A stretch of DNA of 39,896 bases from Anaerolineales bacterium. Its GTDB lineage: Bacteria > Chloroflexota > Anaerolineae > Anaerolineales > UBA6668. Of the stretch, positions 1-39,896 are shown one piece after another. The stretch covers positions 1-39,896 of the forward strand of contig JAHDBW010000007.1 in the NCBI GenBank assembly GCA_020630175.1, written 5' to 3'. The notes below the pieces were generated by a model. The model saw only the letters and a list, made by a program, of their open reading frames with translations. It ran no database searches and had not been told where the DNA came from. A program made the position numbers and the translations under genes. Position 1 is the stretch's first letter. Every line of letters begins with the position of its first letter.

Positions 1-10
1 CAAATACGCA

Positions 11-595
11 TTACACAGTACGAATTAACTCCCCATAACGAAAGCAATCCACAGTGTGATCCATCGTCATCCCAACGCCCTGCATATAAGCGTAGATGAT
101 GGTGGGACCGACAAAGCCAAAGCCTTTCTTTTTGAGGGCTTTGCTGATGGTTTTGGAAAGATCTGTTTCAACGGGCACGTCTTCCACAGACTGGAAGTGA
201 TTGACGATTGGCTTACCGTCTACAAAATTCCACAGCCAGTTAGAAAAGCTGCCGTGTTGCGCTTGGATTTCTAACACGCCGCGCGCATTGTTGATGGAAT
301 GCTTGACCTTGAGCTTATTGCGCACAATGCCGGGATTGGCGAGCAGGTCTAGCTGTTTTGCATCATCGTAAGCAGCGACTTTGGCAATGTCGAAATTGTC
401 ATACGCCAGCTTGTAGCTTGCGCGCTTTTTGAGCACCGTGCTCCAACTCAGTCCCGCTTGTGCGCCTTCTAAGATGAGCATCTCGAATAGATGGCGGTCG
501 TCATCAAAGACGGGCACGCCCCATTCATGGTCGTGATAGTGCTTGTCTAGGTCGTCTGCGTTAGCTGCCCAGCGGCAGCGGGTTGGATTGGTCAT
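11..595 (-). CDS. tag: DNA-3-methyladenine glycosylase I
   Basis: Base-excision repair enzyme that removes 3-methyladenine from alkylated DNA (TAG family, helix-hairpin-helix superfamily, cytoplasmic). The 194-residue protein matches the usual TAG length of about 190. It carries the N-terminal zinc ligand Cys7, the YHDHEWGVP block (His21), the EGAQAGLSW block with the substrate-base Glu43, the ALKKKGFGFVGPT segment, and the C-terminal zinc ligands His180 and Cys184. I chose the ATG at 595 because it places the Cys ligand at the same distance from the start as in E. coli TAG. A longer frame reaches 643 but adds residues with no family counterpart. Neither start has a clear Shine-Dalgarno. It lies downstream of a MoxR ATPase gene across a repeat-bearing gap, so an operon is uncertain. 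Confidence 0.95.
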   Translation of the reverse strand: MTNPTRCRWAANADDLDKHYHDHEWGVPVFDDDRHLFEMLILEGAQAGLSWSTVLKKRASYKLAYDNFDIAKVAAYDDAKQLDLLANPGIVRNKLKVKHSINNARGVLEIQAQHGSFSNWLWNFVDGKPIVNHFQSVEDVPVETDLSKTISKALKKKGFGFVGPTIIYAYMQGVGMTMDHTVDCFRYGELIRTV

Positions 596-642
596 TGAAT
601 ATTGATTAGCGTAATAGACATTGCGGCGCACCCAGCACCCCA

Positions 643-684
643 TTGCAACTTGACAATTGGCTGTTGACTATTGGCAGTTGGCCT
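643..684. repeat. heptamer-phased repeat array (TTGNNNN)
   Basis: Six consecutive 7-base units each begin with TTG, at 643, 650, 657, 664, 671 and 678. The commonest form is TTGRCNN. The array abuts the upstream edge of the glycosylase reading frame. It resembles the short tandemly repeated repetitive (STRR) heptamers known from cyanobacterial intergenic DNA. Similar arrays recur in other gaps of this window. Confidence 0.7.
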
Positions 685-775
685 GCGCCGTTGGGTGTGA
701 TTTGGACGCGTATTGTTGGGTCGCCGAGACGCCATGAATGGTCGTCTCTACCTGATGTGACTGCATTCGTGGAGC

Positions 776-1687
776 CTAGCGCCGCCGTTCTTGCTGTTTT
801 GACATGATCAGCTTGGCCTTGGCAACATCGGTTTCGTGTTTTAGCAGCAGCGTCATTGTGTTTTCTAGCAGGTCGGGTGTAATGGCGTTGGCATTGAGTT
901 TGACTAAGGCGCGGGCCCAGTCCAGCGTTTCGCTGATGCTGGGTGACTTTTTGAGGTTCATTTGGCGCAGGCTTTGCACGAGGTCAACGGCTTGCTTGGC
1001 CATGTTGGCGCTCAGGTCTGGCACTTTGAGCTGCACAATGCGCAGTTCGGCTTCAATATCGGGATAGTCCACAAACAAGTAGACACAGCGTCGTTTTAGC
1101 GCTTCAGACAGGTCGCGCGTGTTATTGCTGGTGAGAATAACTAACGGTTTATGTTTGGCTTTGATGGTGCCAATTTCCGGCACGGTCACTTGGAAGTCGC
1201 TGAGCATTTCCAGCAAGAATGCTTCAAACTCGCTGTCGGCGCGGTCAATTTCATCAATCAACAGCACCACGGGTTTGTCTGAGGTAACGGCTTTTAGCAG
1301 CGGGCGCGGCAATAAGAAGCGGTCAGAGAAAAAGACGTTTTCTTCTTCGGCAATGCGGTCGGCAGCGGCGGTGAGGGTGTCGGCGTCAGTCAGGACGTCT
1401 TGCAGTTTGTCACGCAGTAATTGCGTGTATAGCATCTGCTTGGCGTATTCCCATTCGTACAAGGCTTTGGTTTCGTCTAAGCCTTCATAGCATTGCAAGC
1501 GGATCAGTTCACGACCCGTCGCAGCGGCCCATGACTTGGCAAGTTGGGTCTTGCCCACCCCGGCTGGGCCTTCTGCCAAAAGCGGCTTATCTAGCGCGTC
1601 GGCCAGAAAGAGTACGGTCGAAATTTCTTCCGTGGCGATGTAGCCTTGCTGGCTAAGTTTTTCTAAAACAGCGGTTGGTGTTGTCAT
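776..1687 (-). CDS. MoxR-type AAA+ ATPase (CoxD-like)
   Basis: Predicted ATP-dependent chaperone of the MoxR class, 303 residues. Walker A GPAGVGKT is at residues 40-47, Walker B VVLLIDE at about 140-146, and sensor 1 TSNNTR is followed by an arginine-finger region (SEALKRRC). The long charged insert between the Walker motifs (about 80-125) and the LQCYEGLD segment fit the CoxD subgroup, whose best-known members help mature molybdenum-containing CO dehydrogenase. No Cox or VWA-domain (CoxE) gene is visible here, so the client is unknown. The start is ATG at 1687, followed by a typical MoxR N-terminus. Heptamer-phased repeats lie between this gene and ftsK. Confidence 0.88.
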   Translation of the reverse strand: MTTPTAVLEKLSQQGYIATEEISTVLFLADALDKPLLAEGPAGVGKTQLAKSWAAATGRELIRLQCYEGLDETKALYEWEYAKQMLYTQLLRDKLQDVLTDADTLTAAADRIAEEENVFFSDRFLLPRPLLKAVTSDKPVVLLIDEIDRADSEFEAFLLEMLSDFQVTVPEIGTIKAKHKPLVILTSNNTRDLSEALKRRCVYLFVDYPDIEAELRIVQLKVPDLSANMAKQAVDLVQSLRQMNLKKSPSISETLDWARALVKLNANAITPDLLENTMTLLLKHETDVAKAKLIMSKQQERRR

Positions 1688-1771
1688 TGGGTAATGGGTA
1701 TTTTTTATTTGTTATTGCACGCCGACGTATTGAGCAAAATAATCATTAACCAATAATCAATGTCCAATAAT
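1685..1771. repeat. heptamer-phased AT-rich repeats between ftsK and moxR
   Basis: On the right side, four 7-base units of the form CAWTNNN begin at 1744, 1751, 1758 and 1765, the last running into the ftsK stop codon. On the left side, units beginning NATT or TATT recur every seven bases from 1685 to about 1719. Segments of the left part (around 1712-1717) are complementary to right-hand units, so an imperfect hairpin is possible. Confidence 0.5.
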
Positions 1772-4308
1772 TATTCGTCTTTCCGCATGTCGGGGTTCAG
1801 TTCAACTTGCTTTTGTTCGTGTTCGTGATTGAAGCGCACTTGGTCGCCAATCGGGTCGTCATCTTTGGCAACAAAGACATCGCGGGTTTTACCACCGGCT
1901 TTTTCGCTGCCCACAATGCCCATTTCTTTGAGCTCATCCATCAAGCGCGCCGCGCGTGGGTAGCCAATGCGCATTTTGCGCTGTAGTAGGCTGGCCGACG
2001 CATTGCCATGCTTTTTGACGATTTCAATCGCTTGCATGATCTGCGGATCTTTGTCGTTTGTGATTTGCTGACGCGCGAGCATGTCATCCCACGGCGCAGC
2101 GGCTTCTGGCACGCCACCATGCGAAGGCCGCGCGGCGTTTGGCGCGCTGCTTGGGCGCTCGGCTTCTTCTTCCGTTTGCTCCCAGTTGTTTTCCCAGAAC
2201 TCGATCATCGCATCGATTTCTTTATCGGAAACAAACACACCCTGCGACCGCAACGGAGCCGAGGCACTCGGCGAGAGATAAAGCATATCGCCTTTGCCAA
2301 GCAACGTCTCCGCACCTAGCGAGTCCAAAATAACGCGGGAGTCGGTTGAAGATGCCACTGAGAACGCAATCCGCGCTGGGAAGTTAGCCTTGAGCAGACC
2401 GGTAACCACGTCCGTACTTGGGCGTTGGGTTGCCACAATCAGGTGCATGCCGGTTGCCCGTGCCATTTGTGCCAAGCGCGAGAGCATTTTTTCAACTTCG
2501 TCAGCAGCCAACATCATCAGGTCGGCCAATTCGTCAATAATAAAGACGATGAACGGCAGCGGTTCGAGCCCTTTGGTTTTCTTGGCCGCGTCGTTATAGC
2601 CCTTGAGATTCCGCACACCCACTTGCTCAAACAAACGGTAGCGGCGCTCCATCTCGCGTACGCCCCAGCGCAGGGTGCCAATCATGCGTTCCATTTCAAC
2701 TTCAACCTTGCCAAACAAGTGCGGCAGGCCGTTGAAGCGCATTAGCTCCACTTTCTTCGGATCTAACATCACAAAGCGCAGTTGGTCGGGCGTGTTGTTG
2801 AAGGCCAGACACGTAATAATCGAGGTCACACAAACAGACTTACCAGAGCCTGTGGTCCCGGCAATCATCAAGTGCGGCATTTTTGCGAGGTCAGCCACCA
2901 CCACTTTGCCAGACACATCGCGCCCTAACCCAAAGGCCAAGGATGATTTCAGCTTGTCATAACTCGGATGCAAGATCAGGCTGCGCAAGCCCACCTTGAA
3001 TTTCTTGCGATTAGGGACTTCAATCCCCACGTAAGACGTCCCACGCACGGGGGCTTCAACGCGCACACGGTTGGCAGACAGCGCCAGCGCCAAGTCATTG
3101 GCAAGGTTTGAAATTTGCGAAATCCGAACCTTGAATTTTTTAGTGGTGCCATCTGGCCCCGGTCTTTCAAAAAAGCCCGGCTCAATCAAATATTGTGTTA
3201 CTGATGGCCCAGTCAGGCTATCGACCACGGTGGCCGGAATGTTGAAGTCGTCTAGCAGGGTTTCAATCCGCTCAATATCGTAAGCAATATCTTTCTTAGA
3301 GGGCTTGATATCTTCGCCCGCATCCAGCATCATCAAATCTGGCAAGGCGCTTGGGCGCTTGCGCGGTTTGTAGTTTGGCTCTTTCTTCGCTTTTGAGGCC
3401 TTGGCTGCTTTGGCCGGTTTAGCCTTAGCCATAGCGGTCTTCGGTGCTGCAATGGCTGCTTTTACCGCTGGCACGTTTGGAATCAGATCTTCTAGCTTTT
3501 TACGCGGCAGGATGTCTTCGTCTAGCTCAGGATCATCAAAGCGGCGCACGAGTGAAGCATCTTCAACGTTGCCCGCAATCTTTGCTTGCACCCAGATCAA
3601 AATATCCAAGGGGAAGGTCCAGCGGATGCGCAACATAAAGGCTAAGGCCAGTACGAGCGTTAAGCTCAACGCTAAGATCGCAGTTGCCCGCAGGAAGCGC
3701 GCAAAGACCCAAGCCACGGCCCAGCCTAGTAAGCCACCGCCGCCACCGTCTGAAGCAAGCTTGATGGCATCAATATGATTGGTGGCATCATAAAGCGTGA
3801 GCTCTGGATTGAGTTGGCGCACTAGCAACAAGTGCAATAACGCCAAGCCCAGCACAACTGCAATCTCGGCCGCAATCACGCGCCGCCACGGAATTACCCG
3901 GTACGGCCGCATGTTGTGAATCACAATCATCACGCCAATTGCCACAATTGTTAGCGGCACAAGGTACGCCCCCCACCCAAGCCACGCCTGCAAAAAAGCA
4001 GACAGGCGGCGGGTCCAGTAACCATCGCTCAGCCCTAACAAAGAGAGAATCGAAACAAAGCCGAAAGCGATCATCACCCAGCCAACGATGTCGTCTAAAC
4101 GGCGCACAAGGCCAATAATAAGTTCAAGCAAAACGCCAAGCGGGCGGTCATACCACCCATCGTTGCCAACATCAGTTTGCTCTGCCACGTCCGCCGTCAT
4201 TTTGCGGGTTTTCGTTGCAGGCGCTTTGGCGCGTTTGGCTTTTGGCTTAGATGTAGCCTTCTTTTTACTACCAGTTTTTGGTGCAGATACCTTTTTCGTT
4301 TTCGTCAT
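1771..4308 (-). CDS. ftsK: FtsK/SpoIIIE-family DNA translocase
   Basis: Membrane-anchored ATP-driven DNA pump that clears chromosome termini from the division septum. The 845-residue protein has, in order: a Lys/Ala/Pro-rich cytoplasmic tail (1-50), about four transmembrane helices (roughly 75-96, 108-130, 140-162, 188-228), a short Lys/Ala linker (about 285-315), the alpha/beta RecA-like motor with Walker A GTTGSGKS at 484-491 and the LADLAKMPHLMIAGT lead-in, the LIVATQRPSTDVVTGLLKANFPARIAF block, and a C-terminal winged-helix gamma domain (about 750-815) that in this family reads oriented DNA motifs. Compared with E. coli FtsK the linker is very short, so this is the SpoIIIE/SftA size class. 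The start is ATG at 4308, with no clear Shine-Dalgarno. Confidence 0.96.
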   Translation of the reverse strand: MTKTKKVSAPKTGSKKKATSKPKAKRAKAPATKTRKMTADVAEQTDVGNDGWYDRPLGVLLELIIGLVRRLDDIVGWVMIAFGFVSILSLLGLSDGYWTRRLSAFLQAWLGWGAYLVPLTIVAIGVMIVIHNMRPYRVIPWRRVIAAEIAVVLGLALLHLLLVRQLNPELTLYDATNHIDAIKLASDGGGGGLLGWAVAWVFARFLRATAILALSLTLVLALAFMLRIRWTFPLDILIWVQAKIAGNVEDASLVRRFDDPELDEDILPRKKLEDLIPNVPAVKAAIAAPKTAMAKAKPAKAAKASKAKKEPNYKPRKRPSALPDLMMLDAGEDIKPSKKDIAYDIERIETLLDDFNIPATVVDSLTGPSVTQYLIEPGFFERPGPDGTTKKFKVRISQISNLANDLALALSANRVRVEAPVRGTSYVGIEVPNRKKFKVGLRSLILHPSYDKLKSSLAFGLGRDVSGKVVVADLAKMPHLMIAGTTGSGKSVCVTSIITCLAFNNTPDQLRFVMLDPKKVELMRFNGLPHLFGKVEVEMERMIGTLRWGVREMERRYRLFEQVGVRNLKGYNDAAKKTKGLEPLPFIVFIIDELADLMMLAADEVEKMLSRLAQMARATGMHLIVATQRPSTDVVTGLLKANFPARIAFSVASSTDSRVILDSLGAETLLGKGDMLYLSPSASAPLRSQGVFVSDKEIDAMIEFWENNWEQTEEEAERPSSAPNAARPSHGGVPEAAAPWDDMLARQQITNDKDPQIMQAIEIVKKHGNASASLLQRKMRIGYPRAARLMDELKEMGIVGSEKAGGKTRDVFVAKDDDPIGDQVRFNHEHEQKQVELNPDMRKDE

Positions 4309-4531
4309 AGATACGCTAAAAAATTAGAACATAAATACGTCTTATATTACACCATTCAACGATTAAGTGTGGTCTAGATCGCTTACCGTGCAGTTGTTAG
4401 CGGGCAATACTTTAAAGCGGCGCTGGGCTTTTGATGACTATAGTTCTTTGTCAGTCGCGCCCTTTTTAGAGTGGGTGACTTGGCATTTAGGGCAGTTCTT
4501 TATCAGCACTTGATACAGCGCATTTAAAGCA

Positions 4532-4557
4532 AAAAGGCAGCACATTGGCTGCCTTTT
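4532..4557 (-). terminator. rho-independent terminator of the S1-domain gene
   Basis: A perfect 10-bp stem (AAAAGGCAGC at 4532-4541, complement at 4548-4557) with a 6-base loop ends in a T run when read on the minus strand. It lies 25 bases after the S1-domain gene stop. A-rich and T-rich flanks on both sides would allow some bidirectional function. Confidence 0.85.
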
Positions 4558-4581
4558 CAATTATTTTATTGTGTTCAGCAG

Positions 4582-5538
4582 TTATTCGCCCAGCTTGCTT
4601 TTGCGCATGGTGAGCCCAAGCTTCCGCTGATTTGGCATAATGTTCACAACACAGGCGTTGATTGTTTCGCCAAGGCTAACCACATTGGCCGGATGCATGA
4701 AGTTCCCTTCTGCCAGTTCACTGGTGTGGATCAACCCTTCAAGACCTGGCTCTAGCGTTACAAACACACCGTAGTCAACAATATTGCTTACTTGGCCTTC
4801 TACAATTTGGCCAACACGATAGCGGTCTTGCACGGTGAGCCATGGATCTGGCGTGAGTTCTTTCAAACTTAGGCTAATACGCCCTTCGTCAGCATTTACG
4901 TTGAGCACTAACGCTTCAATTTCTTGCCCCGGTGACAATACCGCGCTTGGATGTGAAATCCGGCTCCAAGAAATTTGCGAAACGTGAACGAGCCCTTCAA
5001 CACCACCCAGATCGACAAACGCTCCAAAATGGCGCGTGTTTGTCACAATACCGCGAACTTTATCGCCCGGGCGGATTTTGTACAAAATCACTTCCCGTGC
5101 GCCCGGCTGAGATAGCGCAGCCCGTTCAGATAAGATCAGACGCTGTTGCTTTTCGTCTAGTTCAATAATTTTTAGACGTAAGCCTTCACCAACGCGGCGG
5201 CTCAAAAGCGCCTTGCGATGGGCATCAGAAATATCAGTTGGTAAATTTAGAATGTGGGATGCTGGCACAAAGCCCCGCACCATATCCCATTTGACAAGTA
5301 AGCCACCACGATTGAAGCCAATCACTTCTAGCTCAACTGTGTCATCTGAGACATAGGTTTGATGAATTTTTACCCAAGTGTCTTGGTAGTCTGCGTAAGC
5401 ATATGATGTGGCATGCTCTGGTTGTGCAGGACTACTTGATACAGTGTCACTGTCACCTTCGCTTAATATTTGTTGCCACCAGCTTTCATCTACCCCAGAT
5501 GGATCGGACCCCATTTTGTCCGATGAATGAGAAGACAT
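4582..5538 (-). CDS. S1-domain RNA-binding protein (ribosomal protein S1-like)
   Basis: RNA-binding protein of 318 residues with an acidic, Ser-rich N-terminus (1-55) and three S1/OB-fold repeats at about 62-138, 156-227 and 241-313. The second repeat has the canonical HFGAFVDLGGVEGLVHVSQIS pattern and the third has DYGVFVTLEPGLEGLIHTSEL. E. coli S1 has six repeats; three- or four-repeat forms serve as S1-like proteins in many Gram-positive and deep-branching phyla. A role in mRNA recruitment to the 30S subunit is inferred. The ATG at 5538 is preferred to an in-frame codon at 5568 because AGGGG sits 7 bases upstream of it. The gene is monocistronic, ending in a strong terminator. Confidence 0.9.
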   Translation of the reverse strand: MSSHSSDKMGSDPSGVDESWWQQILSEGDSDTVSSSPAQPEHATSYAYADYQDTWVKIHQTYVSDDTVELEVIGFNRGGLLVKWDMVRGFVPASHILNLPTDISDAHRKALLSRRVGEGLRLKIIELDEKQQRLILSERAALSQPGAREVILYKIRPGDKVRGIVTNTRHFGAFVDLGGVEGLVHVSQISWSRISHPSAVLSPGQEIEALVLNVNADEGRISLSLKELTPDPWLTVQDRYRVGQIVEGQVSNIVDYGVFVTLEPGLEGLIHTSELAEGNFMHPANVVSLGETINACVVNIMPNQRKLGLTMRKSKLGE

Positions 5539-5986
5539 ACATTTACCCCTTATTACCCAAAATAGCAATTTTAATGTCAGAAACTGCTTGCATAATCCAT
5601 TACAACCTCAGATATGACGCCAAATGCATAAATTTGACTCTTACCAATACAACTCTAATTAAATTTAGCACGAAACAGCATAATTTTGATGGTTTTGTGC
5701 AAGCAAAATTAATATTGAGTGTATGTCTATCTGTTTTTTGTGAATGAAGGCGATTTTCGGTAATAGCCTAAGGGAGTTGCATCTTCGCTTAAGCTAACCT
5801 AACAGGTTGCAAGACTAGTTTCGTAGTACTTTCTGATTTAGGCAGTCCTGTTTATTACACACCATGAAATCTTTTCGTAACCCATCGTACTACGATTCCA
5901 ACCAAATACAAAGGAATTTCTAATTATTGCTAACTTTTAGCAAACATTTACATGTTCTCTACCTAAATAGTGGCGTCTAGTGCGCT
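5539..5986. other. AT-rich intergenic region
   Basis: This gap of about 450 bases lies upstream of the S1-domain gene and downstream of the 7TM/GAF gene. I see no convincing gene. It holds a small hairpin at 5927-5943 and a 13-base palindrome at 5884-5896 (ATCGTA-C-TACGAT), with a partial copy (GTAGTAC) near 5824. The S1-gene promoter must lie near its left end, but I could not pick a confident -35/-10 pair. Confidence 0.5.
5927..5943 (-). terminator. weak stem-loop after the 7TM/GAF gene
   Basis: A perfect 7-bp stem (TTGCTAA, 3-base loop, TTAGCAA) lies 43 bases after the stop of the 7TM/GAF gene. It is followed on the minus strand by an AT-rich stretch but no true T run, so its role as terminator is uncertain. 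Confidence 0.35.
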
Positions 5987-7957
5987 TCAATCGCCAACCT
6001 GCCGGTTTTCCATCGATGCAATCACCCGCGCAACTTCTTCAACGGCAACCCGCTGTTTACGGTATAAATCCGCCTCGGACACTGCCAATTTAAGTGCGAC
6101 TTCACGCACCTTCTTACCTTCCATGAACTTAAGTTCCAAAATATTGTAAAGCAGCCAGTCTGCTGTAAATTTACGATTACCGGGCGGCTTGATTTCTTCA
6201 ATGGCATCCTTCAACAGCAGGCGCAGCGCATTGACGGTGCTGTCATTATTTTGATCAGCCAACGTTTGCACCACTTGCAGCCGCAACAGCGGGTTCTCTG
6301 TAAGTTTGGGGCCACCCCAATAATGGGTAAGCGCGTCCTTCACCCACTTTGCAGCGTCTGGGCTTTCAAGCAAGGTGTTCTTTTGAATTGCCTGACTGCC
6401 CGTATATTGCGCCGCCGCCCGCAAGCGTTGGAGTTCATCAACTTGCACCAGCAAAGTATCCATCGCATCAAACACGCGTTGTTGCAATCGCATATCTTCT
6501 AACGCGGATGCGGTCTGATCAATCAAGGTATTGAGCGTGTCGCGTTCGTCTTCGGTAAATTCAAGCGCATCAGCAGCAGCTTCAACGCCCAGCACGCCTA
6601 GCACTTCACCGGCTTCGGCTAGCCCATCTTGATCGGACTGCGCCCGGAGCGGGAACAACCAATACGTTTCCCAACGCAATGCCTGCGTGCTACCCAGTAC
6701 GGCAACCGGGTGCAGTTCAGAGGCCGCAGTTTCCAGCGGCAGATCGCCTGCTTCAGGCAAACTCTGCTTCGCCCCAATCGAAACTTCCAAACGTGGGCCT
6801 TCTGGCGTGATTACCGCTACAAATCCGTTAGAGACATGCACAACATCACAAGCAGTGGCAAGCACAATTTCTAAGAACTGGCGGATATCAGCTGAGGTTA
6901 GCAGGCGCTCGTTTAGCGTACGCAGACGCTTGAGGTCTTCACGGTCACTGGCATTGCCATAGAAAAACCAGCGTTCAAATGTATTCCGCGAAATGGAAAA
7001 GGCAAACTGCGGCAGCATCGCCGCCACCACAATCAAACTGGGTAAGAGTAGCGTGTTGTTGATATCAAAGCGACGCCCCGCCCAGCGCATCGTGACATAG
7101 GTTGCCACAATCAAAGACGCCACAAACGGACCGCGGTATGTCCAACGGAACAAACGGCTTTTTACAATCCGGTCGGGCTGTGGCGTGCCAAAGAAAGAGA
7201 CCGTGTAGGTGAGTACAATCAGCATTGCGCCCAAAAATCCATTTACCAATGTAGTAATGAATAAAAAGACAAACGGTTGCGCGACGGCAACTTGCTCACC
7301 AGCGACCAACAAATAGGGAAATACCCCAAACGGAATAGCCAGCGATGCCGTTAGCAAGTAGCCCATCCGGCGGCGGGTGGCCCGCGTGAGGCAGCGGTTG
7401 TAGGCGCGATAAATATTGAATGCGCCAAACAAAATCGCTAGCACACAGCCAACAGAAAACGGCCAGAACAACACACCGGGGCGCAAGTAACGAATGAACG
7501 TGGTGATTTCAATATCTCGCACGAGATAATCACTAAACACAACAAGCACAGCCATCACGATACAAATCAAATATGTAACGCGCACCCCTAAACGGCGGCG
7601 GCCACGTGAGGGCTGCCCAGTAAGCGCTAGCAACGCATCCGAAAGGTGCAGGTATGTGGCTGGTACGCCAACAAGACCCACCATCTGTACTTTTAGCCAG
7701 AATGCAATTGTCGGCTCATCCTGCAAAATAGAGGCCGCGATATCCCCCAAGTAAATGACAACCACACAACTTAATAACAAGCTAAATGAGCGCGCGGCGC
7801 GGTCACGCAAGTTAAAAGTGAGGGTATACAGCAGCAATGACGCGGCTGTAATCAACACGGCAACCGAGATAATCTCGTTGAATAAGGTGACCGCGTTGCT
7901 AAGAATTTCTAGCATTTCGTTTGGAGGAAGGACATCAGGCCAGCGACTTGTGGCCAA
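5987..7957 (-). CDS. Multi-pass membrane sensor with GAF domain and C-terminal sigma-4-like HTH
   Basis: A 656-residue protein. Residues 20-255 hold seven hydrophobic helices like the 7TM sensor region of some histidine kinases, with two more at about 275-320. A soluble region with GAF-like composition follows (about 345-500), then a helical segment. The C-terminus (611-648) reads EGKKVREVALKLAVSEADLY and continues to EEVARV, a pattern close to sigma-70 region 4 or LuxR helix-turn-helix motifs. No kinase core is present (no phospho-acceptor H box, no N/G1/G2 boxes). I infer a membrane-bound sensory regulator rather than a kinase; ligand and target are unknown. The start is TTG at 7957 with a weak AGGGA upstream; ATG 7915 is an alternative that loses only 14 residues. 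The acetyltransferase gene ends 17 bases upstream, suggesting cotranscription. Confidence 0.75.
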   Translation of the reverse strand: MATSRWPDVLPPNEMLEILSNAVTLFNEIISVAVLITAASLLLYTLTFNLRDRAARSFSLLLSCVVVIYLGDIAASILQDEPTIAFWLKVQMVGLVGVPATYLHLSDALLALTGQPSRGRRRLGVRVTYLICIVMAVLVVFSDYLVRDIEITTFIRYLRPGVLFWPFSVGCVLAILFGAFNIYRAYNRCLTRATRRRMGYLLTASLAIPFGVFPYLLVAGEQVAVAQPFVFLFITTLVNGFLGAMLIVLTYTVSFFGTPQPDRIVKSRLFRWTYRGPFVASLIVATYVTMRWAGRRFDINNTLLLPSLIVVAAMLPQFAFSISRNTFERWFFYGNASDREDLKRLRTLNERLLTSADIRQFLEIVLATACDVVHVSNGFVAVITPEGPRLEVSIGAKQSLPEAGDLPLETAASELHPVAVLGSTQALRWETYWLFPLRAQSDQDGLAEAGEVLGVLGVEAAADALEFTEDERDTLNTLIDQTASALEDMRLQQRVFDAMDTLLVQVDELQRLRAAAQYTGSQAIQKNTLLESPDAAKWVKDALTHYWGGPKLTENPLLRLQVVQTLADQNNDSTVNALRLLLKDAIEEIKPPGNRKFTADWLLYNILELKFMEGKKVREVALKLAVSEADLYRKQRVAVEEVARVIASMENRQVGD

Positions 7958-7974
7958 GCACTATCCCTGATTAC

Positions 7975-8529
7975 TTAGAGTGTGAGGGTAAAGTACAGCG
8001 CAATATCGTTGTTGAGGTAATATCGCTCATTGTACCCACTGTGGGCAAAGCCGTGCTTACGCAAAAAGTCAATTGCTGGCGCGTTTTTTGTTTGAACTTC
8101 TGCAGTAACGCGTTCATAGCCGTTTTGTAGCGCCCAGTCTAAGCAGCCGTGCATCAACGTACTGCCAACGCCTTTCCGGCGATGGTATTTTGTGACGACA
8201 CAGTCTGCCAAGTGCGCAACGCCCGGCAACGGGCTTTGATTTAAAGCAACATAGCCTTCAATCGTTTCATCAACTTCAGCCACAATTAGTAATGGGAAGC
8301 GCTTCCAGTTCTTGAGCGATTCTTCTGGATCGCGCGGGAAGTTAACGCGCATTGTGCGCGGCAAGCGGATATTCCGAAAGTTAATATTCGTTGTGCGGTC
8401 TTCTTCGCGGATATCCATTTGCCACACATAGTCGGTGGTGTACCCATGATCAAAACGCGTTAGTAATGGAATATCACGCGCGCGGGCCGTGCGAAGCGTA
8501 ATTTTTTGGCTTTTTTTGTTAGGAAGCAT
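7975..8529 (-). CDS. GNAT-family N-acetyltransferase
   Basis: A 184-residue acetyl-CoA-dependent acetyltransferase. The motif A pyrophosphate-binding signature (Q/R-x-x-G-x-G) is present as RRKGVG at 117-122, preceded by the beta-4 strand HLADCVVTKY. The C-terminal half has the DWALQNGYERVTAEVQTKNAPAIDFLRKHGF pattern typical of GNAT motif B. The N-terminal part (about 40-75) is unusually long and basic. The substrate cannot be read from sequence. It sits immediately upstream of the 7TM/GAF/HTH gene, 17 bases apart, and the two probably form an operon, so it may act in the same response. The start is ATG at 8529 without a good Shine-Dalgarno. Confidence 0.85.
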   Translation of the reverse strand: MLPNKKSQKITLRTARARDIPLLTRFDHGYTTDYVWQMDIREEDRTTNINFRNIRLPRTMRVNFPRDPEESLKNWKRFPLLIVAEVDETIEGYVALNQSPLPGVAHLADCVVTKYHRRKGVGSTLMHGCLDWALQNGYERVTAEVQTKNAPAIDFLRKHGFAHSGYNERYYLNNDIALYFTLTL

Positions 8530-8683
8530 CTATGTAAAGCAAGTTTTTTTCTAAACTCCTCGCATTTAGAACAATCACTATCATTCAGTTTTACCGCGAG
8601 GCTCTTAGAAACAGTATCAGATGTCGGCTAGCTGGTCTACAACTTGTTGCAGGCTGCCGTACATTGTAACAAACTGCTTGCAC

Positions 8684-9409
8684 TTATTGGCTAGGTTGCC
8701 CACCAATCGTAATGGGGATAATACAAGGCTCTGGCGCACCACCACTACTGTTATAAACAGTTAGCCGGAAAGCATAGTTACCAGGCTCTTGTAGATCTGC
8801 ATTCCAAGACCCCATTGGGCCACCATCTTCTGAGGTCGATTCATTACCGGTATATACAGTTAGCCAGTTTTCACCCAGTGTAGAAAGTTCAAGCACATAG
8901 AACGCAAAATTATCAATAGCCGCCACGCCCTGCACTTCAACCAGACCAGACACAATTGCACCTGCCAGCGGACTAGTCAACGTTGATTTTGGACTGTCAC
9001 AGCCCGCAGTGGCGTCTACTACCGGCGTTGAGCTGGGCACTGGGGTTGGTGTTTCTAAAATAGGTGCTTCCGTTGCGCCGGGTAATTCAGGCGCAGCTCT
9101 GGTGGCCTCCTCAGTTGGCACGCGGGTTGGAAATTCCGTTGGAAAAGCGTCTGCCAAATTGAAGACATCAAGTGCCGCTGGCGTGGTGACAATCAACAGC
9201 GCGCTAATACAAGAAATTACAATTAACAACGCTGATAACGCAATTGCACGATTCGCAGACGCCGTCTCCCGTTCTAGTCCATATGCGCTGGCGGCGTAAC
9301 GCCTGCCCCAATGGAACAAGCCGCGCACATACCATAGGCCAATCAAGGCCAATATGCCCACGACATAATAACGAAATTCAACGACGAGCCGAACAATTTG
9401 TTGAGTCAA
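8684..9409 (-). CDS. Membrane-anchored protein with extracytoplasmic Ig-like domain
   Basis: A 241-residue protein without a named family that I recognise. Two hydrophobic helices (about 13-32 and 53-80) are followed by a Thr/Pro/Glu-rich linker (about 88-135, with repeated PTEE, PTPVPSSTP-like words) and a beta-rich C-terminal domain (about 136-238) resembling Big/Ig-like modules, with two Cys (about 138 and 229) that could pair. The layout suggests a short cytoplasmic loop and an outward-facing domain. The start is TTG at 9409; no in-frame ATG gives a complete first helix. It follows the purine nucleoside phosphorylase gene after 64 bases containing a hairpin, so it is probably the last gene of that cluster. 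Confidence 0.65.
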   Translation of the reverse strand: MTQQIVRLVVEFRYYVVGILALIGLWYVRGLFHWGRRYAASAYGLERETASANRAIALSALLIVISCISALLIVTTPAALDVFNLADAFPTEFPTRVPTEEATRAAPELPGATEAPILETPTPVPSSTPVVDATAGCDSPKSTLTSPLAGAIVSGLVEVQGVAAIDNFAFYVLELSTLGENWLTVYTGNESTSEDGGPMGSWNADLQEPGNYAFRLTVYNSSGGAPEPCIIPITIGGQPSQ

Positions 9410-9439
9410 AGGATGTATGTTCCCGGAAGTATTTGGTCT

Positions 9440-9459
9440 ACCTGCCGCTGAAGGCAGGT
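9440..9459 (-). other. intercistronic hairpin
   Basis: A perfect 7-bp stem (ACCTGCC, 6-base loop, GGCAGGT) lies between the purine nucleoside phosphorylase stop and the next TTG start. No T run follows on the minus strand, so it looks more like an mRNA processing or stability element than a terminator. Confidence 0.5.
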
Positions 9460-9473
9460 GTTACGGATGCTAA

Positions 9474-10313
9474 TTAGATGTCAAGCCGCGCTAATAACGT
9501 TTGCAATAAGCGCGTCAGATTTGGTGCAATTACTTTGCCCGCCTCAATCACTTCTTCATGATTTGGGGCGTCGCCGTCCCCTAAATTACAGATGTTGGTT
9601 ACCCCTGAAAAGCCCAGCACACGCATGCCAGCATGGACAGCCGTCACCACTTCATGCGTAGTAGACATTCCCACTGCATCAGCACCAACAGCCTGTAAAA
9701 AACGGATTTCAGCAATCGTTTCATACGTTGGGCCAGAAAGCGCCATGTAAACGCCTTTTTGCATTGTCAGCGCTAGTTCGTCTGCTACAACGGTTGCTAG
9801 GCTCCGCAACTGCGGATCATAAGCATCTGTCATACTTGGGAAACGCGGGCCAAATTCTGGCACATTAGGCCCAAACAACGGATTTTGCCCAATCATGCCC
9901 GGCAGGTTGATATGGTCATCAATTAACATGATATCGCCTACAGAAAAGCTTTGGTTGACGCCACCCGCCGCATTCGTAATGATCATCATCTCAACGCCCA
10001 ACAGCTTCATGACCCGCACTGGTAGCCCAACTTGCTGCATCGTGTAGCCTTCATAAAAATGCGAACGGCCTTGCATCACAATAACATCGTGACCAGCCAA
10101 CTTGCCAATTACCAAGCGCCCCGAATGCCCTTCAACGGTTGAAACAGGCCAATTGGGCAGCTCTCCGTATGGGATGTAAATCGCATCTTCCACCGCGTCT
10201 GCTAACGGCCCTAAGCCGGAGCCTAAAATCATGCCAATGCGTGGCGCAATGGAAATTCGGCTTTGGATTGCTGCGGCTGTTTCTTGATAATCTGCAAGTG
10301 AAAAATAAGTCAT
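9474..10313 (-). CDS. punA: Purine nucleoside phosphorylase (trimeric type)
   Basis: Phosphorolysis of inosine/guanosine-type nucleosides to free base and ribose-1-phosphate in purine salvage. The 279-residue length and motifs match the trimeric PNP/MTAP family: phosphate-binding GSGLG (31-35) and RSHFYEGY (83-90, His84), TNAAGG (113-118), GPTYET with the base-binding Glu198, VGMSTTHE (Met216) and TNICNLGDG with Asn240. Glu plus Asn at the base site points to 6-oxopurine specificity rather than methylthioadenosine. Its placement behind MoxR/DUF58 membrane-associated genes, 21 bases after the preceding gene, is unusual for salvage enzymes. The start is ATG at 10313. Confidence 0.95.
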   Translation of the reverse strand: MTYFSLADYQETAAAIQSRISIAPRIGMILGSGLGPLADAVEDAIYIPYGELPNWPVSTVEGHSGRLVIGKLAGHDVIVMQGRSHFYEGYTMQQVGLPVRVMKLLGVEMMIITNAAGGVNQSFSVGDIMLIDDHINLPGMIGQNPLFGPNVPEFGPRFPSMTDAYDPQLRSLATVVADELALTMQKGVYMALSGPTYETIAEIRFLQAVGADAVGMSTTHEVVTAVHAGMRVLGFSGVTNICNLGDGDAPNHEEVIEAGKVIAPNLTRLLQTLLARLDI

Positions 10314-10334
10314 AGTCTCATCTGTATAAAAGGG

Positions 10335-10847
10335 TTAGTCTGGCGTCGGCGCGGCCTCTCGCGTCGCGCGCTGCACAAACGATAGAAATTGCCCAAGGGT
10401 CAACATGAGCATGGCAATAACGCCAATCAGCGGCCAAAAGCCGAGTTCAATTATAACGAGTTGTGCCAACGCTAACAGCCCTAGGCTGACACCAATCACA
10501 CCGGCTAAAAACTGCACATGGTAACGCAGCGCTTGCGGCCTAGGTTCATACTCCGCTTGCGCCAAAAATGCGCCTAGATCCCACGTAATCAGGCTCAGCA
10601 CCGCAACCGTCAACGGCAGCTGATGTGGATTTCGGAACGCAATTAGACCCGCCGCAATCCCGACCAACACTAAGAAGCAAGCCGAATTGCCCCACGGCTT
10701 ACGATACCAAATACTCGCGCCCCACCCAACGCCGATTAAGGCAACAGTGGCCGCCCACATTGGTAAAGAGCGCTGGAAGCACATCCAGATGGCAACCCCA
10801 ATAGTAATCACCCACGCACACCAAAAGAACGCTTGTTTACGACTCAT
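10335..10847 (-). CDS. Polytopic membrane protein of the MoxR-DUF58 cluster
   Basis: A 170-residue, very hydrophobic protein with about five or six transmembrane helices (roughly 6-26, 29-48, 55-72, 77-95, 107-128, 132-152) and short loops. I recognise no family. The start is fixed at ATG 10847 because it overlaps the DUF58 stop codon as ATGA, indicating translational coupling; an upstream in-frame start at 10904 would lie deep inside the DUF58 gene. It ends 21 bases before the purine nucleoside phosphorylase gene. Coupling to DUF58 suggests a membrane partner of the MoxR/DUF58 complex. Confidence 0.75.
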   Translation of the reverse strand: MSRKQAFFWCAWVITIGVAIWMCFQRSLPMWAATVALIGVGWGASIWYRKPWGNSACFLVLVGIAAGLIAFRNPHQLPLTVAVLSLITWDLGAFLAQAEYEPRPQALRYHVQFLAGVIGVSLGLLALAQLVIIELGFWPLIGVIAMLMLTLGQFLSFVQRATREAAPTPD

Positions 10848-12100
10848 AACGCTCTCAACTGCCGCCGATTGAGCTGCTGTGCAAGTGGCTGGCGCACATC
10901 CCAATCAATCACTTGCGCACCGGCTTGTAATATTTTTTTGAACAATAGCCGGCGCTCTAAGGTTGCCAGCACTACACTTTGCTCTAAGTGGGCATCTTGC
11001 GGCAAGAATTGCGTCTCAAATGCAATAGGGCTTGGCGAAACAACCAGCACTTTATAGCCAATGCCCCGCAAGCGGGCCACCATTTCAATGTCATCTGTCC
11101 AAAATGGACTCACAAAGACCAGTTGCGAATTACGCGGAAATAATTGCGTCGGAATGTTTTTCAACATATCAAAGACTTGGCTGTCGCCCGTTTTAGCAGT
11201 GGATAGCGCATTTAGAATTCGCAAGCGCTGCTGCTTGCCATAGCCCGGAAAGGTCCAGCTAATTAGCCGCCCATACTGTAACAGGCCAACCCGGTTGCCG
11301 TCCCGGCTATACGCATCGGCCAGCGCACCTGCCGCCAGCACAGAGTATTCAAATAATGACTCGCCACCAATTGCAAACGCACTGCGCGCCCGCGCATCTA
11401 GAATGATGCCCACATCCGCAACGCGTTCTTGCTCAAAGGCATTGGTATACATCCGCTGTGTGCCCTTAGAACTCAACCGCCAATTGATATGCCGCCGACT
11501 ATCGCCGGGCTGAAAGTCGCGCACGCCAAAGAACTCTACGCCAGAGCCCGCCGTTTGCGCCCGAATATTGCCCGCATAAACCAAGGTGTTGCGCGGCTGA
11601 ATTGGCGGTGCTTTGACTTGTTCAATGTTTGGCTGAACTAAAAGCTGTGCCGGAATTGCAACCGTTTGCGTGCGCTGGATAAGGCCTAGCGGATCGCTAT
11701 ATTGCAATGTAACTGGGCTAAGTTCAACTTGCCCGCGGGCGGGGTGTATTCGATAGGAGAGCGTCTGCGTTTGTCCGGCAAACAATGTTCCACGCCAGCG
11801 CCAATTGGCAGCCTCAGTTCCCATCTGCTGGCCTAACTGATCTGAGAAGACCACGTTTGCCAGCGTTTTACCCGTATTGCTTACCGTCACCGTGCAGTCT
11901 ACGGGATCACCCGCAAACACGCGCGTACTTGATAGCGTCCGCGTAATTACAACCTCTGCTTTAGCAGGCATCCACAAAACGCCAACCAGTAAATACACCA
12001 CAAGCGGAATGATCAGCAGCAGGATCTTGCCCTGCAAAGAAATCAAAGCGGCGATTACCAGGGCCGCAATAAGCACGCCCAACACCATAAAGCGCTGCAT
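10844..12100 (-). CDS. DUF58 domain protein
   Basis: A 418-residue protein of the DUF58/VWA-like class that almost always accompanies MoxR ATPases. Two adjacent transmembrane helices lie at 4-22 and 26-44, a beta-sandwich-like region runs to about 150, and the diagnostic DUF58 block FGVRDFQPGDSRRHINW sits at 191-207, followed by a Rossmann-like strand DVGIILDAR (229-236) where VWA domains place the metal site. The family is thought to work with MoxR in envelope-associated protein assembly or stress responses; the client is not known. MoxR ends 3 bases upstream and the next gene overlaps by 4 bases, so expression is tightly coupled. The start is ATG 12100 with no Shine-Dalgarno. Confidence 0.9.
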   Translation of the reverse strand: MQRFMVLGVLIAALVIAALISLQGKILLLIIPLVVYLLVGVLWMPAKAEVVITRTLSSTRVFAGDPVDCTVTVSNTGKTLANVVFSDQLGQQMGTEAANWRWRGTLFAGQTQTLSYRIHPARGQVELSPVTLQYSDPLGLIQRTQTVAIPAQLLVQPNIEQVKAPPIQPRNTLVYAGNIRAQTAGSGVEFFGVRDFQPGDSRRHINWRLSSKGTQRMYTNAFEQERVADVGIILDARARSAFAIGGESLFEYSVLAAGALADAYSRDGNRVGLLQYGRLISWTFPGYGKQQRLRILNALSTAKTGDSQVFDMLKNIPTQLFPRNSQLVFVSPFWTDDIEMVARLRGIGYKVLVVSPSPIAFETQFLPQDAHLEQSVVLATLERRLLFKKILQAGAQVIDWDVRQPLAQQLNRRQLRAL

Positions 12101-12103
12101 CGG

Positions 12104-13060
12104 TTATTGTTTTAGCACTGGCACGGGGACGGTTTTAACAACTTCGGCCACAACGGTTTCAGCAGCATTCTTGCGCATCCAAAAGTCAGGCTCTAACACC
12201 AGCCGGTGCGACAGCGCTTCGACCGCAAAGTGCTTAATATCATCTGGCACAACATAGTCGCGGTTGTTGAGTGCTGCATATGCGCGCGAGAGTTTGAGCA
12301 ACGCCAATGATCCGCGTGGGCTAGCCCCCACCAACACGCGTCGATCGGCACGCGTGGCAGCAACCAAATCAACAATATAGCGCTCTAGATCTGGGTCAAT
12401 GTGTACGGTTTCGATGAGCGCTTGCAGCGCCGTAAAGTCGGCCACGCTCGAGAGTTGCGTCAGTGAGAACGCATCTTTTTGACGCGTGATGCGGCTATGC
12501 AAAATCGCGACTTCTTGCGCTAAAGACGGATACCCCACCGAAAGCTTGAGCAGGAACCGATCTAACTGCGCTTCAGGCAGCGGGAACGTGCCTTCGTACT
12601 CTACCGGGTTTTGCGTTGCAATTACTAAGAAGGGCTTAGGCAAGGCATAAGTTTCCGTTTCTAGCGTAACTTGCTTCTCTTGCATTGCTTCTAGCAAAGA
12701 AGATTGCGTTTTGGGTGCCGCGCGGTTGATTTCATCAGCCAAGACGATATTGGCAAACACGGGCCCTTTGCGTAAAACAAACGCGTTTTCATTGCGGTCA
12801 AACACATAGCCGCCGGTAATATCGCCCGGCAACAAATCTGGCGTAAACTGAATCCGTTTGAAGGACGCGCCTAAGACCGTTGCCAAGCTGTTTGCCAGCA
12901 GCGTCTTACCTAAGCCGGGCAGATCTTCTAGCAATACATGCCCATCGGCAAGGAACGCCGCCAGCACCTTTTCAATCACAACGGCTTTCCCAACAATTGC
13001 TTTTGAGACTTCAGCAGTAATGCTGGCACCAAACTCAGCTACAGGTTGAATGGATGACAT
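12104..13060 (-). CDS. MoxR-type AAA+ ATPase
   Basis: A 318-residue MoxR-proper ATPase, the partner of DUF58 proteins. Walker A EDLPGLGKT is at 45-53, Walker B NIVLADEINRA has Asp109 and Glu110, the PKTQSSLLEAMQE helix is at about 116-128, sensor 1 is ATQNP, and the LPEAQLDRFLLK block carries the arginine finger. The lid contains the conserved VGASPRGSLALLKLSRAYA segment. It differs from the CoxD-like ATPase at 776-1687 in lacking that protein's long insert. It lies 15 bases after a small membrane protein gene, with GGAG about 12 bases before ATG 13060, and 3 bases before DUF58. Confidence 0.95.
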   Translation of the reverse strand: MSSIQPVAEFGASITAEVSKAIVGKAVVIEKVLAAFLADGHVLLEDLPGLGKTLLANSLATVLGASFKRIQFTPDLLPGDITGGYVFDRNENAFVLRKGPVFANIVLADEINRAAPKTQSSLLEAMQEKQVTLETETYALPKPFLVIATQNPVEYEGTFPLPEAQLDRFLLKLSVGYPSLAQEVAILHSRITRQKDAFSLTQLSSVADFTALQALIETVHIDPDLERYIVDLVAATRADRRVLVGASPRGSLALLKLSRAYAALNNRDYVVPDDIKHFAVEALSHRLVLEPDFWMRKNAAETVVAEVVKTVPVPVLKQ

Positions 13061-13075
13061 AAAAGGCGAGTGCTC

Positions 13076-13690
13076 CTAATTAATACGGTCGGCTAGGTAG
13101 GCCGTGATCTGCTGTAGCTCTGCATCAGAAAGCGCTGCAGTGGCTGTTCGCGAGCGGGCTAATCCGGCGGCCAGTTTTTTTTGTAATGCAACTGGCAAGT
13201 TGAGGTCATGATTTCTAAGACGCGCTTTGGCAGCGGCATCACTAATTTGATCGTCCTGCGCGACGGTTTCGACAACTAACGCAGCAACGCTTTGTGTCAC
13301 TTTCCATTGCGCATACCGATCGCCTTGGTTCGCAGTAAAGCGGCTGTGCCATTTCCCTAAGGGACCCAGTGGCGGCTGTGTGTAGTCAACGCCGTCTAAA
13401 TCTAAGGTTGGGCGTGAATACAGCGCAGCGCCTAACGCCAAGGCACAGCTTAAAACAACATAGATCCAAATCACAGGTTGCGGCGCATAGTTAGCGCCCT
13501 GCACCAATCCCCAAGCAATGTTTAACACCGGCCCAAACACTTGCCGAATCGTAGGCAAAAGCGCCTCACGCAGCGGCGGTATTAGGTAAATTAGAATAAT
13601 GCCACCACAGATGGTAATGACCCCACGCCGAATATTACGTAAGATGCGCTGCTGGCGCGAATATTCAGTTGTAGCGGTTGGCTTAAACAT
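13076..13690 (-). CDS. Small membrane protein heading the MoxR-DUF58 cluster
   Basis: A 204-residue protein of unknown family. Two hydrophobic helices (about 24-43 and 72-92) flank a short loop with a Pro/Leu-rich segment. The C-terminal 110 residues are soluble and helical, ending in an Ala-rich part with no catalytic motif that I recognise. In other bacteria the position before or after MoxR/DUF58 is often held by DUF4129 or VWA membrane proteins; similarity to these is weak at best, so I make no family call. The start at ATG 13690 is well supported by GAGGGG eight bases upstream. It is probably the first gene of the six-gene cluster ending at 8684. Confidence 0.7.
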   Translation of the reverse strand: MFKPTATTEYSRQQRILRNIRRGVITICGGIILIYLIPPLREALLPTIRQVFGPVLNIAWGLVQGANYAPQPVIWIYVVLSCALALGAALYSRPTLDLDGVDYTQPPLGPLGKWHSRFTANQGDRYAQWKVTQSVAALVVETVAQDDQISDAAAKARLRNHDLNLPVALQKKLAAGLARSRTATAALSDAELQQITAYLADRIN

Positions 13691-13769
13691 CCGTTGCGCC
13701 CCTCAGAACTAAGATAGCCTGATTATAATCGTTGCCCTTTGCAGATTTCAAAATACGCCCTTAAATCAA

Positions 13770-13800
13770 AAGCGACCAACCATAAAATGGCTGATCGCTT
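13770..13800 (-). terminator. rho-independent terminator of rpoD
   Basis: On the minus strand a stem of about 13-14 bp (outer AGCGA/TCGCT, inner part with two G-T pairs) and a 3-base loop is followed by TTTTG. It lies 26 bases after the rpoD stop codon and separates rpoD from the MoxR-DUF58 cluster. Confidence 0.8.
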
Positions 13801-13826
13801 GTTTCAATAGCTGGTTGCGTTTACAA

Positions 13827-15473
13827 CTATCCTAGATAGTCACGCAGTTGGCGGCTACGCGTTGGATGGCGCAGTTTCCGCAGCGCTTTGGCTTCAATTT
13901 GGCGGATGCGTTCACGCGTGACTTCAAAATGACGGCCAACTTCTTCTAACGTGTGGTCTTTACCGTCACGGAGCCCAAAGCGCAGCTCTAGCACTTCACG
14001 CTCACGGTCTGTTAGCACGCTTAGCGCGTCTTTGACCTGCGTCTTGAGCAACTCACGGTTCGCTGCGTCGGCAGGCACTGGCGCGTTGTCATCTGGAATG
14101 AATTCACCAAGTTGACTTGAGTCTTCTGACCCAACCGGCGATTCAAGTGACATTGGCTCTTGGGCAATCCGCAGAATTTTACGCACTTTGTTTGCGCCAC
14201 GGGTCAAAGACCGCGTGTATTCTTCTGGCATTGGCGCTTCAGCTTTCATCAGTTTGCGGATTTCTTCCACCTGATCCGCTGGGATCATGTCCATATCTAA
14301 CGCAACTTCTTCCGGAGTTGGGTCGCGTCCTAGCGTTTGCACAAGGCCCCGTTGAATGCGCATCAGGCGGTTGATTGTTTCAACCATGTGCACTGGAATG
14401 CGGATTGTACGCGCCTGATCAGCAATCGCCCGACTAATCGCTTGGCGAATCCACCAAGTGGCGTAGGTGCTGAATTTGTAGCCACGCGTTGCGTCAAATT
14501 TTTCAACCGCGCGTAACAGGCCGATATTGCCTTCTTGAATAAGGTCAAGGAAGTTGATACCACGGCCAATGTAACGTTTTGCAACACTCACAACCAAGCG
14601 CAAGTTCGCCCGGATCAGCGCTTTCGCGGCTTCGTCAGCGCGGAACGCAATGTGTTCAAAATCGTCTTTAATATCTAGATCATCTGGAATCAGCGTTGAG
14701 ACATAGTCAGACTTTACCAGCGTGTTTTTAGCCGATTGCGTCTTGAGAATTTCACGGCGCATCCGGGCTGGCAAGCTGTAGTAGTTGCGATACACAATGA
14801 ATAATTGCTCTGCAACCACGTTCCACGTCTTATCAGACCCCCAACGGCCAGTGTCTAGCCATTGGCGCACATATGAGGTGCCATCCGCGTCCCAGTGACG
14901 GCGTAAATCGATAGCGTCTAGCCAGATTTCGCGCAAGACTGGTGGTTCTTTTTCAAAATTGGGGAGCTCTTCTAGAAGTTTTTCCCAAGCTTGTTCTACT
15001 TCAACCCACAGCGTTTGGACAATGTCTTGCCCCGACAGCTCTTCGTCTTCACTAAGTGCTTTGATATGGTCTTGTGCATCAATTGCGGCAGATAGCCAAA
15101 ATTCTTGCGTCGACTTTAGCAGCTTGACGCGCCCGATTTCCTTAAGGTACATCCGCACCGGGTCATCGGCCATTTCAAACTGTAATTGTCGGCCACCGCT
15201 ATCGTCGTCTTCGTCTTCAGTCGTTCGCTTTTTTGGCTTCCGCCCACGCTTAGACTTCGGCTTTTCCACAATAGCTGCTGCCGCAACTTCATCATCATCT
15301 AATAACGACTCAATTTCCTCGTCATCTTCTGAAACGTCTTCATCAACTAATTCGTCTTCATCTGGCGTTAAATCAGCCAACTGAGACTGCTTAGCACGCA
15401 ATTCAGATGTTTGTAAAATTTGGTTAACGATTTTTGTAGTTTCGTCAGTTTCGGGTTTTGTGAGTTTTGCCAT
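13827..15473 (-). CDS. rpoD: Primary RNA polymerase sigma factor (sigma-70)
   Basis: Housekeeping sigma factor, 548 residues. An N-terminal extension rich in Asp/Glu (about 36-63) and Lys/Arg (about 71-84) replaces a classical region 1.1. Region 1.2 begins at [11 protein letters not shown] (104-114). Region 2 includes [24 protein letters not shown] and the 2.3/2.4 block [19 protein letters not shown], which contacts the -10 element. Region 3 follows, and region 4 holds [15 protein letters not shown] plus the [23 protein letters not shown] that contacts the -35 element. Region 2.4 matches the primary-sigma consensus, consistent with the TATAAT sites seen in this window. It follows dnaG in the same direction, as in many bacteria, but has its own promoter region (340-base gap). 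Confidence 0.97.
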
Positions 15474-15500
15474 TCGTTATATGTATATCAACGCGCAGAA

Positions 15501-15516
15501 TTTAGAGGACTCTAAA
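15501..15516. promoter_or_regulatory. 16-base palindrome in the rpoD leader
   Basis: TTTAGAG-GA-CTCTAAA is a perfect 7+7 inverted repeat starting 28 bases upstream of the rpoD ATG and about 15 bases downstream of a TATAAT -10 box. The position fits an operator just after the transcription start, or a very tight hairpin. Confidence 0.5.
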
Positions 15517-15530
15517 TCCAGCCGTATAAC

Positions 15531-15536
15531 ATTATA
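15531..15536 (-). promoter_or_regulatory. -10 box of the rpoD promoter
   Basis: A perfect TATAAT on the minus strand, about 58 bases upstream of the rpoD start. I could not find a good TTGACA at 16-18 bases spacing; the upstream stretch is A/T-rich. A perfect dyad (CCTGATG, 5 bases, CATCAGG at 15577-15595) lies 41 bases further upstream, where an activator could bind. Confidence 0.5.
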
Positions 15537-15813
15537 GAAATTTTTATTAAATAAGACGCTGGAATGTCTTTGCGGCCCTGATGTCACGCATCAGGTTGTT
15601 GTGTGTGTCAATTATCCCTATAGAACATCAGCACTGCATAAGCGTTTGCTGTTAAATCTACGATTAGGACGATTGAACTTACAATCATAGGGCTTTCGTG
15701 CGATTACGCAAGTAAAAGCCGCTTGATCTTAGAAATTTATTACAGCGAGCTAAAGTCTGTAGTTTCAATTAACGCTCTACGCACGTTTTTTCCGGCGCGG
15801 ACACATTAGCCGT

Positions 15814-17754
15814 TTACTGACTTTTCCAAGGTTGCTTGCTAAGCGCGCGCTGAATTCGCGCCAATGCAGAAATCTGTGCAACGATCTCTGTCTGATAGAC
15901 ACCAGCCATTTCGTCATCGTCACTTTGTGCATCAAGCTGCAAAAAACGGAGCTCATTCAGCCATCGGTTGATGTTCTGCTGCCTTACCCGCAGCACTGTT
16001 TCACCAAGGTTCCGCTGGCGCATTTCTGAGTGCAAATCAATGTCAGCTAGAGTATCTACCAAACGTTGATAACGGTCTAGTAAGAAATCATCTAAATTGT
16101 CTTGGATAAAATCTGTTGGCATTGCCGTATCTTGCCGCAATGAGGCCGAGACTGCATCCAACAAAAGTTGTAATTCTGTGTCTGCAAAGTCTTCTGTTGC
16201 GAGTGGCGCGAGACCAATCTCACGCAAGCGCCGATCAATCCCGGGCAATAGCTCTGGCTGGACTAACAAACACGCCATGCAGTAACGCTGCGCCCCAGTC
16301 GAATGATCGTTGGCGGCTGGCGCTGGCCGATCTGGCAAGAGTTGCGTGCTGGGCGTTAGCTTCGGCTCTTTACGCGACTTCCACTTGTCTTTCCCTTTGG
16401 ATTGCTTCGGTGCGGCGGCTGGCGGCTTAACATCGGGGAAAAGCACGCGTTCGTCTAAGCGCAGCACGGTTGCTAAGCGCTGGCGATAGGTACCCTGCTC
16501 AATTGGGTGCGCAACATCATTGATCAGCGGCATGATGGCGTCTGAGATTTCGCTTTTGACTTTGGGGTCACTCAAGTCGCGATCTTTGGTCAGCACATCG
16601 ATCATGTAATCCACAACCGATTGCGCCTCATCAATCAGCGTTTCCCATTCTTTCGGATCTTTCTGAATCAGATCATCCGGATCAAGCCCCTCTGGCAGTG
16701 GCGCAACGCGAATATCAAGCTTGAGTTGCCCATCGGTGCGCACCAGCCCGCGCGGGTCAAAGGCCATTTCACGGTCACCCGACTCGCGAGCAACTTCAAC
16801 GCCTTTCAACGTGGCTTTGTGTCCAGCGGCATCAGCATCTAGTGCCAACACCAACTGCCGCGCATAACGCTTGATCTGGCTCATTTGCCGATCTGTCAGC
16901 GCAGTCCCCATTGAACAGACCACGTTTTCATAGCCTGCCTGATGGGCGCTAATCACGTCCAAATAGCCTTCAACCAACACTGCTTTGCCATCTACGCGGA
17001 TTGGCTTGCGGGCTTTGTCTAAGCCATAGAGCGTCCGGCCTTTATCAAACAGCGCATTTTGCGGCGAGTTGAGATATTTAGGTTCGTCTTGCGGATCAAT
17101 GGACCGCGCCCCAAAGCCAACCATGCGGCCTCGGTCATCGCGAATAGGGATCATCAACCGATTGCGAAAACGGTCGTATATCCGGCCAGATTCTGGGTTC
17201 TTTGTGGCCAGGCCAACCTCAACCAAATCATCTGGCGTGTAGCCAAAGTCGGCGAGGTACGTAATTAGGGCATCCCAGCTTTTGAGGGAGAAGCCAATTT
17301 CAAAGTGTGCAGCGGTCTCTGGGGAGAGGCCCCGGTTGGCAACATACTCGCGCGCGGCGGCGGCTAAATTACTTTTATTGAATAAATGCTGATAGTAACC
17401 AACGGTCTTATCTAGCGCGTCACGCAGGCGATCTTTTTCTTCGGTCTTCTTTTGCTGTTCTGGCGAGCGTTCTTCAAGGACAACGCCGGTAATCTTTGCC
17501 AGATATTGCAGCGTCTCTTTGAAGTCCCAGCCTTCCTTTTTCATCAGGAAGGAGAAAATATCGCCGTTTTCGTTACAAGCGCCAAAACATTTCCAGTACC
17601 CAGTATCGGGCCAAACTACAAACGCGGGCGTGTTTTTATTATCGTGAAAGGGACAAAAGCCAGAGTAAGACGCACCCGACCGGCGCAGTTGAACCGTCTG
17701 CCCGATGATATCGAGCACGTCAACGCGGTCTTTGATTTCTTGAACGCTGGACAT
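15814..17754 (-). CDS. dnaG: DNA primase
   Basis: Synthesises RNA primers at the replication fork. The 646-residue protein has a CHC2 zinc domain with ligands Cys34, His37, Cys56 and Cys60 (the last pair spaced C-x3-C instead of the usual C-x2-C), the RNA polymerase basic domain (FRNRLMIPIRDDRGRMVGFGAR, about 196-217), and a TOPRIM fold with Glu262 (VEGYLDV) and Asp306/Asp308 (ALDADAAG). A Lys-rich linker (about 445-480) leads to a C-terminal helicase-binding region. Length is typical. The start is ATG 17754. Heptamer repeats fill the 91 bases separating it from glyQS. It is in the conserved recO-gly-dnaG-rpoD order. Confidence 0.97.
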   Translation of the reverse strand: MSSVQEIKDRVDVLDIIGQTVQLRRSGASYSGFCPFHDNKNTPAFVVWPDTGYWKCFGACNENGDIFSFLMKKEGWDFKETLQYLAKITGVVLEERSPEQQKKTEEKDRLRDALDKTVGYYQHLFNKSNLAAAAREYVANRGLSPETAAHFEIGFSLKSWDALITYLADFGYTPDDLVEVGLATKNPESGRIYDRFRNRLMIPIRDDRGRMVGFGARSIDPQDEPKYLNSPQNALFDKGRTLYGLDKARKPIRVDGKAVLVEGYLDVISAHQAGYENVVCSMGTALTDRQMSQIKRYARQLVLALDADAAGHKATLKGVEVARESGDREMAFDPRGLVRTDGQLKLDIRVAPLPEGLDPDDLIQKDPKEWETLIDEAQSVVDYMIDVLTKDRDLSDPKVKSEISDAIMPLINDVAHPIEQGTYRQRLATVLRLDERVLFPDVKPPAAAPKQSKGKDKWKSRKEPKLTPSTQLLPDRPAPAANDHSTGAQRYCMACLLVQPELLPGIDRRLREIGLAPLATEDFADTELQLLLDAVSASLRQDTAMPTDFIQDNLDDFLLDRYQRLVDTLADIDLHSEMRQRNLGETVLRVRQQNINRWLNELRFLQLDAQSDDDEMAGVYQTEIVAQISALARIQRALSKQPWKSQ

Positions 17755-17764
17755 GGAGGAAGCG

Positions 17765-17840
17765 GTGTCAGGTGTCAGCCATCAGCAATCAGCGTGGCGG
17801 TAAGCCTCCGGGCTGATTGCTGACTACTAACACCTGAGTG
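17765..17840. repeat. inverted heptamer array between glyQS and dnaG
   Basis: Four units of the form NNNTCAG start at 17765, 17772, 17779 and 17786. Four units of the form CTRANNN start at 17813, 17820, 17827 and 17834. The two arms are largely complementary and could form an imperfect stem of about 28 bp around a 20-base spacer. The right arm resembles the array at 24529-24556. Confidence 0.75.
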
Positions 17841-17845
17841 CCGAT

Positions 17846-20836
17846 CTAGAATCCTTCTAGTTTTGAAAGGTCGGCGACGCCTGTTGCCAAGTCTGCAATG
17901 TGTTGTAGCAACGCCAAGTTGTTGTGCCGGACGGCATCGTCTTTGTCCATGACCATCACACTGTCAAAGAACGTGGTGATGGCAGGCGTTACATTGCTAA
18001 ATGCAGCCACAAAGGTGTCAACGCTCGGGTCCATCAATTTGATGCTGGCATCGGTATAGGCCGCATAAAGTGCTTGCGTGTTTGGATCAGTGAACCCGGT
18101 TGGGTCAAGACGATGTTGTTGCTCTTCTTTACGTGTAATCCGCACACAGCGCGCATACGAGTCTAGCAAAGCTTCCCAAGTTGGCATCAGCACATGGTCA
18201 CCTAGCTGTGACGCAGACACGGCCGCTTTGAATGGATCATTCGCAGATTCAACCAACACGGCTTCAACAACATCATGGGCATAGCCAGCGTCACGCAAGA
18301 CCACGCGCAGGCGGCCCGCGATAAAGTTGATGACGCTTTGTTGCACATCGCTGCTGACATCCATTGGTTGTAAGCCAGCGGTGGCTTCTACGGCTTCGAT
18401 CAGGTCCAAATTGAGCTGCTTGCCGATGAGCGTTTGCACAATCCCCAAGGCCGCGCGACGTAAGCCAAACGGATCGGCATTGCCGGTTGGTTCTAAGCCA
18501 GCCGCAAATAACCCAACAAGTGAGTCTAAGCGGTCTGCTAGCCCGACAACGACAGCCGGCATTGTTTCTGCGACTGCATCACCAGAGCCTGCTGGCCAAT
18601 AGTGTTGTTCGATGGCGGCTGCAACGTCAGCTGGTTCGCCGCTGCGTAGCGCATAATCGCGCCCAATAACACCTTGTAGTGATGTCATTTCCACTACCAT
18701 TTGCGTAGCGAGGTCGGCTTTTGCCAACCAGGCTGCGCGTTCGGCAGTCGCTTGTTCAGCGGCGGTGAGTTCTAACGCAGCACCCAATGCTTTGCTCAGT
18801 TCAACCGTACGGTCAGACTTGTCTAGCATAGAGCCGAGTTTTTCTTGGAAGGTCAGTTTGCTTAGCTCTGGGCGGAAGTCAGCCAAGGCTTTGGTGACGT
18901 CTTCGCGCACAAAGTAATTCGCATCGGCAAAACGCGCGCGGATCACTTGTTCATTGCCATAAATGACCTTATCCAAGTGCTCGGCATCCCCATTACGCAC
19001 CCCAATGAAATACGGTTGAATTTCGCCGTCTTTCAGAACTGGGAAATAGCGTTGGTGCTTCCGCATAACTGCAATCAGAACTTCTTGCGGCAAGCTCAGG
19101 AAGTCTTCTTCAAACGTCCCCCGGAATGCGGTTGGCGCTTCGATGAGGTTGGCCACTTCAGCCAAAAGCCCTTCATCATCTGGAATAACACCGCCAACTT
19201 CGGCGGCTAGCTTGACAGCTTCGGCATGGCTATAGGCCCGGCGCTCTGCCAAGTTCCCCATAATGTGGTTGGCTGTCAGTGCAGCGGCATAATCAGTTGC
19301 GGTTGCAATTTCAAATGCGGGGCTGCTCAATGGGCGAATGCCTTTGCTTTCGCGGCCAGCAACCAATGTTGCGTAGGCAAACGGCACAACGTCACCACCT
19401 AACAACGACACCAACCAACGAATTGGGCGCGAGAAGGCGGTGTTGTTACCACCAACCCAGCGCATGGTGCGTTTGAATTTGAGCGCTGCAATCAACGCTG
19501 GAGCGAGTGTTGCTAACACCTCTGGTGCGCCTAGCCCCGGTTTTTTGACAATTGCAAAGACATAATCGTTGCCTTTGACTGCGCGTTTTTCTAAGTCGGC
19601 AACGTCTACGCCTTTGCCACGGGCAAACCCTTGCACCGCACGCGTTGGCTCGCCATTTTCATCAAAAGCACGGTCCCAAGACGGGCCGCGTGATTCTTCA
19701 ATCGCATCTGGCTGACGTGCAGCAAGCTCATGTACCAAGATTGCTAAGCGCCGTGGCGTAGCAAAGTATTCAATTTCACCATGTGTCAGGCGGTTTTCGG
19801 CAAACATGGTTGGCACGAGCGTTTGAAGTTGCGCCAAGGCATCATCAACATTCGATGCAGGCAATTCTTCAACCCCAATTTCAAGCAAATAAGCTTGGGC
19901 ATCTGCTTGCGCGGCAGGCAACGCTGGTACAACGGGTTCAACCGTTGCTGGCGTTTTATCCATCCACGGGAAGCCAAGCTCTTCGCGTTGGGCAACATAT
20001 GCTTCTGATACTTTGCGTGACAAGTTACGCATGCGGCGGAAGTAATTGGCCCGTTCGGTAACGCCAACTGCACCGCGCGTATCAAGCACGTTGAACGTGT
20101 GTGAACATTTCAGCACATTATCGTGCGCAGGCAGGACGAGGCCCCGTTCTAAGGCGGCTAATGCTTCGGCTTCGGCAATATCAAACACGTTGCGCATGCG
20201 GTCAACATCAGCAATTTCAAAGTTGTAAGCGCTGTGCTCTTGCTCTGATTGCAGGTTGACATCGCCATAGGTGAAGGTGTCCGTCCATTTGATGTCACGG
20301 AAGTTATTCACCCCTTGCAGTGCGATGGCAATGCGCTCGAGGCCGTATGTAATTTCAACGGCAGGCGATTCAAGTGCTTGGCCACCAGCTTGTTGAAAGT
20401 ATGTAAATTGCGTAATTTCTTGGCCATCTAGCCAAACTTCCCAACCCAGCCCCCACGCACCGAGTGCTGGTGATTCCCAGTTGTCTTCTACAAAGCGAAT
20501 ATCATGCTCGCGGCGGTTGATACCAACTGCTTCAAGCGATTGCAAATAAAGTTCTTGCGGGTTGCCCGGATCTGGCTGCAAGATCACTTGATATTGATAG
20601 TGCTGATTGAGACGGTTTGGGTTTTCGCCATAGCGACCATCATCTGGACGCACAGAAGGCTCTACGTACGCAACGCTCCATGGCTCTGGGCCAAGTACGC
20701 GCAGCACGGTCGCGGGATTCATTGTCCCCGCCCCAACTTGGTGGTTATACGGTTGCCAAATTAGGCAGCCTTGCTCCGCCCAAAATTTTTCGAGACGGAT
20801 AATAATTTCTTGGAAAGTAATGGCTTTTTCAGACAT
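17846..20836 (-). CDS. glyQS: Glycine--tRNA ligase, fused alpha and beta chains
   Basis: Charges tRNA-Gly. A single 996-residue chain joins the bacterial alpha subunit (about 1-295: [43 protein letters not shown], the motif 2 and 3 region with [10 protein letters not shown]) to the beta subunit (about 313-996: [41 protein letters not shown], the HD-like FGLRRAALG segment). A Pro/Ala linker of about 15-20 residues joins them. Most bacteria encode GlyQ and GlyS separately in an alpha2beta2 enzyme; natural fusions are known, for example in Chlamydia. The reading frame is continuous through the junction. The start is ATG 20836, with no Shine-Dalgarno but a structured leader upstream. It lies between the hydrolase gene and dnaG in the conserved recO-gly-dnaG order. 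Confidence 0.97.
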
Positions 20837-20848
20837 TTATTTTTTATG

Positions 20849-20892
20849 GCCCATTTGGGCACTAAGCATGATGTCAGCACGAAAACGTGCTG
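20849..20892 (-). promoter_or_regulatory. two hairpins in the glyQS leader
   Basis: GCCCA-TT-TGGGC lies at 20849-20860, and CAGCACG-AAAA-CGTGCTG (perfect 7-bp stem) at 20875-20892, 13 to 56 bases upstream of the glyQS start. No T-box signature or T run is visible, so the regulatory meaning is open. Confidence 0.45.
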
Positions 20893-20941
20893 TGGTGTTG
20901 TGTTTACCTAATTTACGGGCGGTATTTATTCTAATTTTATA

Positions 20942-20958
20942 GTGGATTTTGAATCCAC
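20942..20958 (-). terminator. stem-loop after the alpha/beta hydrolase gene
   Basis: A perfect 7-bp stem (GTGGATT, 3-base loop, AATCCAC) sits 7 bases past the hydrolase stop. On the minus strand it is followed by TATAAAATT, so it could be a weak terminator, and the same AT stretch could contain the -10 box for glyQS. Confidence 0.4.
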
Positions 20959-20965
20959 GCGTTGG

Positions 20966-21730
20966 CTATTCCGCCAAATAGGGTGCACTCCAAGCCGCGA
21001 CGACATTACCAACATATATAGCATCAGCGTCTTCTGTTAGTAGGTGATCCGCATCATCTAATGAGATAAAGCTTTTAGGATGCAGCGCCGCGCTAAAAAT
21101 TTCAGCGGCATTATCCACACTAACCGTGTTATCAATTGGCGAGTGCATGACAAGTAAGGCGCGCTTCAAATCGCGAATAAAACCGGTCATGCGGTATTGA
21201 TCCAGATCATCTACGAACTGCTTTTTGATACAGAATTTACGCCCAGCCAGCATGATTTCAGCCGCGCCTTTTGTTTCGATCTCATCAATATGATGCTCAA
21301 CCATGTGCAGAATATGCGCTGCCTTTGAGGGCGACCCAATTGTCACGACTGCTTTGCAGCTTTCCACGTGGGCGGCCGCTTGCAACACCGCTGCCCCGCC
21401 AAGAGAATGTCCGATCATCAACTGTGGTGCCGCGCCGCGCATGTTCATAAAGTCTACGGCGGCAAACAAATCTTCAATATTTGAAGAGACGTTGGTGTCT
21501 GCAAAGTCGCCTTCGCTTTTGCCTAACCCAGTAAAGTCAAATCGCAACACAGCCACGCCTTTATCCGTCAGTGCTTGGGCAATGCGCCCTACAGCTCGCA
21601 GATTCTTACTACAGGTAAAGCAGTGTGCAAACAAAGCAAACGCACGCGGCGCACCTGCATCTGGCGTTTCAAAACGCCCAGAAAGTTCTGTGCCTTGGCT
21701 ACCGGGGAACGTGACAAATTCTGTCTTCAT
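20966..21730 (-). CDS. Alpha/beta hydrolase (OsmC-associated subfamily, stand-alone)
   Basis: A 254-residue serine hydrolase. The nucleophile elbow is GHSLGG (Ser109), the acid is Asp200 in HSPIDNTV, and the base is His229 in DADHLL, giving a complete triad. The FALFAHCFTCSKNL segment (31-44) and LRFDFTGLGKSEGDF (62-76) are diagnostic of the hydrolase half of the bifunctional hydrolase/OsmC proteins; here no OsmC peroxiredoxin-like domain follows, and the chain ends at the natural end of the hydrolase fold. The substrate is unknown. The gene starts 31 bases after recO and occupies a position between recO and the glycyl-tRNA synthetase gene. The start is ATG 21730. Confidence 0.85.
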   Translation of the reverse strand: MKTEFVTFPGSQGTELSGRFETPDAGAPRAFALFAHCFTCSKNLRAVGRIAQALTDKGVAVLRFDFTGLGKSEGDFADTNVSSNIEDLFAAVDFMNMRGAAPQLMIGHSLGGAAVLQAAAHVESCKAVVTIGSPSKAAHILHMVEHHIDEIETKGAAEIMLAGRKFCIKKQFVDDLDQYRMTGFIRDLKRALLVMHSPIDNTVSVDNAAEIFSAALHPKSFISLDDADHLLTEDADAIYVGNVVAAWSAPYLAE

Positions 21731-21761
21731 AATAGATAGTGATATAAAACGGGTGTGGCGC

Positions 21762-22556
21762 TTACAGCGATTTTTTATCTGGCGGCGTTAGCGTTGCGAC
21801 CATGTGCCGCACGCGGTGCAAGAAGTCGGCAGACTTCAAGCGTCGTTCAAGCAGGGCTGCGATATATTTCGTCATCACCTGCTCTACTTCACGCGCAACG
21901 GGTTTACGCAACGTAAGCTGCTCAATTTGTTCATACGTGCTGCGTTGCAAAAAGCGGATGACCTTCAGCGCCTGTAATGAAATCGGGAATGCGCCAACTT
22001 GCGTGGCTCCATATTGCGGTCGCACAACGCCCCCGGCTAGCGGATCAAAGAATTGATCTTCCGCCGCAATCGGTTCGCCGCTAACAACACAATACGACAG
22101 TTCAGGCCGGAACCCAACCTGATTGAGCAACTGCAATTCAAAGTAGTGCGCCATCAACATCGGGTTATCGGTGTCGCAATTCCAGCGCATCGCGCTAACT
22201 AGCAACGCATATTGTTCTGGATTGGCGTCATTTTCAATTGTGAAGCGTTCTAACAGTTCAACGTAGTAGCCGGCGAAGCTGACGCGTAACAAATCGTCGC
22301 GTAAGCAATGGTAGGTTTCGAGCGTGTCTACCTGCGTGACGATATGCCATTCACGCCCGCGTGCCAAGAGCAAATCGACCCGATTGTAGAGATCAAGGTG
22401 CCCGGCTTTGCGGCTATGCAAACGGCGAATGCCTTTTGCTAGCAGTTTGAGCTTGCCATAATCTGGCGTGAGTACGGTCAGAATTCGGTCAGCTTCACGG
22501 AATTCTTGTTGCCGCATCACGATTGCCTCGGTGCGGAGCGTACGATCACGTGCCAT
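21762..22556 (-). CDS. recO: DNA repair protein RecO
   Basis: Recombination mediator that loads RecA onto SSB-coated single strands in the RecFOR pathway. The 264-residue protein has the N-terminal OB fold (TEAIVMRQQEFREADRILTVLTPDYGKLKLLAKGIRR) and the C-terminal helical domain. The usual zinc finger (two C-x2-C pairs around a GG turn) is degenerate: only Cys160 (SYCVVSGEP) remains and the second pair reads VVRPQ, although the GG turn (DPLAGGVVRP) is kept. E. coli RecO also lacks zinc, so function need not be lost. It lies 17 bases after cdd and 31 bases before the hydrolase gene, likely one operon. The start is ATG 22556. Confidence 0.92.
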   Translation of the reverse strand: MARDRTLRTEAIVMRQQEFREADRILTVLTPDYGKLKLLAKGIRRLHSRKAGHLDLYNRVDLLLARGREWHIVTQVDTLETYHCLRDDLLRVSFAGYYVELLERFTIENDANPEQYALLVSAMRWNCDTDNPMLMAHYFELQLLNQVGFRPELSYCVVSGEPIAAEDQFFDPLAGGVVRPQYGATQVGAFPISLQALKVIRFLQRSTYEQIEQLTLRKPVAREVEQVMTKYIAALLERRLKSADFLHRVRHMVATLTPPDKKSL

Positions 22557-22573
22557 TTATTAGACTCTTCGCG

Positions 22574-22963
22574 TTAGAGATTTGCGGGGCCAAACCCATC
22601 CACAAGCAATTCATCAAGTCGCATTGTGTGCCTGATGTTACCGTCGAGGTCAGCCATGATCACATCAAGGGTTGGCGCAAACTCTGTTAGCACCTGGCGG
22701 CAGACACCACACGGCGAAACCGCCCCTTTTGAAACCACCGCAATCTTCACAAACTCACGTTGCCCTTCTGATACAGCTTTGAACACCGCCGTGCGTTCCG
22801 CGCAGTTTGTGGGCGAATACGCCGCATTTTCAATATTGACGCCAGTAATGACAGCGCCGTCTGCCGTTAGTAACGCCGCGCCAACTTTGAAGTTGGAATA
22901 TGGCGCATAACAGAATTGCGTCGCGTCAACTGCTGCTTGGACAAGGTCTTGTGTAGTGATCAT
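22574..22963 (-). CDS. cdd: Cytidine deaminase
   Basis: Deaminates cytidine and deoxycytidine to uridines in pyrimidine salvage. The 129-residue length is typical of the homotetrameric class. The zinc ligands are Cys54, Cys85 and Cys88 (TNCAE and PCGVCRQ), and the proton-shuttle glutamate is Glu56. The nucleoside-binding NIENAAYSPTNCAERTA block is intact. The start is ATG 22963, without a Shine-Dalgarno. A tetranucleotide-phased repeat region lies immediately upstream. In Bacillus cdd also precedes recO (with era between); here recO follows directly. Confidence 0.96.
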   Translation of the reverse strand: MITTQDLVQAAVDATQFCYAPYSNFKVGAALLTADGAVITGVNIENAAYSPTNCAERTAVFKAVSEGQREFVKIAVVSKGAVSPCGVCRQVLTEFAPTLDVIMADLDGNIRHTMRLDELLVDGFGPANL

Positions 22964-22965
22964 GG

Positions 22966-23093
22966 ATTGATGAGTTGGTTGATTGGCCAGTTTGTTGGTT
23001 TGTTGGTTGGCTTGTTGGTTGGTTGGTTTGCGCTATGTCTTGAAATACAGACCAACCAACTAACTACCCAACTATCCAACTAACGCCCTAATC
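22966..23093. repeat. inverted tetranucleotide-phased repeats (TTGG / CCAA)
   Basis: From about 22968 to 23030 the plus strand is built from TTGG/TTGA/TTTG words with four- and eight-base periodicity. From 23051 to 23092 it is built from ACCA/ACTA/CCTA words with four-base periodicity. The arms are complementary (a TTGGTTGGT run against ACCAACCAA) around a spacer of about 24 bases, so a long imperfect hairpin is possible between glmU and cdd. Confidence 0.75.
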
Positions 23094-23095
23094 CC

Positions 23096-24442
23096 CTAAC
23101 TCCGCTTCCGGAGAACGCGTGCTGGGACGCCAACCGCTGTGGCATCTTCCGGCACGTTCTTGGTAACAACAGAGCCTGCTCCGGTGCGTGCGCGGTCGCC
23201 AATGGTAAGTGGCGCAACGAGCATTGAATCGCTGCCGATAAAGACGTCTTCGCCAATTTCTGTGCGGTGCTTTTTATGGTCAGCGCTGAAGTTACAGGTG
23301 ATGGTGCCGGCCCCAATGTTGGTGTTTGCACCAATGGTGGCGTCGCCAATATAAGAGAAGTGCCCGACTTTCACGCCTGGGCCAAGGTAAGACTTTTTGA
23401 TTTCACCAAAGTTACCCATATGGACCCCATCTGCCAAGTGCGCGCCTTTACGCAAGTGCCCAAACGGCCCTATATCCACATTGTTTTCCATGGTGGCTTC
23501 TTCTAAGACTGAGGCTTCAATTTCACAGTGGTTGCCAATGGTGCAGTCACGGATGATGCTGTTCGGACCCACGGTGCAATTTTCACCGATGGCAGTCGCG
23601 CCTTCAATCATCGTATTTGGCAAAATCACGGTGTCTGCACCAATCGTGACATCAACGCCAATATACGTTGTATCTGGGTCTACCAGCGTAACGCCAGCTT
23701 CCATCATGCCAATGTTGATGCGCGTGCGCAGTCGTTTTTCTGCTTCGGCAAGATGCACGCGCGTATTGATGCCAATGGCCTCGGTATTGTCTTCAAGGAT
23801 CACAGCATCGACGCGTAAGTCTTGCGCAACGGCCATGGCAACCAAATCGGTTAGGTAATACTCACCTTTTGGTGATTTTTCAATGTTGTGTAGGTTTTCC
23901 CAAAGCCAGTCTGCGTCAAAGCAATACACCCCAACGTTGAGCTCTTTGATTTCGCGCTGTTCTGGCGTGCAGTCTGCATCTTCAACAATGGCAGCCACGC
24001 CGCCATCTGCTAGGCGCACAATGCGCCCAAAGCCACGCGGGTCTTCAGCAATGATGGTGGTCATGGTTAGCGGGCCGCTGTTATTGGCTTGACGATCAAT
24101 AACCGTTTGCAACGTTGCGGCTGTTAGCAGCGGCATATCAGCCGCCCAAACTAGCACTTGTGAGGCGTTGCCTTTCAGTAGGCCTTCCGTTTGCATCACC
24201 GCGTGCCCGGTGCCTAATTGGTCGGCTTGGAGCGCGAATTGTGCGGTTTCGCCCAAGCTGGCTTTCACATCATCTGCGCCATGGCCCACAATCACAACTG
24301 GCTTTGCGTCGCCAATGCGGCTGGCAAGCGCAACAGCGTGATTGACCAATGGCTTGCCCGCAACTTTGTGCAGCACCTTTGGCAGTTTAGATTTCATGCG
24401 GGTGCCTTTACCGGCAGCCATAATTACGGTTGCAATTGTCAT
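23096..24442 (-). CDS. glmU: Bifunctional UDP-GlcNAc pyrophosphorylase / glucosamine-1-phosphate acetyltransferase
   Basis: Makes UDP-N-acetylglucosamine, the precursor of peptidoglycan and other envelope polymers. The 448-residue protein has the N-terminal uridylyltransferase domain with the nucleotide-binding MAAGKGTRMKSKLPKVLHK (8-26), the DMPLL and GEYYLTD blocks, and from about residue 245 a left-handed beta-helix of hexapeptide repeats. The acetyltransferase active-site region (GPFGHLRKGAHLADGVHMGNF, then KVGHFSYIGDATIGANTNIGAGTI and NFSADHKKHRTEIG) is intact. Length is normal. The start is ATG 24442. Upstream are heptamer repeats and the tRNA-Gln terminator, so it likely has its own promoter. 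Confidence 0.97.
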   Translation of the reverse strand: MTIATVIMAAGKGTRMKSKLPKVLHKVAGKPLVNHAVALASRIGDAKPVVIVGHGADDVKASLGETAQFALQADQLGTGHAVMQTEGLLKGNASQVLVWAADMPLLTAATLQTVIDRQANNSGPLTMTTIIAEDPRGFGRIVRLADGGVAAIVEDADCTPEQREIKELNVGVYCFDADWLWENLHNIEKSPKGEYYLTDLVAMAVAQDLRVDAVILEDNTEAIGINTRVHLAEAEKRLRTRINIGMMEAGVTLVDPDTTYIGVDVTIGADTVILPNTMIEGATAIGENCTVGPNSIIRDCTIGNHCEIEASVLEEATMENNVDIGPFGHLRKGAHLADGVHMGNFGEIKKSYLGPGVKVGHFSYIGDATIGANTNIGAGTITCNFSADHKKHRTEIGEDVFIGSDSMLVAPLTIGDRARTGAGSVVTKNVPEDATAVGVPARVLRKRS

Positions 24443-24447
24443 TTTAG

Positions 24448-24556
24448 TTATCAGCCTTCCGCGATCAGCGGACAGCTTCCGCTAATAGCGTTTAGATTTG
24501 AAAGTATCTTAGCAAGAACAGGTATAAGCCGATTGCTGACACCTGAGCGCTGTTCC
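24448..24556. repeat. heptamer-phased repeats flanking the glmU promoter region
   Basis: The left block (24448-24489) has seven-base units, three of which end in CAG, at 24448, 24462 and 24469. The right block (24529-24556) has four units beginning with C and in phase, three of them CTGNNNN, at 24529, 24536, 24543 and 24550. The right block closely matches the right arm of the glyQS-dnaG array. Confidence 0.65.
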
Positions 24557-24573
24557 CTAAATTTAGCATAAAA

Positions 24574-24605
24574 AAAGCCCCACGCAAGATTTTGCATGGG
24601 GCTTT
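24574..24605 (-). terminator. rho-independent terminator of the tRNA-Gln gene
   Basis: On the minus strand a long stem of about 13-14 bp with one G-T pair (AAAGCCCCATGCAA against TTGCGTGGGGCTTT, short loop) continues into a run of seven T. It begins 9 bases after the tRNA 3' end. Confidence 0.9.
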
Positions 24606-24613
24606 ATAAGACG

Positions 24614-24684
24614 CTGACCTACCTGGATTCGAACCAAGACCGACTGTTCCAAAGACAGCTGTGCTACCATTACACCATAGGTCA
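24614..24684 (-). tRNA. tRNA-Gln (anticodon TTG)
   Basis: Folds as a complete cloverleaf of 71 bases: acceptor stem TGACCTA/TAGGTCA, D arm GTGT...GCAC with the AATGGTA loop, anticodon stem GCTGT/ACAGT with loop CTTTGGA giving anticodon TTG, a 4-base variable loop, and T arm CTTGG/CCAGG with TTCGAAT. The discriminator is G. CCA is not encoded. It reads CAA and, by wobble, CAG codons. A strong terminator follows immediately. Confidence 0.97.
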
Positions 24685-24749
24685 GAGCGACCTAAATTCT
24701 AGCACAACTTCTACAAAAAATAGAAATAATTGGTCAAATCAATTTTGAA

Positions 24750-25754
24750 TTACTCACCATCGACGGCAACTTTGTAGCAAGCGACGTCCATTCCGCTGCC
24801 TTTGCGCTCTAATGGCGGGTGATCATGCGTTTTGCAGTACTCATCCCGAATTGGGCAGCGGCCATAAAAACGGCATTGCGCAGGCGGATCGATTGCTTTA
24901 CTAATCCCGCCTTCAATCAACACCGGGTCACGCGTAATGCGCGGGTCTGGAATTGGCACCGCCGATAGCAACGCTTTTGTATACGGATGCCGCGGATTGC
25001 TCAACAGTTCTTCCGTTGGACCAATCTCAACAATTTTCCCCAAGTACATCACCGCAATCCGATCACACATGTAGCGGGCAACCGCTAAGTCATGCGTAAT
25101 GTAGAGATAGGTCACGTCCAAGCGCTCTGCCAAATCTTGCATCAACTTCATCACGCCCGTGCGGATGGACACATCAAGCATGGAGGTTGGCTCATCGGCC
25201 ACCACAAAGTTTGGCTCAATGACCAAGGCGCGCGCAATCGCAACGCGCTGCCGTTGCCCACCAGACAATTCATGCGGGTAACGGAACAAGAAACTTGATG
25301 CTGGGGTTAGCCCCACCATTTCCAAGAATTCTGTAACGCGCTCTTCACGTTGTGCAATGGTGCCAATGCCTTGAACAGAGAGCGGCTCGCCCACAATGTC
25401 AAAAATTGTCATGCGTGGGTTCATCGACTCGTACGGATCTTGGAAGATCATTTGTACATTGCGGCGGTAGTCTTTGCGATCTGCGCGGTCAATGTTGTTT
25501 ACATCAATGTAATCATCATTAACTTTTAGCTGGATCTTGCCATCGCTAGGTTCATACAGGCTTACTAGCATCTTGCCAGTTGTACTTTTACCACAGCCCG
25601 ATTCACCGACCAAGCCAAGACTTTCACCTTGTCCAATTTCAAAATTCAAGCCATCCACAGCGTGGTTGAAGCTTGTTGCTTTGCGGAAGACGCCAGCATC
25701 AATTGGGTACAGCTTGCGTAAGCCCTCTACTTTGATTAATGGTTGATCACTCAT
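24750..25754 (-). CDS. Oligopeptide/dipeptide ABC transporter ATP-binding protein (OppF/DppF type)
   Basis: One of two ATPases energising the adjacent peptide-type importer. The 334-residue protein has Walker [10 protein letters not shown] (50-58), Q-loop [12 protein letters not shown] (104-115), signature LSGGQRQR (163-170), Walker [12 protein letters not shown] (184-194) and the H-loop [12 protein letters not shown]. The C-terminal oligopeptide/dipeptide transporter domain carries a Cys cluster ([14 protein letters not shown], then VACYKV), which in some relatives binds an iron-sulfur cluster. The start ATG 25754 has GGAGGT nine bases upstream, inside the end of the preceding ATPase gene; the gap between them is 2 bases. 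It is the last gene of the importer operon. Confidence 0.95.
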
Positions 25755-25756
25755 GT

Positions 25757-26731
25757 TTAGTTGACCTCCATTGGGTTCCAGCAGGCGCAGAAATGGTTAT
25801 TGCCATAGTCTTTCCATTCTGGTTGTTCTTGGTCACATTGTTCAATGCGGTTTGGGCAACGCGGATGGAAGCGACACCCCTTTGGTGGATGCAGCAAATC
25901 TGGCGGCTCGCCCGGTAGTGAAATAAGCTCTTTCTTAGGGCCAGTAACACTTGGGAAAGACTGCATCAGCGCATAGGTGTAAGGATGAATTGGCCGGATG
26001 AAGATCTCTTCCGTATCAGCCAGTTCCACCATGCGTCCGGCATACATCACGCCGACACGGTCGCTTACTTCTGCAATAACGGCTACATCATGCGAGATAT
26101 AGACCATCGACATGTTCAAGTTTTCTTGTAATGCCGTGATTTCTTTCAAAATGCTGTCTTGCACAATCACATCGAGCGCCGTGGTTGGTTCATCGGCAAT
26201 GATGATGTCTGGATCACAAGAAAGCGCCATGGCAATCACAGCCCGTTGCCGCATCCCACCAGAATACTCGTGTGGGTAGCGATCCATCATTTCTGGCGCT
26301 AGGCCAACCATGCGGAATAGAGTTTCAATCTTAGCGCGGCCTTCTGCTTCAGTGACTTTTGGCAAGTGCGTTTCAATCGCTTCAATGATTTGATCGCCCA
26401 CGGTATACACTGGGTTGAACGCATTCATTGCCGCCTGAAACACCATTGAAATTTCACTCCAACGGTGGGTGCGCATTTCTGTTTCAGAAAGCGGCACCAT
26501 GTCTTTGCCGTTCAGCACAATTTGACCCTGTTGGATCATCGCATTGTCTGGCAAGAGTTTGAGCAGTGATTTCGCAATACTCGTTTTGCCACAGCCCGAT
26601 TCACCCACTAGCCCAAGCGCTTGACCGCGCTTGATAGAAAAGCTGACATTATCCACCGCAGACACATTGCCTTTGCGGGTGGAATATTCCATGGTCAGAT
26701 TTTTGACTTCAATTACATTGTCGTTACTCAT
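25757..26731 (-). CDS. Oligopeptide/dipeptide ABC transporter ATP-binding protein (OppD/DppD type)
   Basis: Second ATPase of the importer, 324 residues from ATG 26731. Walker A GESGCGKT is at 43-50, the Q-loop is VFQAAMNAFNPVYTVGDQI, the signature is YSGGMRQRAVIAMAL, Walker B is IIIADEPTTALDVIVQ, and the H-loop is SHDVAVIAEVSD. The C-terminal domain has the GCRFHPRCPNRIEQCDQEQPEW Cys cluster typical of OppD/DppD. I chose ATG 26731 rather than a TTG two codons upstream because AAGGA lies 7 bases before it. The permease gene ends 11 bases upstream. Confidence 0.95.
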   Translation of the reverse strand: MSNDNVIEVKNLTMEYSTRKGNVSAVDNVSFSIKRGQALGLVGESGCGKTSIAKSLLKLLPDNAMIQQGQIVLNGKDMVPLSETEMRTHRWSEISMVFQAAMNAFNPVYTVGDQIIEAIETHLPKVTEAEGRAKIETLFRMVGLAPEMMDRYPHEYSGGMRQRAVIAMALSCDPDIIIADEPTTALDVIVQDSILKEITALQENLNMSMVYISHDVAVIAEVSDRVGVMYAGRMVELADTEEIFIRPIHPYTYALMQSFPSVTGPKKELISLPGEPPDLLHPPKGCRFHPRCPNRIEQCDQEQPEWKDYGNNHFCACWNPMEVN

Positions 26732-26742
26732 GACCAATTCCT

Positions 26743-27696
26743 TTAGCGTTGGCGCAAGCGCGGGTTGACGATTTCATCTAGTGCCCGGCCAACTAAGTAA
26801 AACGCTGAACTCAGCAGCGTAATAGACAGCCCAGCAGGGAAAATGAGGTACCACTTGGTGTTGAAGTCCAACATATAACCTAGGGTACGCGTTGTATTGA
26901 GCATAATGCCCCAACTCATATCCACTTCAAGCAGACCAAGGAAAGCCAATACCGCTTCAGAGAAAATAGCGCCGGTTACAGCGAACATCATGTAAAGCAA
27001 GGCAATTGGCATTAGATTTGGCAAAAGATGCCGGAAGATGATGTGAAAATCACCCCCGCCTGCAACGCGCGCGGCCTCAATATAAGGCTTGACCTTGATC
27101 GAGAGCGCCTGCGATTTGATCACCACTGTCGAGGCACTAAAGGCCGAGATGATCCCAATCACAATCGCAAGCTGCACAATACTCAGTTCAAACAGCCCAC
27201 TAATTACAATCAGAATTGAAAGCGCTGGCACCATAATGACCAAGTCCACCACGCGCATGATGATGTTATCTACAATGCCACCGTAGTAGGCGGCAACCGC
27301 GCCTAGGGTTGTTGCAATTGTTACTGTTACCACTGCGGCGAGTACGGCCAAAATAAATTCATTGCGCGCGCTAAACATTAGCTGGCTAAGAATGTCTTGC
27401 CCTTGCGGTGCAGTGCCTAGCAAATGCCGTAAAGACGGTGGCGATGGATTGACCGGCGACTGTGGATCAAAGCCGTTGATTGGGTTATAGATATTTGGGT
27501 CCCACACGGTGTTCAACAGGATTGGGTGCATAATCACCAGCAGGAAGAAAAACATAATAATCCCGAGGCCAATTAGCCCGACCGGATTTTCTGCAAACAA
27601 GGCCCAGTTGGCAGCCGCTGATTTCCGAAAAAGTGCCCAGCGTGCTTTCCAGACAGACGATGTTTGTGCACCAGAGTTCGATGTATTTGATGTCAT
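26743..27696 (-). CDS. Peptide-type ABC transporter permease (OppC/DppC type)
   Basis: Inner-membrane permease, 317 residues. A Ser/Thr-rich N-terminus leads to the first helix (GLIGLGIIMFFFLLVIMHPIL, about 39-59), then a long external loop with the HLLGTAPQGQDILSQLMFSARN block characteristic of OppC-type permeases, and five further helices. The cytoplasmic EAA-type coupling loop is EAARVAGGGDFHIIFRHLLPNLMPI. The C-terminal DEIVNPRLRQR motif (DPRL-type) closes the family signature. It starts 18 bases after the partner permease and precedes the two ATPase genes in one operon. The start is ATG 27696. Confidence 0.94.
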   Translation of the reverse strand: MTSNTSNSGAQTSSVWKARWALFRKSAAANWALFAENPVGLIGLGIIMFFFLLVIMHPILLNTVWDPNIYNPINGFDPQSPVNPSPPSLRHLLGTAPQGQDILSQLMFSARNEFILAVLAAVVTVTIATTLGAVAAYYGGIVDNIIMRVVDLVIMVPALSILIVISGLFELSIVQLAIVIGIISAFSASTVVIKSQALSIKVKPYIEAARVAGGGDFHIIFRHLLPNLMPIALLYMMFAVTGAIFSEAVLAFLGLLEVDMSWGIMLNTTRTLGYMLDFNTKWYLIFPAGLSITLLSSAFYLVGRALDEIVNPRLRQR

Positions 27697-27714
27697 AGAA
27701 AAATACTCTTTAGA

Positions 27715-28902
27715 TTAGTGAACACGAATGCGTGGATCGAGGAACGCATAGCCAATATCAACAATAAGGTGGGCGACCAATGTCATCACACCGATGACGG
27801 TCAGCGCCCCCATTGCAACTGGAAAATCGCTGTTAGAAACCGAGTCAACCAAAATCTCGCCAATCCCCGGCCAAGAGAACACCGTTTCGGTAATAATCCC
27901 CCCAGAAATCGTAGAGCTTAGACTAAAGACGAGCGCTGTCCATACTGGCAGAATTGCGTTCCGTGCCGCATGGCGGTTGCGAATAATTTTTTCAGGTAAC
28001 CCTTTGGCACGCGCCGTTTCAATATAGTCTTCCCGCAAGGTTTCGAGCATACTCGTCCGCGTGAGCAGCATGTTGCCCCCAAACGAGATCAAGGTGAGCG
28101 TCAGAATAGGCAGGAACAAGTGAATGACAAGATCCCATGCATAGATGCCCACGCCAGAGAAGAAAATCCACCAGACCAAGCTCAGTGCAAACGGTACCGT
28201 CATGCTTGCAACGCGCAAGAACTCGCGGCGGTTACGTGGTACATAGCGAGAGAGGAAGAAGGCCAGCAGCACAATAACAACGAGGATAATGAAGTTGAGG
28301 TTCATCCAGTTGAAGACCGTGTTGGTGTCGTATGGCGCTTTACGCCACAAAGACGTACTGCTGAACTTACTCACTGGTAAGTCAAAATCGATGCCAAAGG
28401 TGTTGCGAACCCATTTATCTAGTTTTGTTGCAAAGCCCCAAAGCAAGATGTAACCCAGCAGCGGGGTGAAAATTGTGTAGAGCGTCACCCCAACAATTGT
28501 GGTGGCATATTCCCAGCGACCGCCACGTTTCCAAGCAAGGAACTTCCCAGCCACGTAGCCAAACCAGAAGGAAAATACCGTCGCGTAAACAAACAGTGCC
28601 AATGTGCGTGGCAAGCGTTGCGCCAGAATTTCACCCACCGGACGTGGATACTGCACCATAGAAACGCCTAAATTACCGGTGTAAAAGTTTGTTAGGTAAT
28701 TCCACATCCGCTCATAAAGCGGGCCATCTAGGCCAAGGTCAGCCGCAATCCGCTGTCGTTCTGCGGCGGTGATGTTTGGGTTACCAACAAACAGGTCTGT
28801 CACGTCGCCAGGCTGCAAGTCGATCAAAATATAGGTTGCTATTTGAAACAGCACCAATGTAATGAGCATCTGAAATACTCGTTTGCCAATGTAGGACCAC
28901 AT
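27715..28902 (-). CDS. Peptide-type ABC transporter permease (OppB/DppB type)
   Basis: First permease of the importer, 395 residues, longer than the usual 305-340. The N-terminal helix (RVFQMLITLVLFQIATYILIDLQPGD) and the family block AERQRIAADLGLDGPLYERMWNYL are present, as is the coupling loop ETARAKGLPEKIIRNRHAARNAILP and the C-terminal ETVFSWPGIGEILVDSVSNSDFPV and DPRIRVH. The excess length is an insert between the second and third helices (about 165-250) with an extra hydrophobic stretch (FIILVVIVLLAFFLS, then FALSLVWWIFFSGVG). Such inserts occur in a subset of these permeases. Three hairpins separate it from the binding-protein gene. The start is ATG 28902. Confidence 0.93.
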   Translation of the reverse strand: MWSYIGKRVFQMLITLVLFQIATYILIDLQPGDVTDLFVGNPNITAAERQRIAADLGLDGPLYERMWNYLTNFYTGNLGVSMVQYPRPVGEILAQRLPRTLALFVYATVFSFWFGYVAGKFLAWKRGGRWEYATTIVGVTLYTIFTPLLGYILLWGFATKLDKWVRNTFGIDFDLPVSKFSSTSLWRKAPYDTNTVFNWMNLNFIILVVIVLLAFFLSRYVPRNRREFLRVASMTVPFALSLVWWIFFSGVGIYAWDLVIHLFLPILTLTLISFGGNMLLTRTSMLETLREDYIETARAKGLPEKIIRNRHAARNAILPVWTALVFSLSSTISGGIITETVFSWPGIGEILVDSVSNSDFPVAMGALTVIGVMTLVAHLIVDIGYAFLDPRIRVH

Positions 28903-28923
28903 AGAGGAGCACCTAGGTTACAA

Positions 28924-28945
28924 AACAATGCAAAAGCGCATTGTT
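28924..28945 (-). terminator. third hairpin between binding-protein and permease genes
   Basis: A perfect 8-bp stem (AACAATGC, 6-base loop, GCATTGTT), followed on the minus strand by TTG, 21 bases before the oppB-type start. It could act as a weak terminator or as an RNase barrier. Confidence 0.4.
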
Positions 28946-28953
28946 ATAAAAAA

Positions 28954-28992
28954 CACATGTCAACGCACCAAGGCTTGGTGCGTTGACATGTG
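28954..28992 (-). terminator. terminator-like 18-bp perfect hairpin
   Basis: Arms 28954-28971 and 28975-28992 are perfectly complementary over 18 bp with a 3-base loop. On the minus strand the stem runs directly into TTTTTT. This is a textbook intrinsic terminator, placed between the binding-protein gene and the permeases, so most transcripts should stop here and only read-through would express the transporter core. Confidence 0.85.
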
Positions 28993-29010
28993 CCTTCTAC
29001 TTCACGCAAG

Positions 29011-29046
29011 TTACAACGGGCAGCCCGCATGGGCTGCCCGTTGTAA
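29011..29046 (-). other. 16-bp perfect hairpin after the binding-protein stop
   Basis: Arms 29011-29026 and 29031-29046 form a perfect 16-bp GC-rich stem with a 4-base loop (GCAT or its complement), starting 11 bases past the stop codon. No T run follows. It would protect the 3' end of the binding-protein mRNA from exonucleases, as REP-type hairpins do after malE. Confidence 0.75.
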
Positions 29047-29057
29047 ACAAAGCGCGA

Positions 29058-31229
29058 CTATTGGCTCAATGGTGAGGCAGAAGCTTCAAGTGTTGTGAAG
29101 ATTTCTGTCAAACCACCAAGTTGTTCTGTCACAGGCAATTCGATGTTGTTACGGATCAAATCAACTGCGGTGCGGTTGAACAATGGAATGTATGGACGTG
29201 CTTCTGCGAGTTTCACTTGCATTTCGTAAGCGATTTCGCGGGCAACGTTGATATCAGTTTCTGATTTCAAGGTTTCAGCCAAGGCATCGTATTCAGGATC
29301 GTTCAAACCAGGCGTGTTGTAGTTCCCGGTTGTTGCGGTGTCTTGTGAGCTGTGGAAGAAGTCGTACATGTAATCTGGGAAGATCGTTAGACCCCAACCC
29401 AAGATGTAGAGATCAAAGTTAGCTTCGACGAATACTGGATCCAAGATGGTGTTGAAACCGGTCAATTCAGATTCGACTGGGATACCAATTTCACGCATCC
29501 ATTCTGATGTCCATTGGTTGAACGCAGCACGTTGTGGATCGTATGAAGGACCAGGGCCAAGGATGACCAATTCTGGAATTGCGCCTTCAGGACCGGTCAT
29601 GCCGGTACCAGGATCTACGTCTTGGCGATCTTCGTTCCAGGCTGGTTCTGAGTCCCAGCTATAGCCAGCAGCGGTTAGAAGTTCAACAGCTTTGTTGACA
29701 CGTTCTTCACGGGTCATGCCGATTTGTGGTGCAGGAACGTCTGGGTTGAACCAGAAGCTGTTACCAGCAGGTACAACGCTATAGGTTGGAAGAACTGAGC
29801 CTTGCAAAATGCTTTCTGCAACGAATTCTTTGTCGATCAAGTAATCAACAGCTTCGCGGAAGGCTGGGTCGTTCATTGGGTACTTGCGCATGTTGAATGC
29901 GAGGTAGAACAGACCGTTGTCAGCGTTGGTGTAGGTTTGGATGCCATCACCTTGTTGTGCTTGTTCGCGCAGACCACGAGCAAGTGACAGTGGGTTCAAT
30001 ACGTAGTCAACTTCGCCATCAGCCAATGCCAAGAATGCGGTGTTTTGGTCACCGTATAGTGACATTTCCATGTCTGGAGCAAATGGACCGGTTTCAATAA
30101 CGGTGGTAACTTCACCGCTACCATCACCGTAGTATTGGCCGCTCATGCTGCTTTCGTAGGTACCATCATCGTAGTAAGTGATGGTTTCGCCAGAGTTGAA
30201 GTAAGTTTCGTTAGCAACCTTCAAGACTGCTGCGCCTTCTTCCCAAGCGTCGATGTTCATTGCACCTGCGCCAGGAGCGCCAGCGCCGTCTACAGCGTAA
30301 AGGGTGTTACGTGCTTCTTCGAATGCAGCTGATGCTTCTTCATATGCAGCAACTTCTTCTTCTGATGCGTCTTCACCTGGTTCTTCTGGCAATTCAACGC
30401 CATCAATCAAAGCCATTGCTTCAGCAACTGAGTCTGCCCAGTGGTGTTCTGGGAAGATTGGTGCAACAGATGCACCGTATTGCCATTCAGCTAGCCCTGG
30501 AGGAGCGGTGAAGAAATACTTGACGGTGTAGTCATCTACAACTTCAACACGATCCAAAACCGTTGCCGCAGCAATGCTTGGCCAGTTACCGGTTAGGCTT
30601 AGTTCAAGAGCAGTGTTCAGGGTGAAAGCAACGTCATTTGCGTCGATTGCTTCGCCGTCTGCCCAGGTAGCACCTTCAACTAGAGCGATGGTGTGGGTGA
30701 AGAATTCACCTTCTTCTACTGGTGCATCGGTTAGGCCAGCAGCCATGCTTGGTACCCAGTCAAAGCGTTGTGGGCTTAGGCTGTACATGGTTGGGTATGT
30801 CCCTGAAAGTACGTAGCTCGTCCAAATGGTGTTGTCTGGACCGAAGTAGCTCCAACCATTCAACGTTACTGGATCTTCAAAGATACCAACGCGGAATGTG
30901 TCACAGCATTCGCCACCAGCTTCTGCCATAGCAGCAGCTTCAGCAGCAGCGGCAGCATCAGCAGCGGCAGCAGCTTCAGCGGCGGCAGCAGCTTCTACAG
31001 CAGCAGCAGCTTCAGCTTGTGCAGCTTCAGCAGCAGCAAGTGCGTCTGCACCTTCTGATTTTGCAGCTTCGAGTTCTGCTTGCGCAGCCTCAAGAGCAGC
31101 TTGTGCTTCTTCAGCAGCGGCCTTTGCGGCAATTTCTGCTTCAGATGGACCGCTTGAACCACAAGCAGCCACTGCAAATGCCAGCACAGCTAGCATAAGC
31201 ATTGTTAAAAGTTTCTTGTTCTTAAACAT
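29058..31229 (-). CDS. Peptide-type ABC transporter substrate-binding lipoprotein with Ala-rich stalk
   Basis: Extracellular solute-binding protein (family 5), 723 residues against a usual 520-620. A lipoprotein signal peptide ends at Cys23 (FAVAAC). Residues 30-104 are almost entirely Ala, Glu, Gln and Lys with heptad-like spacing, predicted to be one long helix or coiled coil between the lipid anchor and the binding domain. The binding domain starts at CCDTFRVGIFEDPVTLNGW (108 onward, with adjacent Cys108-Cys109) and includes the typical VEGATWADGEAIDANDVAFTL and AFREAVDYLIDKEFV blocks. A second Glu/Ala-rich insert lies near 275-320. Codon choice avoids the GCG and CGC words common in neighbours, suggesting high expression. 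The start ATG 31229 has GGAGGAG six bases upstream. Confidence 0.93.
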   Translation of the reverse strand: MFKNKKLLTMLMLAVLAFAVAACGSSGPSEAEIAAKAAAEEAQAALEAAQAELEAAKSEGADALAAAEAAQAEAAAAVEAAAAAEAAAAADAAAAAEAAAMAEAGGECCDTFRVGIFEDPVTLNGWSYFGPDNTIWTSYVLSGTYPTMYSLSPQRFDWVPSMAAGLTDAPVEEGEFFTHTIALVEGATWADGEAIDANDVAFTLNTALELSLTGNWPSIAAATVLDRVEVVDDYTVKYFFTAPPGLAEWQYGASVAPIFPEHHWADSVAEAMALIDGVELPEEPGEDASEEEVAAYEEASAAFEEARNTLYAVDGAGAPGAGAMNIDAWEEGAAVLKVANETYFNSGETITYYDDGTYESSMSGQYYGDGSGEVTTVIETGPFAPDMEMSLYGDQNTAFLALADGEVDYVLNPLSLARGLREQAQQGDGIQTYTNADNGLFYLAFNMRKYPMNDPAFREAVDYLIDKEFVAESILQGSVLPTYSVVPAGNSFWFNPDVPAPQIGMTREERVNKAVELLTAAGYSWDSEPAWNEDRQDVDPGTGMTGPEGAIPELVILGPGPSYDPQRAAFNQWTSEWMREIGIPVESELTGFNTILDPVFVEANFDLYILGWGLTIFPDYMYDFFHSSQDTATTGNYNTPGLNDPEYDALAETLKSETDINVAREIAYEMQVKLAEARPYIPLFNRTAVDLIRNNIELPVTEQLGGLTEIFTTLEASASPLSQ

Positions 31230-31677
31230 TTAGATCTCCTCCAAAATGGATTTAGATGAAAAACACTGTCGCGACAAATTGAATTGACAGTTGTTTACAA
31301 ATTAAGTGGCAACGCTCTTCGTTGCAAATGTACGCTGACCCTAAATAAAAAAGACACGCTGCTTAACTTAATAACAGCATGTCTAATTCACTCACAAGGC
31401 GCGATGTTATAAACACCGGCTTGGGCGTAATAAAATTTAGTTGTTTGTCCTGTTCCTGAGTATATCAGCATACAATTTTTGATTAGTCGATAGCATTACA
31501 ATGACCGAAATCTCCGCGTGGCTTAGCAAAAGACAATCATTACCAACCGGTCACACTACAATGCATATTCTAATGGTTAGTAAATATACCCTAATTTGTG
31601 ACTTTTCCCAAGCCCCCTATATGACCCACAGTCACCAAAATATTAGTAAGTTGGCACTAAATGCCAAAATCAGCGCC
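31230..31677. other. leader region of the binding-protein gene
   Basis: A 448-base noncoding gap. Read on the minus strand it contains a 6-bp hairpin 10 bases after the upstream gene (31651-31667, TTGGCA/TGCCAA), an intrinsic terminator at 31352-31384, and near the start codon a perfect 10-base palindrome TGTCGCGACA (31267-31276) nested in a wider dyad ACTGTC/GACAGT (31265-31291). I could not assign a promoter with confidence. A 72-codon open frame on the plus strand here has no supporting features. Confidence 0.5.
31352..31384 (-). terminator. intrinsic terminator upstream of the binding-protein gene
   Basis: A 10-bp stem with one mismatch (AGACACGCTG against CAGCATGTCT, 13-base AT-rich loop) is followed on the minus strand by TTTTTTATTT. 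It lies almost 300 bases after the second binding-protein gene and about 120 bases before the ATG of the first, so it either ends the upstream transcript late or attenuates the downstream one. Confidence 0.7.
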
Positions 31678-33663
31678 TTATGGCGCAATATCCCAGACTT
31701 CAATATTCCAAACTGGTGAAGGATGTGTGGCATCAAGCGTGTAGTTCAATACGTCACTCCCGGTGATTGCCAAGCGCTGTCGAAAGAACAGTGGCAGTGA
31801 GGGTAGGTCAGCAGTGAATTGCGCCTGTTGCGCGCTGAGCGCAGCACCGCGTTCTGTGGCAGTCAGCGCCACATCAGCAGCAGCGCAGGCAGCATCGAAT
31901 GTTTCGTTGCTATAGCCAGACGCATTTGAGCCACGGATGTAATCTGAATCGGCAATTTCTGCGGTGGTGTAGAGCGAGCAGCGCGGGTCGCTTGGCAACA
32001 ACCAGCCATAGTGGCCTAAATCATACTGGCGACCAAAAATAATTGAATCTGGCCAGTCAGAGTACATCTTTACAGCAGAATTGTTTTGCACTTCAGCAAA
32101 TACACCACACTCGGCCAAATCTTCAATCACAAGGTTTGCGATTGTTTCGCGTAATTGGCCAGTGTAGCTGGCTGGATAATTGACGTTATAACGCAATGAA
32201 AGCAGCGCCCCGTTCCGGAAGCGAATCCCATTATTATTGACACCATCCCAACCAATTTCATCTAACAAGCGATTGCCGATTGCAGGGGAATAGCGATAGG
32301 TTGTAAGCGCATCTTCGGCATAGTCTGGGTGCGTGCTAGGCATAAAGACATTAGCAACTTCACCCTGACCCCATTGCACCGCATCAACCAGTGATTGGCG
32401 GTCAATACAGTGGGCTAGCGCCTGCCGAAGTTCTGGCTCGGTAAACACATCACGACCCGCAACACTGCGGTAGTAAAGCCCGGGCAGTGCCCCAAAGTCA
32501 ATCGCTTCGTATAGAGGTCCGGTTACAAATTGCAAGGAGAGCGCGCCCGCATCTGCGGCTGGCGCAATGATCTCCATTTGGCTTTCCCAGGCATTCCAAG
32601 CGTCACGCACTGCAACATCACAGGTGCCAGAAATCACACGCCGTGCCGCTTGCGTTTCATCGGCAACAAATTCAACCCGCACTTCTGTCAAATGCGGTAA
32701 GCCCTCAGCCTGTCGATGATAAAAGGGATTTGGCGTAAAACGAATATAGTCGCCCGGCTGCCATTCAGCCACTTGAAAAGCGCCCCAACCCAACGGTGCT
32801 AAATTCACGGCCGAGTCGTTACGCAATTCTTCGGGTGTCAGGTCGGCATAGAGATGGGTTGGCAACGGCTCAAAAAACACGCGTTGATAGTCTTTATTGA
32901 AAAAGCCTGCTGCACCACGCCACTGCGTTGTTAGCGTATCTAGCGCCGTGTAGCTATCTGTGCGATTGGCAATGAACCGATCAAGATGCGGGCTAGTTTC
33001 TTCGTTTAGGATTTCAAATCCTAAAATCGAATCTTGCGCAGTCAGCGGTGTGCCATCGGACCACATTACCTCTGGCAGCAAACTAAATTCAGCCACTAGC
33101 TGAACGGTCTCTACAATTTCGCCTTCTAGTGCTTCGGCAATTTCAAGATCTGGCGTCCAGTACTTCACGCCACCTTCTAAAAAGACCAATGCATTATCGG
33201 CTGTCACTATCGGCTGGCCGGGCAACACACGGACGGTCTCTAAACGCGCTTTGCCGTTTTCAAAGGTCGGCAGCGTTTCTAGAATAACCGGCTGCAGCCC
33301 AAATTCACGCGTTTCATAAGGACCATCGCGCAGCAGTTCTTGTAAATGCCCCCACCCTTGGCCCGCTGCAGAGTAAATGTACAGCGATTCAGGTTCAGTT
33401 TGAACACAAAGCGTCAACGGTTTTGGCACTGGCGTTGCAGTCGGTGCAGGCGTGTTTGTTGGTGGCACTTCCGTTGGAATTGCGGTTTCTGTCGGTGGCA
33501 CTTGCGTTGTTATCGTCTCTAGCTCTTGGGTTGCAACAATGGCAACTTCAGTTGGCGGTTCAACAGGAGCAGGCGTACAAGCACTAGCAAGTGCTGCAGC
33601 AAAGCTACAGACAAGCAGCAGCGCTGCAGTTTTTACAGGGGTCAGCTGGTTAAGATTAATCAT
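31678..33663 (-). CDS. Second peptide-type substrate-binding lipoprotein
   Basis: Solute-binding protein of family 5, 661 residues. The signal peptide ends at the lipobox Cys29 (ALASAC). A Thr/Pro/Glu-rich flexible linker (about 33-83, with repeated PTE and PTNTPAPT words) takes the place of the Ala-rich stalk seen in its neighbour. The binding domain has VMWSDGTPLTAQDSILGFEIL, PHLTEVRVEFVADETQAARRVISGTCDVAV and ELRQALAHCIDRQSLV blocks. I chose ATG 33663; a TTG three codons upstream is also possible. It is the more distant paralogue of the other binding protein and may feed the same permease or act as a separate sensor. Confidence 0.9.
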   Translation of the reverse strand: MINLNQLTPVKTAALLLVCSFAAALASACTPAPVEPPTEVAIVATQELETITTQVPPTETAIPTEVPPTNTPAPTATPVPKPLTLCVQTEPESLYIYSAAGQGWGHLQELLRDGPYETREFGLQPVILETLPTFENGKARLETVRVLPGQPIVTADNALVFLEGGVKYWTPDLEIAEALEGEIVETVQLVAEFSLLPEVMWSDGTPLTAQDSILGFEILNEETSPHLDRFIANRTDSYTALDTLTTQWRGAAGFFNKDYQRVFFEPLPTHLYADLTPEELRNDSAVNLAPLGWGAFQVAEWQPGDYIRFTPNPFYHRQAEGLPHLTEVRVEFVADETQAARRVISGTCDVAVRDAWNAWESQMEIIAPAADAGALSLQFVTGPLYEAIDFGALPGLYYRSVAGRDVFTEPELRQALAHCIDRQSLVDAVQWGQGEVANVFMPSTHPDYAEDALTTYRYSPAIGNRLLDEIGWDGVNNNGIRFRNGALLSLRYNVNYPASYTGQLRETIANLVIEDLAECGVFAEVQNNSAVKMYSDWPDSIIFGRQYDLGHYGWLLPSDPRCSLYTTAEIADSDYIRGSNASGYSNETFDAACAAADVALTATERGAALSAQQAQFTADLPSLPLFFRQRLAITGSDVLNYTLDATHPSPVWNIEVWDIAP

Positions 33664-33731
33664 CGGGAACAAATTTTATCATTCACGATGCTGCAATTCT
33701 TGTAGGATTTATGCGTAGCAGATGTGTAAAT

Positions 33732-33764
33732 AAAAAAGCCAACGCGTGCTGCGTTGGCTTTTTT
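33732..33764 (-). terminator. bidirectional terminator after the HtrA-like gene
   Basis: A perfect 14-bp stem (AAAAAAGCCAACGC, 5-base loop, complement) has A and T runs forming its outer part, so it can work on both strands. It lies 22 bases after the protease stop on the minus strand. Confidence 0.9.
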
Positions 33765-33785
33765 CAGTTGAACGCTAAGTTCAGA

Positions 33786-35168
33786 CTACGGTCGCGCCCC
33801 AAGTGTTACTGGAATATCGATTTCTGTGCCGCCGCGCAACACGCGCAATGTTACTGTTTGCCCTACATCGGCGTTATTGACGAGATAGCTAATCAACTCA
33901 GAAAAGTCCTTAACCGGGTTACCGTCAATGGCAATAATGAAATCCCCACCCCGACCGAGACCCTGAATCCCACTAGGCTCTGAGCCAGCAATGATCCCAG
34001 CAGCCGCAGACGGGCTATTTGGCACCACATTGACCACATACACCCCACTTCGATTGGGCAAGCCTAACGCATCCATTTCCGGCAATGTCAGATCGCTGGA
34101 GCTTTGACTGCTAATTCCTAAGTAAGAGTAGGTGAACTGTCCATTGGCAATCAGACTGGGCACAATCCGACGCACTGTGTTGGCCGAGATTGTAAATCCG
34201 ACGCCAGAATTCACGCCGGTTTCACTCACAATCGCTTTGTTTACGCCCAGCACTTCGCCGTTTAGGTTGATCAGCGGTCCGCCAGAATTACCGGGGTTGA
34301 TGGCAGCATCCGTCTGGATAATGTCTGGCGCAGAAAAGCGCCCGCCTTCAGGCGAAACCCGTCCAGACAGCGTGCGGCCTAGCCCACTCACAATTCCCGT
34401 AGTCATTGTGCCAGCCAGCCCAAAAGGATTACCAATCGCGACCACGCGTTGCCCCACTTGGATTTGATCTGAATTTGCAAGCGGCAAAGGTTGCGTGCCA
34501 GCGGGATACGTATCCACTTGAATAACGGCCAGATCGGCTGTTTCGTCTGCCCCTAGAAAACGCGCCGGTTGCTTGGTGCCATCAGAAAAGGTCACTTCGA
34601 TGTAATCTGCGCCCGCCACAACGTGATTATTAGTCACGATACGGCCTTCTGCGTCATACAACCAACCTGTGCCTTGTCCCTCACCCTGCGTTGCCGCAAA
34701 GACATAAATTGACACAACCGACGGGTTCAACCGATTGTAAAGATCAACAAAAACTGAGCCCTGCAATGGATCGGCCTGCAACGGTTGCGCTGTCGGAAGC
34801 GGGCTTTCGGTTGGTGGCGCGTCGCTCACCACTTCCGATTCAATTTCAGCGTCTACCACTGTGGCTGCAATGGTAATTGGCTCTGGGTTATTGTTGCTAT
34901 CCGTCACAACGGTTGCAACGGCCTCATCATTCAGCGGCACGGCAACTGGTTCTGTAATGATGACTTCTGGCTCTGGTAATAGCGCTGTTGGCAATATTGG
35001 CGCAGATTCAGCTGCTTCAAACGCTTCATTCTGGGCTCGCACCGTTCCGGCAACACGCGTTTCAATGCTAGCAACTTGTGTCGCAACCGCGCCACAGGCT
35101 AAAGACGCCAAGGCGAACACAATAATCGTAAAAGTTGGAATAGTTTTTTTTCGTGAAGGTAGTTTCAT
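33786..35168 (-). CDS. HtrA/DegP-like serine protease lipoprotein with PDZ domain
   Basis: Envelope quality-control protease, 460 residues from ATG 35168. The signal peptide ends with the lipobox LASLAC (Cys25). A long variable linker (about 30-135, rich in Val, Pro, Glu and Thr) tethers the trypsin-like domain. The triad is His182 (TNNHVV), Asp212 (TADLAV) and Ser295 (NPGNSGGP), with the usual GTGWLYD and VAIGNPFGLAGTMTTGIVSGLGR blocks. One PDZ domain follows (about 345-455: LGISSQ, SGVYVVNVVPNSPSAAAGI, GGDFIIAIDG). A longer frame from 35201 would put non-hydrophobic residues before the signal, so the internal ATG is preferred. No Shine-Dalgarno is visible. It ends at a strong terminator and appears monocistronic. 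Confidence 0.94.
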   Translation of the reverse strand: MKLPSRKKTIPTFTIIVFALASLACGAVATQVASIETRVAGTVRAQNEAFEAAESAPILPTALLPEPEVIITEPVAVPLNDEAVATVVTDSNNNPEPITIAATVVDAEIESEVVSDAPPTESPLPTAQPLQADPLQGSVFVDLYNRLNPSVVSIYVFAATQGEGQGTGWLYDAEGRIVTNNHVVAGADYIEVTFSDGTKQPARFLGADETADLAVIQVDTYPAGTQPLPLANSDQIQVGQRVVAIGNPFGLAGTMTTGIVSGLGRTLSGRVSPEGGRFSAPDIIQTDAAINPGNSGGPLINLNGEVLGVNKAIVSETGVNSGVGFTISANTVRRIVPSLIANGQFTYSYLGISSQSSSDLTLPEMDALGLPNRSGVYVVNVVPNSPSAAAGIIAGSEPSGIQGLGRGGDFIIAIDGNPVKDFSELISYLVNNADVGQTVTLRVLRGGTEIDIPVTLGARP

Positions 35169-35290
35169 AAGTAAAAGATGTAAGCAGTTACAAGCAAACA
35201 AAATATTTAGCTTGGTGCGCTGCTATTGAAACCTTAACAACCCAAAGTAAGCTTGTAATGAGTGCAGGCTATGAACGCTATGAAAACAAA

Positions 35291-35318
35291 CACCCCCGTT
35301 CAACAAGCAACGGGGGTG
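35291..35318 (-). terminator. rho-independent terminator of the dnaJ-type gene
   Basis: A perfect 10-bp GC-rich stem (CACCCCCGTT, 8-base loop, AACGGGGGTG) is followed on the minus strand by TTTGTTTTC. It lies 34 bases after the co-chaperone stop codon. Confidence 0.85.
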
Positions 35319-35352
35319 CAAATAGCAAACAAATATCAACCGTTAGGCAGTG

Positions 35353-36297
35353 TTAGTCGCGTAACTCAGCCAACTGAGCAATTAGCGTTTTCTCTGCTTC
35401 AGTGAGATTGGCGGGCAGTTTGACGTTGAGCGTCGCATACAGATCACCAATTTCATCCTTCGTGCGCATTTTAGGCAGCCCCTTACCGCGCAACCGCATC
35501 TTACGGCCGTTCTGGCTTTCGGCAGGCACGCGCAATGTCACATCGCCGTTTAGCGTTGGCACGGTAATTTCACCACCCAGCAAGGCTGTGTACAAATTTA
35601 CGGGCACCTCAACATACAAATTTGCGTCTTTGCGCGTAAATGTGGCGTGCGGTTTTACTTTAACTTTCAGGAATAAATCGCCAGCCTGTGCATTGATGCC
35701 CGGTTGCCCTTCACCTTTCACGCGCACTTTTGTGCCCGTTTTTGCGCCTTTGGGGATTTTGATCGAGATTGTCCGGTCGCCTTTTTGTAAGCGGCGGACG
35801 CTGCCATTGGCAACTTCTTCAAGGGTTATTTCTACATCTTGCGTGATGTCTTGGCCTTTTTGCTGCCGAACTTGCTGTGCCCCGCCGGGTTGGCCTGCGC
35901 CGCCCATGCCATTGAAAAACTGGTCAAAGAAAGATGAGTAACCAGACGCTGAGCCGCCAGCCCCGCCAAACAAGTCACTTAGATCACCAAAATCAAATTG
36001 CGCGCCACCAGCCCCTGGGTGCCCGCCAAATCCGCCGAAAGGGCCACCAGCCCCGCCACCAGACTGTTGATAGCGATGCCAATTAGAGCCGAGCATGTCG
36101 TACTTTTGGCGCTTTTCAGCGTCACTTAGCACTTCATAAGCTTCATTTACTTCTTTGAATTTGTCTTCTGAAACAGGGTCATCAGGATTTAAATCAGGAT
36201 GATATTGGCGCGCCAATTTGCGGAAAGCCGTCTTAATGTCTTTATCTGAGGCCTTTTTACTGACACCCAGTACTTCGTAGTAGTCCTTATAATCCAT
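35353..36297 (-). CDS. DnaJ-type co-chaperone without zinc finger (CbpA-like)
   Basis: Hsp40 co-chaperone that stimulates DnaK ATPase activity. The 314-residue protein has a J domain (4-68) with the essential HPD at 33-35, a Gly/Phe-rich region (about 75-150) and two C-terminal substrate-binding beta domains (about 155-305: [54 protein letters not shown]). The CXXCXGXG zinc motifs of type I DnaJ are absent, so this is a type II (DnaJ B/CbpA) protein. ATG 36297 is chosen because [11 protein letters not shown] is the standard J-domain start; an upstream frame to 36354 adds unrelated residues. No dnaK or grpE is in the window. Confidence 0.95.
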
Positions 36298-36478
36298 AAA
36301 ATTACAATCAATTTGGTGGCTTGTGCAAAACAAGCAAGCGTAGACCGTTGCCAATCCAATACTTATTACGGTCAGGCGATTAGTGCGTCGTATGTTAAAT
36401 AGAACAGCAATTTACGACTGTTTCTATCATAACTGAAGACTATAAAAGAAATGTAAGCGCTCTTTGGGGAAAAGTAAT

Positions 36479-37447
36479 TTATAACCAGAGCCGCATCCAA
36501 GTGAGCGTTCTGGTGGGTTCAAAACGATATTGATACAGCACATCAACGCCTTGCCCCTTTGGATATTCTAAACGAATAGGCCAAGACCGTGAGCCAATGC
36601 GGCGTAAACCACGCACCACAAGCCGCGGCAGCATATAGTCTTCATGTTCTGGGGTAGCCACAATCCGAATATGCGTCATGGCTCCCGCAGAGAATTTCAA
36701 CCGCATCCAGCCATCTAGCTGCGCGCTTGAGCCAACACCCCAACGTTCGTCTAGTTTGCCACCCAACACTGCCGCAATTGACTTGCGCCAATTGGGCTTG
36801 AACTGAGATTTAGAAAGTGGATACATCCAATTGGCACCGTGCTTACGCTGTGCTTGAATTAGCGCATGCTCGGCTTGCCAATCTTCATTCCGCAACAGGC
36901 GAACGCCAGACTTTTTTGGAAAGCGCCACTCTGGAATTGCATAGCTACGCCTTTCCCACGTTGTAAACGTGCCGAGTTCTTTAAAGCCAAGCTCTTTATA
37001 CAGTGCAATTGCACCTTGGTTGTAATCATCAACTTGCAGCGTGATCACACGCCCTTCATGCTTGCGGACGGTTTGAATAGCAGCCAACATCAGTTCGCGC
37101 GCAATACCACGCCGTCGGAACTCTGGATGCACCGCAACGTTGGCAATGAGCCAGGCTTTGCTACGCCCGCCAGCGGGTTGGACGCCCACATTCCCAATGA
37201 GGCGGCCATTTTCTATACAAACATAGCCTTGTTGCCAATTGAGCGCCTCGCCAAACAAATGCATCAGCCACAACACAGGACCGCTCCTGCTTAGCAAGCG
37301 CATTTCTTCTAAGTAACGGCGGCCGGCACTATCTAAGGTATCTGCAAAGCACAGTTCAATGAGGTTCGCGAGATGATGCAAGTCCCGGTGCATATTGACC
37401 GGCCGGATCACGCTTTCTGTTGCGCGCGGGGCAGTGATGACTGTCAT
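36479..37447 (-). CDS. GNAT-family acetyltransferase with extra C-terminal domain
   Basis: A 322-residue protein. The N-terminal half (about 13-165) is a clear GNAT domain with strand NVAVHPEF and the acetyl-CoA-binding RRRGIA at 111-116, followed by VITLQVDDYNQGAIALYKELGF. The C-terminal half (about 175-322) lacks a second acetyl-CoA signature and may be a degenerate GNAT repeat or a substrate-recognition domain; it contains a Trp/Arg-rich central region. The substrate is unknown. The gene starts 3 bases after the DUF951 gene ends, so the two are cotranscribed, probably from a leaderless promoter at 37661. The start is ATG 37447. Confidence 0.85.
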   Translation of the reverse strand: MTVITAPRATESVIRPVNMHRDLHHLANLIELCFADTLDSAGRRYLEEMRLLSRSGPVLWLMHLFGEALNWQQGYVCIENGRLIGNVGVQPAGGRSKAWLIANVAVHPEFRRRGIARELMLAAIQTVRKHEGRVITLQVDDYNQGAIALYKELGFKELGTFTTWERRSYAIPEWRFPKKSGVRLLRNEDWQAEHALIQAQRKHGANWMYPLSKSQFKPNWRKSIAAVLGGKLDERWGVGSSAQLDGWMRLKFSAGAMTHIRIVATPEHEDYMLPRLVVRGLRRIGSRSWPIRLEYPKGQGVDVLYQYRFEPTRTLTWMRLWL

Positions 37448-37450
37448 GAC

Positions 37451-37654
37451 TTAGCGTCCCAGATCCACATCACGATTAAGGATTTTTTTGAGGCGTTTTT
37501 CAAACTTACTACGTGGCAATAACACGCGGCGCGTGCACCCAACGCATTCCAAGCCAATATCTGCACCAATCCGGGTAACTTTCCATTCAAAGCTCCCACA
37601 CGGATGTTGTTTACGCATTTGCACGCGGTCTTCAATCTGTACATCAATCGGCAT
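37451..37654 (-). CDS. DUF951 family small protein
   Basis: A 67-residue basic protein of the DUF951 family (B. subtilis YyzM is a member). The family core is complete: VQMRKQHPCGSFEWKVTRIG and ADIGLECVGCTRRVLLPR, with Cys19, Cys37 and Cys40 arranged like a small metal-binding or nucleic-acid-binding fold, followed by a basic C-terminal helix (KFEKRLKKIL). The molecular function of the family is not established. ATG 37654 gives the standard N-terminus MPIDVQ; longer frames to 37759 are not conserved in kind and would overlap the promoter. A TATAAT box ends 6 bases upstream of the ATG, predicting a leaderless mRNA. Confidence 0.88.
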   Translation of the reverse strand: MPIDVQIEDRVQMRKQHPCGSFEWKVTRIGADIGLECVGCTRRVLLPRSKFEKRLKKILNRDVDLGR

Positions 37655-37660
37655 ACTGTG

Positions 37661-37666
37661 ATTATA
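37661..37666 (-). promoter_or_regulatory. -10 box of a leaderless promoter for DUF951
   Basis: A perfect TATAAT on the minus strand is followed by 6 bases and then the ATG of the DUF951 gene. A start 7 bases past the box would fall on the A of the ATG. The -35 match is weak (TTTGTC at 16 bases spacing). Confidence 0.6.
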
Positions 37667-37844
37667 GGGCAATTTGTAGCAGACAAATCTATAGATAAGC
37701 ACAACTGTCCCAATATTTTTGACAGCATTACTTATAACGTGTGCCATGCGTTGGGGCACATGCTGCTACCGATGGATTTCATTCTGCTAACCAGACCAAT
37801 TGCAATATGTGCTCACACACTTATAACCACAAACCAACAATTTG

Positions 37845-37862
37845 TATAATAACGACTATAAT
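37845..37862 (+). promoter_or_regulatory. twin -10 boxes upstream of the HD-domain gene
   Basis: Two perfect TATAAT hexamers lie at 37845-37850 and 37857-37862. The second predicts a start near 37869, the first base of a dyad. No good -35 hexamer was found for either (CCAACA at 37834 is the nearest at 17-base spacing). Confidence 0.55.
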
Positions 37863-37868
37863 TTAAGA

Positions 37869-37894
37869 CAGCATGCACAATTTAACGCATGCTG
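37869..37894 (+). promoter_or_regulatory. dyad at the predicted transcription start of the HD gene
   Basis: A perfect 8+8 inverted repeat (CAGCATGC, 10-base spacer, GCATGCTG) begins where transcription from the second TATAAT is expected to start. It could be an operator or a 5'-terminal mRNA hairpin. Confidence 0.55.
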
Positions 37895-37906
37895 TACTGC
37901 ACAATC

Positions 37907-38422
37907 ATGATCTTTTACCGTGTTCGACAGTTTTTGCAGGCACTAACAGCCCAACTTGATGTCACGCAGTCGCAATCGATTGCAGACTTACTTGGGCCAG
38001 ATCTGACACCGATTTTTGAGCGCTTGAGCCGCGATGAGCAATATCATGCGTGGTGCGTTTGGCAAGACGTGTTGCAATCCAACGCCGATCAAGATTTACA
38101 GCAAGCCGCCTTGTTGCACGACTGTGGCAAAGCTGAGATGCCGCTAACCTTGCTTGACCGCACATGGATTGTGATTGGTAAGACATTTTTCAAATCACAG
38201 TTAAAGCGCTGGGCGCAAGAAGATGTGCGTACAACCCGCTGGCAACGTCCATTTGTGTGCGCCGCCCTGCATCCGAAATGGGGTGCAGATCTAGCCGCTA
38301 ACGCAAACGCCAATGCAAAGGTCGTTTGGCTTATTGCGCATCATCAAGATGCACCGCATAACATTCCAGCCGCTTACAAAGCAGACTACAGCATTCTTGT
38401 AGCTGCAGACAATCGGCACTGA
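37907..38422 (+). CDS. HD-domain protein (putative metal-dependent phosphohydrolase)
   Basis: A 171-residue soluble protein. The HD core motif is LLHDCGK (about 70-76), and downstream His residues in AALHPKWGAD and IAHHQD complete a likely metal site. The basic N-terminus IFYRVRQFLQAL and the RWQRPFVCAALHPKWG block are features I associate with a Chloroflexota HD family of unknown substrate. ATG 37907 is preferred because it begins with this conserved stretch; ATG 37889 lies inside the upstream dyad. No Shine-Dalgarno is seen for either. It is divergent from DUF951 and 45 bases upstream of the FAS1-LysM gene, which has its own Shine-Dalgarno. Confidence 0.8.
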   Translation: MIFYRVRQFLQALTAQLDVTQSQSIADLLGPDLTPIFERLSRDEQYHAWCVWQDVLQSNADQDLQQAALLHDCGKAEMPLTLLDRTWIVIGKTFFKSQLKRWAQEDVRTTRWQRPFVCAALHPKWGADLAANANANAKVVWLIAHHQDAPHNIPAAYKADYSILVAADNRH

Positions 38423-38467
38423 TAGAGAATTCGCATCACCACGATGCACAAAGAGACAGGAAGACTC

Positions 38468-39673
38468 ATGGCATTTATTCGTAGTAAAGTATTTCGGAAT
38501 ATCGCAGCATTTTTGATCTTGCTCGGCGTTGCAGCTACAGCAGCACCGCAATTGGAAGATCGGCTCACACCGCAAGCAACAGGCGCAACTATTGGGGACG
38601 TGCTACGTCATCAAGGCAATTTTTCAATTTTGCTACAAGCGCTAGAGGCCGCGAATTTGGCATCCGCGATTGACGCGCCCGGCAGCCTAACCATTTTTGC
38701 CCCAACCGATTCAGCATTTAATGCCTTGCCGCCCGGCCAGCTAGAAGCGTTATTGGCAGACCCTAATGCGCTGTATAACGCGCTGAGCTTACACATTGTG
38801 CCAGGCAAATTTGATCTGCAATCGCTCACCACGGTTTCTCATCTACCAACCCAAAGCGGCCAAGCGCTATTCTTCAATATGATTGATGGCGTTTTACTCA
38901 TCAACAATGGTCAACTTTCTCAAGCGAACCTAGAAGCCGCTAACGGCATTGTGCACGTGGTAAACGTCGTCTTGACAATGGATGAACCGGCCCCACCGCC
39001 ACTGCCGGAAGTACAGCCAACTGCGGCTCCAGCGCCGGTCATCGCGCCACCGCCTGCCACGCAAACGTATGTTGTGCAACCGGGCGAATGGCTTTGGAAA
39101 ATCGCTCGGCGGTATGGGCTATCGCTTGACCAGTTGATTGATCTAAACCCAGCATTGCAAGAAAATCCAAACTACGTGCGTGAGGGACAAGTTCTCAACA
39201 TTACTGGCGCGCCAAGCGCACCGCCGGTGGTTACAGACCAAACAATTAGTAGTATGGCTGCCGGTGCCCCACAAGGCGCTAGTATTACCCGCTTGCTTGC
39301 CAGTAACGCCAACTTTGACACGCTCACTGCCGCGCTACGCATTGCCGATCTGCAAGACGTAATGGCGGGGCCGGGGCCACTTACGATGTTCGCGCCAACG
39401 GATGATGCGTTTGCCAAGCTTCCACCAGAAACGTTAGAAGCGTTACTAGCAGATCCAAATCAGCTTCGACGTGTCTTGCAATACCATGTTGTTGCCGGGC
39501 AACTGTATTCTGGTGATGTGGCCAGCGTAGGCACGCTTGCCACCAGTAGCGGCGCGCTTAGCCCAACCGTTACAGGCAATTTACTGCAACTCAATGGGGC
39601 AACCGTTATTGATGCCGATGTACAAGCTGGCAATGGCGTTATTCACGTCATCGATACCGTGCTTGTTCCATAA
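38468..39673 (+). CDS. Secreted FAS1-LysM-FAS1 protein
   Basis: A 401-residue exported protein. A signal peptide (1 to about 26, hydrophobic NIAAFLILLGVAATAA) is followed by a fasciclin domain (41-171), a Pro/Ala linker (172-199), a LysM peptidoglycan/chitin-binding motif (200-246: YVVQPGEWLWKIARRYGLSL and LIDLNPAL), a short linker, and a second fasciclin domain (271-400). Both FAS1 copies keep the H1 block (LTIFAPTDSAF and LTMFAPTDDAF) and the H2-like NGIVHVV and NGVIHVI, indicating internal duplication around the LysM. FAS1 domains mediate adhesion; LysM would fix the protein to the wall. ATG 38468 has AGGA seven bases upstream and is preferred to an ATG at 38444. It ends at a strong terminator. 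Confidence 0.92.
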   Translation: MAFIRSKVFRNIAAFLILLGVAATAAPQLEDRLTPQATGATIGDVLRHQGNFSILLQALEAANLASAIDAPGSLTIFAPTDSAFNALPPGQLEALLADPNALYNALSLHIVPGKFDLQSLTTVSHLPTQSGQALFFNMIDGVLLINNGQLSQANLEAANGIVHVVNVVLTMDEPAPPPLPEVQPTAAPAPVIAPPPATQTYVVQPGEWLWKIARRYGLSLDQLIDLNPALQENPNYVREGQVLNITGAPSAPPVVTDQTISSMAAGAPQGASITRLLASNANFDTLTAALRIADLQDVMAGPGPLTMFAPTDDAFAKLPPETLEALLADPNQLRRVLQYHVVAGQLYSGDVASVGTLATSSGALSPTVTGNLLQLNGATVIDADVQAGNGVIHVIDTVLVP

Positions 39674-39701
39674 ACCAAGCCTGCACATTTCAACTGTAAC
39701 T

Positions 39702-39735
39702 AAAAAGGCGACCGCTGTTAGACGGTCGCCTTTTT
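39702..39735 (+). terminator. bidirectional terminator after the FAS1-LysM gene
   Basis: A perfect 13-bp stem (AAAAAGGCGACCG, 8-base loop, complement) ends in six T on the plus strand. It lies 28 bases after the stop codon. Its A-rich left side would also serve a minus-strand gene entering from the right. Confidence 0.9.
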
Positions 39736-39750
39736 TATTTAATCGTAAGA

Positions 39751-39778
39751 CTGTCATCTGAGTTCTGGGACTCAGTCA
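39751..39778. repeat. short heptamer-phased repeat (CTGNNNN)
   Basis: Units beginning CTG at 39751, 39758 and 39765 are followed by TCAGTCA at 39772. The centre can form a 6-bp hairpin (CTGAGT/ACTCAG, 39758-39775). It is the same type as the arrays near dnaG and glmU. Confidence 0.5.
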
Positions 39779-39896
39779 GATCACCCTAGCCTAGTGCAGT
39801 AAACGTAAATCCAATTTGCAAAGGCTGCTTCTGTTGACTTCACCGCGACCAAGATGGTCTCCTTTGCAATAGACCACGAAAAGCCGACCCACCCCT
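39779..39896. other. noncoding right edge with a 9-bp inverted repeat
   Basis: No gene can be supported. TTGCAAAGG (39816-39824) and CCTTTGCAA (39861-39869) are perfect inverted copies 36 bases apart, and an inner GACC/GGTC stem lies at 39847-39859, so a small structured RNA or leader of an off-window gene is possible. Confidence 0.3.

Follow-up and report, generated by a model that had tools for sequence, protein, structure and literature searches.

The gene at positions 5987–7957 on the minus strand of the 39,896-nt stretch of Anaerolineales DNA analyzed here (the window) raises the question of what a protein does that begins like the sensor of a histidine kinase and ends in a helix-turn-helix (HTH). 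We analyzed its architecture, its relatives and its genomic setting to assess what kind of signaling protein it encodes.

Results

A nine-helix sensor that lacks a kinase core

The open reading frame as given begins with TTG and comprises 656 codons plus the stop (5987–7957, minus strand). In an alignment of 28 orthologues, the relatives start at the ATG of codon 15 or nearby. The ATG at 7915 is therefore the probable start, rather than the TTG at 7957, and the real coding sequence is probably 5987–7915 (minus strand). From N to C terminus, the protein consists of nine membrane helices, a GAF domain, a long linker helix and a C-terminal module with a terminal HTH. A model of the full-length protein (pLDDT 68) shows seven plus two membrane helices, the strands of the GAF domain and the long linker helix. 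When this model was compared with the PDB using Foldseek, solely animal 7TM receptors were returned, a match of shape that is uninformative.

The membrane region (residues 16–332; 6962–7912, minus strand) was delimited from the helices of the model, hydropathy and loop charge over the 28 orthologues. Model and hydropathy both give nine predicted helices, as counted in a preliminary description of this DNA, and not the seven implied by the title of that description. Within this region, residues 35–250 (7208–7855, minus strand) match HisKA_7TM (Pfam PF16927, E 1.1e-7) with a score of 32.4 bits versus a curated cut-off of 28.6. The GAF domain follows at residues 356–487 (6497–6892, minus strand), indicated by a GAF_2/GAF_3 match slightly below the Pfam cut-off (E 2e-5) and by alpha/beta elements in the model. 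The linker helix, residues 469–517 (6407–6553, minus strand), runs from the GAF domain to the module and is modeled with low confidence at its end. Across the whole protein, Pfam gave no match to HisKA, HATPase_c, Sigma70_r2 or GerE. Thus, the initial reading of a kinase-like sensor without a catalytic core holds: HisKA_7TM and GAF are present, the catalytic core (HisKA plus HATPase_c) is missing, and the C terminus models as an HTH module instead.

Loop charge, averaged over the 28 orthologues, alternates between strongly positive and neutral. By the positive-inside rule, the predicted topology is N-out/C-in. This placement of the positive loops would put the GAF domain and the C-terminal parts, including the HTH, on the cytoplasmic side, in agreement with the earlier proposal of a cytoplasmic HTH.

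The C-terminal module resembles sigma region 4

An HTH had been proposed for the last 40 residues. An HTH is indeed found there (residues 599–655; 5993–6163, minus strand; AlphaFold2, Foldseek and hhalign), not as a stand-alone tail but as the end of a module of ∼125 residues (528–656; 5990–6376, minus strand) made of a helical N-lobe and a sigma4-like C-lobe. Modeled alone, the C-terminal 129 residues reached a pLDDT of 88. In this model, short helices make up the N-lobe, the C-lobe ends in the HTH helices 599–612, 617–624 and 628–655, and strands are absent. The string cited for the HTH in the preliminary description, EGKKVREVALKLAVSEADLY, corresponds to residues 613–632. No Pfam family covers the module.

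Foldseek comparison of the module with the PDB returned mostly sigma region 4 among the top matches, including SigL with RslA, SigD, and E. coli sigmaE region 4 on –35 DNA, the last with a TM-score of 0.71–0.73 by target length. The best E-value was 0.037; no match fell below 0.001, and none is significant alone. When a profile of 64 modules was compared by hhalign with one for region 4 of the sigma factors encoded in the same genome, the alignment spanned 62 columns, among them the helix preceding the HTH, at a probability of 94.8%. A control profile built from the other HTHs of the same genome gave 93.6%, but only across the 31-column HTH core. This favors resemblance to sigma region 4 over other HTHs. 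Single-sequence HMM matches to sigma domains were weak (SigG, E = 0.12; sigma70-ECF, E = 0.41), and PHROG entries for transcription regulators/sigma factors matched the module with E = 1e-4 for the window and down to 5e-7 for relatives. A PDB profile search with the module gave marginal matches to an unrelated lyase only.

The module is thus sigma4-like by fold and profile, while no curated sigma or DNA-binding family model reaches its cut-off. Together, the conservation of the HTH (see below), the confident model and the Foldseek matches show that the resemblance exceeds chance. The preliminary description had left a choice between a sigma-4 and a LuxR HTH. Foldseek and hhalign support the former, and the latter falls away, with GerE unmatched and the non-sigma HTH profile aligning across only 31 columns. 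Because region 2 is missing, the protein is not a sigma factor.

The gene is a core gene of the Anaerolineae

Rather than an unusual, isolated protein, as first supposed, we found a gene common to the whole class. Among near-complete genomes, an orthologue was found in 43/43 from the same order and in 101/103 from the class Anaerolineae, normally as a single copy. Of 53 near-complete genomes from a second class of Chloroflexota, probably Chloroflexia, 24 carry it, in certain families only; none of 35 genomes of a third class does. In the gene tree, the order forms a single group with full support, and the tree broadly tracks taxonomy. Judged by distribution and tree, this is a vertically inherited core gene of the class and not a local oddity. 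Searches of plasmid and viral collections yielded no relative, and we found no paper on the protein or its module in the open-access literature.

Synteny defines a conserved neighborhood in the order. The usual block contains, in sequence, a purine nucleoside phosphorylase gene (9474–10313; Pfam PNP_UDP_1), a gene for a 241-aa membrane protein that is hydrophobic near its N terminus and matches no Pfam family (8684–9409), a GNAT acetyltransferase gene (7975–8529; Pfam Acetyltransf_1, 1e-19), the sensor gene, a gene for an S1-domain RNA-binding protein (4582–5568; three Pfam S1 matches) and an FtsK/SpoIIIE translocase gene (1771–4308; Pfam FtsK_SpoIIIE), all on the minus strand and mostly separated by short gaps. 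Throughout the order, the 8684–9409 gene stays between the phosphorylase and GNAT genes. At one locus (L099), unlike the others, the gap between the GNAT gene and the orthologue measures 177 bases and contains large inverted repeats (GGGTGTGCGCAGGGGG...).

The GNAT gene lies directly upstream at 21/25 loci in the order and at 4/8 in the other orders of the class, and some of the misses probably reflect long antisense open reading frames preferred by the simple gene caller. It is thus a conserved operon neighbor in the order. Since the GNAT gene belongs to a housekeeping block and is missing next to the orthologues of the second class, its functional link to the sensor, as the part in the response suggested in the preliminary description, is only putative; the association is real as gene order in one lineage, which does not amount to evidence of common function. 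Different neighbors occur in two families of the second class (f35 and f45). Here, genes for receiver, hybrid-kinase and GGDEF-type proteins (L129–L131) or, alternatively, for a receiver-GGDEF protein (L124, L126) lie downstream of the orthologue, with the GGDEF labels assigned by eye. In one example (L129:5325–12093), the genes downstream of the orthologue encode a receiver protein, a GAF-PAS-hybrid kinase and a receiver-GGDEF protein, and they overlap or almost touch. These neighbors are a possible phosphorelay partner set.

We also looked for regulatory sites. Footprinting upstream of 19 orthologues (two families of the second class) revealed only an ordinary sigma70-type TATAAT promoter and no regulator site. 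Scans for promoters, terminators and inverted repeats near the gene, and of the intergenic repeats of the window, gave nothing over chance.

The module occurs in other architectures

The module profile, searched against Chloroflexota genomes, plasmids and viral contigs, also recovers weaker copies in other Chloroflexota proteins. Architectures were assigned with Pfam on one or two examples per type and by eye for the remainder. The module is N-terminal to STAND/AAA-TPR proteins (L074, L080, L088, L093) and to TPR-DeoR-type proteins (L086, L087), and N-terminal in proteins that have a receiver domain at the C terminus (L075, L077, L079, L081, L082). It is C-terminal to nSTAND ATPases (L083, L092), and further membrane proteins likewise carry it at the C terminus (L044, from the same genome, and L076, L078, L084, L090, L091). 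Its presence on STAND, receiver and TPR proteins is what would be expected of an exchangeable output domain.

The copy in L044 (G000:C283:22488–22742), a second membrane protein encoded in this genome, is degenerate: its HTH region is interrupted by a long insertion, and the usual recognition motif is missing. L091 has the same variant. In all five receiver-domain proteins, a HATPase-like stretch without an H-box is visible by eye between module and receiver. One genome (G184) holds 11 copies of the module.

The recognition helix is nearly constant

The HTH is near-invariant in the 28 orthologues, down to ∼37% identity to the window. In this set, the GAF domain averages 36% pairwise identity and the first seven membrane helices 46%; the sigma4-like part reaches 71%, and the HTH core, at 79%, is conserved more strongly than any other part of the protein. 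The recognition-type helix (residues 628–655; 5993–6076, minus strand) opens with the invariant SEAD, RKQ motif. A helical-wheel projection puts R633 directly across from the hydrophobic side, with R636 and A629 also exposed; R633, R636 and K634 are the conserved Arg/Lys residues of the exposed and flanking faces. The same surface also holds acidic D630 (invariant) and E640 (mostly conserved). The model therefore shows both a trihelical HTH and a basic recognition face, as expected from the preliminary description, with two acidic residues on that face, and the invariant E628 and D630 mean that the helix is not strongly basic. The positions that we take to be the usual –35 contacts of sigma factors carry different residues in the module.

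As the recognition helix is near-identical across the class, the site that it reads is probably identical everywhere, as for a global and not a local regulator. Such constancy points to a single, unchanging target. Extreme HTH conservation could equally reflect a fixed protein partner. The module would then be a protein-interaction unit, a mimic of sigma region 4 that binds an anti-sigma factor, a receiver protein or the RNA polymerase flap, by analogy with the sigma-like domain of PhyR and its partner NepR. Several observations fit this. Complexes of sigma4 with anti-sigma factors (3hug, 3vep) are among the best fold matches, with PhyR ranking lower; near-invariance of the HTH extends to its acidic residues; and in the second class, receiver-protein and hybrid-kinase genes lie downstream, overlapping or nearly so. 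Yet no nearby anti-sigma gene was recognized, the protein has no region 2 match, and the exposed face of the recognition helix bears conserved Arg. On balance, we regard a purely protein-binding module as unlikely, and DNA as the better candidate for its target.

Two further alternatives fare worse. Regulated proteolysis at the linker could free the module as a soluble DNA-binding protein, and residues 498–533 are both the lowest-confidence stretch of the model and devoid of any invariant column. But the conserved neighborhood contains no protease gene, and cleavage has nothing specific behind it. An apparent natural split into a sensor and a free HTH (in G003) is an artefact, as the break falls on an NN assembly gap (L177:418–542). 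We consider this scenario very unlikely. It is scarcely credible that the protein is a dead or partner-dependent kinase remnant acting only via heterodimers with true kinases: HisKA_7TM and GAF are found in kinases, and kinase genes are adjacent in part of the second class, but the C terminus is the best conserved part rather than a decayed one, and the conserved block of the order contains no kinase.

Discussion

Our analysis suggests that this gene probably encodes a membrane-embedded, multi-pass one-component transcription regulator that binds DNA. In the mechanism we propose, the nine-helix membrane part and the cytoplasmic GAF domain would sense a signal, which the long linker helix would pass on, probably through a rearrangement of the dimer like that of histidine kinases. 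The module, with its helical N-lobe and sigma region 4-like HTH, would then bind DNA at a conserved promoter site while still anchored in the membrane. Dimerization, ligand control and DNA binding are elements that we infer, as is the identity of the regulon.

One-component membrane regulators are an already known kind. Transmembrane transcription regulators (TTRs: ToxR, CadC, BcrR; PMC10269533) similarly join membrane helices and a cytoplasmic HTH in one protein, so that a phosphorelay is unnecessary. TTRs are mostly single-pass (56%) and use few catalogued DNA-binding domains (PMC10269533), whereas the Anaerolineae protein has nine helices, a GAF domain, an output module outside Pfam and the status of a class-wide core gene. 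DNA-binding domains of the ChiS family, present on 7TMR-DISM receptors (PMC8092284), provide a precedent for the principle of combining a 7TM part with a DNA-binding domain, and there too a kinase-type or 7TM sensor ends in a cryptic HTH variant. However, the ChiS domain is a helix-sheet-helix variant reported in Proteobacteria, while the module described here is sigma4-like and was found in Chloroflexota; moreover, ChiS itself is a hybrid sensor kinase, and the Anaerolineae protein has no kinase core. The last ∼80 residues of the module share fold and profile with region 4 of ECF sigma factors; in contrast to the sigma-70 family, region 2 is missing. With HisKA_7TM and 7TM-GAF histidine kinases, the protein shares the membrane part and GAF domain but has neither a DHp nor an ATPase domain. 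The novelty lies in the output module of sigma4 type and in the gene's place in the core genome of its class.

A bolder version is conceivable, and we hold it to be rather improbable: the protein would be a membrane-bound, sigma-like global regulator in the Anaerolineae, recognizing a single conserved promoter element and at the same time contacting RNA polymerase via its sigma4-like lobe, and the module would found a new output-domain family in Chloroflexota, common to STAND, receiver and membrane regulators.

As a probable regulator of transcription, the protein is near-universal and single-copy in a large, poorly studied class and still nameless. Because Pfam has no model for its output domain, surveys that use catalogued DNA-binding domains could miss it. 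The sigma4-like output module is combined in several architectures, and the protein offers a concrete target toward a core Chloroflexota signaling pathway.
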